Shown: piece by piece, positions 1 through 64,000 of the stretch
Position numbering within the stretch: the stretch's first letter is position 1
Layout of the letters: every line of letters starts with the position of its first letter
NCBI RefSeq assembly: GCF_003050865.1
Contig: NZ_QAOK01000014.1
Span: forward strand, 1 to 64,000
DNA from: Nitrosospira multiformis
GTDB taxonomy: Bacteria; Pseudomonadota; Gammaproteobacteria; Burkholderiales; Nitrosomonadaceae
Reading direction: 5' to 3'
DNA: 64,000 nt
Translations under genes and position numbers: made by a program
The notes under the pieces: generated by a model
What the model saw: only the letters and a program-made list of their open reading frames with translations
Told to the model about the DNA's origin: nothing
Database searches by the model: none

Positions 1-123
1 GAATTACCGCATGAGGGTCTTGGCTCAATGCGGTTGGAACGGTGTGATCAACCGTGTCTGATGAATGACCCATCCCCCGTTAATGGGAAAGAGCCTAGAA
101 CTTCACCAAAATCAATAGCTTTT

Positions 124-200
<77 letters not shown>

Positions 201-213
201 CCAGAGAACTGAG

Positions 214-243
214 ATTATAACAAGCCGGGTTTATAAAGGTCAA
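214..243 (-). promoter_or_regulatory. Sigma70 promoter of tRNA-fMet
   Basis: On the minus strand TTGACC (238-243) is followed by an 18-nt spacer and a consensus TATAAT (214-219). The tRNA 5' end lies 13 nt beyond the -10 box, so the primary transcript would carry only a short leader. Both hexamers are near consensus, as expected for a stable RNA gene. Confidence 0.85.
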
Positions 244-579
244 ATCTCTTTTGTTATAATCATAGATCAGAGGGCGTATGTTCGCCTCGAACTGAGTGCC
301 TTTCGGACCTTTCGGGAAAGGGAAAACAATCTCCTGGAAACGGCCGCCTTCTTTCTTCTACATACTATCATTAATTCCCATTTTCTTATGAGAGTTAGCG
401 CACAGAGAGACGGGTAAAATAGGGGCAATATTCGACCTTGCGATCCTGTGCACGTTAAGTTCCGCTTACTTGCTGCCCTCAGCCGTTTGTGCGCGGATAA
501 GCAGAAAGGGGACAGGCCGCCCGAAGGTTAAAGGGTTTAGTTTAAAAAGGCGATAAGTCCTTATGAAGGTATAGGCAAT
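244..579. other. Intergenic region before the RR-GGDEF gene
   Basis: No convincing gene. It lies between the divergent tRNA-fMet promoter and the first response-regulator gene, so it should hold the promoter of the latter. I could not place a clear promoter or riboswitch. An open frame running 28-417 on the plus strand crosses the tRNA and has no coding character. Confidence 0.5.
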
Positions 580-1518
580 ATGATTACCGAAGCTGATATT
601 CATACAGCAAGGATTCTGATTGTCGATGATCAGGAAACAAATGTGCAGTTACTGGAAAGCATGCTAGCCGCCGCAAACTACACGTCTGTCACCTCGACGA
701 CCGATCCGTTCATGGTGTATGAACTGCACCGGCAAAACCACTACGATCTGATTTTGCTCGATTTGAAAATGGCTGGCATGGATGGGTTTCAGGTACTCGA
801 AGCCCTGAAAGAAATCGAAGCAGATGGATATCTACCTGTATTGGTCGTCACCGCCAATCCCGATTCCAAGCTGCGAGCGCTTCAGTCCGGGGCCAAGGAT
901 TTTGTCAGTAAGCCTTTTGACATGAGCGAAGTGCTCGCCCGCGTGCATAATCTGCTTGAAGTGCGGCTGCTACATCAGCAAGCGCGCAGTTACGCAAAGT
1001 CGCAGGAATTCATGGCACTGCATGATCCGCTGACGGAACTGGCCAACAGACGGCTTCTGGTGGAAAGAGTATCCCAGGCTATCATCCATGCAAAGCGCAA
1101 CAATAGCGTTATGGCAGTCTTGTATCTGGATCTGGATGGGTTCAGGCAAATCAACAACACAATGGGTCACGATGTAGGCGATCTGCTTCTGAAGCTGGTG
1201 GCGGCCCGCCTGATTGCCGCAGTTCGACAGGAAGATACCGTAGCTCGGCTCGGCGGTGATGAGTTTGTGATTTCGATGCCGTATGTAAGCAATCTCGATG
1301 GCGTAAGTCGTACAGCGGAAAAAGTAATAAAAGCACTGTCGCAGCCTTACAGAATTCAGGGAAATACCATCGCCCTGACCGCAAGTGCTGGTGTCGGAAT
1401 TTTTCCTGATAATGGCAAAGATGCGAAAACCCTTTTGAAGAATGCGGATGCTGCCCTGCTGGAAGCAAAACAGGCGAACAAAAATACTTATCGAATTTCA
1501 GAACGAGTAAGCGCCTAG
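580..1518 (+). CDS. Response regulator with GGDEF diguanylate cyclase domain
   Basis: A 312-residue two-domain protein. Residues about 9-130 are a CheY-like receiver with the acidic pair DD (16-17), phospho-acceptor D61 in LILLDLKM and the conserved lysine in VSKPFD. The C-terminal part is a GGDEF domain with an intact GGDEF signature at 225-229. RQED sits five residues before it, the classic RxxD inhibitory I-site. It should therefore make cyclic-di-GMP from two GTP when phosphorylated and be product-inhibited. No histidine kinase is adjacent. The receiver closely matches that of the next gene (same spacing, D61 in both), pointing to a tandem duplication. A c-di-GMP riboswitch about 30 kb away is a possible downstream target (inference). 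Confidence 0.92.
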   Translation: MITEADIHTARILIVDDQETNVQLLESMLAAANYTSVTSTTDPFMVYELHRQNHYDLILLDLKMAGMDGFQVLEALKEIEADGYLPVLVVTANPDSKLRALQSGAKDFVSKPFDMSEVLARVHNLLEVRLLHQQARSYAKSQEFMALHDPLTELANRRLLVERVSQAIIHAKRNNSVMAVLYLDLDGFRQINNTMGHDVGDLLLKLVAARLIAAVRQEDTVARLGGDEFVISMPYVSNLDGVSRTAEKVIKALSQPYRIQGNTIALTASAGVGIFPDNGKDAKTLLKNADAALLEAKQANKNTYRISERVSA

Positions 1519-1751
1519 CATTCAGCCCCGCTCCCGCCACTATTGCTGTGTCGCTGCAAATTTCCCATATCTTGCTGAAATCAGAACATTTATCGGAAAA
1601 CCACATTCTGTTTCTGCTCGCCAAGAAAATATAATAATGACTGGCTCAAGAAAAAGAAGAATCGGTTTTTCCGTGCTATTCATCTATAAGACGGGTTACG
1701 AATAGAGGAAAATGATGAAACCGGTTAACGGGAACAAACGGGATAAAAATA

Positions 1752-2594
1752 ATGATCAATAAACCTGACACTCTGAACGCTAAAATCCTGATCGTGGATG
1801 ATCAGGAGGCCAACGTCCGGCTGCTTGAACAGATGCTGAGCGACGCGGGTTATAAAAACATTACCTCGACGATGGATCCGCGCGAAGTCAGCGATCTCTA
1901 TCGGCAGAATCATTACGATCTCATTCTTCTTGATCTGTATATGCCTGGAATGGATGGTTTTCAGGTATTGGAAGCGCTAAAGAAAATTGAACGGGAAGGT
2001 TATCTTCCGGTACTCGTAATCACTGCGCAACCGGGTCATAAGTTGCGGGCGCTGCAAGCAGGAGCAAAGGATTTCGTCAGCAAGCCGTTCGACCTGGTTG
2101 AAGTTCAGACCCGTATTCAAAATATGCTGGAAGTGCGCCTGCTGTATAAGCAGTTGGAGGATTACAATAAAAGGCTGGAACAAACGGTTGCGGAGCGAAC
2201 CGCGGAACTGCGTGAAAGTGAAGCCAGATTTCGCCGTCTCACGGAACTGGCTTCTGACTGGTACTGGGAACAGGATGAAAAGGGAAATTTCACCAAAGTT
2301 TACGGTCCCGTCCTGGATATGCTGGGGATTAAAGTCGACCACTTGATGGGGGAATCCAAGGGGCATAATGGAACGCGCTGGAACGAAGCGGAGTATTCAG
2401 TTTTCAAGGCAAATATCGCGGCAAGACGGCCTTTTATCGATTTTATCTACAGACGGACCAAACCGGATGGGTCGACGCAATATCTGATGGTCAGCGGTGA
2501 ACCTATGTTCGATTCTTCCGGCCGCTTCACTGGCTATCGGGGTATTGGCAAGGACGTCACCGACAGCATGCATGCAAGTCAAGCCTCACAATGA
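1752..2594 (+). CDS. Response regulator with C-terminal PAS domain, no output domain
   Basis: A 280-residue protein. It has an N-terminal receiver (about 10-130) with DD 16-17, phospho-acceptor D61 in LILLDLYMPG, and VSKPFD. A helical linker of about 25 residues (ERTAELRESEARFRRL type) follows, as commonly found before PAS domains. The final about 120 residues are a PAS/PAC fold ending GYRGIGKDVT. In related proteins this module is followed by a kinase, GGDEF or EAL domain, but here the frame stops about a dozen residues after the PAC motif. The last 9 bp overlap the 3' end of convergent truB. It could be a signalling adaptor, or an enzyme shortened when truB became its neighbour. The upstream gap to its paralogue (1519-1751) shows no other gene. 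Confidence 0.88.
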   Translation: MINKPDTLNAKILIVDDQEANVRLLEQMLSDAGYKNITSTMDPREVSDLYRQNHYDLILLDLYMPGMDGFQVLEALKKIEREGYLPVLVITAQPGHKLRALQAGAKDFVSKPFDLVEVQTRIQNMLEVRLLYKQLEDYNKRLEQTVAERTAELRESEARFRRLTELASDWYWEQDEKGNFTKVYGPVLDMLGIKVDHLMGESKGHNGTRWNEAEYSVFKANIAARRPFIDFIYRRTKPDGSTQYLMVSGEPMFDSSGRFTGYRGIGKDVTDSMHASQASQ

Positions 2595-3524
2595 GTGCTC
2601 AACCCTTATGAGTCTTTTCGGTGAGACGTAACCTTCCGTTGAAATTTCTCCCAGTCCAAGGAATCGCTGCCCCTTGTCATACAACCGCACCTGTCTTCCT
2701 GGTGAGAGGCTTTCCCCTGCCGGATGACTGGGGATTGCGCGTCCCTGGAGCAGAGATAAAGCCGCGGCGGAATCCACAATAACCGCGGGAAAAGACCCCA
2801 GGAGACTATCGGCTGGCAGCAGGCAGGAATCCCGTTGAGATGGCGGCATAGCTTCGAGTGCGGTCAGTGTATGTGCCTGTGGCAAATTAAAACCGCCCAG
2901 TGCACTCCGGCACAATGCGGTAAGATAAGCACCACCGCATCCCAGCGCACGTCCCAGGTCCTCTGCCAGCGTACGAACGTAGGTACCGCTCCCACATGTC
3001 ACACGCATGCGTATTTCATTGCCTTGATACGCCTCGATACTCAAGTCGTGGATCGTTATCTCACGCGGCTGTCGTTCGATTTCCACTCCTGCTCTGGCAA
3101 AGGTATACAGGGGTTTCCCGTGGTGCTTGATTGCGCTGTACATGGGCGGCACTTGCGTAGTTACGCCGATAAAGCTTTTGAGTACTGTCTGGAGCTTCTC
3201 CCATGTCAGATCCACGCATTGAGGTTCCACACCGACAGCAATTGAAATCTTCCCCTCTGCATCACCAGTCGTACTCATATAGCCAAGTCTCAGAGTGGCT
3301 TCATATGTCTTGTCTGCACCGAGCAGGGCTGATGAAAATTTGGTGGCTTCTCCGAAGCAAATGGGCAGCAAGCCTGTCGCCATCGGGTCAAGCGTACCGG
3401 TATGGCCGGCCTTATGAGCGGAAAAAATGCGTTTGGCGGTCTGCAGGGCCTGGTTGGAAGAAAAACCGGAGGTTTTATCGAGCAGCAGCACACCGCTGAT
3501 ATGCCGCTTGGTACCTGCAGACAT
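2586..3524 (-). CDS. truB: tRNA pseudouridine(55) synthase TruB
   Basis: A 312-residue TruB that isomerises U55 in the T-loop of tRNAs. The catalytic aspartate is D46 in the motif HTGTLDPMATG. The N-terminal GVLLLDKTSGFSSNQ and the later TYVRTLAEDLG motif are diagnostic of the family, and a C-terminal PUA-like region closes the protein. It is the last gene of the rimP-nusA-infB-rbfA-truB operon. The usual downstream rpsO is not present here; the neighbour is a convergent response regulator overlapping by 9 bp. Confidence 0.97.
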   Translation of the reverse strand: MSAGTKRHISGVLLLDKTSGFSSNQALQTAKRIFSAHKAGHTGTLDPMATGLLPICFGEATKFSSALLGADKTYEATLRLGYMSTTGDAEGKISIAVGVEPQCVDLTWEKLQTVLKSFIGVTTQVPPMYSAIKHHGKPLYTFARAGVEIERQPREITIHDLSIEAYQGNEIRMRVTCGSGTYVRTLAEDLGRALGCGGAYLTALCRSALGGFNLPQAHTLTALEAMPPSQRDSCLLPADSLLGSFPAVIVDSAAALSLLQGRAIPSHPAGESLSPGRQVRLYDKGQRFLGLGEISTEGYVSPKRLIRVEHSL

Positions 3525-3649
3525 TTGAACTATGGGGTCTCGGAGCTAACCTGAATCCCGGCAGTTACTATCGAAGGTAGAGCGGGATTTGCAGATAGTG
3601 CTGGGAACTGCCATCGATCATGATGGGCCTGGTGATATCCAGCTCCAGT

Positions 3650-3676
3650 CATGCAGCTTGCGGTAGTAGCTGCATG
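3650..3676. repeat. Perfect hairpin between rbfA and truB
   Basis: A 9-bp perfect inverted repeat, CATGCAGCT / AGCTGCATG, with a 9-nt loop lies in the 183-bp rbfA-truB gap. No U-tract follows on either strand, so it is more likely an RNA stability or processing stem than a terminator. The open frame covering this gap (3530-3757, minus) overlaps rbfA and does not look real. Confidence 0.45.
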
Positions 3677-3707
3677 AATTCGACCAGATATAAGCGTGAT
3701 AAACAAT

Positions 3708-4088
3708 TCAGTTGTTGTCAGTTTCTTTTTCAGAACGGTCGGAAGCCACGGCTTCATCTATCAGTTGCGACAGGCGGACTCCACGTTCGATGGATTCATC
3801 ATAAATGAAATGCAGTTGTGGTATGACGCGTAGCTTCAACCGATGCAGCAATTGGCCGCGCAAAAAGCCCGCAGCATTTTCCAGCCCGTTCTGGACGAGA
3901 AAGTTGTCACTTTCACTATGCAGCGTGGTATAGAAAATTTTCGCGTGCGCATAATCCTGGCTCACCTCGACACCGGTCAAGGTAATCATGCCTATGCGGG
4001 GGTCCTTGAGTTCGTTGCGTATCAGATCGGCCAACTCACGCTGCATCTGATCGGCAATCCGCAACGTGCGAGAATAATCTTTGGGCAT
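3708..4088 (-). CDS. rbfA: 30S ribosome-binding factor A
   Basis: A 126-residue RbfA, a KH-fold protein that binds the 16S rRNA 5' helix and helps late 30S maturation, notably in the cold. Family motifs visible are the N-terminal RTLRIADQMQRELADLI, the DPRIG turn and VEVSQDYAHAKIFY. Length is typical. It sits 29 bp downstream of infB in the conserved nusA-infB-rbfA-truB order. Confidence 0.96.
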   Translation of the reverse strand: MPKDYSRTLRIADQMQRELADLIRNELKDPRIGMITLTGVEVSQDYAHAKIFYTTLHSESDNFLVQNGLENAAGFLRGQLLHRLKLRVIPQLHFIYDESIERGVRLSQLIDEAVASDRSEKETDNN

Positions 4089-4117
4089 AAAACTTCAATG
4101 CGGAGCTTTCGCCCCGC

Positions 4118-6775
4118 TTACAGAGTCCGCGCGATTACCTGGATTTCGTAGGTTTCCAACTGGTCGCCCACCTGGATGTCGTTAAAGTTCTTGAGTGACA
4201 GGCCGCACTCGAAACCCGCCCTCACCTCTTTCACATCATCCTTGAAGCGCTTCAACGAATCCAGTTCTCCGGTATGGATCACCTGGCCATTGCGTATCAC
4301 TCTCACGAGCGAACCACGCCTGACAAACCCCTCCTGCACAAGGCAACCCGCCACTGCGCCTACTTTGAAAATGCGGAATACTTCGCGGATATCCAACAGT
4401 CCGGTGATATTCTCCTTGCGCTCGGGCGCCATCATGCCAGAAAGTGCAGCCTTGATCTCATCCACAGCTTCGTAAATGATGCTGTAATAGCGCACATCCA
4501 CTTCGGCAGAATTGATGAGTTTGCGCGCAACCGCATCCGCCCGGCTGTTGAAGCCAATGACAACTGCTTTGGAAGCCAATGCGAGATTGATGTCCGATTC
4601 TGTAATCGCCCCCACCCCACTATGAATGATGTTGACCTTCACTTCGTCAGTTGAAAGTTGTTGCAGCGCGTGCGCCAGAGCCTCGTAAGAACCTTGTACG
4701 TCGGCCTTGATAATAAGTGAAAGGACTTTTACTTCTCCCCTCTGCTCGAACACGTTCTCCAGTTTGGCTGCCTGCTGCTTTGCAAGTTTTACATCGCGGA
4801 ACTTGCCTTGGCGGAAGAGGGCAATTTCACGCGCCTTGCGCTCATCCGTCAGAGCCACCACCGATTCGCCGGCTACGGGAACCTCCGATAAACCCTGAAT
4901 TTCAACCGGAATGGAAGGTCCTGCCTGCTCCACCTGTTTGCCGTTCTCATCCAGCATGGCCCGCACCCGACCATAAGCCGCGCCCGCCAGCAATATATCA
5001 CCGCGCTTCAAGGTACCGGATTGAACAAGCATGGTTGCAACCGGGCCTCGCCCTTTATCCAGCCGTGATTCGATCACAATTCCCTTTGCCGGCGCATCCT
5101 TCGGCGCCTTGAGTTCAAGAACTTCAGCCTGGAGCAACACACTTTCCAGCAGATCATCGATACCTTGACCGGTCTTCGCCGAAACTTCGACAAACATGGT
5201 TTCACCGCCCCAATCTTCCGGCACCACTTCCTGTACCACGAGTTCCTGACGAATCCGCTCGGGATTGGCTTCCGGTTTGTCGATTTTCGTCATTGCCACT
5301 ATGATCGGCACCTTCCCCGCCTTGGCATGATGTATTGCTTCAGCCGTCTGCGGCATTACTCCGTCATCCGCCGCCACAACCAGTATGACCAGATCGGTAA
5401 CCTTGGCTCCCCGCGCACGCATGGCCGTAAAAGCCTCATGCCCCGGTGTATCCAGGAACGTCACCATGCCCCTTTCAGTCTCGACGTGATAAGCCCCGAT
5501 GTGCTGGGTGATGCCACCTGCTTCGCCGCTTGCCACTCGTGTGCGGCGGATGTAATCCAGAAGCGAAGTCTTGCCATGGTCCACATGACCCATTACCGTA
5601 ACGACCGGTGCACGTGCTTCCATTTTCAATTCGGAAGGCGCGATCTCGGTATCAGCCAGGAAGGCTTCAGGGCTATCGATCGCGGCGTATTTGGCGACGT
5701 GACCCAACTCCTCCACCACGATCATGGCAGTTTCCTGATCCAGCATCTGGTTGATGGTCACCATGTTGCCCATTTTCATCAGAGCCTTGATGACCTCAGC
5801 CGCCTTGATGGACATTTTCTGCGCAAGCGCCCCGACGGAAATGGTTTCAGGCACCAGCACCTCATGGACCAACGGCTCGGTCGGCGCTGAAAAAGCATGA
5901 GGGGCGGGTTCCCCGGAAATTCTGCCATGCTTATCCTTGCGCGCGCGCCAGCCGCTCTTTGCTCCGGTCAGATCACCCCTGGTCTTGAGACCACGCTTCT
6001 CGACCTTCTCTTCCTTCCAGACAACCGGCTTTGCCGGTTTCTTTTTCTTATCCGCCTTCTCTTCCGGCTTCACTACCGGCTTGTGCAAGGTACCTTCGGT
6101 AGAGGCAGGCTGCGACGCAGCTGCTTCCGCTTCCCCAGGTGCCACCGTTGCCGCCGGGACTGCCGAAGCTGACGAAGGAGTTTCAGTCGCAACCGGCGCC
6201 TCAGGCCCGGCTACAGCAGCAGTAACCGGCGCCGGGGGCGTTGCAGATTCTTCTGACTCTTTGATCTCCACAACCGGAGGCCTTTCACGCAGCCTTTTTT
6301 CCCGCAACTCGGCAGCCTGTCGCGCCATCAATTCAGCCTGCCGCCTTGCCTCCTCCTGCCGCAATGCCTGCTGTGCCGCATCGATGACAGGGGTTCGCAC
6401 CGGAGGCACAGGAGGAGCGGAAGGTGCGGAAGGTGCGGAAGGTGCAACGGTCTCAGCCGTTTTCCGTTCGGCTGTCAAATCGCCTTTTACAAATACGCGC
6501 TTCTTGCGCACTTCCACCTGGATGCTGCGTGGCTTACCGGTGCTATCCGCCTTCTTGATTTCCGAAGTCTGTCGACGCGGCAGGGAAATCTTGCCCTTCT
6601 CCTCCTTGGCGCCATGAATCTTGCGCAGATACTCGAGAAGCTGCGTTTTGTCCTTCTCCGTCAGGCTATCCTCGGTCATGTGCTTGCGCACACCGGCGGC
6701 CTGCAACTGCTCCAGCAGCACGGTGGGAAGCACGCCAAGTTCACTCGCAAATTGCTCTACATTCATTTGAGACAT
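4118..6775 (-). CDS. infB: Translation initiation factor IF-2
   Basis: An 885-residue IF-2. This GTPase places fMet-tRNA on the 30S subunit and drives subunit joining. The N-terminus has the IF2_N fold (about 1-55), followed by a long low-complexity Ala/Pro/Glu and Lys-rich linker to about residue 300. A second IF2_N segment precedes the G domain: P-loop GHVDHGKT at 396-403, switch [10 protein letters not shown] and TKID. Domains II, III and the C-terminal tRNA-binding domain complete it. A 9-bp tandem repeat around 6418-6445 encodes the repeated Ala-Pro-Ser units of the linker. It lies 17 bp after nusA, as in most proteobacteria. Confidence 0.98.
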
Positions 6776-6792
6776 TAATTACCTTCAGTCGG

Positions 6793-8280
6793 CTACGCTC
6801 TATCGGCCTGAGCAAACCACGGGGCACGTGCCGCCATGATCAACTGCCTGGCCCGCTCAGTATCCATTTCGACCATTTCCACCAGATCATCCACGGCCAG
6901 GTCGGCCAGGTCTTCCTGTGTGCTTACTCCTTTAGCCGCAAGTTCACGCGCGGTCTGGCTGTCCATGCCTTCCAGCGCGAGCAGGTCTTCCGCAATGTGC
7001 TCCACCTTTTCCTCGCTCACGATGGCCTCGGTCAACAACGCGTTGCGAGCCCGATTGCGAAGCTCGTTGATAGTCTGTTCGTCAAATGCCTCGATCTCCA
7101 GCATTTCGCTGAGGGGGACGTAAGCCACTTCTTCCAGAGTAGTAAAACCTTCCTGCGCCAGGATGTCCGCCACTTCCTCATCCACATCCAGTTTTTCCAT
7201 GAAGAGCTGGCGCAAAACCGAAAACTCCTCTTCATTTTTTGCCTGCGACTCTTCCATCGTCATGATGTTGAGCTCCCAGCCCGTCAATTCTGATGCCAGC
7301 CGGACATTCTGGCCTCCGCGCCCGATCGCCTGGGCAAGATTGCCTTCGTCCACGACAATGTCCATGCTGTGTTTCTCTTCATCCACCAAAATGCTGCTGA
7401 TCTCGGCAGGAGCCAGCGCATTGATTACGAATGTGGCGGGGTCATCCGACCAAAGGATGATGTCTACCCTTTCACCCGCCAGTTCGCCGGTCACGGCCTG
7501 GACTCTGGAACCTCGCATGCCTACACAGGTGCCGATCGGGTCCACCCGCTGATCATTCGACTTCACTGCAATCTTCGCACGCGAACCAGGATCGCGCGCT
7601 GCCACCTTGATCTCCAGCAAGCCCTCCTCGATCTCGGGCACTTCCAGTTCAAACAGCTTTATCAGAAATTCCGGCACGATTCTTGACAGGACTAATTGCG
7701 GACCTCTCGTGGTACGGTCGATCCTGTGCAAGTAAGCGCGCACTCTATCCCCGACACGCAGGTTTTCCTTGGGGATCATCTGGTCACGCGGCAATATGGC
7801 CTCCACCCTGCCGGATTCGATAATCGCGTTTCCGCGTTCCATGCGCTTGATGGTCCCGGTAACCATATATTCCTTGCGCTCGAGAAAATCACTCAGGATC
7901 TGCTCGCGTTCGGCATCACGGATTTTCTGGAATATCACCTGCTTTGCCGCCTGGGCACCGATGCGACCGAATTCCACCGGCTCCAGAATCTCTTCGATAT
8001 ATTCGTCAAGCTTGATTTCAGGATCTTGCTGCAATGCCCCGCTCAGCGATATCTGACGGGCCGCATCCTCCAGCGCATCGTCTGCCACCACCTGCCAACG
8101 GCGCAAGGATTGATAGTCTCCTGTCTGGTGGTCGATCGATACGCGCACGTCAGCGTCCTCGTTAAAACGCTTTTTCGTGGCGGACGCCAATGCAAGTTCA
8201 AGTGCCGCAAAAACAATGTCCTTCTCGACATTCTTTTCGCGTGCCAGGGCATCCACCAATAGCAAAACCTCGCGGCTCAT
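6793..8280 (-). CDS. nusA: Transcription termination/antitermination factor NusA
   Basis: A 495-residue NusA that binds RNA polymerase and modulates pausing, termination and antitermination. Domain order: N-terminal RNAP-binding domain (about 1-125), S1 (about 135-200), two KH domains (about 230-345, with the [14 protein letters not shown] and [16 protein letters not shown] motifs), and two C-terminal acidic helix-hairpin-helix repeats (about 365-490) of the gamma/beta-proteobacterial type. In enterobacteria NusA autoregulates its own operon. A terminator-like hairpin at the operon's start here (8751-8775) is a possible site for the same control. Confidence 0.98.
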
Positions 8281-8305
8281 GTTATCTCCAGCCAGTTACT
8301 CATAA

Positions 8306-8734
8306 TTACAATTTCGGAACGAGACGAACCTTCTCAAGGTTATTGAGTTCAAGGTCCAGCATTTTTCCATCTACTTCCAGTTTTAAAATCCCGTCCTTCA
8401 CTTCGCGCAAAATACCGACAAAATTTCTTTGCCCCTGTAACGCCACCCGCAGCCTGAGTTTAACGGACTCTCCCGCAAAGCGGATAAAATCCGCTGTCTT
8501 TTTCAGAGGCCGGTCGAGGCCCGGCGAGGAGACTTCCAGCCTGTCATAATCCACGTTCTCAACGGCGAGAAGCCGGCTCAGATGATTGCTGACAGCCACG
8601 CAATCATCCACATTCACGCCCTCGGTCTTGTCGATGAAAACCCGCAACAGCTTCCCCCCTGGTGACCGCTCCAGGTCAACCAGTTCATAACCCAGTCCTG
8701 CAAGGGTCGGTTCGAGCAATTCGTACAGATCCAT
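8306..8734 (-). CDS. rimP: Ribosome maturation factor RimP
   Basis: A 142-residue RimP (YhbC), needed for 30S assembly. It begins [20 protein letters not shown], and the family's VDDCVAVSN and [10 protein letters not shown] motifs are clear. I chose the ATG at 8734; the frame extends upstream only to a TTG that falls inside a terminator-like U-tract and lacks a ribosome binding site. It is the first gene of the rimP-nusA-infB-rbfA-truB operon, with 25 bp to nusA. The ATG has no strong Shine-Dalgarno, so expression may depend on leader structure. Confidence 0.95.
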
Positions 8735-8750
8735 AGGTGCCGATACAAAC

Positions 8751-8775
8751 AAAAAATGGGCTGAAAGAAGCCCAT
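8751..8775 (-). terminator. Intrinsic terminator or attenuator directly before rimP
   Basis: The minus strand has a perfect 7-bp stem ATGGGCT / AGCCCAT, a 6-nt loop and an immediate run of five to six T. The U-tract ends only 16 nt before the rimP ATG. No gene reads into it from the right: the divergent acs starts at 9041. Transcripts of the rimP operon starting in 8776-9040 must therefore pass through it, which suggests leader attenuation. The rest of 8776-9040 shows no convincing gene and should carry both divergent promoters. Confidence 0.7.
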
Positions 8776-9040
8776 CGTTATTATTCTATTTTAACAAATA
8801 TTTATGATCCGGGAAATAGGAACTGAATTCCGCTTTCATGATCAACTGACAAATAATCTGTCAAAAAGTTTTTTCTGCCAACATGTTATAGAAAAAAACG
8901 GCAAGCCTGCAAGGGGGACCGCAATGCGTGGATTTGCCATCGGCATGCATAAATGGCGCATCGGTATGAAAAAACTTATTACGAAAAGCGCCGAATGATA
9001 CAATTTACCAGCTGAAACAAAAATATTCAGGGAGGTAGCT

Positions 9041-11005
<1,965 letters not shown>

Positions 11006-11071
11006 TTGGGGAATCTGCGTCTCGGCCGGTTGCATGATGGCGCCCGATCTTCATCGGACGTCGAGCCTGGA

Positions 11072-12064
11072 ATGACTTCATCGCCCTCTATTTTGCCTCC
11101 GCACATTTCCCATCTCCCCGGCCTCACTGATTATGAAAACGGGATCAGCGCCATTGATGCCGATTATTTGCGCCCCGGCCTGGTTGCAATTCATCTGATT
11201 GTGGAAAACGGCAAAGCTGCGCTGGTGGATACCGGAACTTCATCTTCCGTTCCCGGTGTACTGGAAGTGCTGCAGAAAAAGAATCTGGCTCCCGCAGATG
11301 TGGCGTACGTGTTTGTCACTCATATCCATCTCGATCATGCGGGGGGTGCGGGAGAATTCATGCGCCATCTCCCTAACGCCAAACTGGTGGTGCATCCGCG
11401 CGGAGCTCGCCATATGGCAGACCCGGCGCGTCTTGTCGCAAGCGCCATGACCGTCTACGGCGAAGCGGAATTCAAACGCATGTACGGGGATATCCATCCC
11501 ATAGATGCGAGCAGAATCATCGAGGCGCCGGACGAATTCAGGCTGGATTTCAACGGCAGGCCGCTGCTGTTTCTCGATACGCCGGGACATGCGCGTCACC
11601 ACTACTGCATCTTCGACGAGCAAAGCAATTCCTTTTTCACCGGCGACACATTCGGCCTTTCCTATCGGGAATTCGATGTCGATGGCATGGAGTTCGTGTT
11701 TCCGACGACCACTCCCGTGCAGTTCGACCCCGTTGCGGCGCATGCCTCACTGGACCGGCTCATGAGCTACAACCCGTCTTACGCCTTTCTCACGCATTAT
11801 GGCCGCATCGCGCATCTCGCACGCCATGCGAACGAACTGCATGGCCTGATTGACGCGCACGTATTGATTGCGAGAAAGCTGCGAGACGTGCCTGACAGGC
11901 ATGCAGCGTTGGTGGAGGAACTGGGCGAATTGTTGTTGCGCCGAGTAGTCGCACACGGCTGTAAATTAACCGAGGAAAGGATTCACAGCCTGCTGAGGCT
12001 GGATATTGAGCTCAATGCGCAGGGTCTGGAAAACTGGCTGGATCAGTCGAGTGGAAACAGTTGA
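11072..12064 (+). CDS. MBL-fold metallohydrolase
   Basis: A 330-residue metallo-beta-lactamase-fold hydrolase. The zinc motif THIHLDHAGG places H84, H86, D88 and H89; further ligands are in DTPGHARHHY and FTGDTFG. A C-terminal helical region of about 100 residues resembles that of glyoxalase II-like or thioesterase-like members. Substrate cannot be told from sequence. I start at ATG 11072, because the open frame upstream begins at a TTG touching the acs stop codon. It lies 66 bp after acs, so cotranscription is likely and a role with thioesters is conceivable (inference). Confidence 0.85.
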   Translation: MTSSPSILPPHISHLPGLTDYENGISAIDADYLRPGLVAIHLIVENGKAALVDTGTSSSVPGVLEVLQKKNLAPADVAYVFVTHIHLDHAGGAGEFMRHLPNAKLVVHPRGARHMADPARLVASAMTVYGEAEFKRMYGDIHPIDASRIIEAPDEFRLDFNGRPLLFLDTPGHARHHYCIFDEQSNSFFTGDTFGLSYREFDVDGMEFVFPTTTPVQFDPVAAHASLDRLMSYNPSYAFLTHYGRIAHLARHANELHGLIDAHVLIARKLRDVPDRHAALVEELGELLLRRVVAHGCKLTEERIHSLLRLDIELNAQGLENWLDQSSGNS

Positions 12065-12281
12065 AAAAATTCAGGTTGTGCAGTTATCGAGAAATACTAC
12101 GAACTTCATCATTCCGGGCATCAACTCCGGAATCCATTCTGAATCAGAAATGACGCACCGATAACGTACCCCCAGGGGCTTACTCCCAGGGTTTCTGGAT
12201 ACCAGGTTCGCAGATGGGACGTTATATTGTTTGACTGCCGAATTTATAATTACGAAGCCATCCAACCGGACATTATCTTCT

Positions 12282-13127
12282 TCATTTCCCTGCTCTCTCC
12301 ATTTCCATCTGCCTCACCCTCTCAAAAAAACATACCGCTGCCGCAGCCGCCGCATTCAGTGATTCCGCACCCCCTGGCATGGGGATAGTAATCTGTTCAT
12401 GGGCGACCTGAAGCAACCCATCGCTCAAACCCGCACCCTCGTTCCCGAATACGAAGGCTACCGGGTCGGTCAATCTCATCTGGTAAAGATTTTTTCTCGC
12501 ACCCAGTATGCTTGCAATCACCTTGCCTCTGAACGCCCGTGCAACTTCTGCCAGATTGGCACCTTCGTGGATTCGAACAAGGAAATGAGCGCCCATGGCG
12601 GCCCGAAGCGTCTTCGGCGACCAGGCGTCGGCACAGCCGTTGGAAAGATACACGTCGCTCGCACCAGCCGCGGCGGCGGAACGCAGTATGGAGCCGACGT
12701 TGCCAGGGTCTTGTATGGCTTCAAGCAATGCACAGAAGCTTTCTGCCTGCCCTCTCTTTTGCACGGGAATGGCTTCAGGAGAAGGAATCGGTACCACAGC
12801 CATGAGGCCGGTTTCAGTCTTTACTGTGGAAACTTCGCGGAACAACGCGTCCGGCAGAACTATGGCTTTCGCTTCCCGGTGGGGGCCGCCACCTTTTGTC
12901 ACCTGCGTCACTTTTGTTACTTTTTCCAGCAGGAATCTGATTTCCGGGTTTTCACGCCCGGTCTCGCTCACGACCAGCTTTTCTGGCTCTCCCAGCGCAA
13001 AATAAGCTTCAATCAGATGAATGCCGTCAAGGAGTGTCAGTCCCGCAATTCGCCGTTGCCGGGATGATTCCTGCAATTTAACCAGTTCTTTGAAGGTGGG
13101 ATTATCGCGAGAGGTAATAAACTTCAT
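12282..13127 (-). CDS. TrmH/SpoU-family RNA 2'-O-methyltransferase
   Basis: A 281-residue SPOUT methyltransferase that uses SAM to methylate a ribose 2'-OH in tRNA or rRNA. The N-terminal substrate-binding domain (about 1-95) precedes the knot domain with all three SpoU motifs: LLEAIQDPGNVGSILRSA, FVFGNEGAGLS and IPMPGGAESLNAAAAAAV. It is related to RlmB/TsnR; exact target is uncertain. Its start codon overlaps the greB stop region by 4 bp (ATGA type), so the two are translationally coupled. Downstream, 12065-12281 separates it from the convergent MBL gene and shows no gene. Confidence 0.9.
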   Translation of the reverse strand: MKFITSRDNPTFKELVKLQESSRQRRIAGLTLLDGIHLIEAYFALGEPEKLVVSETGRENPEIRFLLEKVTKVTQVTKGGGPHREAKAIVLPDALFREVSTVKTETGLMAVVPIPSPEAIPVQKRGQAESFCALLEAIQDPGNVGSILRSAAAAGASDVYLSNGCADAWSPKTLRAAMGAHFLVRIHEGANLAEVARAFRGKVIASILGARKNLYQMRLTDPVAFVFGNEGAGLSDGLLQVAHEQITIPMPGGAESLNAAAAAAVCFFERVRQMEMERAGK

Positions 13128-13765
13128 TGAGGAGTGGAGTTATCGGCGGAGCCCGCCATCGCCCTCCCCGTTCCCGAACCCATCCCGAACGGTTCCATGG
13201 GAATTGCCTGGTACCTCACTTCCAGAATCTCCAGTTCTTCCGTTCCTCCGGGCGCATGTAATGTCACTACATCACCTTCGCGCGCTTTGATCAATGTCCG
13301 CGCCAGCGGCGAAACCCAGCTTATGTAGCCCCTGGTGGTATCGATCTCATTCACACCGACGATGGAAACCGTTTTCTCCTCGCCTTTCTCATTGGCATAG
13401 GTAACGGTGGCACCAAAAAATATCCGCGTTTCATCTTCCCGGGGCGTGGATGGATCGATGATTTCCGCCATTTCCAGTCGTCTGGTGAGAAAACGAATGC
13501 GCCGGTCGATTTCGCGCAGGCGCTTTTTGCCATAGATATAATCCGCGTTCTCCGAACGGTCGCCGTTTGCGGCAGCCCAGGAAACCGTTGCGGTTACCTG
13601 AGGACGTTCCCTGTTCATCAGCCACAAAAACTCGTCCATCAGCCGCTTATGCCCCTCCGGAGTGATGTAATTTTTGGCGCCGGAAGGTAATGACGGCAGA
13701 GCATCCCCGTTGCCTTCTTCGTCAAGGTCGTCAGGCTCGCTTTCCCTGGTAAATGCCTTGCTCAT
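13124..13765 (-). CDS. greB: Transcript cleavage factor GreB
   Basis: A 213-residue Gre factor that rescues backtracked RNA polymerase by stimulating 3' RNA cleavage through the secondary channel. The N-terminal coiled coil (about 33-105) carries the acidic tip region GDRSENADYIYGKKRLREID. The C-terminal FKBP-like domain includes FFGATVTYA, ISWVSPLARTL and EGDVVTLHAPGG. The GYISWVSPLA form and the KRLREIDRRIRFL helix favour GreB over GreA. About 30 acidic residues extend the N-terminus and a short low-complexity tail extends the C-terminus beyond the usual 160-residue length. Confidence 0.92.
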   Translation of the reverse strand: MSKAFTRESEPDDLDEEGNGDALPSLPSGAKNYITPEGHKRLMDEFLWLMNRERPQVTATVSWAAANGDRSENADYIYGKKRLREIDRRIRFLTRRLEMAEIIDPSTPREDETRIFFGATVTYANEKGEEKTVSIVGVNEIDTTRGYISWVSPLARTLIKAREGDVVTLHAPGGTEELEILEVRYQAIPMEPFGMGSGTGRAMAGSADNSTPQ

Positions 13766-13895
13766 GCTTACTCATTCAATCTCATTCAATCGATCAGCAA
13801 TCGGATCCGGTCTTGTGACAAACAGGCACAATGCCTGCACCCGTTTGACAGATCCAGATCAGAAATCCGGGCTCCCAACTATTTTCGCGATGTTT

Positions 13896-14900
13896 TTACA
13901 CCTCATCCAGCATTCTTCGGGCTTCTTCCGCAGCCCCAAGCAATCCGACTTTTGGATTCATCACCACATGTACCGGAATTTCCTCCATCAGCCCGGAAAA
14001 GCGTCCTTTGTCGCAAAATGCTTTCATGAAACTGCCTTCTCTCAATTTGTCGATAATTTTTGGCGCAATCCCTCCCGCCACATATACGCCACCCCGGCAC
14101 AGGCCCGCCAGGGCCAGATCGCCGGCATAGGCCCCGTAAACCTCGACAAATAAATCCATTGCTTTCACTGCTAGCGGGTGCTTCTGGTTGAAGGCGAGAT
14201 CGGATATACGAGCGGCATCATCTTCTTCCAGCTGCATCGGTATCCGTTCGCGGTTGTCATCCGATTCTTCCTGCAGAAAACGAAAAACATTTGTCAGCCC
14301 CGGACCGGAGAGTATCCGCTCGACCGATACATGGCCCAGGCGTTTTCGCAGATGATGCAACAACCGGTCCTGCAACTCATTCGCCGGTGCAAAATCAATA
14401 TGTCCAGCTTCGCTCGGCAGCGATGAATAGTCTCCATCTTGCCAGGCGAGCCATGCCACTCCCATCCCGGTACCCGCACCCAGTACGACTCGCATCCGGC
14501 CGGCATGACATTGGCCGGCCTGCAACGTCATCAGGTCGTTTTCCTGCAGGATACCCACACCCGATGCCACGGCTGCAAAGTCATTGATGAGTTTTACTTT
14601 GGGAATGGAAAATTCCGAGGAGAGCGCCGCGGAGTTCATCACCCACGGCAAATTTGTGAGTGCTACTTCCTGTCTGGCAATCGGCCCCGCTACCGCGAAA
14701 CAGGCGCTCCCGGGATTGCCATCAATATCGAGCGTGGAGACTTCATTCATAAAGTCCCGGAGTATGTCCGAAAAACTCGAATAGACCGAGCTCTCATAGC
14801 GTCGTTCGCAGCGTACCCGGATATTGCCGTCTTTCAGTTCTGCCGCTTGCAGCAAGGTCTTGGTTCCGCCAATGTCGCCACTGATGAAATATTCGTTCAC
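13896..14900 (-). CDS. glk: Glucokinase
   Basis: A 334-residue bacterial glucokinase of the proteobacterial Glk family, converting glucose to glucose-6-phosphate with ATP. Residues 8-15 are the phosphate-binding GDIGGTKT, and family motifs GAGTGMGVAWL, LPSEAGHIDFAP and GVYVAGGIAPK follow. The start overlaps the stop of mtfA by 4 bp, giving a coupled mtfA-glk pair. That is notable because MtfA controls glucose uptake in E. coli. In an autotroph the enzyme may serve storage or sucrose metabolism (inference). Confidence 0.94.
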   Translation of the reverse strand: MNEYFISGDIGGTKTLLQAAELKDGNIRVRCERRYESSVYSSFSDILRDFMNEVSTLDIDGNPGSACFAVAGPIARQEVALTNLPWVMNSAALSSEFSIPKVKLINDFAAVASGVGILQENDLMTLQAGQCHAGRMRVVLGAGTGMGVAWLAWQDGDYSSLPSEAGHIDFAPANELQDRLLHHLRKRLGHVSVERILSGPGLTNVFRFLQEESDDNRERIPMQLEEDDAARISDLAFNQKHPLAVKAMDLFVEVYGAYAGDLALAGLCRGGVYVAGGIAPKIIDKLREGSFMKAFCDKGRFSGLMEEIPVHVVMNPKVGLLGAAEEARRMLDEV

Positions 14901-15682
14901 TGTTCACTCCATCGCTGTGCGGGGTCTTGACGATAAAACAGCGCGAGCTGCTCATATACTGCCGGGAAATGTATTCTGACAGAGAGAGGCATTTCGAAAA
15001 AAGCTTCGCTGATCACCGCGAAGAACTCTGCCGGACTCTCGGCCGCATAAGGGTCGATTTCCATCATCTCCCCCTCGTCGATACTCCTGCAAAAATCCGC
15101 ATAAGCTTTACTGAACGCTTCACTCCATGTCTGCTGGCTCATATCCGGATGTATGGGAGGAAACCCGTTGGCCTCCCCATTCAGCATATCCAGCTTGTGG
15201 GCAAATTCGTGTATGACAACATTGTATCCCTGTCTGATCCCGGTTCCTGCCATAGCAGCCACCGTATCTTCCCAGGAGAGAATCACCGGTCCACCCAGCC
15301 AGGATTCGCCGGATGCAGGCTCCACTGCATGATGCACGATGCCGTCCTCATCCACATATTCGTAATCGCGAATAAATTCACCCGGATAAACGATGATTTC
15401 TACCCAGCCATCGTAATAATCGAGATCGAGATTCAGGATCAGAATGCACGCCTGTGCAGCGATCAGTACGCGCATTTCGTCGGTGATCACCAGTCCGTGG
15501 GCACCGCTGACTTGCTTGACGTGAAGAAACAGTATGACGCATTCCCGCAAGCGCTCGAGTTCAGCCGCTTCGAGCGCACGCAGGAATCGCAGGTGTGTTA
15601 TCGCGTTCTGCCAGATATCATCGGGGACGGATTGATTCTCGATGATACGGCGGCGATACCAGGTTTTGATGTTCGAGAGCAT
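14897..15682 (-). CDS. mtfA: MtfA-like zinc metallopeptidase
   Basis: A 261-residue member of the MtfA (Mlc titration factor A, YeeI) family. The zinc motif HEFAH is at 158-162 (H158, E159, H162), and a downstream glutamate in ESPAEFFAVISEAFFE would be the third ligand. Family motifs GWVEIIVYPGEF and GPVILSW are present. In E. coli MtfA binds the repressor Mlc, derepressing ptsG. No Mlc or PTS gene is visible here, but the gene is coupled to glk, echoing a link to glucose. Confidence 0.9.
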   Translation of the reverse strand: MLSNIKTWYRRRIIENQSVPDDIWQNAITHLRFLRALEAAELERLRECVILFLHVKQVSGAHGLVITDEMRVLIAAQACILILNLDLDYYDGWVEIIVYPGEFIRDYEYVDEDGIVHHAVEPASGESWLGGPVILSWEDTVAAMAGTGIRQGYNVVIHEFAHKLDMLNGEANGFPPIHPDMSQQTWSEAFSKAYADFCRSIDEGEMMEIDPYAAESPAEFFAVISEAFFEMPLSVRIHFPAVYEQLALFYRQDPAQRWSEQ

Positions 15683-15727
15683 GGGGGATTCTGGATGTAT
15701 CCTCCTGCATGTGTTGCCCGCCGGGAC

Positions 15728-16870
15728 TTATCTGGAGGCTTCTTCATCCGTCGGTTCCATCACTGACGTTTCCATTTCCAGTTGAGGCGGCTCGAGATCC
15801 ACGGCCTCTATGCGGGCAAAACGTTGGCTTATCTTCCGGCTTGAAACATGCACCTCTTCCACGTCCTGATTAGCCTGACGGATATGGTCTGCAAGTTTTT
15901 TCATACGCTCGTCAAAGCGTGCAAAATCCTTGCCCAGCCTGGACAGTTCGTTCTTGATGATGTGTACCTGCTCGCGGGTTTCGATATCCTTGAGCACGGC
16001 GCGCGCGGTATTCAGTACCGCCATCAGGGTGGTAGGCGAAACTATCCACACCTGCTTCTGCATGGCGTAATCGACTATGTCCGAATGATAGGCATGGATT
16101 TCGGCGAAAACAGCCTCTGCCGGCACGAACATCACCGCCCCGTCGCAGGTTTCGGGCGGCAGGATATATTTTCCGGCAATGTCATCCACATGTTTTTTCA
16201 CGTCTGCCTTGAACTGCTTCTGGGCCAGGGCACGACTCGTTTCATCCGTATGACGATCGAACATGCGATGAAAATTTTCCAGCGGAAATTTTGAATCGAC
16301 CGCGACCATTCCCGTTGGAGGTGGCAGCTTCAGCACGCAATCGGCGCGGCCGCCGTTGGAAAGCGTATGCTGCATTTCGTACGCAGAGGGCGGCAGAATG
16401 TTGCGAACCAGCGCCTCCAGTTGCACTTCGCCAAATGCACCGCGCGAGCGTTTGTCGCCCAGGAGTTCCTGCAGGCTCACCATATTGGTGGTCAGGCTGT
16501 CGATCTTTTTCTGGGCTTCATCGATTGTCGCAAGCCGCGTCATGACGCTGGTGAAAGTCTCGTTGGTTTTCCTGAACCCTTCGTCGAGACGTTCCGCCAC
16601 CCGACCACTGATCTGGTCCAGCCGCGCTTCCACCGTTCCCCGCAGCTGATCGGAATTCCTGCCCAGGACCTCGGAAAGCCGGTTGCCCTGGTTTGACAGT
16701 CCTTCATGCAAATCCTTGAGCATGTCGCGATGCTTGTCTTCCATCAGCCTTGCCTGCTGCCCCAGCAGTTCGCGCACCATGGTCGAGAGCATGCCGAGCC
16801 TGATCACCAGATAGGCCATGGTGACAAGCAGAATCGCGGCAGCAGTAATGATCAGCAGGTAGTCTGGCAT
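15728..16870 (-). CDS. rmuC: DNA recombination protein RmuC
   Basis: A 380-residue RmuC-family protein, known to limit recombination between inverted repeats. It has an N-terminal membrane segment (about 4-26), a long coiled coil (about 35-135) and a nuclease-like core. Core motifs are GAFGEVQLEALV, GRADCVLKLP, VAVDSKFPLENF and VSPTTLMAVLNT; the AVDSKFP strand matches the PD-(D/E)XK-like site of the family. Coiled coil plus anchor suggests a membrane-tethered DNA-processing factor. It lies 45 bp upstream of mtfA and may share its transcript. Confidence 0.92.
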   Translation of the reverse strand: MPDYLLIITAAAILLVTMAYLVIRLGMLSTMVRELLGQQARLMEDKHRDMLKDLHEGLSNQGNRLSEVLGRNSDQLRGTVEARLDQISGRVAERLDEGFRKTNETFTSVMTRLATIDEAQKKIDSLTTNMVSLQELLGDKRSRGAFGEVQLEALVRNILPPSAYEMQHTLSNGGRADCVLKLPPPTGMVAVDSKFPLENFHRMFDRHTDETSRALAQKQFKADVKKHVDDIAGKYILPPETCDGAVMFVPAEAVFAEIHAYHSDIVDYAMQKQVWIVSPTTLMAVLNTARAVLKDIETREQVHIIKNELSRLGKDFARFDERMKKLADHIRQANQDVEEVHVSSRKISQRFARIEAVDLEPPQLEMETSVMEPTDEEASR

Positions 16871-16984
16871 TATTTTCTGAAGTATACCGGAGAATAGTCT
16901 TTATCTGCCTGCTTTTACTGATCAGGAGAAAAACCATCGGTTGCCCTGGAAAGGCCTTCCACAGACAGCGGACCGAAACCCGGA

Positions 16985-17014
16985 AATCGGAATCGGAATC
17001 GGAATCGGAATCGG
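16985..17014. repeat. Hexanucleotide tandem repeat (AATCGG)5
   Basis: Five perfect tandem copies of AATCGG lie about 115 bp upstream of the rmuC start and just beyond the 3' end of the PW-rich hypothetical gene. The unit is 6 bp, so copy changes would not shift a frame but would alter spacing in the rmuC upstream region. Confidence 0.9.
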
Positions 17015-17062
17015 TAACTGAGCATAGTATGCAGCATGCTGAATTTTCCAGTGCTCCAGAAA

Positions 17063-17521
17063 TTATCTTGCACGACCGGCCTGATACAATTCGCTTTGCA
17101 TCTGCAGCTTCCGCCATCTCTCCTGGCGCTGCCTGGAGCGCTCCTCGTAGCTGCTCAATCGCTGCTTGCTTTCATGACTTTTCTCGGCCCGCTCCTTTCG
17201 CGCCTTCCTGCCCGCCCGACGCCTGCTCTCCACAGATCTTTCCTCTCCCGTGGCATCTTTCGGTCTAACCTCCTCCGAAGCCTCTTCCCATGGGCGCGAT
17301 TCTCTTGGATTCGGCTGCAAGGGTTTCGTCTCCAACGGGTTGGCGTCCCACGGACGCACTTCCCAGGGTTTTGGTTCGCCGCTTTCCTTCCCGCGCTGTT
17401 TTGTCTGGGTTTTCTGAGGCCCTGGCTTTCCCCACGGATTATCATCAGATGCCGCAGCGGGCTGTACGATCAGCATCGCAAAACCGAGCAGCACCATCAA
17501 TCGGGTAAAACATATGTTCAT
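17063..17521 (-). CDS. Exported low-complexity protein, unknown function
   Basis: A 152-residue protein I do not recognise. It has a clear signal peptide (hydrophobic MVLLGFAMLIVQPAAA, cleavage about residue 24). The mature part is strongly charged. First comes a Pro/Trp-rich stretch with a quasi-repeat of PW followed by acidic or Asn-Pro units (KPWEV, RPWDA, RPWEE). Then follows a helical Arg/Glu-rich tail likely to form a coiled coil. No cysteines remain after cleavage. It could be a small periplasmic or cell-wall associated protein. Confidence 0.65.
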   Translation of the reverse strand: MNICFTRLMVLLGFAMLIVQPAAASDDNPWGKPGPQKTQTKQRGKESGEPKPWEVRPWDANPLETKPLQPNPRESRPWEEASEEVRPKDATGEERSVESRRRAGRKARKERAEKSHESKQRLSSYEERSRQRQERWRKLQMQSELYQAGRAR

Positions 17522-17563
17522 ATTTCATTACCCCCTTTCAAAAGGTAACAATCCAATCATCGT

Positions 17564-18139
17564 TTATATCAGCCGCCCCTGTTGCGCAGGATAAAAAATT
17601 TTCAGGCCATCCGTCTGCGCCCATGGAGTCAGTGAATGCGGTTTTCGTCCATGGTTATCGATGATGTCTTCCACCCGCACGCCACGGACGACAAGCGCGT
17701 CCGCAATCAATGAACGATGGCATCGCCAGGGAACGGCCTCGGCGCACATCAATGCGCAACAGTCATGCGCAGCGAGCTCGATAACCTGGTTCACATTTTC
17801 CACAAATTCCTGAGTTTGCATATAGTCCGCATAGCCACGGAAGGATGCATTGCGCCAGCCCTCATTGATCGAGTCCTTGCGCGCACGCCGAAGCCCACCC
17901 AGGCCAGGTAAATGAGTGTACTTGATACCCGCTGCTCGCAGAGAATCAGGCAGGGTTTCCTTGTTGAACTGGGGATTATGCCGCGAACGCGGTACGGTTC
18001 GTACATCGAGCAGGTGTGTAACTTCGTTTTTTTTCAACAGATTGACGAATTCTTCAAGAGGATGAGTTGAATGTCCGATGGTGCATATCAAGGGCTCTGC
18101 ACCGAAGGAATCTTTCATGCTGTTCGCGGTGGCTTCCAT
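17564..18139 (-). CDS. DUF488 family protein
   Basis: A 191-residue DUF488 protein. Diagnostic segments are ICTIGHSTHPLEEFVNLL at the N-terminus, LLDVRTVPRSRHNPQFN, YTHLPGLGG, and MCAEAVPWRCHRSLIAD near the end. The CxE..WRCHR motif with two cysteines is the most conserved part of the family. Biochemical role is unknown; members often sit with DNA repair or stress genes. It stands 42 bp from the downstream exported protein gene in the same orientation. Confidence 0.85.
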   Translation of the reverse strand: MEATANSMKDSFGAEPLICTIGHSTHPLEEFVNLLKKNEVTHLLDVRTVPRSRHNPQFNKETLPDSLRAAGIKYTHLPGLGGLRRARKDSINEGWRNASFRGYADYMQTQEFVENVNQVIELAAHDCCALMCAEAVPWRCHRSLIADALVVRGVRVEDIIDNHGRKPHSLTPWAQTDGLKIFYPAQQGRLI

Positions 18140-18254
18140 AGGAGCGCTAAAAATCCAGTCTGTAGTAGACCCCCATACCGGGAAGGTACGATCTGGATTA
18201 AATCCGGCTTCAGGGCCTGTTTTGTGATGAATCAGCCGATATTGCTTGCTATCG

Positions 18255-20009
18255 CTATTGCCCCGCCACTGTCATAGGCGAAAAAACACACCCGAAGCGG
18301 GAGGCGCTGAGTTTCACGTCCGCCCGTACCCACGCCTTATTGAAACGCTCTTCAATCAACGCCGCCCGCTCGTTTTTGCCCTGTGCCCGCAGAGCCTGCA
18401 ACAAGCCATAAAGCGCCCATCCATTGTTGCGATTGCGCCGCAGGTCTTCCCAGTATACTGTCTCGGCTTCGGCGGGATGTCCTGCTTCGAGCAACAGGGC
18501 CCCCAGCGTCAACCGCGGGGGCGCTTGCCATTCCGGCGGCTCGGTGTAAGCCAGTGAATCCTCGAGACGAACCGCCTGCTCCAGATACGCAATGGCGGAA
18601 TCGAACTGTCCGCGCGCAGCGGCAATCTCGCCGGCGAGGACCGCGGGACCGATGCTCAAAACCGAGCGCGCTGTATTGACGGAAAGAAGTCTCCCATCGA
18701 GCGACTCATCCTTCATGATCCCCCGTAAAGCAGCCAGCTCCTGCTCAGCCTGGGGCAACTGCCGCTTGGCGACAAAGGCAAGGCCCCGTGCATAGTGCCA
18801 TCCGCCTTTCAGAAACGCATTGCTTGAGGGAGGCTCCGGTTCCTGAAGCATTTCGTCCCACTTGCCAAACCTTGTAAGCGCCCAATAAGGTACCACCCGG
18901 AATATTCCGGTCATGGGCATTTCTTTCAAAACCGCGTCGTCGATGGTGCTCGCGACCTCTCTTGCCGATTCGATCGCCAGTTCGCTTTGGCCATCGGCAG
19001 TGGCAACAGCCCAGAGAAAGTGAATATTGTGGGGAAAATAGGCCATCGCATAAAAGCCATGCTCATGCTGCCGGACGAGATATCTCACATCGGCCGCGAT
19101 TGCACGCTGATTGGCATTTATTGCATCTTCGTAGCGGCCCACGCGCAGGTAAATGTGCGACGGCATATGTATCAGGTGACCGGCGTCGGGCATCAGTGTT
19201 AGCAGCGTATCGGCTGCCTGCTCGGCTCGCTCCGGCATGTTGGTCGGTTCCATGAGGTGGATATACATGTGTGTCGCGCCGGGATGCCGGGGATTGCCTT
19301 GCAGCACATTCTCGGTAACTGCAACGATTTCCTTTGTCCCTTCCATCGGATAGTCATCGCGCATCCAGTAACCCCACGGACTGGTATCCATTACCGATTC
19401 TACAAAAAGCATCGCGATATCCTGATCACCGCGAAAACGCCGATGTACCTCTCGCATAGCATTTGCATAGGCCTTGTCGTTGGCCTTTCTATCTTCGGGA
19501 TTGCCGGTGTACCGCTTTTCCAGAGCCCCGATCAACGCACGCTCCCTGGCAGACGCGCTTGAACCGAGAGAAGCGGCCCTTCTGATCAGTTCCAGCGCCA
19601 ACGCTTCGTTTTTTGCCTCCATGGGCGCGTTGATATTGGGTCCGAGCACGAGCGCCTGCCCCCAGTAAGCCATTGCGAGAGCAGGATCCAGCCGCGCCGC
19701 TTCCCTGAATGCACGTCCCGCTTCCGCATGATTGAAAGCATAGGAGAGATTCAGGCCCTGATTCATATAATGCTGCGCCAACTGATTGCCGGTGCTGACG
19801 GGAAACGTATGCGAACCGAGATTCAGCAGCCGGGGAGCCCCGTAATCAGCGCCCATTCGCTCACCCGATCCTTCCTGACGGCGAGTTGCGTGTTCTCCGG
19901 CAGGCTCTCCGATCTCGCTGCTTTGTCCATTCTGGGCAAAAGCGCCGGAGGTTGTCCCGATCACGGACATTATTACCAGGGCAATGAAATAAAGAACGTA
20001 GGCTTGCAT
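18255..20009 (-). CDS. Exported tetratricopeptide-repeat protein
   Basis: A 584-residue TPR protein. It has an N-terminal signal peptide (hydrophobic stretch ending SGAFA, cleavage about residue 25). TPR-like helical pairs are recognisable at about 80-150 (AGRAFREAARLDPALAMAYWGQALV), 265-330 and at the C-terminus (AAARGQFDSAIAYLEQAVRLED and the next repeat). The middle contains HMYIHLMEP and HMPSHIYLRVGRYEDAI, the His-rich pattern typical of a widespread exported TPR family of unknown function. AAGGAGAGATCA supports the ATG at 20009. It is likely periplasmic; no enzyme motif is apparent. Confidence 0.82.
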   Translation of the reverse strand: MQAYVLYFIALVIMSVIGTTSGAFAQNGQSSEIGEPAGEHATRRQEGSGERMGADYGAPRLLNLGSHTFPVSTGNQLAQHYMNQGLNLSYAFNHAEAGRAFREAARLDPALAMAYWGQALVLGPNINAPMEAKNEALALELIRRAASLGSSASARERALIGALEKRYTGNPEDRKANDKAYANAMREVHRRFRGDQDIAMLFVESVMDTSPWGYWMRDDYPMEGTKEIVAVTENVLQGNPRHPGATHMYIHLMEPTNMPERAEQAADTLLTLMPDAGHLIHMPSHIYLRVGRYEDAINANQRAIAADVRYLVRQHEHGFYAMAYFPHNIHFLWAVATADGQSELAIESAREVASTIDDAVLKEMPMTGIFRVVPYWALTRFGKWDEMLQEPEPPSSNAFLKGGWHYARGLAFVAKRQLPQAEQELAALRGIMKDESLDGRLLSVNTARSVLSIGPAVLAGEIAAARGQFDSAIAYLEQAVRLEDSLAYTEPPEWQAPPRLTLGALLLEAGHPAEAETVYWEDLRRNRNNGWALYGLLQALRAQGKNERAALIEERFNKAWVRADVKLSASRFGCVFSPMTVAGQ

Positions 20010-20224
20010 TGATCTCTCCTTGTCAGCCGGTTATCACAGGTTCGACTGCGTCTGATCGAACTCCGAAAACCGCATTTTGGTATTTTGATATGCAGCAATA
20101 ACGAGACAATAAATAAATAACCCTAACTCAAAAAGCGTTATAAACGAATATCCACATATTCACCCGTAAAATTTTGCTGCCGGAGCGCGGATCTTCCTCG
20201 GCCATGACGGATTTGAAACATGAC

Positions 20225-20968
20225 TCATAGCGGCAACTCGTGGGGCAACTCGGGCAACTCGTGGCGCAGTTCCGACAGGCGGGACAGGCAAAAATGAATG
20301 AAGGCCAGCCCTGCCAGCACAGCGGCGAACAGGTTTAAAATCGGCACGAATTGCACCAGCCCCGCGAGCAGTCCCAATCCCCACAACAAAGGCCGGTCCC
20401 TGGAAAATATAGCTCGCATTTCTTCCTGGGTGGCATGTTCCGCCAGCGCATCATAGCGAAACAGGCGCTGGTTCAGATAGGCGGCAGCAATAAACGGGAT
20501 AACCACGCCTGCACCCGCCAGCCATAATGGAAGGGTAACCAGCCAGATGGCAATGAAAATGGCAAGAGCAATCCCCGCATTGAGCAGACTGCCGGCGAGC
20601 GTCCCGCCTTTTTCGCGCTTGAGCAGTGGATAGTCGCGACGCGCGACCAGGCCGATCAGGGCAGGCATCGCGAACAGGGCAGTAATCACGAGTGCGGTCA
20701 CAAAAACCAGTGGCACAAACAGAATCAGATGTGCGATCGCCTGGATTCCATAGGCGATCCACCTCGGTTCAACGCCTTCAAGCCAGGTCTGGATACCGAT
20801 CGCCGTCAGCGCCTCGGCTATCCAACCGGAGAAGGTCCCCCAGAAGGCCACGCCCAGAACCACCCACAGCAGACTTGCTGCGAGAATAGGCCAGACGATG
20901 ATCCATAACACCTGAAACTGAAACAAATCACGAAATGCCCGTGATAACGCCTGAAATATCGACTCCAC
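20225..20968 (-). CDS. EI24-domain integral membrane protein (CysZ-like)
   Basis: A 247-residue membrane protein of the EI24 superfamily with four or more hydrophobic segments. In this family CysZ is a sulfate channel, but many betaproteobacterial members are uncharacterised. I start at GTG 20968, preceded by GGAAGGGGGAAG, giving VESIFQALSRAFRDLF as N-terminus and a length close to CysZ. The open frame extends 37 residues further to an ATG at 21079, but that stretch has no family character. Between this gene and 20010 nothing else is visible. Confidence 0.78.
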   Translation of the reverse strand: MESIFQALSRAFRDLFQFQVLWIIVWPILAASLLWVVLGVAFWGTFSGWIAEALTAIGIQTWLEGVEPRWIAYGIQAIAHLILFVPLVFVTALVITALFAMPALIGLVARRDYPLLKREKGGTLAGSLLNAGIALAIFIAIWLVTLPLWLAGAGVVIPFIAAAYLNQRLFRYDALAEHATQEEMRAIFSRDRPLLWGLGLLAGLVQFVPILNLFAAVLAGLAFIHFCLSRLSELRHELPELPHELPL

Positions 20969-21267
20969 ACTTCCCCCTTCCAAGTACCGGAATTCGGCCA
21001 TGAACGAGAGAGTCGGCATTATATAAACCGCCGAATTGGCTGTGGCTCGTCTTCTCCCGCACTTTTCAATCCAGTTCAAAAATCACAACGAACTCATGGT
21101 AAGCCACGAATGACTGCACGCCCCCCAATCCCACTGAGCCCTCACTCTACTTGATTTATAGTTGAAAAGTTCAGCTATGGCTGGAATGACGATACACAGC
21201 ATGATAGACGGAACAATACACGGCAGAAGCGGCGGCGATGAAAGGGATTAAAAGCTTAACTGCTCAA

Positions 21268-21819
21268 CTATTCGATTCCGCCCTCACATCGAGGGTCCCA
21301 GTCATACGCAAACGCGTTGTACCACGTGCTATGTTCCCAGATTTCACTGCATATCTCACCACAGATTTTTCGCTCGAATCCGCACATGCCCCCCAGCCGG
21401 AAATGTGCCGTATAGGCTCCTGCCGCGTCGCCTCCCTTCAGTTCGATAACCACTCGGCCATTCTGCTCAGAGACACGCAGCGAACGGGTGTTGGTAAGAT
21501 CCCTATAGAATTTCTCCGGGATGTGGAACCGCTGTCCGTCGATGAAAACAAGAAAAGCTTCAGTCACGAACCGCGGTACACCGCTATCCATTCCCCATGT
21601 GCCACCGTCGGTTTCACGGCACTCACCGCTTTTACACTTGCGCTCACGGAAAATCACCCCTACCTTTTTGCCGGAGGGAAGAGCATGGTTTTTTTCGTGC
21701 TGAAAGGGCGGCGCTTGTTTTTGCGCGAGAACCGTGTCGAATGCGAAAAAGGATAGACCGATCAACGCAACGGAGAAGCGGGTAAAGCGCAAGACACTTC
21801 GTTTCAAGGGACTCAACAT
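21268..21819 (-). CDS. Exported protein of unknown function
   Basis: A 183-residue protein I do not recognise. From ATG 21819 it begins with a positively charged segment, then a hydrophobic VALIGLSFFAF stretch and a signal-peptidase-like ALA/Q-type site near residue 33. The mature part has six or more cysteines (KCKSGEC, GGMCGFERKICGEIC, DPRCEGG), suggesting disulfides in the periplasm. A longer frame starting from TTG at 21882 would overlap the DUF5675 gene and looks less likely. It is transcribed with the DUF5675 gene, 49 bp downstream. Confidence 0.6.
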   Translation of the reverse strand: MLSPLKRSVLRFTRFSVALIGLSFFAFDTVLAQKQAPPFQHEKNHALPSGKKVGVIFRERKCKSGECRETDGGTWGMDSGVPRFVTEAFLVFIDGQRFHIPEKFYRDLTNTRSLRVSEQNGRVVIELKGGDAAGAYTAHFRLGGMCGFERKICGEICSEIWEHSTWYNAFAYDWDPRCEGGIE

Positions 21820-21868
21820 CGTTGGATTGATGCGTGGAGCATTGCTGCCGCCTGCCGCACTGCTCCCC

Positions 21869-22261
21869 CTACTCGATTTCAATGAATATTTTCTGGGTCT
21901 CGGCTGCGGTTTTCATTTTCTCAAACAGGCGAGCGAAAGCAACTCTGCTTTGTCCGATGCAGTCGACACCTTTGGTTTCGCCCACCAATATGCACCCTTC
22001 TGTATTCGCCGGTATATTGCCGGGATGTATCCTGACGCCTTCAAAATTCGGCACGTTCAAAAGAAGCGGAAGGGGTTTTTGAAACCTCTGGGAAAAATTT
22101 ATGACAACCTCATATTGCCCCGCGGGAATCGCAGTCTTGCCCTTGATCTTCACAGGCCTCACCTTGTCTTCCAGTGTGTAGCACTCGAATCGTCCATCGA
22201 CTGACAGCTCACCTATCGTACTGTCATCGGAAAATTCCAGTCTTTTTACACACAGATCCAT
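21869..22261 (-). CDS. DUF5675 family protein
   Basis: A 130-residue protein of the DUF5675 family. Signature segments: ECYTLEDKVRP, IPAGQYEVVINFSQRF, VRIHPGNIPANTEGCILVG. The conserved His, Asn and Cys in that last segment resemble an L,D-transpeptidase-like active-site layout seen in phage and bacterial relatives, but enzyme activity is not established. Members are common next to phage-derived lysis genes; here there is no phage context. A secreted Cys-rich protein follows on the same strand. Confidence 0.75.
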   Translation of the reverse strand: MDLCVKRLEFSDDSTIGELSVDGRFECYTLEDKVRPVKIKGKTAIPAGQYEVVINFSQRFQKPLPLLLNVPNFEGVRIHPGNIPANTEGCILVGETKGVDCIGQSRVAFARLFEKMKTAAETQKIFIEIE

Positions 22262-22386
22262 TTCGCTTCTCCTTCATATTTATACTTATACTGGAAAGGA
22301 TAGCTGATGTGGAGGATTTCACCCGGCAAATTTGACCCGGCAAATAGGGAGAGCCATGACTGCCATTTCGTCAATCCATGGAGTAC

Positions 22387-23784
22387 TCAGAGAGTGGATA
22401 GACTCGTTGCCCTCCGCCAGGTAGTGCCATGAGGCCCGTCTTCCAGAATGATATTAGCCTCCATCAATTCCTGGCGAATGCGATCCGCCTCCCGGTAATC
22501 CTTGTTGGCGCGCGCAACCAGCCGCTGTTGAATCAACTGCTCCACCTTTTCAGGTGCAAATGCGGAATCTTCCGTGGAACCCGCTTGCTGGAAATATTGC
22601 CGGGGATCCTGTTGGAGCAATCCCAGCACCCCGCCCAGGGCTTTCATCAAGGCGATATCCCTGGGTAGTCGGGTTTTATTGACTTCGGTAGCGAGGTCGA
22701 AAAGTACGGCAAGAGCATCCGGCGTGTTGAAGTCATCGTTCATCGCTTCCCGGAAACGCGATGCATATGGGTTATCCCAGTCTATTTCGACTTCGTCGTG
22801 GGCTCCACTTCCCTTGAGCGCGGTATACAGTCGATCGAGAGCTCGCCCGGCGTCTTCCAGTTGCATATCCGAATAGTTGAGCGGGCTACGGTAATGAGCG
22901 CGGAGAATAAGAAAACGTACCACCTCCGGCTGAAAGTGGAGGAGGATTTCGCGTACGGTAAAAAAGTTGCCGAGCGACTTGGACATCTTCTCGTCATTGA
23001 CTCGCACGAAACCATTATGCATCCAGTAGTTGACAAAAGAATGCCCGTGCGCCCCCTCGCTTTGTGCAATTTCATTTTCGTGGTGGGGAAACTGCAAATC
23101 CTGGCCACCGCCATGAATGTCGAAGTGCTCCCCCAGATAATGCTCGCCCATGGCCGAGCATTCGATATGCCAACCCGGCCGCCCCGGGCCCCACGGTGAA
23201 TCCCACCGGGGTTCGCCGGGCTTTGCGGCTTTCCACAGCACGAAATCCAGCGGGTCTTTTTTATGCGGATCGACAATTACCCGTTCGCCTGCCCGCAGCT
23301 CATCAAGGGATTTCCCGGAAAGCTTTCCATAACCCGGAAACCGGTGAACCGCATAATATACGTCGCCATTGGAAGCGGGATACGCCAGCTTTTTATCCAC
23401 CAGAACCCGGATCATGGCAATCATGTCTTCCACATGGCGAGTGGCACGCGGCTCCCATGAAGGCGGTTCCACCCCAAGTGCTGCGGCATCCTCCTCCATT
23501 GCCTGGATAAAACGCGTGGTCAGCGCTTCAATAGATTCGTTATTTTCCTGCGCACGCCTGATAATTTTGTCATCAATATCGGTAATATTACGTACATAAG
23601 TTACATCAAAAAGATTGGCGTGAAACCAGCGCTGCACCATATCGAATACCACCATCACCCGTGCATGCCCGAGATGGCAGTAATCGTAGACGGTCATTCC
23701 GCATACATATATTTTGACCTTGCCCGGCGTTAGCGGGATAAACTCCTGTTTTTCTCTGGTAAGAGAATTATGAATTTTAAGCAT
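22387..23784 (-). CDS. cysS: Cysteinyl-tRNA synthetase
   Basis: A 465-residue class I aminoacyl-tRNA synthetase charging tRNA-Cys. The HIGH-type motif is [15 protein letters not shown] (the first Cys is a zinc ligand) and the KMSKS loop is [12 protein letters not shown]. Other zinc ligands lie in GWHIECSAM and HHENE. I start at ATG 23784 ([15 protein letters not shown], the usual family N-terminus) rather than the upstream GTG at 23844. It is divergent from the TPR gene at 23873. Confidence 0.96.
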
Positions 23785-23872
23785 CTGGGGGAGATTTTGA
23801 ATTGAACAGGCTTCTTGGTAGAATCTTGCGGACGCTGAGGGCACTACTTACGGGACGGAGAAGTATAGCACA

Positions 23873-25057
23873 ATGAAAACGCTGGATTTTCGCCGGGTGG
23901 GTGCGCGCATTGCCTTGGTCGTGCTGTTCGCTGCTTGTCCGGTTGCGTTTGCTGATGAAAACGACGAGGTTGCCAAACTATACCAGCAGGGCAACCTGGA
24001 CAAGGCACTGGAACAGGCAAACGCGTACCTCGCCCTCAAGCCCAAGGAGCCACAAATGCGGTTTCAGAAGGGGTTGATACTGACCGAGCAGCAGAAAATT
24101 CCTGATGCGATCAAGGTCTTTTCTTCACTGTCGGAGGATTACCCCAATCTGCCCGAGCCGTATAATAACCTGGCGGTACTCTATGCCAGCCAGGGCCTGT
24201 ATGAAAAGGCGAGGGGGGCGCTGGAGGCAGCCATACGCACCCACCCCAGCTACTCCATTGCGCACGAGAACCTGGGCGATATCTATGCAAAACTGGCCAG
24301 CCAGGCCTACGGCAAGGCCTTGCAACTGGACCAGAGCAACGCGGCGGCCTTGACCAAGCTTGCGATGATCAAGGATTTGTTTACCGGCAAACCTGGCGCG
24401 ATAAAAACTGCATCCGCGGCCGCCGCTGCGGTGGCACCCCTTGCTTCAGCCGCGACTCCATCCGCGGCCCGCTCCGCTGCCGCCTCAATGCCATCTCCCA
24501 ATCCGCCATCTCCCACCCGATCCGTTGCTCCCACGGCGCCCTCTGCTGCCACGTCTGCTGCTCCCGCAACGCCGCTTGCTTCCGTCCACGCCGCGCCCGG
24601 CAAGGCGCCGCAAAAATTAGCGGAAAAAAAAACTGAAAAGGCGGAAAAATCAGCACCGGGAAAGATAGCGGAGGTTGAAACACATCCACCGGAAAAGAAA
24701 TCCGGTGTTTCGGATGAATCGGACGATATCATCAAAACTGTCAATGCGTGGGCCAAGGCATGGTCCGACAAGAATGTGACGACATACTTCGCATTCTACG
24801 CGAGTGACTTTCAAACCCCTCGTGGCGTCAAACGCACAACATGGGAAAGAACGCGGCGTGACCGCATCATCAAGCCAAAATCCATCAAGGTGGAAATCAC
24901 TCACCCCAAGGTAACTTTAGTCAATCCAACACGCGCGAAGGTAAGCTTCCGGCAGCTCTATCACTCCGACGCATTCAAACACGATTCGTCCAAAACACTT
25001 GAAATGGTTAAAACCGATGGGAAGTGGCAGATACGGCAGGAGCGCCCCGGGAGATGA
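23873..25057 (+). CDS. Exported TPR protein with Csd6-like C-terminal domain
   Basis: A 394-residue protein. It has an N-terminal signal peptide (cleavage about residue 27, PVAFA-DE) and three or four TPR units (about 30-165, e.g. DKALEQANAYLALKPKEPQMRFQKGLI). An Ala/Pro/Ser-rich linker (about 180-270) follows, then an NTF2-like domain (about 285-394) with VNAWAKAWSDKNVTTYFAFYAS. The same C-terminal domain ends the next gene's L,D-transpeptidase, and their stop and start codons overlap (ATGA). The pair probably works together on peptidoglycan; this gene lacks a catalytic YkuD domain and may be a partner or scaffold (inference). Confidence 0.8.
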   Translation: MKTLDFRRVGARIALVVLFAACPVAFADENDEVAKLYQQGNLDKALEQANAYLALKPKEPQMRFQKGLILTEQQKIPDAIKVFSSLSEDYPNLPEPYNNLAVLYASQGLYEKARGALEAAIRTHPSYSIAHENLGDIYAKLASQAYGKALQLDQSNAAALTKLAMIKDLFTGKPGAIKTASAAAAAVAPLASAATPSAARSAAASMPSPNPPSPTRSVAPTAPSAATSAAPATPLASVHAAPGKAPQKLAEKKTEKAEKSAPGKIAEVETHPPEKKSGVSDESDDIIKTVNAWAKAWSDKNVTTYFAFYASDFQTPRGVKRTTWERTRRDRIIKPKSIKVEITHPKVTLVNPTRAKVSFRQLYHSDAFKHDSSKTLEMVKTDGKWQIRQERPGR

Positions 25058-26295
25058 ATGTGCAAACCCCGCCTGCCGGATGCACCCGGCGGCTGATAAT
25101 CACGCTTGCCGGAATAACCGCAGCAGCGCTTTCGCTCTGGATTACCGCCGCGCTGGCCGAGGAAGCCTTGGGCCTATCCACTGCCTCCATGACCGGACCG
25201 GAATCGATGCTCGTCAAGAGTCTCCAGGAAATCTCCGAGAGCCGCATGGATTCCGCATTAAACGGAATCGAGCAGCTGCTCAAGACCAACCCCAATTTCC
25301 GGCTGGCTCATCTGATCAAAGGTGACCTGCTGCTGGCGCGCGCCCGCCCCATCCACACCATTGGCGAAACCGGGATGGCAATACAGCAGCCTATCGACGA
25401 TTTACGCGAGGAGGCAAGAGCACGGCTTCAACGCCATCTGGCGCCGATACCGGTCGACATGACGCCCAAGTATCTGCTGCAAATGCCGCCTGAGCAGAAA
25501 TACGCAATCATTGCAGACACAGGCAGATCGCGGTTATATCTCTACAAGAATGTCGATGGAAGCCCGCGCTATCTGGCGGACTACTACATCAGCACAGGCA
25601 AGAACGGTTCGCAAAAGCTGAAGGAAGGGGATAAAAAAACACCCATAGGCGTCTACTTCGTCACTGACAACCTGCCGCGTCAAAAGCTTTCGGATTTTTA
25701 TGGAGGCATGGCATTCCCCATCAACTACCCGAACGAATGGGACAAAAGGCACGGACGCAGCGGTTATGGCATCTGGCTGCACGGCACCCCTCCGGATACC
25801 TACAGCCGCCCGCCCCGAGCGAGTGATGGCTGCGTAGTACTTGCAAATGACGACCTGAATGCATTGGCGTCAACGCTTCAGGTCGGCATCACGTCCGTCA
25901 TCATCAGCGATCAGATGGAGTGGGTCAAACCCCACGATGCCGCGGCGCTGCGTAGAAAACTGGCTCAGCACCTGGAGAGATGGCGGCGGAGCTGGGAAAG
26001 CGGAAATATGGATGATTACGTCGCCATTTATGGAAATGATTTTTCCAGTGGCGAGCAGAAGCTGACGGAATGGATGCAAGACAAACGGCAGGCAGGTGCG
26101 GAAAAAAACCCGGCCAAAGTCGGCATCAGCAATGTGGGCATCTTTCTTTATCCCGGAAGGGACGATCTGGCGGTAATCAACTTTGATGAAGAACATTCCA
26201 GCAATGATCTTTCCAATAAAATCAAAAAACGCCAGTACTGGATGAAAGAAGATAAAAGCGGCTCCTGGAAGATCATTTACGAAAGTGCGGCATAA
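25054..26295 (+). CDS. L,D-transpeptidase (YkuD) with Csd6-like C-terminal domain
   Basis: A 413-residue periplasmic enzyme. It has a signal peptide (about 1-35), a small helical region, then a YkuD catalytic domain (about 150-290) with the motif HGTPPDTYSRPPRASDGCVV, whose His and Cys are catalytic. An NTF2-like domain (about 305-413, WRRSWESGNMDDYVAIYG) follows, as in Csd6-type enzymes that trim or crosslink peptidoglycan. The ATG at 25054 overlaps the previous TGA. The frame stays open ten codons upstream, but that would lengthen the overlap and add charged residues before the signal peptide. Confidence 0.88.
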   Translation: MNVQTPPAGCTRRLIITLAGITAAALSLWITAALAEEALGLSTASMTGPESMLVKSLQEISESRMDSALNGIEQLLKTNPNFRLAHLIKGDLLLARARPIHTIGETGMAIQQPIDDLREEARARLQRHLAPIPVDMTPKYLLQMPPEQKYAIIADTGRSRLYLYKNVDGSPRYLADYYISTGKNGSQKLKEGDKKTPIGVYFVTDNLPRQKLSDFYGGMAFPINYPNEWDKRHGRSGYGIWLHGTPPDTYSRPPRASDGCVVLANDDLNALASTLQVGITSVIISDQMEWVKPHDAAALRRKLAQHLERWRRSWESGNMDDYVAIYGNDFSSGEQKLTEWMQDKRQAGAEKNPAKVGISNVGIFLYPGRDDLAVINFDEEHSSNDLSNKIKKRQYWMKEDKSGSWKIIYESAA

Positions 26296-26414
26296 TCAGG
26301 AAATTCAGGAAATCGTGGGCTGCCTGTCCTTTCTTCACCACATACCGCCCGAGGACAGGTCCATGAACGGGTAATTCTTCCACTCTTATCACTCTTATTA
26401 TTACGGCCAAGCTA

Positions 26415-27038
26415 ATGCATGTTTTCAAAGTTTTCTCAGCCTTTGCGCTCTCTTTCAGCCTCACCGCTCTTGCCGCGAATTCCCCGGCAAGCTACCCGCA
26501 GGTTGAAATAAAAACCAGTCTCGGTAAAGTAGTACTAGAGCTCTATCCCGACAAGGCCCCAAAAACCGTCGACAATTTTTTACGCTATGTGAAGGATGGG
26601 CACTACACCGGCACCATATTCCACCGTGTTATCCCGGGATTCATGATCCAGGGCGGCGGATTCGACAAGTCTTTCAAGCAGAAACCTGCCAGGCCTCCTG
26701 TTGAGAATGAGGCGGGCAACGGCCTCAGGAATGAGATTGGAACGGTTGCAATGGCGCGTACCATGGACCCCCACTCAGCCACCGCCCAGTTTTTTATCAA
26801 TGTGGCCAATAACACATTTCTCAATTACACCTCGCCCACTCCCCGCGGCTATGGCTATACCGTATTCGGCAAAGTCATCGAGGGAATGGACGTAGTCAAC
26901 AGGATCGCTGCTGTCCCCACCGATTCCGGCGGACCATTTCCAGCCGATGTGCCGAAGGAAACCATAGTAATTGAGGAAATGAGACTTATTGCAAACCCGT
27001 CTCTCGCCTCTCCCATCCACCCACAAAACAGGGATTGA
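26415..27038 (+). CDS. ppiA: Periplasmic cyclophilin-type peptidyl-prolyl isomerase
   Basis: A 207-residue cyclophilin. Signal peptide [20 protein letters not shown] precedes the isomerase domain with [25 protein letters not shown] and [11 protein letters not shown]. The Arg of FHRV and the Phe/Gln of FMIQGG are the catalytic residues of the family. It accelerates cis-trans proline isomerisation during folding of exported proteins. A cytoplasmic paralogue starts 2 bp after its stop codon, so the pair is one transcription unit. The 119 bp between the transpeptidase and this gene show no other feature. Confidence 0.93.
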
Positions 27039-27039
27039 T

Positions 27040-27534
27040 ATGATCAGACTGCACACCAACTACGGCGACATCATGCTCGAACTCGATCATGAAAAAGCAC
27101 CGGTAACTGTCCAGAATTTTATAGACTATGTAAATAGCGGGTATTACGACAACACGATATTTCACCGCGTGATTGACGAGTTCATGATTCAGGGGGGCGG
27201 TTTCGAACCGGGTATGATCCAGAAAAAGACTCGCGCCCCGATTGCAAATGAAGCAGGCAATGGTCTCAAGAACGACAAATACACGATTGCCATGGCGCGC
27301 ACCTCTGATCCCCATTCAGCAACCGGTCAATTTTTCATCAATGTCAAGGATAACGATTTTCTGAACTATAAGTCGCCCACAGCGCAAGGCTATGGCTACT
27401 GCGTGTTCGGCAAGGTGGTAGAAGGCATGGATGTAGTGGACAAGATCAAAAAAGTTAAAACGGGGACACGCAGCGGTCATCAGGATGTGCCAGTAGAAAA
27501 TGCAATACTGGAGAAGGCAGAGATAATTCAATAA
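27040..27534 (+). CDS. ppiB: Cytoplasmic cyclophilin-type peptidyl-prolyl isomerase
   Basis: A 164-residue cyclophilin, the same length as E. coli PpiB, with no signal peptide. Motifs: [40 protein letters not shown]. The start is ATG 27040, placed by length and by the 1-base gap to the ppiA stop. Together with ppiA it gives one isomerase on each side of the inner membrane from one mRNA; the two are closely similar and look like a tandem duplication. Confidence 0.95.
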
Positions 27535-27547
27535 CGCTGTTAACATC

Positions 27548-28228
27548 GTGAACACGTCCGCACCTAAAACTTTTTTCTCGCTTGGATTTGCGATCGCGCT
27601 GTGGCTGGCGGCTCCGGCTTTGCACGCCCTCCCTTTTGCAGACACGGTAGTCAGCTTTACCCCCGGAAACAGTAGTTTCCCTGACAGCATCTACGGTGTG
27701 GAGGACGATAGCGGTGGCGTTTATACCGGCCGGTCGGGAGAAGGCGTTTTTGATGCCCGTGCAGTAACGGCCCTGGATGGAGCGGTGCTCGGACTGGGTG
27801 GCTCAGCCGGAATACCCGGGTCCATAATTTTGCACTTCAGCAGCGGTGAGGTGGTGGATGGGCCCGGAGCGGATCTGCGGTTGTACGACACGCTCAGCTT
27901 CCGGGACGGGGTCAACGTGGAAATAAGCGCGGATGGGACACACTTCATGAACGCCCTGTTCTCCGCCGGGGATTTGTCGTATTTTAAATGTTCTCTTCAG
28001 CAGCCTTGCGCTGCCGATGTAGACATTGCAGACCTCCAACTGGATGCGTTCAGCTACCTCCGAATCACTGCCGCGGGTAACATCGTCCAGGGCTTTCCAG
28101 AAGCCTATACACTGGATGCCGTGGAGGCGCTCCACTATCGTTCCACTGCGGTTCCCGAGCCCGGAACACTTGCATTGTTCAGCCTTGCTGCCGTCGGTCT
28201 GGCTTTTGTTCGCCGGCGTAATGACTGA
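27548..28228 (+). CDS. PEP-CTERM exported protein
   Basis: A 226-residue protein. It has a signal peptide (hydrophobic FFSLGFAIALWLAAPALHA) and a C-terminal sorting signal VPEPGTLALFSLAAVGLAFVRRR: the PEP motif, a membrane segment and a basic tail. Exosortase would cleave at the PEP motif and the protein would be displayed or released in an extracellular matrix. The mature domain resembles secreted beta-sandwich proteins. Two cysteines (CSLQQPC) may pair. The start is GTG 27548, 13 nt after ppiB, with no clear ribosome binding site. No exosortase gene is in this window. Confidence 0.82.
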   Translation: MNTSAPKTFFSLGFAIALWLAAPALHALPFADTVVSFTPGNSSFPDSIYGVEDDSGGVYTGRSGEGVFDARAVTALDGAVLGLGGSAGIPGSIILHFSSGEVVDGPGADLRLYDTLSFRDGVNVEISADGTHFMNALFSAGDLSYFKCSLQQPCAADVDIADLQLDAFSYLRITAAGNIVQGFPEAYTLDAVEALHYRSTAVPEPGTLALFSLAAVGLAFVRRRND

Positions 28229-28313
28229 ATTGCAGGTTGAATTGCGCTCGAACCCGCCAAGGAATGGCCGCCGCGGGCTGTCTTATACAGTTTATCTTTT
28301 ATCGGGAGAAATC

Positions 28314-29138
28314 ATGTCCATCCTGTCCACCTTCAGGCTCCTCATCGCGCTATCGATCAGTGCCTGGCTGGCAATGCTTTCCGGTTGCGCTACCACCACG
28401 GCAGGCGGTGCGGTTGGGGCAAACCGTTCCCAGCTTTTGCTCATATCCTCGGAACAGCTGGAGCAAACGGCAGCGCAAGGCTATACCCAGCTGAAAACAG
28501 AAGCGACCCAAAAAGGCGCCCTGAATACCAATGAAAAACTGCTGGAACGAGTGCGCGCTATCGCTCGTCGCATCGAACCGCAAACAGGCATATTCCGAAA
28601 GGACGCTCCCGGGTGGAACTGGGAAGTCAATGTGATCGACAGCGATGAGCTTAATGCTTTTTGCATGCCTGGCGGAAAAATCATGTTTTATTCCGGGCTG
28701 ATCAATCAGCTCAAATTGACAGATGAAGAAATCGCTGTGGTGATGGGACATGAAATTGCCCACGCCCTGCGCGAGCACTCGCGCGAGCAGGTGTCGCAGG
28801 CCATTGCGGCGCAAACGGCACTCGGGGTGGGAACCGCAGTGTTCGGCCTCAGCCAGACCACCGCCCAGATCGCCGGCATCGGGTATCAGGCATTCATCGC
28901 AACCCACTTCAGCCGCACGGACGAAGCCGAGGCGGATCGCATCGGGCTGGAATTGTCAGCCCGTGCTGGTTACAATCCCCGAGCCGGGGTCACACTGTGG
29001 CAAAAAATGATCAATGCCAATGCGGGAGGACAACTGCCCGAGTTCCTGAGCAGTCACCCTGCTGATTCCACCCGCGTACAGCAGATCGAGTCGCTGCTGC
29101 CAGTCGTCATGCCACTTTACGAAGCAGCCCGCCGGTGA
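28314..29138 (+). CDS. M48-family lipoprotein metalloprotease
   Basis: A 274-residue BepA/LoiP-like peptidase. The signal sequence ends in lipobox LSGC (Cys about residue 24), so it should be an outer- or inner-membrane lipoprotein. The zinc motif is GHEIAHALREHSRE (HExxH), and the third ligand is the Glu in RTDEAEADRIGLEL. Such enzymes clear misfolded outer-membrane proteins. GGGAGAA precedes the ATG at 28314; the frame extends upstream without coding character. Downstream is a bidirectional-looking terminator shared with the convergent subtilase. Confidence 0.92.
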   Translation: MSILSTFRLLIALSISAWLAMLSGCATTTAGGAVGANRSQLLLISSEQLEQTAAQGYTQLKTEATQKGALNTNEKLLERVRAIARRIEPQTGIFRKDAPGWNWEVNVIDSDELNAFCMPGGKIMFYSGLINQLKLTDEEIAVVMGHEIAHALREHSREQVSQAIAAQTALGVGTAVFGLSQTTAQIAGIGYQAFIATHFSRTDEAEADRIGLELSARAGYNPRAGVTLWQKMINANAGGQLPEFLSSHPADSTRVQQIESLLPVVMPLYEAARR

Positions 29139-29217
29139 CGGCTAAAATTGGGTTAACCGGCCTCAAAGCAAGCTGCTTGCGTCGGTAAGCCACCGCCTCA
29201 CTCCGGGAAACAAAAAC

Positions 29218-29250
29218 AAAGCCGGTCCTCCTTCCTTTCGGCCCGGCTTT
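29218..29250. terminator. Hairpin between convergent M48 protease and subtilase genes
   Basis: Inverted repeat AAAGCCGG / CCGGCTTT (8 bp) with a 17-nt loop lies between two convergent stop codons. The T-rich 3' arm is weak but present on both strands (A-rich before, T after), consistent with a bidirectional terminator. Confidence 0.6.
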
Positions 29251-29282
29251 ACCAACCCAGAAGAACGGCCTACCCGCTACCG

Positions 29283-31178
29283 CTACTTGATAACCGTCAC
29301 AGGGACGGATGAGGATGCGCTATTTCCCGCCGCATCCTTGGCGACTACCTGGACAGTATGTGCGCCTGCCGCAACGTTGCGTATATTCCAGTTGTAACCC
29401 AGCGTACTTCCCTTTCCGGTAGCCTTGAGCGCACCGTCGATGTAGAGCATATGGGTGATTCCCGAGGCGCCGCTATCGTCGCTCGCATTCACGCTGATTG
29501 GAACGTTGTTGCCCGAGACATTGCCTGCCACCGGATTGATTATCTTCACCTGCGGAGCAGTGGCATCCTTGATCACCGTGGTCGTTCCGTTTGCCACGTT
29601 CACCAATAAGGCAGTCGAAGCCTTGGAATTGCCGGCTGCGTCGAACGCATAAGCGACCAGACTTACCATGCCGTTGGTCACACCCGTCGAATCCCAGGTG
29701 AAGGTGAACGGCGCCGAGGTATCAACCGCCACCGTCGTGCTGTTTGCTCTCAGTTCCACCCGCGTCACCCCGACATTATCGGTAGCTGTCACATTCACTC
29801 CAGCCAGGCCCGTCACGGTTGACCCGCCAGCAGGGGAGGTAATGGAAACCGCAGGTGCTTGTGTATCTCCGGCGACCACTGCTGCGGCCGCCGCCTGCAC
29901 AGCACGCGCAGCATCGACCCGTCCATAGCCATAATAGGGATCGCGCCCGGCCGTACCCAAGTCCACCGCCGTGGAATACAGCAGGCTCTCGATCTGGGTA
30001 TTGGGTAATGCCGGTTTGGCCGCCATCATGAGTGCCACCACGCCAGCCGTTACCGGGCTGGAGAACGACGTGCCGGAAGCCGCGCCATAACCGCCACCCC
30101 TAGTCGTCGTCCATATTCCAGCGCCAGGCGCGGCAAGAGAGATGTAGTTTCCGTAGCTCGACCAACTGGCTCTGGAGTCGTTCGACTCTGTGGCGGCTAC
30201 CGCTACCATCGATGTCGTTACCGCATAATTCTGGAGCACCCCTGTATTTCCGCCACTCACGATAACCAGACCACCTTTATCCTTCATGTATTGCGCTGCG
30301 CTGCGGGTGCTCGAACTGTCGGTCAACCCCAGGAAGCTGGCGTTGGCGACACGAACTCCGCGGTCTGCCGCATAGATGAGCCCTTGAGAAATCGCACTCC
30401 AGGTAGCATACCCATTGCTTCCGCTTACCCGGACAGGCATTATTTTAGCCTGCGCAGCCACCCCGGCAACGCCCTGGCCATTGTTTGCCATGGCAGCTGC
30501 TGATCCTGCAACCTTCGTTCCATGCCCATAAACGTCCGATGTGTTGGAGTTGTTCTCGTAGAAATTCCAGCCCGGAACAAGCTGGAGTGAGAGATCAGGG
30601 TGATTTGGGTCAACCCCGGAATCCAGAATGGCGATGGTCACACCGCTGCCCAGGGAGCCGTCCCAGGCGGACGGGGCTCCAATCTTGGGTAAATGCCAGG
30701 CGCTGCCATAGTAGGGATCGTTGGGGATGAGCGCAGGTTCCACTTCCTGGTCAATCTCAGCAAACTTGAAAGCCGGATGATGCGCCAGCCGTGCCGCGAC
30801 TGCCTTCTCCGAAGCATTGCCCGGCAAGTCCACGATGTACAGATTGCTCTGCCCGATCTTCCTGCCCTTGCCGCCATGTTCGCCCAGAACCTTTGCCAGT
30901 TCCTTTTCCGGCAATCCGGCGCGCGGCATGACCAGGATGCGACCCTTCGCCCAGCCAAGCGGCTTTTTCACTCCAGGCCCCCTGCCCTCCGGAGGCTCTG
31001 CACTGGAAATAGCCGGGGCCAGCCCCAGGAAAACTGCCAATATTCCCCCCAAAAGGTGATGCCAAGGCTTGGAGATGTGCTGCGAGTTGGAAGTGCTTGA
31101 TTGAATAATGCCCGAAGCTAACTGCTCCGAAACTGGCTTCCTTGAGCCGGCTGCAGGCGCCTTATGGTTGATGTTCAC
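29283..31178 (-). CDS. Secreted subtilisin-like serine protease (S8) with Ig-like repeats
   Basis: A 631-residue secreted protease. The signal peptide has an unusually long n-region (about 40 residues), a hydrophobic core at 42-57 and cleavage near AISSA-EP (60). An inhibitor-like propeptide (about 75-145) follows. The catalytic domain has Asp186 (AILDSGVD), His219 (YGHGTKVAGS), oxyanion Asn311 (SGGN) and Ser371 (GTSFSSP). Two Ig-like bacterial domains (about 445-540 and 545-631), each with the TDNVG or DDSGAS plus DAAGN signature, complete it; these often bind cell surfaces. No PEP-CTERM tail is present. Start GTG 31178 has AGGAGG six bases upstream. It is preceded by a c-di-GMP-I riboswitch, so its synthesis should respond to c-di-GMP. 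The nearby T2SS is a plausible export route (inference). Confidence 0.93.
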   Translation of the reverse strand: MNINHKAPAAGSRKPVSEQLASGIIQSSTSNSQHISKPWHHLLGGILAVFLGLAPAISSAEPPEGRGPGVKKPLGWAKGRILVMPRAGLPEKELAKVLGEHGGKGRKIGQSNLYIVDLPGNASEKAVAARLAHHPAFKFAEIDQEVEPALIPNDPYYGSAWHLPKIGAPSAWDGSLGSGVTIAILDSGVDPNHPDLSLQLVPGWNFYENNSNTSDVYGHGTKVAGSAAAMANNGQGVAGVAAQAKIMPVRVSGSNGYATWSAISQGLIYAADRGVRVANASFLGLTDSSSTRSAAQYMKDKGGLVIVSGGNTGVLQNYAVTTSMVAVAATESNDSRASWSSYGNYISLAAPGAGIWTTTRGGGYGAASGTSFSSPVTAGVVALMMAAKPALPNTQIESLLYSTAVDLGTAGRDPYYGYGRVDAARAVQAAAAAVVAGDTQAPAVSITSPAGGSTVTGLAGVNVTATDNVGVTRVELRANSTTVAVDTSAPFTFTWDSTGVTNGMVSLVAYAFDAAGNSKASTALLVNVANGTTTVIKDATAPQVKIINPVAGNVSGNNVPISVNASDDSGASGITHMLYIDGALKATGKGSTLGYNWNIRNVAAGAHTVQVVAKDAAGNSASSSVPVTVIK

Positions 31179-31184
31179 GTAGTT

Positions 31185-31211
31185 CCTCCTCTTATGGGAG
31201 GCGGAACCGCC
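31185..31211 (-). promoter_or_regulatory. Ribosome binding site sequestering hairpins of the subtilase mRNA
   Basis: On the minus strand GGCGG-TT-CCGCC forms a short hairpin. Overlapping it, CCTCC can pair with the GGAGG of the Shine-Dalgarno (loop of 7 nt). In plus coordinates the pairing arms are 31185-31189 and 31197-31201. The SD-masking stem and the GGCGG/CCGCC stem abut, and only limited flanking sequence would be needed to switch between them. This is a plausible expression platform for the aptamer upstream, acting on translation initiation. Confidence 0.6.
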
Positions 31212-31316
31212 TAGATAGGCCGGATGTCGAAAAGCGCACTGAGCCGGAGCATTAAGATCCAGCCAGCACTCTCTAATAGCTTCTCGTCAGTCAAAGAATT
31301 GACAAGAAAATGGCAT

Positions 31317-31406
31317 TATCTGGCAGTCCTGCCGTCCTGGGGCCTTTGCCCGGTAGACCGATGACTTTGCGTCCCCCGCTTTCGCGAGGTTTGCCTTTTA
31401 CAGATT
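31317..31406 (-). ncRNA. Cyclic-di-GMP-I (GEMM) riboswitch aptamer
   Basis: The minus strand carries the GEMM-I core in order: GGCAAACC, a 6-bp stem closed by a GAAA tetraloop (CCTCGC-GAAA-GCGGGG), the invariant GGGACGCAAAG, then GGTCTACC, a GGGC/GCCC-type arm, and CAGGACGGCAGGACTGCCAG as the receptor side. The outer P1 helix forms between ATCTG (from 31401-31406) and CAGAT (31318-31322). Class I aptamers bind c-di-GMP at the three-way junction. It lies about 140 nt upstream of the subtilase start, with no gene between. I found no second copy in this window. Confidence 0.93.
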
Positions 31407-31435
31407 AAAAATTGCAGTGTTATCGTATCTGAACC

Positions 31436-31454
31436 ACCCATAGGGTCTATGGGT
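31436..31454. promoter_or_regulatory. Palindrome upstream of the riboswitch, possible operator
   Basis: Perfect 8-bp inverted repeat ACCCATAG-GGT-CTATGGGT. On the minus strand it lies about 10 bp upstream of a weak -10-like TACGAT (31422-31427), about where a -35 element or an activator site of the riboswitch-subtilase transcript would sit. The remaining stretch 31455-31690 shows no gene. Confidence 0.4.
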
Positions 31455-31696
31455 AAAGCAACTGCACAAAAATGATTCTGTTCGCTGCTTTATCTGGAGA
31501 TGAAAAATGCTGCTGATCTAAACCACCCGAAAATTTCGAGATTTGCAATTCTTGCAAAGCAAACTTCTTGCTTATTTTGCAGCCATGGCGATTTTTGCTG
31601 CAACGATTGGGGAGAGTGATTTGAAGGTTTCCAGGAGAAAAGATAATGCTGCCACTCATTTCCATGCTTTCACATATTCTATTCATCCCAAAAGCG

Positions 31697-31719
31697 GCAA
31701 ACCCGCGAAGCGGGTTTGC
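31697..31719 (-). terminator. Intrinsic terminator of the PEP-CTERM gene
   Basis: Perfect 10-bp stem GCAAACCCGC / GCGGGTTTGC with a 3-nt loop lies 21 bp beyond the stop of the minus-strand PEP-CTERM gene. It is followed on that strand by CGCTTTT. Confidence 0.8.
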
Positions 31720-31740
31720 AAAGGTGAAAACAGTCAATTA

Positions 31741-32529
31741 TTATTTGTATCTGCGTGAAACGCCCAGACCCAGTAGACCCAAGCCGAGAAGCGCTAGCGT
31801 TCCCGGTTCCGGCAGTTCTTGGGCAAAGGTACCGGCATTTTTCCAGGTAACGTCATGGGAACCAGGGTCCTTCTCAAGCGAGGTTGTTAGCGTAGTTTGC
31901 CCTTTTTTCTCCTTGCCACTGGTTTGCAGCGCCATTACATCGAAGTGCGCCCAATCGACAGCATTGAAGCCTCCAAGGGTTAATTCCTTGATCTCGCCAG
32001 CCTTGAAGTCATTTTCTGTTTCAAAATTCGGCACTGCCCCCGCAGTCTTCGTAAAATTCCCAATATCAAAAAAGAGAAAATCTGCACTCCCCGCCTTTAC
32101 CGGAGTATGGTTATCGGGAAAAAAATTCAGCGTCGCGTTTGTATAGAATGCGAAATTACCGTTAACTGTCAAAGAACCGACTGCATCCGCTAACTGTCCA
32201 TCGGGTACGGATACAAGCAGTACTGCGCCATGGCCATTGAAGACGCTAGGAAAAGTTCCTTTGTTAACATCAGACCAATCAACACTCCCGAATTTCCCCC
32301 CAAGCAACTGCACCCCATCATCTTTGTAAATACCTCCGACATATAATATATTTCCGGAAGTGATAGCGGTATTTTCTTCTTTCGGATCGGTCGTCTTGCC
32401 TTGGTAATCTGCGTAGATTCCTTTGTCACCCGCCCCCGCTGGAGCCCCAATCTGAAGGATAGGGACAGCCCAGGCGTGGCTGGTGGCAAACAATGCTGCG
32501 ATTCCCGCGTATATCGCTGCGTGCTTCAT
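31741..32529 (-). CDS. PEP-CTERM exported protein (choice-of-anchor N type)
   Basis: A 262-residue exported protein. Signal peptide: IYAGIAALFATSHAWA, cleavage about residue 21. The mature domain (about 22-230) starts VPILQIGAPAGAGDKGIY and resembles the choice-of-anchor N group. It ends with the sorting signal LPEPGTLALLGLGLLGLGVSRRYK: PEP motif, Gly/Leu membrane segment and basic end. It would be processed by exosortase and incorporated into exopolymer matrix. No cysteines are seen in the mature part. It is transcribed alone, with its own terminator at 31697-31719. Confidence 0.87.
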   Translation of the reverse strand: MKHAAIYAGIAALFATSHAWAVPILQIGAPAGAGDKGIYADYQGKTTDPKEENTAITSGNILYVGGIYKDDGVQLLGGKFGSVDWSDVNKGTFPSVFNGHGAVLLVSVPDGQLADAVGSLTVNGNFAFYTNATLNFFPDNHTPVKAGSADFLFFDIGNFTKTAGAVPNFETENDFKAGEIKELTLGGFNAVDWAHFDVMALQTSGKEKKGQTTLTTSLEKDPGSHDVTWKNAGTFAQELPEPGTLALLGLGLLGLGVSRRYK

Positions 32530-32624
32530 GACTTTTCCCTCTTGTTTAAGTTATGTTTGTTAGAATGCTTCACTACAACAATAGATAAGCAATTTTTGTG
32601 CCAATATGTCCATCTCCATGTAAT

Positions 32625-32641
32625 CCTTAATTTAATTAAGG
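32625..32641. promoter_or_regulatory. AT-rich palindrome upstream of the PEP-CTERM gene
   Basis: CCTTAATT-T-AATTAAGG is an 8-bp perfect inverted repeat about 95 bp upstream of the PEP-CTERM start, followed on the plus strand by TTTTTATT. It may be a protein-binding operator, or a plus-strand terminator-like end. The rest of 32530-32834 has no convincing gene. Confidence 0.4.
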
Positions 32642-32834
32642 TTTTTATTCCTTCCTATTGATAGCCAAGCAGAAGTGTAAGGAAATTCGACAAGAGCATA
32701 GGGCGCTATTGCCTTACCACGCGAGGAGAATCGAAAACAATAAAAAATCAGGCAGGACTGGCGCTCGTTTTTATCTCGATCAGAGCTCTCAATCGAGAAT
32801 TAAACGAGGGGACAATGCTGTTACCATACAGGCA

Positions 32835-33323
32835 TCACCCCGCGCCCTGGAGAATGAATATTGCGATGACTTTCACCCTGCCAGGCTCAGGGAGCGCTTC
32901 GACTCGCGCCGTTTCAAGACGGACATGCTGTTGCATCCCTGCAAGCCATGAAAGCCAATCCGCGAATGGCACAGCCGTAAACGTGATCTGAACCTGATCA
33001 TTCCCCAGCGTATCGATGCCATTCAAAGCATGGGAAAGCCCCAGGACATCTGCCTGGGTTTGCATGAGAGTATGCAAATCGCCGGATGACGGAGGCGGGG
33101 ATGGGGTAACCTTTATACGCTCGTACCCGGCCGCCTGCTGCTCGAACTCTTCCGCCTGGACGCGCAGTTGTGGAAGGCTCGAGCGCAACCGGGTACGTGC
33201 CCTGTCCGCGGCGCTGACCAGCCACAGATAAAGTACCGCGCTCGAAATCACCCCCAATATTATGATCACCCGCCGCTCCCGGGGAGAGCGTGATTCCCAT
33301 GCTTTCCGCAGCCGTTCCCTCAC
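32835..33323 (-). CDS. gspM: Type II secretion system protein M
   Basis: A 162-residue GspM. It has a short cytoplasmic start, one membrane helix (about 20-40, RRVIIILGVISSAVLYLWLV) and a periplasmic coiled region followed by the ferredoxin-like domain ending in GRVKVIAIFILQGAG. It partners GspL in the inner-membrane platform. The ATGA overlap with gspL shows coupling. No gspN follows. Confidence 0.88.
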   Translation of the reverse strand: MRERLRKAWESRSPRERRVIIILGVISSAVLYLWLVSAADRARTRLRSSLPQLRVQAEEFEQQAAGYERIKVTPSPPPSSGDLHTLMQTQADVLGLSHALNGIDTLGNDQVQITFTAVPFADWLSWLAGMQQHVRLETARVEALPEPGRVKVIAIFILQGAG

Positions 33324-34576
33324 GGGGTCCTCACCACGAGCACAATGACTCCGCCTCCCGCATCTGCCGGCGCCGGATTGATATCGACACTCAGATCGTT
33401 TTCCCGCAATTGAGCAGCAATACGGTTCGCGAGCCCTTCCTCAGCGGCCAACTCAAGCGTTATTCTCCCGCTATCATAGGAAACCGCACGCAGACTGCCA
33501 GGAGCCAATTCGTTCAATTCCGGTCCCACTGTTTTGATCATGGGCAAGAAATCGGCGGTATCAGGCACTCCTGCCGCATGCCGCGCCTCGGCGAGCTTTC
33601 GGCGCATCTGTAGCGCAGGGTCCACTACCGCGACCGCAGCCGGAAATATGGTGCGAAACCGGGTTTCCATTTGCTGATGCAAGGTACGCTCTTCATTGGC
33701 AAGTAAGGCCCAGTCAGCGGCAACGGCCAGGGAATGGATCACCAACGCTGCCGCGCCGATCCAGACTGCTGGCCGCAGACGTGAAAAAAGCCCACTGAAA
33801 AAAGGCCAGCGTTTGCGTTCCTGCAGCAGACTGATACTGGATTGCGGTGCCCTGCGCCAATCCCAGGTCCCCGCAATGTATACAGGAATACTGAGCACGC
33901 GTTGCCACGCTTCGATATCCGGCGCTGCCGCAGGGTTCTTCATGGTCCCCCCGGCACTCCCCTCAAATGTCATTGCGCCTTCAGGCTCAACTGTATAGAG
34001 CACGATGGATGCCGGTCTCGCTCCATGCCTTTCCGCATCTTCCAGCATGAGATGCAATGACAGCGGAGGAGATGCGTCATCTCCGCAATCTGTTGCTCCC
34101 CCTTCAAACTCGCCGGTGCGCACAAAACCTTCCTGGCCATCCCAGGCGAAACTCCATTCTCCCGGCGTCCATGGCAATAACAGTGTTTCACAGTAAATTT
34201 CATCCACCGGGATAGCAGCCGCCTGAAGCGCATCGAGACACTCTGTCAGCCCTTTTTTATCCACTGCCGCGAGTATGCCTTCGTCTCCAGCGGAACCGAT
34301 CCAGCTCACCTGATTAGCGTCAGGTTCACGCAGCATCTCTTCTTCAACCGCAAAAGCCAGTACTGATCCAGTCTGCCGCCTGGCAGCGTCAGGTAAGCGA
34401 GCCCGTGTGAGCAAAACCTGGGCAGCTGGAATGATCAACTGGACAGAACTCGCGTTTTTCGGCAGATCAGCTATCTGCCCTTCTCCTGTCAAGGGCAGTC
34501 CATCATCGCCAATCCATATCCATTGGCAACTCAATGGTTCCTCCAGAAGATGGCACCGGATTCTTAGCAGACTCAT
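33320..34576 (-). CDS. gspL: Type II secretion system protein L
   Basis: A 418-residue GspL. The N-terminal actin-like cytoplasmic domain (about 1-250) recruits the ATPase GspE. A single membrane helix (about 270-290, AVWIGAAALVIHSLAVAADW) leads to a periplasmic domain, ending in a ferredoxin-like fold (about 335-418). It overlaps gspM by 4 bp at one end and gspK by 4 bp at the other, marking one tightly coupled operon. Confidence 0.92.
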   Translation of the reverse strand: MSLLRIRCHLLEEPLSCQWIWIGDDGLPLTGEGQIADLPKNASSVQLIIPAAQVLLTRARLPDAARRQTGSVLAFAVEEEMLREPDANQVSWIGSAGDEGILAAVDKKGLTECLDALQAAAIPVDEIYCETLLLPWTPGEWSFAWDGQEGFVRTGEFEGGATDCGDDASPPLSLHLMLEDAERHGARPASIVLYTVEPEGAMTFEGSAGGTMKNPAAAPDIEAWQRVLSIPVYIAGTWDWRRAPQSSISLLQERKRWPFFSGLFSRLRPAVWIGAAALVIHSLAVAADWALLANEERTLHQQMETRFRTIFPAAVAVVDPALQMRRKLAEARHAAGVPDTADFLPMIKTVGPELNELAPGSLRAVSYDSGRITLELAAEEGLANRIAAQLRENDLSVDINPAPADAGGGVIVLVVRTP

Positions 34577-35487
34577 GAATATTTACGCCAGACAATAGCC
34601 GGCCACCCCCCCTCATCACGGTTAAGGAGAACCACTCCCTCGGCCTGCGCTTCGCCGATGGCTACGCTGAGTGTCGCGAGAAAATAATTGCTACTGGTTC
34701 CAATATCGCTTTCCTCTACCCCAGCGCCCTGGGGAAGACGGTTCAGAAAATCGGCTTGATCGCGAAAATGGGCGCGCGCGCGCTGGAGAGTCAATGTGCG
34801 GGCATTTCCAATTCCCAGCCCCTCAACAATGGCAGCAAGCACTTCGGGGGGCGCGGTATTGACATTGACAGTGGTAAAATTCGGCAGGGCCGTCACGAAC
34901 GGGCGCAAGCGGGCGCGTATATCCCTGTTGAAACCGCGAATACGGGCCAGTTCCGCTACATCGGTCAGGGGTCTGTTGGCAGTAAGGTAAGAGGGATTCA
35001 GCACACTGTAATATTCATCCTCGGCGCCATGCTGCGGACGCGGTTCGCTGTCAACGTCTATCCAGTCAGCCAACGCATCGGCAAGCGTATCCGGCAAATC
35101 GAGCAAGGCCAGCAAGCGCTTGAAGTGAGCAAGCTGTGCCGCACTGATTTTTCCATCGGGAGCCAGGTTGTTCAGATTGAACAAGCCCTGCTGATCGTGG
35201 ATGTGGCCCGTGAGTTCACCGTTTTCAACGGGCATCGCCGGAATTTGCAATGCCCAGGGTTCGCCCAGGTGATCGACGCTGCCCATCCGGTTGTCATCGT
35301 TCAGCACGGCTCGAACCCAGTCCACCCCCGCCTTGACCATCGCCTGCGCCTGAACGTAATCATGCGCAAGCTGGCTTTGCCGTGACCAGATACCCTGAGA
35401 GGTAATGATAGCTGTTGCGGTTATCGACGCGAGGGCAACGACACCCATGGCAAGCACGACTGCTATCCCACGTTGTCCTGTTCTCAT
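34573..35487 (-). CDS. gspK: Type II secretion minor pseudopilin GspK
   Basis: A 304-residue GspK, the large minor pseudopilin that caps the pseudopilus. It has a short leader MRTGQRG and a hydrophobic helix IAVVLAMGVVALASITATAIIT. The prepilin peptidase should cut after the G of RG. The large periplasmic domain has LFNLNNLAPDGKIS and a conserved FTTVNVNTAPPEVL segment. It forms a tip complex with GspI and GspJ, encoded next door. Confidence 0.93.
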   Translation of the reverse strand: MRTGQRGIAVVLAMGVVALASITATAIITSQGIWSRQSQLAHDYVQAQAMVKAGVDWVRAVLNDDNRMGSVDHLGEPWALQIPAMPVENGELTGHIHDQQGLFNLNNLAPDGKISAAQLAHFKRLLALLDLPDTLADALADWIDVDSEPRPQHGAEDEYYSVLNPSYLTANRPLTDVAELARIRGFNRDIRARLRPFVTALPNFTTVNVNTAPPEVLAAIVEGLGIGNARTLTLQRARAHFRDQADFLNRLPQGAGVEESDIGTSSNYFLATLSVAIGEAQAEGVVLLNRDEGGWPAIVWRKYS

Positions 35488-35491
35488 GGTT

Positions 35492-36112
35492 TCACTGGAA
35501 AATGCGTTCTATTTCCTCTCCCGAGGCTAGCGCAATGCGCAGGCGCACGGCCTGAGGAATGGAAGAAATCGTAGACACCGGCGTGTCAGGCGCTCCACTT
35601 GGCCAAGCATTCACCCATGCACGATTTGCAGTAAGATAGTGCAACTCCATTTTCGCCACCCCCGCCAATACCGGATAACGCATGGCTACTGTCCGGGGAC
35701 CGATATCAAGACTCGGCCACAACCAAAGCTCGATTTCCCGTTTATCATTCAGCTGGTAGGCGGTCCGCCGTGCAGTATCCGTTTCTTCGATGGAGCCCAG
35801 ACGGCTGAATTCCATGTAGGGCAACAAGCCCCCATCGGGCGCCGCTTTTATCACTCCACGCCAGGCCGGCAAGACGCCGGAGGCGGTTCGAATCGGGCGC
35901 GGTATCGCAAGTTGCACATCACGTTCAAACCTTGTGAGGAATAAATTTATGCGGCGCCATTTTTCAGTTTCCCACTTGACATACTCTTGCGCCTCGAGTA
36001 TCGCCCCAAGTCCACGATAAGACATCACTGCCAGCAAAGACAGAACAGTCAGCGCAACCAGCAGTTCAATCAGGGTAAATCCCCGAAAACTGGTTTTACG
36101 CATGGATTTCAT
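35492..36112 (-). CDS. gspJ: Type II secretion minor pseudopilin GspJ
   Basis: A 206-residue GspJ. Leader MKSMRKTSFRG is followed by the prepilin motif FTLIELLVALTVLSLLAVMSYRG with Glu at position 5 of the mature chain. The periplasmic beta domain contains YQLNDKREIELWLWP. It stands 4 bp from gspK. The 118-bp gap to gspI is larger than elsewhere in this operon and shows nothing obvious. Confidence 0.92.
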   Translation of the reverse strand: MKSMRKTSFRGFTLIELLVALTVLSLLAVMSYRGLGAILEAQEYVKWETEKWRRINLFLTRFERDVQLAIPRPIRTASGVLPAWRGVIKAAPDGGLLPYMEFSRLGSIEETDTARRTAYQLNDKREIELWLWPSLDIGPRTVAMRYPVLAGVAKMELHYLTANRAWVNAWPSGAPDTPVSTISSIPQAVRLRIALASGEEIERIFQ

Positions 36113-36230
36113 GGAAAAGGATTATGAAACCTTCTTCGTCGAGGACATGAACGCAAGAAGTCATAGGAAAGTTGAACAGCAATCTTCCACTCCTGCGAAC
36201 TGCCATCGCGCTGTCTCCCGACAAGCTTGC

Positions 36231-36638
36231 TCACGGATTCCCCGGGATTGCCGGTTGCGCCAGATATCCTGTCAGATGCGCAAGCCGGTGCGATTCTCCG
36301 GCAGGCGCAAATACCGAAATATTCACCCGCCGGAATGAGGGATTTGCAGTTTCCGTAATATCCGCCTGCCACGTGAAATCCATATTTCCTTGCTTTGCTG
36401 TTCCACGATATGTGCCAGGCGGCGGCCATGTGCCGCGAGCACGCTGCTCTGTCAGCAGATTTTCCGCGACCCATCCTGCCAGCAGTCGCGAACGCAATTC
36501 ACCGACATTGATTGTGCCCTGCCCTGCGGCACGCAGTGCGGCCATGAGAGCAAACGCAATGATTGCCAATGCGACCAGAACCTCAACCAGCGTGAATCCA
36601 CGGTTTCTACCGCAGCTGCCGGGATATGATTTCATCAT
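36231..36638 (-). CDS. gspI: Type II secretion minor pseudopilin GspI
   Basis: A 135-residue GspI. Prepilin cleavage site RG|FTLVEVLVALAIIAFALMA with mature Glu5. The globular part includes WVAENLLTEQRARGTWPPPG and ends SHRLAHLTGYLAQP, typical of the family. The start overlaps the gspH 3' end by 32 bp; two adjacent ATGs (36638, 36635) are possible starts. Confidence 0.9.
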   Translation of the reverse strand: MMKSYPGSCGRNRGFTLVEVLVALAIIAFALMAALRAAGQGTINVGELRSRLLAGWVAENLLTEQRARGTWPPPGTYRGTAKQGNMDFTWQADITETANPSFRRVNISVFAPAGESHRLAHLTGYLAQPAIPGNP

Positions 36639-37125
36639 TCACTCTTCCCTCTCCCGGCAATGCCTGCACATCGCCGACCGGAGATCCTGTGACCGTATAG
36701 CGTTCCGTCCCAAAAGATATCTTTATGGCATAAGCCGGCATTGAACCGTGAGGATTGAACTCCAGTCGCATAAAATCTGCTGGCGACATTTCGATCAACA
36801 TGCCCGCGATCTTCATGCCCTGCGGAAACGTTCGTTCCCGGAAGAGATCATTATTACGAATTTCCGACCAACCGGCGCCCCGTTGATTCTGTAAGAACCG
36901 ATAGCTCGAGCCATCTGTTGTCCAGGCGAGAGATCTTCCTGACATACGCGCCTCGGTCCCCGCCAGGTCAAGGAGTTGGGCCAGTCGTTCCGCCTCGACA
37001 CGAAGAAGAGCGCGTTCGTCCGGCCGCACTATGCTGCTGATGAGTCCCGCAAAAAGCCCGATGATCACCAGTGCGACAAGCACTTCGATGAGCGTGAATC
37101 CGCCCCCGGCTCTTATCTCAGTCAC
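36607..37125 (-). CDS. gspH: Type II secretion minor pseudopilin GspH
   Basis: A 172-residue GspH. Short leader MTEIRAGG then FTLIEVLVALVIIGLFAGLISS. The globular domain starts with RALLRVEAERLAQLLDLAGTEARMSGRSLAW, the conserved GspH helix region. The start is GTG 37125. It connects the tip complex to the GspG shaft. Confidence 0.9.
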   Translation of the reverse strand: MTEIRAGGGFTLIEVLVALVIIGLFAGLISSIVRPDERALLRVEAERLAQLLDLAGTEARMSGRSLAWTTDGSSYRFLQNQRGAGWSEIRNNDLFRERTFPQGMKIAGMLIEMSPADFMRLEFNPHGSMPAYAIKISFGTERYTVTGSPVGDVQALPGEGRVNDEIISRQLR

Positions 37126-37139
37126 GAATCCTGTTGGCC

Positions 37140-37661
37140 TTACAGGTTCCAGGAGCCGACATCCGCATCGTTACCGTCTCCCCCGCGGGCGCCATCTGCC
37201 CCGAAACTGAAAACGTCGATTTCGCCGTGAACACCAGGGTTCAGGTATTGATAAGGATTGCCCCAGGGATCCTTCGGAAGACGCTCGATATATCCTCCGG
37301 CTTTCCAGTTGGGTGGAATCGGCGGATCGGTCGGCTTCGTTACCAGCGCCTGCAATCCCTGTTCGGTCTTGGGATAGCGATGGTTATCGAGACGGTACAG
37401 CTTGAGCATCTGCATCAGGCTGGCGACATCCTGTTTTGCTGCGATGATACGCGCTTCGTCAGGACGGCTGATGATTTTCGGCACCACCATTACAGCAAGA
37501 ATTCCGAGAATTACCACCACCACCATGACCTCGAGCAAAGTAAAACCGCTCTGCCTTCCGCGCCGTCCATACTCTGGGGCGATCAAATGGCCTGGAGCTT
37601 GTTGTCTTTCAGAGAGTAGATTGGAACCAGATTTCTCCATCATTTTTACGTAAATACCCAT
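37140..37661 (-). CDS. gspG: Type II secretion major pseudopilin GspG
   Basis: A 173-residue GspG, the pseudopilus shaft subunit. The mature N-terminus is FTLLEVMVVVVILGILAVMVVPKI with Glu5. The C-terminus has PWGNPYQYLNPG, the calcium-binding-loop type FSFGADGARGGDGNDADVGSWNL. The leader before the cleavage site is long (about 39 residues) from ATG 37661; ATG 37640 or 37637 would shorten it, and none has a good ribosome binding site. It is the first gene of the G-H-I-J-K-L-M operon. Confidence 0.92.
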   Translation of the reverse strand: MGIYVKMMEKSGSNLLSERQQAPGHLIAPEYGRRGRQSGFTLLEVMVVVVILGILAVMVVPKIISRPDEARIIAAKQDVASLMQMLKLYRLDNHRYPKTEQGLQALVTKPTDPPIPPNWKAGGYIERLPKDPWGNPYQYLNPGVHGEIDVFSFGADGARGGDGNDADVGSWNL

Positions 37662-37704
37662 CAAAAAACGGACAAAATGGAAAGAAGATTACCCAAGAAA
37701 TTGT

Positions 37705-38022
37705 TCATTGTCGATTCCGGTTTTGCACCATGACACACGCCTCCCGATCTGCCTCATAATCCACGCCTCGATGCAGCGTAACATTGGCCTCGCCGGGAAA
37801 AATTTTCAGTCGCGCCGGCGCACCGGAAGTGACATCAGCAATAATCCCAAAAAAACATATCCCTTATTCGCCAAACAGGAATAAATTACTGGCCCATTTT
37901 TCAGTGTTGCAAGCGAACTTTTCTGGGCCGCTGGGGCAACATACTGGAGCTCTGACAGAATCGAAGGTGGTGCCGTGCAACCGACCAGAAACACAATTGT
38001 TACCAGCAAAAGCAGGTCTCAT
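37705..38022 (-). pseudogene. Frameshifted small lipoprotein gene
   Basis: On the minus strand a lipoprotein-like frame reads LLVTIVFLVGC-TAPPS, a lipobox (LVGC), and continues to a stop at 37806. Just before that lies a run of seven T (plus strand A at 37849-37855). Adding one T there joins it to a second coding-like frame (GIIADVTSGAPARLKIFPG ... NRNRQ) ending at 37705, giving about 101 residues. At the start, the ATG at 38022 is in frame with the lipoprotein only if the four-T run is one T shorter (MRPALLVTIV); otherwise TTG 38009 is the start. So it is a decayed gene, a phase-variable gene or a sequence error. Function is unknown; it sits just upstream of gspG. Confidence 0.6.
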
Positions 38023-38124
38023 AACTTTCTTGTTTAAGAATCAATTTTGGTAGTTGAGCCAGTTTTGGACCCTAATTCCAACACTGCGCCTAAGTTGACA
38101 TGCATGAATCTCATCACTATGTTG

Positions 38125-38637
38125 CTATTTATGATGCATATGTTGATGAGGGTGACCCGGAACAGCATGACGCGCATGATCGCTTAGCTGGGCATCAAAC
38201 CATCGATGAATGGCATTGATCAGTTTAGGTGAGCTGGTGGAATAGCTGATTTGGGCACCATCAGGCAGCTCAGCGTACTCAATCTTGATTTCCCCAGGCT
38301 TTGCTGATTTCAATTCTCCCAATCCTGGCATATCTTCGCTATGAATTCGGGCTGGCTTAGAAAAATCCCCGTGCTTGAAGTCATTTGAAATTTCGGATAA
38401 ATGGGCTCGTATTAACCTGATTTTCTCTGTATCGGATTTACCTTTAACCACAACCTGCTGCACTCCACCCTTTGGGGTCTTGGAAAAAACATGCGTCGTT
38501 TTCTCCAAATCAAACGGCATTACATGCGTGCCCCGCTCGGCAACTTCATCAAGCCGTTTCTCATCCACCTTTTCTATAGCCTGAGCCGCTGTTGTCGTGA
38601 ATAAAGCAATTAATAACGGGATGGTAAAAAAATTCAT
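38125..38637 (-). CDS. Small exported protein with His-rich tail
   Basis: A 170-residue exported protein. I start at ATG 38637, which has AGGAGG five to ten bases upstream and begins a clean signal peptide (FFTIPLLIALFTTTAAQA, cleavage about residue 20). The mature chain contains HVMPFDLEKTTHVFSKTP, KIRLIRAHLSEISNDF, HGDFSKPARIHSEDMPGL and ends HARHAVPGHPHQHMHHK. The His tail suggests metal binding. Relatives in databases are often labelled aspartate carbamoyltransferase, but no such catalytic motif is visible, so I regard the label as wrong. Function is unknown. Confidence 0.75.
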   Translation of the reverse strand: MNFFTIPLLIALFTTTAAQAIEKVDEKRLDEVAERGTHVMPFDLEKTTHVFSKTPKGGVQQVVVKGKSDTEKIRLIRAHLSEISNDFKHGDFSKPARIHSEDMPGLGELKSAKPGEIKIEYAELPDGAQISYSTSSPKLINAIHRWFDAQLSDHARHAVPGHPHQHMHHK

Positions 38638-38675
38638 TTCAACCTCCTTTTGTGCAGGATAGTTAGATAGTGTAG

Positions 38676-38990
38676 TCACGAGACTTTGAGCCAGAGGGCG
38701 ATGCACCTGATCTGGATGGCAGCAAGGAATGATGCACTGTTTTTGGCATATCTTGTGGCAATATCCCGCCAGCGTTTCAGGGGGAGAAAGGCGTTTTCCA
38801 CCAGATGGCGGAGCTTGTAGAGACGCTCATCATACGGCCTTTGCCTTGCCCGGTTCTTCCTCGGTGGAATGACAGGTTTCATGCCCTGCCTCATGGCCTG
38901 CTCGATGATCACATCACTGTCGTAGCCACGATCTGCAATCGGACATTCGGCACCATTCCCCCCATCAGGCGGCAAGCTTCAGTGCGATCC
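38676..38990 (-). mobile_element. IS5-family transposase remnant (C-terminal part)
   Basis: The minus strand encodes the C-terminal about 95 residues of an IS5/IS1182-like DDE transposase: IADRGYDSDVIIEQA (second Asp region), PVIPPRKNRARQR and YKLRHLVENAFLPLKRWRDIATRY (the DDE glutamate helix), ending IALWLKVS. The N-terminal two thirds is missing. Just upstream a G6 run and other-frame fragments such as ADRTEACRLM hint at decay by frameshift. No complete terminal inverted repeats or target duplication could be found. It lies between the cyanophycinase-like gene and the His-rich protein gene. Confidence 0.82.
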
Positions 38991-39191
38991 GCCGGCTGCG
39001 GGAATGATGCTGGATGTCAGTAAGTATTATGTGTCTGCTCCACATTCTAAAACGGTTGCCTAAGGGAAAATTGGCTATATCGCTTCGATAGTACTGTCTT
39101 GATGGCCACCCCGACAGCCATGGTCTCATCACCCATTCCTCGCCGCGCACAGGCGGTATCCTGTTATCTCCGGGCAGCCAAAGCAAACCGC

Positions 39192-40244
39192 TTAATAGAT
39201 TCCACCTCCTGCCTGAGACGAGACTAACACACCGGTTTCAGCCGAGAGGTCGTACCTGGTTGTGCCATTTCCCGGACTCGCCCACCGGCCGAGATGGAAC
39301 GATCCCGATCCCGAGAGCCTGTCTACCATGACATTGCGGAAAGTCAGGGGCTGACCACTTTGACAGACGGTTGGTGCAATGGTGGGTCTTAGAAAATATG
39401 CCGAGCCGACACCCAGGCGGATTGCAATGCCATTGTCAATCGCCAACGCGGTTTCGACATCCAGACCAATGCCTCGGGCGGATTCAACGCTCACCCATTG
39501 GTCCTGGATGGTGCGCCCGAGAAAGGTGAGAAGGCGCCCCATCCGGTCGCGCGTGTCGAGATGCGCATCGGCAATTACCCCATTCAAGCCCGGCGCAGTC
39601 AGAAATTCTCGATCGAGAGTCATGCGACGGTTATAAGGATCAGCCAGCGCATCGTCAGAGTACACCGTGCCATTCAACGCTACGAAGTCAAACTGACCGA
39701 GAACTGCAAGTCCCGCGCTGGTGCCGCCGATAGGCGCATTGCGGCCAATCAGTTCATTAATCGCCGTTTCGAGCGCAGTTCCTTTCCAGAGATTAATGTA
39801 ATCACTCTGGTCGCCGCCCGCGATAAACAAAATTTCCGCTTTTTTGATCCGATCGAGCACGAACGGATCGCTGGCCGCCTCACGCGTCTTTATGACCAGT
39901 GTCTCAATGGAATCTATACCGCCCATGTCGTAGACATACTGGTTGTAGCCGTCGGATCCCCGGACGCGGATCACCACGAAGTCGCCGCCTCCCGCCTTCT
40001 GGATCATCCACTTGAATGCAGCGTCCACGTCGGGACCTCCGCCCATCAGGAGAGTTGACGGCGACCGTGGCCTTTGCGGCAGGACAGCATCAATCGCGTT
40101 GCCCGTAAGGTAATATTCATAGCCTTTGGGCTTGGGCTCTGCCAAAACCCCAAAGGCCGCGCAAACCACAGCAGCGGCCAGGGCAAGGTGTGCAAGAAGC
40201 CGCGGAAAGGACCTATTCCCACCCTCTTCGATGTCCATATGCAT
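39192..40244 (-). CDS. Exported cyanophycinase-like peptidase (S51)
   Basis: A 350-residue peptidase E/cyanophycinase-family protein. The signal peptide (hydrophobic LLAHLALAAAVVCAAFGVLA, cleavage about 35) makes it exported. The nucleophile serine is S176 in GGTSAGLAVLG. LFIAGGDQSDYINLWKGT and the late ALAIDNGIAIRLG are family motifs. Cyanophycinases degrade the multi-Arg-Asp storage polymer; extracellular forms scavenge it from other cells. Two in-frame ATGs lie at 40244 and 40238 behind AGGGAG. It interrupts the region between the two T2SS operons, so export through the T2SS is plausible (inference). Confidence 0.86.
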   Translation of the reverse strand: MHMDIEEGGNRSFPRLLAHLALAAAVVCAAFGVLAEPKPKGYEYYLTGNAIDAVLPQRPRSPSTLLMGGGPDVDAAFKWMIQKAGGGDFVVIRVRGSDGYNQYVYDMGGIDSIETLVIKTREAASDPFVLDRIKKAEILFIAGGDQSDYINLWKGTALETAINELIGRNAPIGGTSAGLAVLGQFDFVALNGTVYSDDALADPYNRRMTLDREFLTAPGLNGVIADAHLDTRDRMGRLLTFLGRTIQDQWVSVESARGIGLDVETALAIDNGIAIRLGVGSAYFLRPTIAPTVCQSGQPLTFRNVMVDRLSGSGSFHLGRWASPGNGTTRYDLSAETGVLVSSQAGGGIY

Positions 40245-40701
40245 TAATCTCCCTTTAAGAGAAGGATGGCGCCAAACAGAGCCAATCCCTTACTTATTAC
40301 TTATTTTGATTGAATGATCCCTTGGCGTCGAAATGCTTTCAAGCGAAAAGAAGAAAAGAAGATGAAAACAAGGTTTAATCCTATTCTGGAAAGATTCCAT
40401 AAAAGAGTATAAACATGTTCAGGTTAGCAGCCATTCAGCTCATACGCAGCCCGAAGCAAAGTGGAATATACTCGCACAACTTCGCCAGGCCTCAATACGC
40501 TTGAACAAGGTACAATTGCGGCTCATGAGCTATTCAGCGAAATCTGACCGATAGAAAGTGATATCACCGAATCTCACTGAGTATGCAGCAATCTCCACCA
40601 TGAACTATCGTTTTTTTCAGGAACTCGTTATAAGAGTCCATTCCCTGATCGAAACTCTCCGATTTTTACTTCAGCCGTATTGAAAAGTTAAGCATTAAAG
40701 A
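40245..40701. other. Intergenic region between cyanophycinase and gspC
   Basis: A 457-bp divergent spacer with no convincing open frame. It should carry the promoter of the gspC-D-E-F operon to the right and of the cyanophycinase-like gene to the left. It is AT-richer than its neighbours. No riboswitch, clear sigma70 pair or repeat could be assigned. Confidence 0.5.
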
Positions 40702-41232
40702 ATGCCGGAAATCTCGATCGGCCGGTCGAATCGTGCGCAAACAGCCCTTGTATATTTGATCATCCTCGCTGCACTCGCGCTGTTTGGAGGGGTACTGTTG
40801 CACTGGACACGCCTTTGGTTCATCCCCCACCCTCCGCCCAACCTCGAGTCAGGGACGCGTGCGAACATGGAAGTGGCCGAAGATGTATCAACTGTTAGCG
40901 ATCTGTTCGGTATTGCACAACGGGAACAGCCATCCATTGCTATTCCTGCCGGACCTGAGATCAGGCTGTTCGGGGTTATCGCCGCTTCCGGGAGTGGGCG
41001 GGGATACGCGATCCTGCAAGCGGATGGAAAAGAGACGCTTGCGGTGCCCGAAGGTGAAGACGTCGCTCCTGGCCTCCGATTGGCTGAGGTTCATATCGAA
41101 TATATTGTCCTGGAACGTGACGGAATGCGAGAAACACTTGCATTGCAACGTCAGAACCCGCCTGCAGGCCCTGCTCTTCCGGTGGAGACAGACCTGCGTG
41201 ACGAACTTCAGGCGCCAGTCATAACTGAATGA
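40702..41232 (+). CDS. gspC: Type II secretion system protein C
   Basis: A 176-residue GspC, a short version without a PDZ or coiled-coil C-terminus. It has a membrane helix (about 14-33) and a homology region (about 60-135, DLFGIAQREQ ... LFGVIAASGSGRGYAILQADGKET) that contacts the periplasmic GspD domain. The remainder is a disordered Pro/Glu tail. It links the inner platform to the outer-membrane secretin and is the first gene of the C-D-E-F operon. Confidence 0.9.
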   Translation: MPEISIGRSNRAQTALVYLIILAALALFGGVLLHWTRLWFIPHPPPNLESGTRANMEVAEDVSTVSDLFGIAQREQPSIAIPAGPEIRLFGVIAASGSGRGYAILQADGKETLAVPEGEDVAPGLRLAEVHIEYIVLERDGMRETLALQRQNPPAGPALPVETDLRDELQAPVITE

Positions 41233-41265
41233 TGCCGTCATCTCATGGGCTACAGAGGTAAAATC

Positions 41266-43611
41266 ATGCGGCATCGCTCGCTATGTGCAGTTTTTTTATG
41301 GATGGCGGTGGCGGGTTGGGCCACTGAGGCCTGGTCCGTAAATCCCTCTGCCACCCTGGCAGTCGAGGAAATTGACGTCCCCCCGAGAGCCGTGCCGGAA
41401 GCGGATTCCCTGCGCGCCGGCAAACCCAGGTCTTCTCCCGGTCAGGATCTCGTTACACTCAACTTCGTCAACGCCGATATTGAAGGCGTGGTGAAAGCGG
41501 TCAGCGAAATTACCCGCAAAAATTTCATGCTCGATCCACGCGTCAAGGGTACGATCAACATCGTTTCAGCCAGGCCAGTGCCGAGATCGTCGGTCTACGA
41601 AGTATTCCTGTCGGCATTGCGATTGCATGGATATGCAGTTGTTGAGGATTATGGCATCATCAGGATCGTTCCGGAAAGTGATGCCAAGCTATACCGGAGC
41701 CCGACACTTGGTCCCACGAACCAGCGGCAGCCCGCAGGTGACCGTATCCAGACGCAGGTATTTACGCTGCAGTATGAATCCGCAGTGCAGATGGTGCCGA
41801 TTCTGCGTCCGCTGATCGCTCCAAACAACAGTATCACTGCAAACCCCAACAGTAACACGCTGGTTATTACAGACTACGCGAGCAATCTCCAACGCCTGGC
41901 GAAAATAATTGATTCGATGGATCAACCCAGTGGAACCGATCCCGTCTCGATACCTCTTCAGCACGCCTCGGCGATCGATGTCGCGCAAACCGTGAACCGG
42001 CTGTTTTCGGAATCGGCGCAGTCCCAGGCCGAGGGTGCCGCGGACCCCACCCAGCAGCGTTTCACAGTCGTCGCCGATGCTCGCTCGAATACCCTCCTTG
42101 CACGCTCCGGAAACCGGGGAGCGCTTGCGCGTCTGCGCCAACTGGTAACAGTGCTCGATTCCCCAACCAGCGCGGCCGGCAACATGCACGTCGTTTTTCT
42201 CAAGAATGCCGATGCAGTCAGGCTTGCCGAAACCCTCAGGGCGATCTATCACAACATGGGATCCCCGGTTTCCTCATCTTCAGGGCTGAGTCAGGTAACC
42301 GGCACGGCTTTTGGAACGTCTTCCCTTGGTACGTCCAGCAGCGGTGGGATGGGTGCCTCATCAGGTACCTCAATAGGCGGCTCGATGGGCACTTCCATGC
42401 CGGGCTCCAGCCTCGGCGCAGGGGCTGTTCCCGCTGCTTCCGTCACCCCAGCTCCGATGCAAACTGCTGCGACTTCCGCCACCCCCGGCATCATTCAGGC
42501 GGATGCAGCCACCAACTCGATCATTATTACTGCCCCGGATGCTATTTATAATAATTTGCGTGCGGTAATAGAGAAGCTCGACGTGCGCCGCGTGCAGGTT
42601 TATATCGAAGCGCTGATTGCCGAAATCACTGCCGACAGAGCCGCAGAATTCGGCATCCAGTGGCAGAATCTGAGCAATGCCGCGCAAGGCGGCACCCAGG
42701 TTTTTGGTGGCACCAATTTCAATGCGGGCACTGCCGGGGGCGGCAGTATCATCTCCACCGCCCAGAATCCGATAGCGAATGCAGCGTCCGGTCTGACTAT
42801 CGGCATCATGAATGGCCTTGTCACGGCTATTCCCGGCATCGGCCCTGTTCTCAACATTCATACGCTCATCCGGGCACTGGAAACGGATGCCAATGCCAAT
42901 ATTCTTTCCACCCCTACTCTGCTGACACTGAATAACGAAGAAGCCAGAATCGTGATCGGGCAGAACGTTCCGATTCCCACCGGCCAATTCATTCCGCCAG
43001 TGGGGGGCGCCGTTACCTCTCCGTTTCAGACTGTTTCACGCCATGATGTGGGATTATCATTGAAGATCAAGCCCCTTATCTCGGAAGGCAATACAGTGCG
43101 TGTGCAGATTTTTCAGGAAGTCTCGAGCGTCGTTCCCGGCACGGTCAATGCCACCAACGGTTTGATTACCAACAAGCGCTCGATAGAATCGACAGTGCTC
43201 GTGGACGACGGGCAGATTCTCGTGCTCGGCGGTCTGATGCAGGATACGGTAAATGACTCGGTTGAAAGAATTCCACTGATCGGAGCGATTCCGCTGGTCG
43301 GACAATTGTTCAGTTACAACAAGCGGTCACGCAACAAAACCAATCTGATGGTATTCCTGCGGCCGACGCTGATGCGATCGGGCGAAGCTGCCGATCCGCT
43401 TTCTGACGCACAGTACGATCGGGTGCTGAGCGAACAGAAAAAAGCCACGCCCGGGTTCAATCTTGTCCTTCCGGATATGGAATCGCCTACTTTGCCGCCG
43501 CGTCAACCGCCGCCTGTCATCCTTGATGACAGTGTCACTCCCGATAGTCCGGATATCTCCAATGCTCAAGGCAACTGGGATACCGGGGGAGTGATGGATA
43601 ATACACCCTGA
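41266..43611 (+). CDS. gspD: Type II secretion secretin GspD
   Basis: A 781-residue secretin, the outer-membrane channel of the T2SS. Signal peptide from ATG 41266 (GAGG seven bases upstream), cleavage about residue 24. The N0-N3 domains (about 60-400) lead to the secretin core (about 460-700) with IEALIAEITADRAAEFGIQWQ and VLVDDGQILVLGGLMQD. A Gly/Ser/Thr-rich insertion of about 65 residues (about 340-405) lies in N3, in the position where many secretins carry such a loop. The C-terminus is Pro-rich. No pilotin gene is recognised nearby, though the decayed lipoprotein at 37705-38022 is a candidate. Confidence 0.95.
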   Translation: MRHRSLCAVFLWMAVAGWATEAWSVNPSATLAVEEIDVPPRAVPEADSLRAGKPRSSPGQDLVTLNFVNADIEGVVKAVSEITRKNFMLDPRVKGTINIVSARPVPRSSVYEVFLSALRLHGYAVVEDYGIIRIVPESDAKLYRSPTLGPTNQRQPAGDRIQTQVFTLQYESAVQMVPILRPLIAPNNSITANPNSNTLVITDYASNLQRLAKIIDSMDQPSGTDPVSIPLQHASAIDVAQTVNRLFSESAQSQAEGAADPTQQRFTVVADARSNTLLARSGNRGALARLRQLVTVLDSPTSAAGNMHVVFLKNADAVRLAETLRAIYHNMGSPVSSSSGLSQVTGTAFGTSSLGTSSSGGMGASSGTSIGGSMGTSMPGSSLGAGAVPAASVTPAPMQTAATSATPGIIQADAATNSIIITAPDAIYNNLRAVIEKLDVRRVQVYIEALIAEITADRAAEFGIQWQNLSNAAQGGTQVFGGTNFNAGTAGGGSIISTAQNPIANAASGLTIGIMNGLVTAIPGIGPVLNIHTLIRALETDANANILSTPTLLTLNNEEARIVIGQNVPIPTGQFIPPVGGAVTSPFQTVSRHDVGLSLKIKPLISEGNTVRVQIFQEVSSVVPGTVNATNGLITNKRSIESTVLVDDGQILVLGGLMQDTVNDSVERIPLIGAIPLVGQLFSYNKRSRNKTNLMVFLRPTLMRSGEAADPLSDAQYDRVLSEQKKATPGFNLVLPDMESPTLPPRQPPPVILDDSVTPDSPDISNAQGNWDTGGVMDNTP

Positions 43612-43626
43612 AACCGGGCCGCGATA

Positions 43627-45096
43627 ATGTCGCCTGACAGGATTCCTTATGTCTTTGTCAAGACAAATGGAGTGGCCGTGACGAGCGTCACCAGCGATTG
43701 TGCAGAGGTGGTGGTCCGCGGCGAAGCCCGGGCCGGGGCACTGGCAGAGTTGCGTCGCGTTCTGGGCGTGCCCCTGCGGGCACGACGCATCGATACCGAC
43801 GAGTTCAATGAGACCGTTGCGGCGCTGTATAACGGCGCAAACGAAGGCGCCGCCGCGCTCGCAGATGATCTCGCACAGGATATAGACCTCTCGAGGTTAT
43901 TGCAGGAACTGCCAAAGGTCGAAGACCTGCTCGAGAGCCAGGATGATGCCCCCGTCATCCGGCTGATCAACGCGCTCTTTACACAGGCGTTACGCAACGC
44001 GGCCTCCGATATCCATATTGAACCTTATGAAACACGCTCGGTTGTGCGGTTGCGAGTGGACGGCACATTGCGCGACCTGATCGAACCGGCGCGCGCATTA
44101 CATGCCGCCCTCATCTCACGCATCAAGATCATGGCGCAGCTCGACATTGCGGAAAAACGCCTTCCTCAGGACGGCCGGATTACACTCAGGATGGCGGGCA
44201 GGCCAGTCGACGTACGCGTATCCACCATCCCCACCGCCCACGGTGAACGCGCCGTACTGCGTTTGCTCGACAAACAGGCTGGCCGCCTGGATCTCCCCCG
44301 GCTTGGCATGGATGAAATGACGTTGACTCGCATGGACAGGCTTATTCGCGAGCCCCATGGCATTATCCTTGTAACCGGTCCCACCGGGTCGGGTAAAACA
44401 ACCACGCTTTACGCCGCCCTGTCGAGGCTGGATTCCGCGTCGCTCAACATCATGACGGTTGAGGACCCCATCGAGTACGATCTTGACGGCATCAGTCAGA
44501 CCCAAGTCAACCCGCGAATCGAAATGACGTTTGCGCGAGCCTTGCGGACAATCCTGCGCCAGGATCCGGATGTCATCATGATCGGAGAGATTCGCGACCT
44601 CGAAACCGCGCAGATCGCGGTACAGGCCAGCCTTACGGGCCATCTGGTATTTGCGACTCTGCATACCAATGATGCGATAAGCGCCGTGACCCGGCTTGTC
44701 GACATGGGAGTCGAGCCGTTTCTGCTGGCATCGAGTCTCATCGGCGTAGGCGCGCAGCGTCTGGTGCGGCGGCTCTGTCTGGAATGTCGCCAGCCTTGGG
44801 ACGAGGACATGGGAAAATCCCCTTCCCTTGGCTCTTTTTCGGCTTCCGCAATTTTATACAAGGCACAGGGTTGTGCTGCATGCAATCACTCCGGCTATCA
44901 GGGACGCACCGGAATCTATGAATTGCTCGCAGTTGACAACGATCTGCGCCGGCGTGTTCATGATCGCGTGTCCGAACAAGACCTGCGAGAGTATGTGGTT
45001 TCCGCCGGAATGCCTTCGTTACGTGACGACGGCATGCGCCTCGCTACCCAGGGCATCACCAGCCTGGAGGAAGTCGTGCGTGTGACACGCGAATAG
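43627..45096 (+). CDS. gspE: Type II secretion ATPase GspE
   Basis: A 489-residue secretion ATPase. The N-terminal domain binds GspL. Walker A GPTGSGKT is at 251-258, followed by the Asp box (VEDPIEYDLDGI), Walker B (RQDPDVIMIGEIRD) and His box (GHLVFATLHTND). A tetracysteine zinc element (CLEC ... CAAC, about 385-425) is present, as in GspE of other proteobacteria. It powers pseudopilus assembly. It starts 15 bp after gspD. Confidence 0.96.
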   Translation: MSPDRIPYVFVKTNGVAVTSVTSDCAEVVVRGEARAGALAELRRVLGVPLRARRIDTDEFNETVAALYNGANEGAAALADDLAQDIDLSRLLQELPKVEDLLESQDDAPVIRLINALFTQALRNAASDIHIEPYETRSVVRLRVDGTLRDLIEPARALHAALISRIKIMAQLDIAEKRLPQDGRITLRMAGRPVDVRVSTIPTAHGERAVLRLLDKQAGRLDLPRLGMDEMTLTRMDRLIREPHGIILVTGPTGSGKTTTLYAALSRLDSASLNIMTVEDPIEYDLDGISQTQVNPRIEMTFARALRTILRQDPDVIMIGEIRDLETAQIAVQASLTGHLVFATLHTNDAISAVTRLVDMGVEPFLLASSLIGVGAQRLVRRLCLECRQPWDEDMGKSPSLGSFSASAILYKAQGCAACNHSGYQGRTGIYELLAVDNDLRRRVHDRVSEQDLREYVVSAGMPSLRDDGMRLATQGITSLEEVVRVTRE

Positions 45097-45105
45097 CAGT
45101 TCCAT

Positions 45106-46311
45106 ATGGAAGCTTACCGCTACGAAGCGCTTGACCCCGAAGGCCGCACAGTAACGGGTGTGCTGCAGGCTGATACCGCGCGCCAGGCACGGGCGCAGTT
45201 GCGCGCGCAGGGCTTGCTGCCTTCGGCCGTCGATCAGGTTCGCGCTCGCGAGCGCGGCCAGGCGTACTGGGTCCGAGGCTTACGCCCGGAGGAGCTGAGT
45301 CTGCTGACACGACAGATGGCTACCTTGCTGACCGCCGGCCTGACAGTCGAGCAGTCGCTTGCTGCACTGATCGAGTCCGCCGAGGAGCCGATGACACGCG
45401 AAGTGCTCGGCGGTGTCAAGACAGAGGTGATTGCCGGACTCTCCCTCTCTGCCGCGCTGGGCAGCTACAGCAGGAGTTTTCCCGATTTCTACCGGGCGCT
45501 GGTACATGGCGGGGAAGAATCCGGCACCTTGCCGCTGGTACTGCGACATCTTGCCGAGTATCTCGATGCACGCCAGGCACTAAAACAGAAAACCAGTCTG
45601 GCGCTCCTTTACCCGGCACTGGTGAGCATTATTGCCATTATCATTGTTGCCGGCCTGCTCATGTATGTGGTTCCCCAGGTAGTGCAGGTATTTCAGCATT
45701 CTCGCCAGAGCCTGCCCCTCCTGACTCGCGCGCTGATCGGATTGAGTGATTTCCTTCTCATGTCATGGCCTTATCTGATTATCGCCATTGCCGGCGGGGG
45801 ACTTTCCGCACGCGTCGCGCTGCGGCGTGATAACGTCCGATACCGATGGCATGCTCTGCTGCTGCGCACCGCATGGCTGGGATCGTTGATTCGCAGCAGC
45901 AACACATCCCGTTTCGCCAGCACGCTTTCCATTCTGATCGGAGGAGGTGTGCCGCTTCTTAAAGCGCTCAGTTCCGGTGCACGCGTGATGAGCAACATGG
46001 TCATGCGTAAAGCGATCGAAAATACTATCGAACAGGTCCGCGAAGGCGCGAGCCTCTCCAGAGCGCTGCGTGAAACCCGCGTGTTTCCGCCACTGCTCGT
46101 GCATCTGGTCGCAAGCGGGGAAATGAGCGGCAAGCTGAAAGAAATGCTCGAACGCGCTGCCCAGCTCGAAGCCCAGGCGCTGGAGCGGCGACTGGGCGTC
46201 TTCTTAACGCTGCTGGAACCGATAATGATTCTGGTAATGGGGGGTGTCGTGCTGATGATCGTTCTTGCCATACTGCTCCCCATCATGGAAATCAATCAAC
46301 TGGTACATTAG
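45106..46311 (+). CDS. gspF: Type II secretion inner-membrane protein GspF
   Basis: A 401-residue GspF with two homologous GspF domains (about 70-195 and 270-395) and three membrane helices: two near 170-245 and one at the C-terminus (IMILVMGGVVLMIVLAILLPI). The N-terminus MEAYRYEALDPEGRTVTGVLQ is typical. It forms the platform core turned by GspE. It is the last gene of gspC-D-E-F; the pseudopilin genes that usually follow lie 8 kb to the left on the opposite strand. Confidence 0.95.
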   Translation: MEAYRYEALDPEGRTVTGVLQADTARQARAQLRAQGLLPSAVDQVRARERGQAYWVRGLRPEELSLLTRQMATLLTAGLTVEQSLAALIESAEEPMTREVLGGVKTEVIAGLSLSAALGSYSRSFPDFYRALVHGGEESGTLPLVLRHLAEYLDARQALKQKTSLALLYPALVSIIAIIIVAGLLMYVVPQVVQVFQHSRQSLPLLTRALIGLSDFLLMSWPYLIIAIAGGGLSARVALRRDNVRYRWHALLLRTAWLGSLIRSSNTSRFASTLSILIGGGVPLLKALSSGARVMSNMVMRKAIENTIEQVREGASLSRALRETRVFPPLLVHLVASGEMSGKLKEMLERAAQLEAQALERRLGVFLTLLEPIMILVMGGVVLMIVLAILLPIMEINQLVH

Positions 46312-46458
46312 CGATGAGACGACCTGAAAAACAATACCTTTATTCGACGACGGGTGTAGAAAAGAGGCTGATACTACAGAATCAATAGAAGGAAACCCGC
46401 CCGTCTGGCTCAATCCAAGGGTGACGACGTTCCTGAAAGTGCTGATTCCTTACTATCT

Positions 46459-47637
46459 CTATTGAGTCAAACCCCTTGCGAGATCGGCCTTTATGTCTTT
46501 TACGGCCTCAAGTCCCACTGCAATGCGCAGCAAGCCCTCGGTAATGCCCGCTGCATCCCGGTTTTCCTGGCTGATCCGCCCATGCGTGGTGGTGGCAGGA
46601 TGGGTAAGGGTGCTCTTGGCATCCCCCAGGTTGGCGGTGATGGAAATCATGCGAACGGAATCCACCACCCTCCATGCCGCTTCTCTTCCATTCTTCAATT
46701 CGAATGAAACGATTCCACCTCCGGTTTTCTGCTGGCGGCTGGCAAGCTCGTACTGGGGATGCGATGGCAAGCCTGGATAATGGACTTTGGCTACGCCAGG
46801 TTGCGCTTCCAGCCAGCGCGCAATTTCCAGTGCATTTTCAGAATGCCTTTCCATCCGAAGGCTCAGGGTTTCCATGCCCTTCAGGATCACCCAGGCATTG
46901 AACGGACTCAGGCTCGGCCCGGCAGTGCGCAGAAAACCGAATATTCCCCCGTCCATCACGAGATCACGCTTGCCCAGCACCGCACCCCCCAACACCCGGC
47001 CCTGACCCTCAAGATATTTGGTCGCAGAGTGAATCACGAGGTCTGCTCCCAATTCCAGCGGACGTTGCAGGGCGGGAGAGCAGAAGCAATTGTCCACGGC
47101 GAGCCATGCACCTGCTTTTTTTGCTACAGCAGCCAGTGCGGCAATGTCGGAAATCTCGGTCAACGGATTGGAGGGTGTTTCCATGAACAGCAGCCTGGTG
47201 CTCGGTTTTACCGCTGCTTCCCAGGCAGAAACGTCCGTAGCGGAAACAAACGTCGTTTCGATGTTGAAGCGCTTGAGGATATTGTTGAACAAGCTGACGG
47301 TCGCACCGAACAGGCTGCGGGAAGCCACGATATGGTCCCCCGCGCGGAGGAGCCCCATGGTGCAGGCTAGAATGGCTGACATGCCGGAGGAGGTGGCGAC
47401 ACAGGCTTCCGCCCCCTCCAGAGCGGCCAGCCTTTCCTGAAAAGCGGTAACCGTGGGGTTGGTAAAGCGTGAATAGATATTACCCGGTTCCGCGTCGGAA
47501 AAGCGTGCTGCGGCCTGCGCTGCGCTATCGAAGACAAAACTCGAAGTAAGGAATAAAGCTTCCGAGTGTTCATTGAACTGGCTGCGATGTATGCCCGTAT
47601 GCAGCGCCAGTGTTTCCAGCTCGAAATCGTCAGACAT
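46459..47637 (-). CDS. metZ: O-succinylhomoserine sulfhydrylase
   Basis: A 392-residue PLP enzyme of the Cys/Met metabolism family, making homocysteine directly from O-succinylhomoserine and sulfide. The PLP lysine is in HSATKYLEGQGRVLGG. SSGMSAILA and METPSNPLTEI are family motifs. Start ATG 47637 (MSDDFELETLALHTG); an upstream in-frame start at 47664 would run into the hairpin leader. It follows purF, as in many betaproteobacteria and pseudomonads. Its leader holds an IS200/IS605-like hairpin element, so regulation through RNA structure is possible. Confidence 0.93.
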   Translation of the reverse strand: MSDDFELETLALHTGIHRSQFNEHSEALFLTSSFVFDSAAQAAARFSDAEPGNIYSRFTNPTVTAFQERLAALEGAEACVATSSGMSAILACTMGLLRAGDHIVASRSLFGATVSLFNNILKRFNIETTFVSATDVSAWEAAVKPSTRLLFMETPSNPLTEISDIAALAAVAKKAGAWLAVDNCFCSPALQRPLELGADLVIHSATKYLEGQGRVLGGAVLGKRDLVMDGGIFGFLRTAGPSLSPFNAWVILKGMETLSLRMERHSENALEIARWLEAQPGVAKVHYPGLPSHPQYELASRQQKTGGGIVSFELKNGREAAWRVVDSVRMISITANLGDAKSTLTHPATTTHGRISQENRDAAGITEGLLRIAVGLEAVKDIKADLARGLTQ

Positions 47638-47664
47638 GCCAGATATCTCCCTCAAATTCCCCAA

Positions 47665-47803
47665 CTAAACTACCACCTACTAGAAGTAGGTGGGTTAGCG
47701 CAGCTTGGGTGCAGACGACTAAAGTCGCCTATCCGCACCAAGCTAGCGCGCATGAGTCAACACATTTAAAGTCAAAGTCACCGTCTAAAGACGGTGGTTT
47801 TTA
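47665..47803 (-). mobile_element. Hairpin-rich IS200/IS605-like remnant (PATE/MITE) in the metZ leader
   Basis: Three nested inverted repeats occur within 140 bp. CACCGTCT-AA-AGACGGTG (47779-47796) is followed by T5 on the plus strand. An imperfect 14-bp stem at 47697-47749 has an inner CGACT-AA-AGTCG. CCACCTAC-TAGAA-GTAGGTGG lies at 47673-47693. On the minus strand the order is an end hairpin, a complex hairpin, then a second end hairpin, resembling the left and right ends of IS605/IS1341-type elements with tnpA/tnpB deleted. The right-end structure would include the omega-RNA scaffold of TnpB. There is no coding sequence inside. Classification is inference from hairpin style. Confidence 0.55.
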
Positions 47804-47821
47804 CCAAATTTATAGAAATAA

Positions 47822-47855
47822 AAAACCCGTTCAGCGTTCGCCAAAAACGGGTTTT
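47822..47855 (-). terminator. Intrinsic terminator downstream of purF
   Basis: Stem AAAACCCGT / ACGGGTTTT (9 bp) with a 16-nt loop, followed on the minus strand by a T6 run. It lies about 100 bp beyond the purF stop and before metZ, so metZ should have its own promoter or depend on readthrough. Confidence 0.82.
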
Positions 47856-47952
47856 CCCGCTTTAGCTGAATTTATACTGCGCCCGCAAGCTGAAGATCAA
47901 ATCGGCGCCTACTGTGAAGGTACGCTCGGTACCTGCTTTTGTCAAACCTTCA

Positions 47953-49473
47953 TTAATTCGCCGTCACCAGGTTCAGGTCGAGTTGGGTGCTGGAACGTCT
48001 CTCCGTGAGAGGAGGACTACCACTGCGTTGCGCCTCCAGAACGGCCAGGTATTCCGGCGTTACATCCCCGGTAATATAGCGCCCGTCGAAACACGAAGTC
48101 TCATACTGAGAGATGAATGGATTGACGCGGCGTACATCTTTAATGAGAGAATCGAGCTCCTGATACACCAGATGATCGGCGCCAATCTCCCGGCATATTT
48201 CCTCGTCATCCCGCCCCGTGGCAATGAGTTCGTGACGCGTAGGCATATCGATGCCATAAACGTTGGGAAACCGCACGGGGGGTGCAGCAGAAGCAAAAAA
48301 CACCTTGTTCGCGCCGGCTTCCTTCGCCATCTGGACGATTTCACGGCTGGTAGTGCCGCGTACGATCGAATCATCGACCAGCAACACATTTTTTCCGCGA
48401 AACTCCACGCCCATGGCATTGAGCTTCTGGCGGACCGACTTGCGGCGCAGTTGCTGGCCCGGCATGATAAAAGTTCGACCGATGTAGCGGTTTTTTACGA
48501 AACCTTCACGAAAACTTATGCCCAGGCGGTTGGCAAGCTGCAAAGCACTGGGGCGACTGGAATCAGGAATCGGAATGACCACATCGATATCGAGATGACT
48601 CATCGTGGCTTTGACTTTATCGGCCAGACTCTCTCCCATGTTGAGCCGGGTTTCATAGACTGAAATTCCGTCTATGACTGAATCCGGCCGTGCGAGATAG
48701 ACATACTCGAAGATGCAGGGATTGTGCGAGGGGTTGGGCGCGCACTGCTTATTGTAAAAATTGCCGCTGTCATCAATAAAAATCGCCTCGCCAGGCTCAA
48801 CATCCCTCACCAGCTTGAATCCCAAGGTATCGAGCGCCACACTCTCGGACGCCACCAGATACTCCGTCCCATGCTCGGTTTCCGCGCACCCGAACACAAG
48901 GGGGCGAATACCATAAGGATCGCGGAACGCGAGCAATCCGTAACCTGCAATCATTGCTATGACGGCGTAGGCGCCTTTGCAACGCTCGTGCACACCGGAT
49001 ACGGCGGCAAAAATAGCGGCGGGATCGAGCTGGTGGTTCTTCGTGCTCCTCTGCAACTCGTGCGCCAGCACATTAAGGAGCACTTCCGAATCCGAATTGG
49101 TGTTGACGTGCCGCAAATCCTCGCGGAACAACTCATCTTTGAGCTGTGCGGAATTGGTCAGATTGCCGTTATGCCCGAGTACGATTCCGAATGGCGAGTT
49201 GACATAAAACGGCTGTGCTTCTGCAGGAGACTCGGCGGAACCGGCAGTGGGATAACGCACCTGGCCGATCCCCATGTTCCCGAGCAAGGCGCGCATATTC
49301 CGCGTGCGAAACACGTCGCGCACCAGGCCGCTGTTCTTGTGCATGTGGAAGGTATTCCCCTGGGCGGTAACAATTCCGGCCGCATCCTGCCCGCGATGCT
49401 GCAGCACCAGCAACCCGTCGTAGAGTAGCTGGTTTACGGGAGCATGCGAAACTAAACCCAGAATTCCACACAT
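47953..49473 (-). CDS. purF: Amidophosphoribosyltransferase
   Basis: A 506-residue PurF that makes phosphoribosylamine from PRPP and glutamine, the first step of purine synthesis. The catalytic Cys2 follows the initiator Met (MCGILGLVS), exposed after Met removal. The PRPP-binding motif is [14 protein letters not shown]. Start ATG 49473 is fixed by the Cys2 requirement. The gene belongs to the cvpA-purF pair conserved in proteobacteria. Confidence 0.97.
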
Positions 49474-49563
49474 GGACGCACTCCGCAAAAATGACTTAGA
49501 TCGACGCTATACGAAAAGTTGCACGAGTTCATCAAGTGGAATCCGGCGCATTCGGTTATTGCG

Positions 49564-50088
49564 CTATTGCTTGCGCTTCAGTTCCGCATAGTGGATACGC
49601 CTGGACAAATCCTGCGGCAACCACGGCAGCACCACCATTGCTGCAGCCTCCAGGTGCTTGCTCAGTACCGCTTTTCGCCAGAAGGGCTCCTGCGGCAGAG
49701 CGGTAAGACCTGCTGCCAGCACGATTACCAGCACCACTACCAACCCGCGGATAAAACCGAACAGGGAGCCGAAAAATCTGTCGGTGAAACCCAATCCTAC
49801 CGTCTGGATCAAAGCTGAAATCAGCATGGTCACGAGACCCATCGCCACCAGGGTTGTCAGGAATAATGCAATGAAAGCCAGCAGGATACGCAGTGATTCT
49901 CCGCCGATAGTTGAAGGCACCATGGGCGCGAATCCTGCGGCCAAAGAATTCGCCACCATGAATGCGACTATCCAGCTGACCAGGGACAATATTTCTCGCA
50001 CAACGCCGCGCGATACACTGAGCAGGATTGACACAATCAGTATCGCCAGGACAGCGTAATCGAAGCCAGTCAGATCAGCAGTAAACAT
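49564..50088 (-). CDS. cvpA: CvpA family membrane protein
   Basis: A 174-residue protein with four hydrophobic helices (about 10-30, 33-52, 65-88, 103-125), typical of CvpA, originally tied to colicin V production and to envelope integrity. FDYAVLAILIVSILLSVSRGVVREILSL is the family N-terminus. It stands directly upstream of purF. Confidence 0.9.
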   Translation of the reverse strand: MFTADLTGFDYAVLAILIVSILLSVSRGVVREILSLVSWIVAFMVANSLAAGFAPMVPSTIGGESLRILLAFIALFLTTLVAMGLVTMLISALIQTVGLGFTDRFFGSLFGFIRGLVVVLVIVLAAGLTALPQEPFWRKAVLSKHLEAAAMVVLPWLPQDLSRRIHYAELKRKQ

Positions 50089-50134
50089 GGCAGAATGCGA
50101 GGTAGCCTTGTGTACAGGGTTTCATGATCCTCAC

Positions 50135-50902
50135 CTACTTTTCTGTAACCACACCTTCGAATCCCAGGTTCTTCAGTTTTTCCCGTGTTTTCTCAGCCTC
50201 CTCGCGTGTCGCGAAAGGACCGACGCGCACGCGGGTTACTTCTTCCTTGCCGGATTTCACGATTTCAGTATAGGCGGAGAAATTCTGTGAAGCGACCTTT
50301 TCCGATTGCCGGGCCGCTTTTGTTGGCGTAGAAAAAGCGCCTAACTGCACTACAAATGATGCTTCCCGCGAAGCAGCCGGCGTGGCGTTTTTACTGGCCG
50401 TTTCCGCTCGGGAAGTGGCGGGCGCAGTGTTTGTAGCCGCCCTTTCATTCCGCGGGGCAGCAGGCAGGGCATTTTTACTGGCTGTTTCCACTCGAGAAGC
50501 AGCGGGAGCAGTGCTTGTAGCCGCCGTTTCATTCCGCGGAGCAGCAGGCGCAGGGCTTGCACTGGTCTTTTCATTGATGGAGGCAAGCGTCTCACGAGGA
50601 GGTACAGCCGTTATATTCTTACCGGATGCCGCACCTGCCTGCTCGGGCCCCTCAGCCTGAGGCATGGAGGAAGCGGTTGCGAGAGGCGTATTTGCCGGGG
50701 AAACAGATTCGGCGGCAAGCTCTTCCACTGAATCCTCAGACGGGATGTGTATGTCGATTTCATGACCGCGCCGGTCAGGCTTGCTGTCAAGGATCATCGG
50801 CAATACCACCACTGCCGCGGTTGCCAGGACGATTGCGCCGACCAGACGTCGTCTGGCGCGCTTTCTTAGCTGAATCTCTTCTTCGCTGAGGGTCTTTGCC
50901 AT
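50135..50902 (-). CDS. SPOR-domain protein (DedD-like)
   Basis: A 255-residue protein. A short cytoplasmic start (RKRARRRLVGA) is followed by a membrane helix (about 19-38) and a long Ala/Pro/Thr-rich linker. The SPOR domain (about 180-253, VQLGAFSTPTKAARQSEKV ... RVRVGPFATREEAEKTREKL) binds denuded glycan at the division septum. The linker contains an 84-bp tandem repeat (28 residues; start points 50387 and 50471 in plus coordinates). It is likely the DedD-type division protein found in the folC-dedD-cvpA-purF block. Confidence 0.9.
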   Translation of the reverse strand: MAKTLSEEEIQLRKRARRRLVGAIVLATAAVVVLPMILDSKPDRRGHEIDIHIPSEDSVEELAAESVSPANTPLATASSMPQAEGPEQAGAASGKNITAVPPRETLASINEKTSASPAPAAPRNETAATSTAPAASRVETASKNALPAAPRNERAATNTAPATSRAETASKNATPAASREASFVVQLGAFSTPTKAARQSEKVASQNFSAYTEIVKSGKEEVTRVRVGPFATREEAEKTREKLKNLGFEGVVTEK

Positions 50903-50917
50903 TAAATATCGGGAAGT

Positions 50918-52246
50918 CTACCTGCGCTCAACCATATTCTTTAACACTTCAGCCACGGTATGGAATGAGCCGAAAACACAAATTCTATCATTTCTGGCTG
51001 CCTGCTCACAGGCGTAGGCATATGCCTCGGATGGATTGCGAAACTTGCGGATGGTATGCACGGCGACTTCACTTGCGTCCCCCGCGCCCGACTCAGCGAT
51101 TTGCAGCGCCTGGGCAACCTGCGCGGCGACTTCGTCCACTGTCGCGCCTCTTGGAGCGTCAATGCCCGATACCAGCCAGACATCCACTCTGGACCTCACC
51201 TCCCGCACCACGCCGGCGATATCCTTATCCCGGAGCATTGCGAATACCGCATACGTTCGAGGATAACGCTCCATGCTATCAAGGCTGGCAGCAAACGCTC
51301 GCGCTGCACCTGGATTATGGGCAACATCGAGCACCGTGACCGGCCGCCCAGGCAACACCTGAAACCGTCCTGGCCAAACCACCTCCAGCAATCCATGGCG
51401 AATATCGCTCAGGGTGACCGGGAAGGTATCTTTCAGGGAATCCAGCGCGGCGAGGCATGCACTGGCGTTTTTCAACTGACAGGCACCGCGCAGGGTTGGG
51501 TAAGGGAGTGCGTGTCTGCTCTCGCCGTTCCCCCAGTAGCTCCAGGACTGTGGAGCGGTTGAATAACCGAAGTGCTCCCCGATATGCGTGAGGTTGGCGC
51601 CGATTGATTGCGCATGACGGCGCACGCTTACAGGCAAATCCGGCTCGGAACAGATCGCCGCCTTCCCCGACCTGAAAATTCCGGCCTTTTCGAATCCGAT
51701 CTGTTCACGCGTGTTGCCCAGATAATCCATATGATCGAAATCCACACTGGTAAGGACTGCGCAATCGGTATTGAATACATTGACCGCATCCAGTCGCCCA
51801 CCTAGTCCCACCTCCAGAATTGCGATTTCCACTTCGGCCTGACTGAACAAGTACATGGCCGCCAGCGTGCCAAACTCGAAATAAGTCAGGGACACGCCGC
51901 TATTCATCCGCGCCGACTCGACAGCACGGAAAGCTTCGCACAATTCATCGTCGCCTGCTTCCCCCTGGTTGATCCGCACGCGTTCGTTATATCGCAGCAA
52001 GTGGGGCGAGGTATAGCATCCGACGCGATATCCGGCATGGCTCAGAATGGCTTCCAGCATCATGCATGTCGATCCCTTCCCGTTGGTACCTGCAACGGAA
52101 ATGATGGAAAATGAAGGCTCGAGCCCCAGTTCCGCCTGGACGCACCGTATCCGCTCTAGGCCCATCTCGATAGCTGTGGGATGCATGCGTTCCAGGTAGG
52201 CCAGCCACTCTGGCAACGTTGCAGAAGCAAAGGAGAAAGTGCTCAT
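50918..52246 (-). CDS. folC: Dihydrofolate/folylpolyglutamate synthase
   Basis: A 442-residue bifunctional Mur-ligase-fold enzyme that adds glutamate to dihydropteroate and folates. The P-loop is SVAGTNGKGSTCMMLE; further motifs are TSPHLLRYNERVRING-like, EVGLGGRLDAVN and LDVAHNPGAARAF. Length is normal. It lies 46 bp after accD in the trpA-accD-folC cluster shared by beta- and gammaproteobacteria. Confidence 0.96.
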   Translation of the reverse strand: MSTFSFASATLPEWLAYLERMHPTAIEMGLERIRCVQAELGLEPSFSIISVAGTNGKGSTCMMLEAILSHAGYRVGCYTSPHLLRYNERVRINQGEAGDDELCEAFRAVESARMNSGVSLTYFEFGTLAAMYLFSQAEVEIAILEVGLGGRLDAVNVFNTDCAVLTSVDFDHMDYLGNTREQIGFEKAGIFRSGKAAICSEPDLPVSVRRHAQSIGANLTHIGEHFGYSTAPQSWSYWGNGESRHALPYPTLRGACQLKNASACLAALDSLKDTFPVTLSDIRHGLLEVVWPGRFQVLPGRPVTVLDVAHNPGAARAFAASLDSMERYPRTYAVFAMLRDKDIAGVVREVRSRVDVWLVSGIDAPRGATVDEVAAQVAQALQIAESGAGDASEVAVHTIRKFRNPSEAYAYACEQAARNDRICVFGSFHTVAEVLKNMVERR

Positions 52247-52292
52247 GCCTGCGATGGCACGGTAAGTGTGATTATGCGTCGAGCGAAAATGC

Positions 52293-53162
52293 TCAGGGTG
52301 CAGGGGAGGAAGTGCGCATCAGCAACGCAGACAAGTTGGCGACCTTGTCGCGCATGCGCCGGCGATCGACGATCATGTCTATCGCTCCATGCTCCAGCAG
52401 GAACTCGGAGCGCTGAAATCCTTCCGGCAGGGTCTGCCGCACCGTCTGCTCGATCACCCTCGGTCCCGCAAAACCGATCAGGGCGCCCGGCTCAGCAATC
52501 ACTACATCGCCAATGAAAGCAAAACTGGCAGACACACCGCCCATGGTAGGGTCCGTCAGGACCGAAATAAACGGAAGCCCTTCACGGCTCAGCCGGGTCA
52601 GTACGGCAGTGGTTTTGGCCATCTGCATGAGCGACAGCAGGCCTTCCTGCATGCGCGCCCCGCCACTCGCCGCAAAGCATACAAAGGCCAGACGCCGGTC
52701 GACACATGTCTGCACACCGCGTATGAAGCGTTCGCCGACGACGGATCCCATCGACCCCCCCATGAAACCGAATTCGAATGCTGCGACAACGACGGGAACC
52801 GCCTTGACGCTGCCCTGCATCACGACCAAGGCGTCATCTTCGTCAGTCTCTCTTTTCGCCTCCGCCAGCCTGTCGGAGTAACGCTTGCTATCCTTGAATT
52901 TAAGGGGATCGAGCGAATGGACTTCTGCCCCGATTTCGCGGCGATTCTCCGGATCCAGAAACAGGTCGAGCCGGACGCGCGCGGAGATCCGGTTGTGATG
53001 ACCGCACTTGGGACAGACGTTGAGATTGTTCCCCAGATCGGAATAGTAAAGCACTGCCTCGCAGGAGGCGCACTTGCTCCACAGTCCCTCAGGCACCGCT
53101 TTCTTTTCACCGCTTTCCTTGCGCTTGATCTTGGGCGGGAGAAGTTTCTGAAACCAGCTCAT
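52293..53162 (-). CDS. accD: Acetyl-CoA carboxylase carboxyltransferase subunit beta
   Basis: A 289-residue AccD. An N-terminal zinc ribbon (two CxxC pairs: CASC and CPKCGHH) precedes the carboxyltransferase domain with [27 protein letters not shown] and [15 protein letters not shown]. With AccA it transfers CO2 from biotin to acetyl-CoA, the first step of fatty-acid synthesis. It overlaps trpA by 4 bp. Confidence 0.97.
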
Positions 53163-53998
53163 AAGTGTGTAAGTTTAACGGCGGCTGATGATGCAGGACT
53201 TGCCGCATCTATTGCAATTCGCAGACTTTTTACCAGACGATGGACATTTGTTAGCACCTCCGCCTTGGGCGATCTTTCAATTTCTTCGATGATGCGGCTT
53301 CCCACCACCACTGCATCGGCAAGCTCCGCCACTGCCCGGGCGGTTGCGCCGTCACGTATGCCAAAGCCCACTCCGATGGGAATGGAAATGTGGGAACGCA
53401 GTCCGTCGAGTTTCTCCGCCACATCACGCAGGTCGAGGTGAAGCGAACCGGTAACGCCTTTCAGCGAAACGTAGTACACATATCCTTCCGCGAGGGACGC
53501 CACCCGCTCGACGCGTTGCTGTGGCGTAGTCGGAGAAAGCAGGAAAATGGGAGCGATATTCTGACGTTTCAGGCATTCCACCCACTCCACCGATTCCTCC
53601 GGAGGATAATCCACAATCAGCACACCATCTACGCCGCACGCTTTTGCTCTTGCCGTGAATGCATCATAGCCCATCGCTTCGACCGGATTGGCGTAACCCA
53701 TCAGCACAACCGGCGTACTGGAATCACTTTCCCTGAATTCTCCCACCATTGCCAGCACATCCTGCAATGAAACGCGATGCTTCAGCGCACGTTCGGAAGA
53801 ACGCTGAATCGTCGGTCCATCCGCCATCGGATCGGAAAATGGAACCCCCAGCTCGATGATGTCGGCGCCAGCCTGCACCAGTTCATGCATCAGTGGGACC
53901 ATCATTCCGGGTTCGGGATCGCCAGCAGTGATAAAAGGAATGAGTGCCTTTCTCCGATTCTGGCGCAGCTTGCCAAACAGGGTGGAAATACGGGACAT
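53159..53998 (-). CDS. trpA: Tryptophan synthase alpha subunit
   Basis: A 279-residue TIM-barrel that cleaves indole-3-glycerol phosphate. Catalytic Glu and Asp are in [28 protein letters not shown] marks the N-terminal strand. Start ATG 53998 ([15 protein letters not shown]) is chosen over the longer frame reaching 54067, which overlaps trpB. It is coupled to accD at its end. Confidence 0.96.
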
Positions 53999-54014
53999 GA
54001 ACGGACTTTGCAGG

Positions 54015-55211
54015 TTATAAGGTGATATGCGAAGCGTGCGCAACGGTAGACATATCCTTGTCGCCACGCCCCGACAAGTTCACCAGCAACAGCTTATCAG
54101 GAGTGAGCGCAGATGCGAGCTGGGCTGCATAAGCCAGTGCATGGCTGGATTCGAGCGCCGGAATGATCCCTTCGTAATGGCACAGTGCATGGAATGCTTC
54201 CAGAGCCTGCTCATCGGTTATTCCGATATATTCAGCACGGCCGCTGTCCTTGAGCCAGGCATGCTCCGGTCCTACGCCAGGATAATCCAGGCCTGCCGAA
54301 ATGGAATGTGTTTCAACGATCTGCCCATTCTCGTCCTGGATCAGGTAAGTACGATTGCCGTGCAACACGCCCGGCCGTCCCTTCGTCAGGGTGGCGGCAT
54401 GCTGATCCGTCTCCACTCCGTGTCCGGCCGCTTCCACTCCGATCATCCGGATGCTGCTGTCAAGATAGGGATAAAAAAGCCCAATGGCATTTGAGCCGCC
54501 ACCTACGCAGGCGATCAGGGCATCGGGCTGCCGTCCATAATCCTCCTGCATCTGGATTATTGCCTCGCGCCCGATAATAGCCTGGAAATCACGTACCATC
54601 ATGGGATAGGGATGAGGTCCGGCCACAGTACCGATGATGTAAAAAGTATCCGCAACATTGGTCACCCAGTCGCGCATGGCCTCGTTCAAGGCATCCTTCA
54701 GCGTGCGTGAACCGGATTCGACCGGTATGACCTCCGCACCCAGAAGCTTCATCCGGTAAACATTGGCGGCCTGGCGCTCCACATCGACCGATCCCATGTA
54801 TATGACACACTCCATCCCATAACGGGCTGCAACCGTAGCCGTGGCAACACCATGCTGGCCAGCGCCGGTCTCGGCTATTACCCGCGATTTGCCCATTCGC
54901 CTGGCCAGTAGCGCCTGTCCCATCGCATTATTGATTTTGTGTGCGCCCGTATGGTTCAGGTCTTCGCGCTTGAGCAGGATCTGGGCGCCCCCCAGATGCG
55001 CCGACCATCGTTTTGCATGATAAATGGGAGTGGGGCGTCCCACATAATGCTTGAGTTCATGGGCGAATTCTCCCTGAAAGTCAGCATCGCTGCGATAGCG
55101 CTCGTACTGTATGCGCAAATCCTCCAGGGCCGAGATCAGCGTTTCCGCGACAAAGATACCGCCGTACGGACCAAAGTGACCGTGACTATCCGGAAGATCA
55201 TAGACTTTCAC
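54015..55211 (-). CDS. trpB: Tryptophan synthase beta subunit
   Basis: A 398-residue PLP enzyme condensing indole with serine. The PLP lysine is in [10 protein letters not shown]; the phosphate loop is [11 protein letters not shown]. The N-terminus [18 protein letters not shown] begins at GTG 55211, preceded by GAGGAG. The frame extends 27 codons upstream through the trpF 3' end and is not used. The overlap with trpF is 14 bp. Confidence 0.96.
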
Positions 55212-55824
55212 TGATTCCAACTCCTCGCATGAATGCTGCAATTTTTTCCGAATCCTTAATGCCCTTCGCGGCTTCCACCCCACTGGACACATCTACTGCC
55301 CATGGACGCGCCTGCTGGATCGCGCTCGTAATGTTGCCTGCGTGTAATCCACCCGAAAGAATCAGCGGCAGCGGCAGATTGCGCGGAATCAGGTTCCAGT
55401 CGAACGCCTCTCCGGTCCCCCCGGGTTCGCCTTCCACATACGTATCCAGCAGCAAACCGATAGCTCCTGCATAAAGGGATGCGTATTGTAGCAAATCCAG
55501 CCCCGCCCTGACTCTTACCGCCTTTATATAGGGAAGTGAAAATTGCCGGCAGAACTCGGGGCTTTCGCTGCCGTGAAATTGCAGCAGGTTCAGGCCAGCA
55601 ACCGAGATGCTTTCGTCCACCCACCCTGCCTCAGGGTCGACATAGACACCCACTGAAGTAACGAATGGCGGCAACGCGGACACGATTCCGCGGACTCCGG
55701 CCGGTGAAATATAACGCGCGCTCCGCTCCCAGAAGACAAAGCCCACAGCATTCGCTCCGAGATGCACTGCCGCAAGCGCATCTTCCACTCGGGTTATACC
55801 GCAAACTTTTACTCGAATCGACAT
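55198..55824 (-). CDS. trpF: Phosphoribosylanthranilate isomerase
   Basis: A 208-residue TrpF that isomerises phosphoribosylanthranilate. Catalytic Cys is in VKVCGITR, and the catalytic Asp in the [14 protein letters not shown] segment. [10 protein letters not shown] and [15 protein letters not shown] complete the phosphate site. Start ATG 55824 sits inside the last codons of truA, so truA-trpF-trpB are overlapping and coupled. Confidence 0.95.
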
Positions 55825-56696
55825 ATATCCCTGACTTCCGGTTTTGCTGCCGAAACCCGGTTTCCGCCACTCGTCGCCCATGATGGGACGACAGCCAGCC
55901 TAGTCGTGCCCGGCATTATTGCGGCAAGAGAGGGTTCGACAAAAGGCGGGAGCTTCCACCTCATGTCATAGGCAACTCCTGCCAAGTATAACCCGGAAGC
56001 GGAAAAAGTCGGCGCAGCTTCGCTGCGCTTCCCGTTTTCAAGCAGTTTCCCTATCCAGTCAGGACGAAACTTACCTTTGCCCACATAGACCAGGCAACCG
56101 ACGATATTACGTACCATGTGGTGCAAAAATGCATTGGCGCGCAACTCAAACACAACAATATTTCCCACTCGCGTAACTTCCAGTTTTGTCACGGTGCGCA
56201 CGGGGGATTTGGCCTGGCATTCAGCAGCGCGAAAGGCGCTGAAATCGTGTTCGCCCACCATCATCTGAGCCGCCGTTTGCATCGATTCGAGATGGAGCGG
56301 CTGATGAAACCAGCCGACTTTGTGTTGATGAAGTCCCGGCCGCACCGGATGGTTCAGCAACAGATAGAGGTAGCAGCGCTCGATCGCACAGTAGCGGGCA
56401 TGAAAATCATCCGCTGTTCGGGAGGCCCATAGCATGGCAATGCTGTCGGGCAGCAGTGCGTTTGTACCCCGCACCCACGCACTCATGGGTCGTTCCGCCC
56501 GAGTATCGAAATGCAGCACCTGGTAGATAGCATGGACTCCTGCATCAGTTCTCCCTGCCGTGACTACTCGAATGGGCTCGCCCGCAATTTCCGATAAGGC
56601 CGCTTCCACAGCATCCTGCACGGTATTTCCCCTTGGCTGGCTTTGCCAGCCGCAGAAATTGGTGCCGTCATACTCCAGCACCATTGCGATTCTCAC
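55809..56696 (-). CDS. truA: tRNA pseudouridine(38-40) synthase TruA
   Basis: A 295-residue TruA acting on U38-U40 of tRNA anticodon stems. The catalytic aspartate is D51 in TAGRTDAGVHA. MVLEYDGTNFCGWQSQP is the N-terminal signature. About 30 residues at the C-terminus extend beyond the usual length and overlap trpF by 16 bp. Confidence 0.95.
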   Translation of the reverse strand: MRIAMVLEYDGTNFCGWQSQPRGNTVQDAVEAALSEIAGEPIRVVTAGRTDAGVHAIYQVLHFDTRAERPMSAWVRGTNALLPDSIAMLWASRTADDFHARYCAIERCYLYLLLNHPVRPGLHQHKVGWFHQPLHLESMQTAAQMMVGEHDFSAFRAAECQAKSPVRTVTKLEVTRVGNIVVFELRANAFLHHMVRNIVGCLVYVGKGKFRPDWIGKLLENGKRSEAAPTFSASGLYLAGVAYDMRWKLPPFVEPSLAAIMPGTTRLAVVPSWATSGGNRVSAAKPEVRDICRFE

Positions 56697-56890
56697 GGTA
56701 AAGCTACCATCGTGATTTTGGTGATACTTGTACCGGACCTGCCCAGGGAATTTTTAAACACGTTTCGGGAAACGGAAGTAGTGACGTATAAACAGACGCT
56801 TTCCAGCGCAACAGTGAGGTGCTGATTGACTAGTTCGCCATCGGCCATCGCTTCCCCACAAGATTCCTGCAGGGATCTTACGCTTTCCTG

Positions 56891-57772
56891 CTACAGAACG
56901 AGTGCCCACGGCAATGGTCCCCATTCTTTCTCCCTTTCTTCTGTTTTGGAAGATTGTTTTCTGTGCCACTCGGCCGTATGCATCCTCACTTCCTGATTGG
57001 CTTCCCCTATCGTTATCATATTGATTTCACTGCTGTCGGGTATTCTCAGGACGAACCCGGCCTTGAGTTGATGCATGTTGTTGTCAGTAAATGCCTCGCG
57101 GTTTGCGTGAAACAGTGCAACCAGCGCCTGATTGAAGCTTGCTTCAGGAGGAAGCGCGATATTTTTTGCGATTCCTGACAGCGTATCGCCTGGTTTTACG
57201 GGACCATAGGTCCGATAGGACGGGTTTGACGCAGTTGCTCCTGGAAGGAGCCTGGCTTGTCCTGACGAGACACTATCGTGCGCTATGGCTGGATCTGTTT
57301 TACCATCTGCAGGGTAGCAATGCGATGGCGGCTGAGCTGACTCATTTTCCCGGGACAATGCACCTGTTTCGGCAAGGGGTAGCAAGGCTGTATATTCACG
57401 CAATAAACGCCCTGATGCCCAGTTCAGCTCAATCAGGATATTCAGGAACGGTTCGTCAACGGGTTGCGGAGAAACAATCCGGATATAAGGCTGACCATCT
57501 GGATGGATTTCAATGGTGGTTCTGAACGTGGATAAAAGCGGAGAATAATCGACATTTACCTTGCGGAAGACATCATGTGATGCAAGGTGAGCATTCAGGG
57601 AAGATTTCTCTTCTGTTGTTACCGTCACCAGATCGATTTCTGCCTGGAACGGCTGCCCTTGCACAGAATTGACAGTGAGCCTTCCCAGACCTGCTGCATG
57701 ACTGGCTTCCACCGACATCACAGCGGCCAGAAATGAAAAAAACAGACTGCACTTAAACCTCGGCTTCTGCAC
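56891..57772 (-). CDS. Short FimV-like protein (N-terminal and LysM part only)
   Basis: A 293-residue protein in the position normally held by fimV (between truA and asd). Signal peptide about 1-26 (VMSVEASHAAG). The FimV N-terminal domain follows (about 28-135, GRLTVNSVQGQPFQAEIDL ... PQPVDEPFLNILIELNW). A LysM-like region at about 190-250 begins YGPVKPGDTLSGIAKNI. Full FimV proteins are several times longer, with an acidic linker, a membrane helix and a cytoplasmic TPR domain, all absent here. It binds peptidoglycan and supports type IV pili or T2SS in other species. The 194 bp to truA hold no remnant of the missing part. Confidence 0.85.
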   Translation of the reverse strand: MQKPRFKCSLFFSFLAAVMSVEASHAAGLGRLTVNSVQGQPFQAEIDLVTVTTEEKSSLNAHLASHDVFRKVNVDYSPLLSTFRTTIEIHPDGQPYIRIVSPQPVDEPFLNILIELNWASGRLLREYTALLPLAETGALSRENESAQPPSHCYPADGKTDPAIAHDSVSSGQARLLPGATASNPSYRTYGPVKPGDTLSGIAKNIALPPEASFNQALVALFHANREAFTDNNMHQLKAGFVLRIPDSSEINMITIGEANQEVRMHTAEWHRKQSSKTEEREKEWGPLPWALVL

Positions 57773-58031
57773 GGCAATATACTCTCAGGGAGGAATGCCC
57801 TATCCCTTGACGAAGATCGGGAGCCCGATCAGACATGGGCTGCAGGCATGCAAGACGTGCACCCGGGTTTCGTTCAAGAAGAAAGCGGGCTGCCATCGAA
57901 CGATAGGCAATCTCAATCGGGCGATTGCGAAAAAATGAGTCTCGAAAAGGCGCAAGGGAAGCTCCAGAAGATGGAAACCAGGCAACACGATGTCTTGGTC
58001 GACCGTGCGCCTTTGCCGCTTCTATCGGTTC

Positions 58032-59144
58032 TCAGGCCGCCACCAGGATTCTGAGCATTCTGCGCAGCGGCTCGGCTGCACCCCAGAGCAACTGGTCTCC
58101 CACAGTGAATGCAGAAAGATACTCGCCGCCCATGGCAAGCTTGCGCAATCGGCCAACCGGTATTGTCAGCTTGCCGGTAACCGCAGCAGGAGTCAACTCT
58201 TTCAATGTATGCTCCCGCTCATTGGGAACGACCCTTACCCAACTGTTCGAAGCGGCAAGCACGTCTTCAACTTCATCCAGAGGAACATCCTTCTTCAGCT
58301 TCACGGTCAGCGCCTGGCTATGGCACCGCATGGCGCCTACACGAACACAGATACCATCCACGGGAACCGTTCGTTCACTACGCCCCAGTATCTTGTTCGT
58401 CTCGGATTGTCCCTTCCATTCTTCCCGTGTCTGCCCATTGCCCAAATCCCTGTCTATCCAGGGGATAAGACTGCCCGCAAGCGGCACCCCGAAATTCTCG
58501 GTTGGAAAATTTTCATCACGAAGTGTTCCCGCCACCTCACGGTCGATATCGAGTATGCCGGCCGCAGGGTCATCCAGCAGATTTTTCGCCACGCGATGCG
58601 CTTCGCCCATTTGCAGAAGCAATTCCCGCATATTCTGCGCGCCGGCCCCGGAAGCTGCCTGATAAGTCATAGCACTCATCCACTCCACCAGCTCTTCTTT
58701 GAAGAGCCCGTTCATGGCCATCAGCATCAGGCTGACAGTGCAATTGCCCCCGATATAGTTTTTTATCCCATCGTGCAGCGCCTGCTCGATAACAGGCATG
58801 TTGACCGGGTCCAGTATGATGACAGCATCATCTTTCATCCGCAGCGTGGAGGCTGCATCGATCCAGTAACCCTGCCAGCCAGCTTCCCGCAGCCGGGGAA
58901 AAATCGCGCCGGTATAATCCCCTCCCTGGCAGGAAACCAGGACATCCATTGACCTGAGCTCGTTTATATCATTCGCGTCCTTCAGGGGCGGAGCTTCCTG
59001 GCCGATATCCGGTGCTTTGCCGCCCTTCTGCGAAGTGGAGAAGAAAGTTGGTTCCACCAATGCAAAATCATTTTCTTCCCGCATGCGTTGCATGAGAACC
59101 GACCCTACCATGCCCCGCCAACCGATAAAACCGACTCGTTTCAT
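58032..59144 (-). CDS. asd: Aspartate-semialdehyde dehydrogenase
   Basis: A 370-residue Asd, NADPH-dependent, making aspartate semialdehyde for lysine, threonine, methionine and diaminopimelate. The nucleophile is C135 in GGNCTVSLM, the same number as in E. coli Asd. [13 protein letters not shown] is the nucleotide-binding start; ATG 59144 gives this canonical N-terminus. It lies between leuB and fimV, the order common in betaproteobacteria. The downstream gap 57773-58031 shows no gene. Confidence 0.97.
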
Positions 59145-59206
59145 TGATATCTCTCTTTTGGAAGAAATCCTGGTTTGATTCAACCGCAGGATGTGAAGTG
59201 CCGTAT

Positions 59207-60268
59207 CTACAAACTTGCCAGAACCGCATCACCCATTGCTGCGGTTCCGGTTCTCATCTTTCCTGGCTCGTAAATATCCGCAGTCCGATATCCATCAGCC
59301 AGCACCTTTTTCACTGCCCGTTCGATTCGGGATGCCTCCTCCTCCAGATCGAAGGTATAGCGCAACATCATCGCGACCGAGAGTACGGTTGCCAGAGGAT
59401 TTGCCATATCCTTGCCGGCAATATCCGGAGCGGAACCATGTATGGGTTCGTAAAGCCCCTTATTCCGCTCATCGAGCGATGCCGAAGGCAGCATGCCTAT
59501 CGAGCCGGTCAGCATGGATGCCTCATCCGAGAGGATGTCGCCGAACATGTTGCCTGTCACAACCACATCGAACTGCCTTGGATTTCGTACAAGCTGCATG
59601 GCCGCATTGTCCACCAGCATGTGCGAAAGCTCCACGTCGGGATATTCACCCGCCGTTTCGGTCACCACGTCGCGCCACAGCTGGGTTGATTCCAGTACGT
59701 TCATCTTGTCGACAGAGCACAGCCTGCGACTACGCTTGCGCGCTGCCTGGAAAGCCACCCGCGCTATTCTCCGGATCTCTGCTTCGCTGTAAATCATGGT
59801 ATTGTAGCCGATGCGCTGACCATTCCGTAATTCAATACCACGCGGCTCGCCAAAGTAAATATCCCCGGTCAACTCGCGCACAATCAGGATATCGAGTCCG
59901 GACACCACCTCGGGCTTCAGCGTGGAAGCATCGACAAGTTCAGGATAAAGTACCGCGGGCCGGAGATTGGCAAACAGGTTCAAGGCCTTCCGTATCCCAA
60001 GAAGGCCTTGCTCCGGCCTGAGTTGCCGGGGCAGCGCGTCATACCGGGGACCGCCCACTGCCCCCAGGATTACGGCATCTGCCTCATTCACCAATCTGCG
60101 CGTTACCTCGGGAAAAGGCTCGCCCGCTGCATCTACCGCGCACCCGCCCAGCAACCCCTGTTCCAGTTCCAGCTTCAATCCATCGCTTCTCAGCGTTTCC
60201 AGCACGCGCACAGCCTGCGCGACAATTTCCGGACCGATACCATCTCCGGCCAGAATTGCTATTTTCAT
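59207..60268 (-). CDS. leuB: 3-isopropylmalate dehydrogenase
   Basis: A 353-residue LeuB oxidising and decarboxylating 3-isopropylmalate with NAD. Motifs: [41 protein letters not shown] and ADVE-type metal site region [26 protein letters not shown]. Third-step enzyme of leucine synthesis, 26 bp after leuD. Confidence 0.97.
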
Positions 60269-60294
60269 AAAATCCTTTTAAAGGGGAAAGTCTG

Positions 60295-60933
60295 TCAGGC
60301 GAACAGCCACGGCTGTTCTACGCGGCGTCTTTCTTCGAACGCCCGGATTTTGTCCGCATGCTGCAACGTGAGGCCGATTTCGTCCAGACCATTCAGAAGA
60401 CTATGCTTGCGGAAAGAATCGATATCGAAAGAGAAAGATTCTCCGGCGGGAGTAGTTACCGATTGCTGCTCCAGATTGACGAGCAATCGGTACCCTTCGG
60501 TGGCCTCGACCTCGCGGAACAGTTGATCCACCTGTGAGGTGTCGAGCACGATGGGAAGCAAACCTATTTTGAAGCAGTTGTTGAAAAAAATATCGGCAAA
60601 ACTGGGGGCAATGATTACCTCAAAGCCGTAATCCTGCAATGCCCAGGGAGCATGTTCCCGGCTGGATCCGCAACCGAAATTGGCGCGTGCAAGAAGTATC
60701 CGGGCACCGCGGTAACGCGGCAGGTTAAGCACAAAGTCGGGGTTGAGTTTACGGGTGGCAGGATCAATGCCCGGTTCGCCATGATCCAGGTATCGCCATT
60801 CATCGAAGAGGTTTTGGCCGAAACCGGATCTCTTGATGGATTTTAGAAACTGTTTGGGAATGATGGCGTCAGTATCGATATTGGCCCGATCCAGCGGCGC
60901 CACCAATCCCTCGCATGAATGAAACTTTTTCAC
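60295..60933 (-). CDS. leuD: 3-isopropylmalate dehydratase small subunit
   Basis: A 212-residue LeuD, the swivelling subunit that pairs with Leu[24 protein letters not shown] and [14 protein letters not shown] are the substrate-binding signatures. It lies between a tiny lipoprotein gene and leuB in the leuC-(eco)-leuD-leuB cluster. Confidence 0.97.
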
Positions 60934-60953
60934 TGCTGATTACCGTTTTGCAA

Positions 60954-61079
60954 TTATTTTGCAGATTTTTCCAGGGCTTCTCCGCCGCTTTGAACGTCTT
61001 TGCCCACACCCTGAATGGTGTGGCAGGCAGACAGGCCAAAAGCAGCGATCAAGGCAACCATTACTGTCAGCATTCTCAT
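60954..61079 (-). CDS. Entericidin-type small lipoprotein
   Basis: A 41-residue frame on the minus strand: MRMLTVMVALIAAFGLSAC then HTIQGVGKDVQSGGEALEKS and AK. Lipobox LSAC puts the lipidated Cys at residue 19; the mature 23 residues match entericidin A/B (GxGKDxxxGGExxE). GGGAG lies about 7 bp before ATG 61079. Entericidin B is a bacteriolytic stationary-phase lipoprotein in E. coli. Its placement between leuC and leuD is seen in betaproteobacteria. Confidence 0.88.
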   Translation of the reverse strand: MRMLTVMVALIAAFGLSACHTIQGVGKDVQSGGEALEKSAK

Positions 61080-61129
61080 CACAACTCCCTGTAGTAGTAT
61101 CAAAAAACCGTTATTGTTATAAGCGGATT

Positions 61130-62539
61130 CTAATATATTTCCCTTACATCCACAAAATGTCCCGCGACGGCGGCAGCCGCGGCCATTGCAGGACTCACCA
61201 GGTGAGTACGCCCCGCGGGACCCTGCCTGCCTTCAAAGTTACGATTGGAAGTGGAAGCGCAGCGTTCGCCGGGCTCCAGCCTGTCGTCATTCATTGCGAG
61301 GCACATCGAGCAACCTGGTTCGCGCCATTCAAATCCCGCATCGCGGAATACCCTGTCGAGCCCCTCCTGTTCTGCCTGATGCTTGACCAGGCCGGATCCC
61401 GGCACGACCATCGCAAGCTTGATGCTCTTCGCAATACGACGGCCCCTTACCACCTCGGCGGCGGCCCGCAAATCCTCTATGCGCGCATTCGTGCAGGAGC
61501 CGATGAATATCTTGTCGGGGCGAATTTCACTGATCGGAGTGTTTGGGGCCAGCGCCATATATTTGAGCGCCCGCTCCATGTCGTGACGCTTCACGGCGTC
61601 CGCGATTTCTGCCGGATCAGGCACCTTTCCATCCACTGTCGTAACCATTTCCGGAGAAGTTCCCCAGGTTACCTGTGGCTTGATCGAGGTTGCGTCCAGT
61701 TGCATAACCTTATCGAAATTCGCACCCTCGTCACTCTTCAGGGTACGCCAATAGGCAACCGCTTTTCCCCATAGATTGCCTTCAGGCGCAAAGGGACGGC
61801 CCCGGAGATATTCAATGGTAACGTCATCCACCGCCACCATTCCCGCACGCGCACCCGCCTCGATCGCCATGTTGCAGAGCGTCATGCGCCCTTCCATCGA
61901 CAGTCCACGAATCGCGCTGCCTGCAAACTCGATTGCATAGCCTGTACCCCCGGCAGTACCAATCCTGCCAATAACGGCAAGCGCAATGTCCTTGGCGGTA
62001 ATGCCATGACCCAGGTTACCCTCTACCACGATCTGCATCGTTTTTGATTTCTTTGCCAGCAAGCACTGTGTCGCCAGCACATGCTCCACCTCCGAAGTAC
62101 CTATGCCAAAAGCAAGGCAGGCAAAAGCGCCATGCGTGCTGGTATGCGAGTCGCCACAAACCACTGTCATCCCTGGCAAGGTGGCGCCCTGCTCCGGTCC
62201 GATGACATGCACGATACCCTGGCGCCGATCGTTCATCCTGAATTCGGTGATACCCAATTCCTCGCAATTCTGATCGAGCGTTTCCACTTGCAGGCGAGAT
62301 ACCGGATCGCTGATGCCATGATCCCGCCCGGTGGTCGGCACATTGTGGTCTGCTACCGCCAGAATGGAATTGAGGCGCCACGGCTTGCGTCCGGCCAGCT
62401 TCAACCCTTCGAACGCCTGGGGGCTGGTCACCTCGTGTACGAGGTGGCGATCGATATATAGCAGCGCCATGCCTTCCGGATCATCGGATTCTTCGTGCAC
62501 CACATGGCTTTGCCAGAGTTTGTCGTATAACGTTTGCAT
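61130..62539 (-). CDS. leuC: 3-isopropylmalate dehydratase large subunit
   Basis: A 469-residue aconitase-family LeuC converting 2- to 3-isopropylmalate. The three [4Fe-4S] ligands are the Cys of [13 protein letters not shown] and the two of [25 protein letters not shown] is a substrate loop. Start ATG 62539 ([14 protein letters not shown]) matches the family; the frame runs ten codons further upstream. First gene of the leucine cluster. Confidence 0.97.
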
Positions 62540-62629
62540 TTTTGTGGGAAATGGGGATAACGGCTTCAAATCTCAATATTTCATTATCCCATAATGAAAT
62601 ATCAAGGAACAGCAAGAGTGAGGCAATTG

Positions 62630-63778
62630 TCACGCGAACCGGTCGATGTCCATCTTCCAGACTACCAGCCCCAAGCCGAGCAACACGGCCATCGCACTGA
62701 TCGTAAAAGTGAGCCCTGCCCCCAGCCAATCCCACGAGTAACCGCTGAATATGCCGCCAATGGTGCCACCGAGCCCGAATGTGAGGCTGGTGTAGAGGGC
62801 TTGCCCTTTCGCCTGGTGGCGCCCACCGAAGAGCCGGTGCACCACCATCATGGCCGTGGCGTGATGCGCCCCGTAGGTTGCGGCATGCAGCACCTGTGCA
62901 GACAATATGACAAACGGCCATTCCACGCCCCAGCCTATCATCAGGAAGCGTGCTATGGCACAACCGAAACTGAACACCATGATCTGTTTCATGCGGAATC
63001 GGCGCATCAACTGCGGCATCAGGAAAAATATGCCGATCTCACAGATAACCCCTGTGGCCCACAGCCAGCCTACGAGACTTTTGCTGTATCCGTACTCGAC
63101 AAGATAAATCGAGTAAAAGGTGTAGTAGGGGCCATGCGCAAACACCATCAACAGGCACGCTGCAAAAAAAGCCAGTACTTCCGGCCGTCGGAATATTTGT
63201 GGAATGGAATGCCCGGTGGCAGGATGCGTTACTGCCCTGACTTCAGGAATGAGGCGTGAAAAAAAGACAATACCGAGCTTGAAGCCAAGGACGGCCCATA
63301 GCAGCGAGCTGATGCCGGTTGCATCCAGCAGATAACCGACGCCGGTTACCGCCAGAATGAATCCTACCGAGCCCCAGACCCGGATGAGTCCGTATTTTGT
63401 GATGCTTTCTCCAAGATATGAAAGCGTCGTAGCTTCGATCAACGGCAGGGAAGCACTCCAGAAAAAGCTCAGCAGGGCCATGACCACAAACAGCCAGCCA
63501 TAAGAGTCGCCGAGAAAAACGCCACAGTAGCTGATCAATCCTGCGATTGCAGCCGATCGTACAATGAGCATGCGTTTGCCGATGTGATCTGCAAGCCAGC
63601 CCCAGGCAGCCGGGGCAAAGATGCGAGTGACATGCAGCAGGGACATGAGCACACCGATCTGAAAGGAAGCGAAGGAAAGGGATTTGAGGTAAAGAGTCCA
63701 ATAAGGAGCAAAGGCGCCAATAAAGGCAAAATGGAAGAAATAGAAGCCGGAAAGACGCCAATAGGGGATGGATTGCAT
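62630..63778 (-). CDS. MFS transporter (HcaT-like)
   Basis: A 382-residue major facilitator with 12 predicted helices. The N-terminus YWRLSGFYFFHFAFIGAFAPYWTLYL and the loop WGWLADHIGKR fit the MFS_1-like/HcaT group (phenylpropionate or nucleoside permease relatives). Substrate is unknown. GSVGFILAVTGVG and the GLGGTIGGIFSGYSWDWLG region are typical of helices 5 and 11. It is transcribed in the same direction as leuC with an approximately 90-bp gap. Confidence 0.88.
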   Translation of the reverse strand: MQSIPYWRLSGFYFFHFAFIGAFAPYWTLYLKSLSFASFQIGVLMSLLHVTRIFAPAAWGWLADHIGKRMLIVRSAAIAGLISYCGVFLGDSYGWLFVVMALLSFFWSASLPLIEATTLSYLGESITKYGLIRVWGSVGFILAVTGVGYLLDATGISSLLWAVLGFKLGIVFFSRLIPEVRAVTHPATGHSIPQIFRRPEVLAFFAACLLMVFAHGPYYTFYSIYLVEYGYSKSLVGWLWATGVICEIGIFFLMPQLMRRFRMKQIMVFSFGCAIARFLMIGWGVEWPFVILSAQVLHAATYGAHHATAMMVVHRLFGGRHQAKGQALYTSLTFGLGGTIGGIFSGYSWDWLGAGLTFTISAMAVLLGLGLVVWKMDIDRFA

Positions 63779-63904
63779 TTATGCGAGTTTACAGGCTATT
63801 TGACAGATCATTTAATCAGCCTGTAAAGCGTTATGCGGTTTAAAGCACAATGTTCCGCACCTGTTGGCCGCATGAGGAGGTCAAGCAGTATGCAACCCCC
63901 ATAA

Positions 63905-63939
63905 AACAAGGGGTGCAGGATAATCCTGCACCCCTTGTT
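63905..63939 (-). terminator. Strong intrinsic terminator
   Basis: Perfect 16-bp inverted repeat AACAAGGGGTGCAGGA / TCCTGCACCCCTTGTT with a 3-nt loop. On the minus strand the 3' arm continues into TTGTTTTAT, so it most likely ends a minus-strand gene entering from the right edge (stop at 63964). Confidence 0.88.
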
Positions 63940-63963
63940 CACCTGACACTACCTAATAAGTCT

Positions 63964-64000
63964 TTACTTGTGAGTGTGAAAGGTGTCGTCGGTTTTATCT
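63964..64000 (-). CDS. 3' end of a gene continuing beyond the window
   Basis: The minus strand reads DKTDDTFHTHK then TAA at 63964, followed 25 bp later by the strong terminator. Eleven codons are too few to name the protein. Confidence 0.45.
   Translation of the reverse strand, partial: DKTDDTFHTHK

Follow-up and report, generated by a model that had tools for sequence, protein, structure and literature searches.

A gene-less element with IS200-type ends, probably a recent insertion, in front of metZ in Nitrosospira multiformis

The 64,000-nucleotide stretch of Nitrosospira multiformis DNA analysed here (the window) contains a tight cluster of hairpins immediately upstream of metZ, and the question is what such a cluster is doing in the spacer that separates this gene from purF. 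A sequence-only reading had seen a coding-free element with IS200/IS605-style ends, and had suggested that it might survive as a solo omega-RNA or as a domesticated metZ leader. The explanation favoured here, to which we assign a probability of about 0.93, is that the cluster is a gene-less miniature element with IS200-type ends, a recent arrival in the spacer, with the purF terminator on one side and the ribosome-binding site of metZ on the other. It would then be one of the palindrome-associated transposable elements (PATEs) known in Haloquadratum walsbyi and Halanaerobium (PMC3119063, PMC7290912).

The hairpin cluster and its setting

The inverted repeats are real: three hairpins lie within 124 bp at the element upstream of metZ (Table 1). 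Perfect hairpins (stem of at least 7, loop of 3-8) are sparse, with 33 in the whole 64-kb window, and only three pairs of neighbours start less than 150 bp apart, the pair in the element being one of these. The 147-nt stretch 47660-47806 folds better than 200 of 200 shuffled versions whether treated as DNA (z -6.50), as plus-strand RNA (z -6.44) or as minus-strand RNA (z -4.25). No tnpA or tnpB frame is present among the hairpins: the open reading frames of at least 80 amino acids listed there are the frame of metZ, with its start at a TTG further upstream, and one of 132 aa which crosses the element. The description as a coding-free element is thereby borne out.

Table 1. Features of the purF-metZ region (window coordinates)
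Feature	Positions	Strand	Basis
metZ, O-succinylhomoserine sulfhydrylase	46459..47637	minus	NCBIfam NF006003, 717 bits, cut-off 522
Non-autonomous IS200-type element (probable PATE), 153 bp	47664..47816	minus	six copies in assembly; empty-site borders
Right tip GTTTAGT, equal to tip of Nitrosomonas IS200-type element	47664..47670	minus	copy and end comparison
Right-end hairpin CCACCTACT-TCT-AGTAGGTGG, 9 pairs, loop 3	47673..47693	minus	hairpin search, folding
Internal stem, long and imperfect, in right-end half; tip CGAC-TTTA-GTCG	47698..47749	minus	folding, copy alignment
Left-end hairpin CACCGTC-TTTA-GACGGTG, 7 pairs, loop 4	47779..47796	minus	hairpin search, folding; likeness to own-genome IS200-type left end
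Target hexamer TTTATT, directly 5' of left end, retained in empty site	47817..47822	minus	empty-site and copy comparison
purF terminator-like hairpin and T tract; 10-bp arms 47822-47831 and 47846-47855	47822..47855	minus	hairpin search
purF, amidophosphoribosyltransferase, upstream of element	47953..49473	minus	TIGR01134, 520 bits, cut-off 350

The extent originally proposed, 47638-47803, does hold a hairpin element, while its borders needed correction: the element runs from 47664 to 47816, positions 47638-47663 being the native metZ ribosome-binding region, outside the element, and 47817-47822 the target. Read on the minus (metZ) strand, the left end is at 47816 and the right end at 47664. 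The right end faces metZ, as had been stated, lying 26 bp from the first base of the metZ ATG (47637), with the right-end hairpin 35 nt above that codon. On this strand the element starts TCTATAAATT and finishes AGTTTAGT, and terminal inverted repeats are absent, since the former does not match the inward reading of the latter, ACTAAACT.

A match to the purF-metZ spacer was obtained in 21 of the 22 other genomes of the genus (G002 gave none), and the element is missing from all 21 Nitrosospira spacers read. In 17 of these both flanks align, separated by 1 to 21 bases; in the remaining four the purF match begins further in, and the terminator adjoins the metZ start as in the others. The purF terminator-like hairpin itself is also found in relatives lacking the element. 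Because 21 of 21 relatives with a readable spacer are without it, the element is not a conserved metZ leader: the conservation in front of metZ that characterises a cis-regulatory leader was seen in 0 of 21.

Copies, borders and target

Searching the organism's own assembly (3.29 Mb in 85 contigs, E up to 10) with 193 bases of the region yielded 11 matches. Six are the element at 99-100%, the whole-genome search thus adding five copies to that at metZ, and the other five, of 14 to 26 bases, are at chance level. Over 153 bp five of the six copies are identical and one shows a single difference. The sequence-only reading had itself named two findings that would count against it, a lack of similar copies and an ordinary leader conserved across genera; instead, copies were found, and the spacer of relatives is without the element.

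For four of the six copies the occupied site could be set beside an empty one, those on contigs C20 and C32 lying near contig ends and outside the comparison. At all four sites, each with an empty counterpart in Nitrosospira relatives, the insertion is clean, 3' of TTTATT or TTCATT, and no target duplication is present. At metZ a relative (L064) has GGGTTTTTTATT followed by TGGGG, and our genome has the element between the two; here the target TTTATT is supplied by the T tract of the purF terminator-like hairpin. At the C41 site the relative reads TTTTATT then ATCC, and at the C37 site TTTCATT then ACCCC. Taking the six own copies together, the left flank is TTTATT in five and TTCATT in one. 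Like IS200/IS605 elements, the 153-bp element inserts directly 3' of a short, fixed target and does not duplicate it, with a qualification at the C4 site, where four relatives show a run of T (three of them TTTTTT) against TTTATT in our genome. Terminators were considered as a preferred target, an idea that was dropped with the metZ copy alone seen at one.

At two own copies (L003, about 301; L006, about 1505) the adjoining open reading frame stops at or just inside the element border, and its end may have been cut by the insertion. A further copy lies between cysD and cysN (L004, G000:C4, 1507-1659). Sulfur genes (metZ; cysD/cysN) adjoin two of the six own copies, which is probably chance.

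The predicted fold was examined across a set of 19 chosen copies, 17 of them distinct, which omits partial copies, further near-identical copies from our genome and from G052, and further copies from G082 and G075. In this set 90.4% of cells are paired, compared with 25.7-46.9% when the structure is slid along the alignment. Changes on both sides of a pair number 8 against 3.0 in shuffles, a measure that does not discriminate, since slid versions give 1 to 8.

Beyond our genome, DNA searches (own genome counted, some matches partial) placed relatives of the element in 23 of 150 related genomes, with hits also in 8 of the 399 genomes sampled from the order and in 5 of the 369 sampled from the class. 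Scanning named genomes for its pattern located eight stretches, in Nitrosomonas, Nitrosospira, Nitrosovibrio and a Nitrosomonadales bin. At least four copies are present in G052, a probable Nitrosomonas genome in two contigs. Plasmid and phage records gave no match to the element at E 1e-5, and the literature searches made brought up no description of the element.

Kinship with IS200-type and palindrome-associated elements

Elements of IS200 type that carry tnpA and have similar ends occur in our own genome as well as in related ones, which agrees with the style of ends first proposed. Our draft assembly contains five Y1_Tnp matches, two of them at the first bases of contigs, and no complete intact frame; the three tnpA copies with a readable start (L014, L015, L016) all have a stop at codon 5. 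The left-end hairpin resembles the corresponding end of a multi-copy IS200-type element of this genome (84.6% over 26 nt, E 0.004), for which the left flanks are TTAATT, TTAATT and ATCATT. Between the right ends of the two elements BLAST showed no match at E 0.05, and the likeness there, GGTGGTWGTTTAGT, was judged by eye. Outside the hairpin, the left-tip sequence differs between the 153-bp element and the IS200-type elements.

The closest correspondence of target and tip is with the IS200-type element of the Nitrosomonas genome G052, which has 31 Y1_Tnp matches, 12 of them copies of equal best score. TTTATT precedes the left end in 8 of 8 distinct copies (those with a left end found in the stretches read) and the right end is GTTTAGT, the same tip as that of the 153-bp element, these borders being set where the copies cease to be alike and not by empty sites. 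Among nine distinct tnpA copies read, two encode a TnpA of 150 aa, uninterrupted and with HVH; in another HVR replaces HVH, and six are shortened. The tnpA-only elements of G052 and of our genome have in common with the 153-bp element the core of the left-end hairpin and a second stem region before the right-end hairpin; they differ from it in the presence of tnpA, in the left tip and internal sequence, and in giving no full-length DNA match. In one place in G052 (G052:C1, L121, 2563779-2563936) a copy of the element abuts an IS200 copy head to tail, right end against left end, and the joined right tip is TTTATT, not TTTAGT.

A parent bearing tnpA or tnpB and having the same full ends was not encountered among 34 Y1_Tnp loci (5 own, 29 others) and 30 tnpB loci. 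Several candidates were inspected and rejected: G009 and G063 hold remnants of a left end, in G011 a right end precedes an unrelated frame resembling a transposase (a reading by eye), and G032 has a different gene-less element. G134, from another family of the order, was rejected since it holds a second family of gene-less elements, about 198 bp long (L047 about 600-799, L048, L049), with three copies 99.5-100% alike. The right half of this second element matches ours at 81% over 89 nt, whereas its left half is IS200-type, the left end being almost that of IS200-type elements. One member (L093) abuts a tnpA-bearing IS200-type element head to tail, right end against left end.

The element probably borrows an IS200-type transposase in trans. 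For a unit that holds no gene, but has hairpins and a left flank and right tip that are both fixed, an enzyme acting in trans is the likeliest mover. According to PMC6006769, TnpA of IS608 and ISDra2 binds hairpins close to the ends of the DNA in its single-stranded form, and the cleavage points, at left flank and right tip, are chosen by short guides that lie 5' of the hairpins. From these systems, as there described, we infer the route of the present element. Its end hairpins would fold when the strand that bears it becomes single-stranded, and a Y1 (HuH) TnpA from an IS200-type element would bind them, making one cut on the 3' side of the TTNATT at the left flank and another behind the GTTTAGT of the right tip. 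The element would then leave as a single-stranded circle, to be inserted 3' of another TTNATT without duplication of the target.

Each PATE feature examined (PMC3119063) is present in the 153-bp element. Like PATEs as portrayed in PMC3119063 and PMC7290912, it lacks inverted terminal repeats, has a palindrome near either end, leaves its target unduplicated and, at 153 bp, offers no room for a transposase gene; its ends are related to those of IS605-type transposons (the right-end likeness being judged by eye), its copies are homogeneous and its insertions strain-specific. The tnpA gene of autonomous IS200/IS605 elements is absent. Set against the PATEs of a haloarchaeon and of Halanaerobium, ours belongs to betaproteobacterial ammonia oxidisers and forms a sequence family of its own, is related to tnpA-only IS200-type elements, and has an extra internal stem in its right-end half. 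In Haloquadratum, according to PMC3119063, gene-less elements moved recently though the IS200 transposases at hand were broken, a puzzle which the 153-bp element repeats. A speculative extension, which we regard as improbable, is that the recent spread was driven by a since-lost transposase, or by a related IS200-type TnpA accepting foreign TTNATT ends, and that the insertions at metZ and cysD/cysN may tune sulfur assimilation. On that view, the genome in which the element spread of late would be one that shows no intact transposase to partner it.

Rival readings

Three other explanations deserve to be weighed against that of a recently inserted gene-less element. In the solo omega-RNA proposal, transcription of the right end would yield the scaffold of a guide RNA used by a trans-acting TnpB, the metZ leader serving as guide. 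The right end does point at metZ, several stable hairpins are possible in RNA, and at 4 of 30 tnpB loci there is sequence like the core of the left-end hairpin (21-23 nt, E 0.011-0.094), which makes a tnpB-bearing ancestor conceivable. The comparison drew on the 17 of 121 relatives that have tnpB (PF07282), 28 of their loci being used (G045, with 47 matches, contributing 3), together with two of our own. At none of these 30 loci does the right end find a match, so that the parental tnpB element once envisaged did not emerge; our draft assembly has just two PF07282 frames, one of 106 aa and one of 80 aa that contains a TGA, and in the nearest tnpA-bearing relatives with the same target tnpA is not followed by a tnpB before the right end. 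Nor did any Rfam family reach its gathering score, with the proviso that Rfam may not hold an omega-RNA family: at E up to 10 there were nine matches, all below that score, two of them to RAGATH families (14.6 against 92.6 bits and 11.3 against 41.8 bits). We consider an omega-RNA very unlikely indeed. Hardly better placed is a domesticated leader, in which the inserted element would now be retained as an attenuator or mRNA stabiliser of metZ. Its position 26 bp above the ATG, the terminator-like scores of two of its hairpins on the metZ strand and the other copy between the sulfur genes cysD and cysN count in favour of such a role. The 21 Nitrosospira spacers without the element tell against it, as do the copies at unrelated places: all 153 bp of the metZ copy recur unchanged in four of these, and adaptation to the site is for that reason not visible. 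No promoter-like site was found in the element region.

The remaining rival would have REP-like palindromes spread by TnpA-REP (RAYT) rather than by an IS200-type TnpA. The two enzymes are related and both act on hairpins, and in G009 a degenerate left-end copy adjoins a short frame resembling a Y1 transposase (read by eye and unscored). The unit, however, is a defined 153 bp with two different ends, above the 21-65 nt of REPs (for both points of comparison, PMC6006769), and it has its target and right tip in common with an IS200-type element; the REP reading, too, is given very little credence.

An odd hairpin cluster is in this way explained as a recent insertion with clean empty sites, and the gene-less element favoured above gives the ammonia oxidisers a defined IS200-type family with a known target. 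The case warns against naming such leaders riboswitches, attenuators or orphan guide RNAs.

Elsewhere in the window, Rfam recognises a c-di-GMP-I riboswitch at 31319-31405 on the minus strand (75 bits against a gathering score of 35) and a tRNA at 127-200, also on the minus strand.
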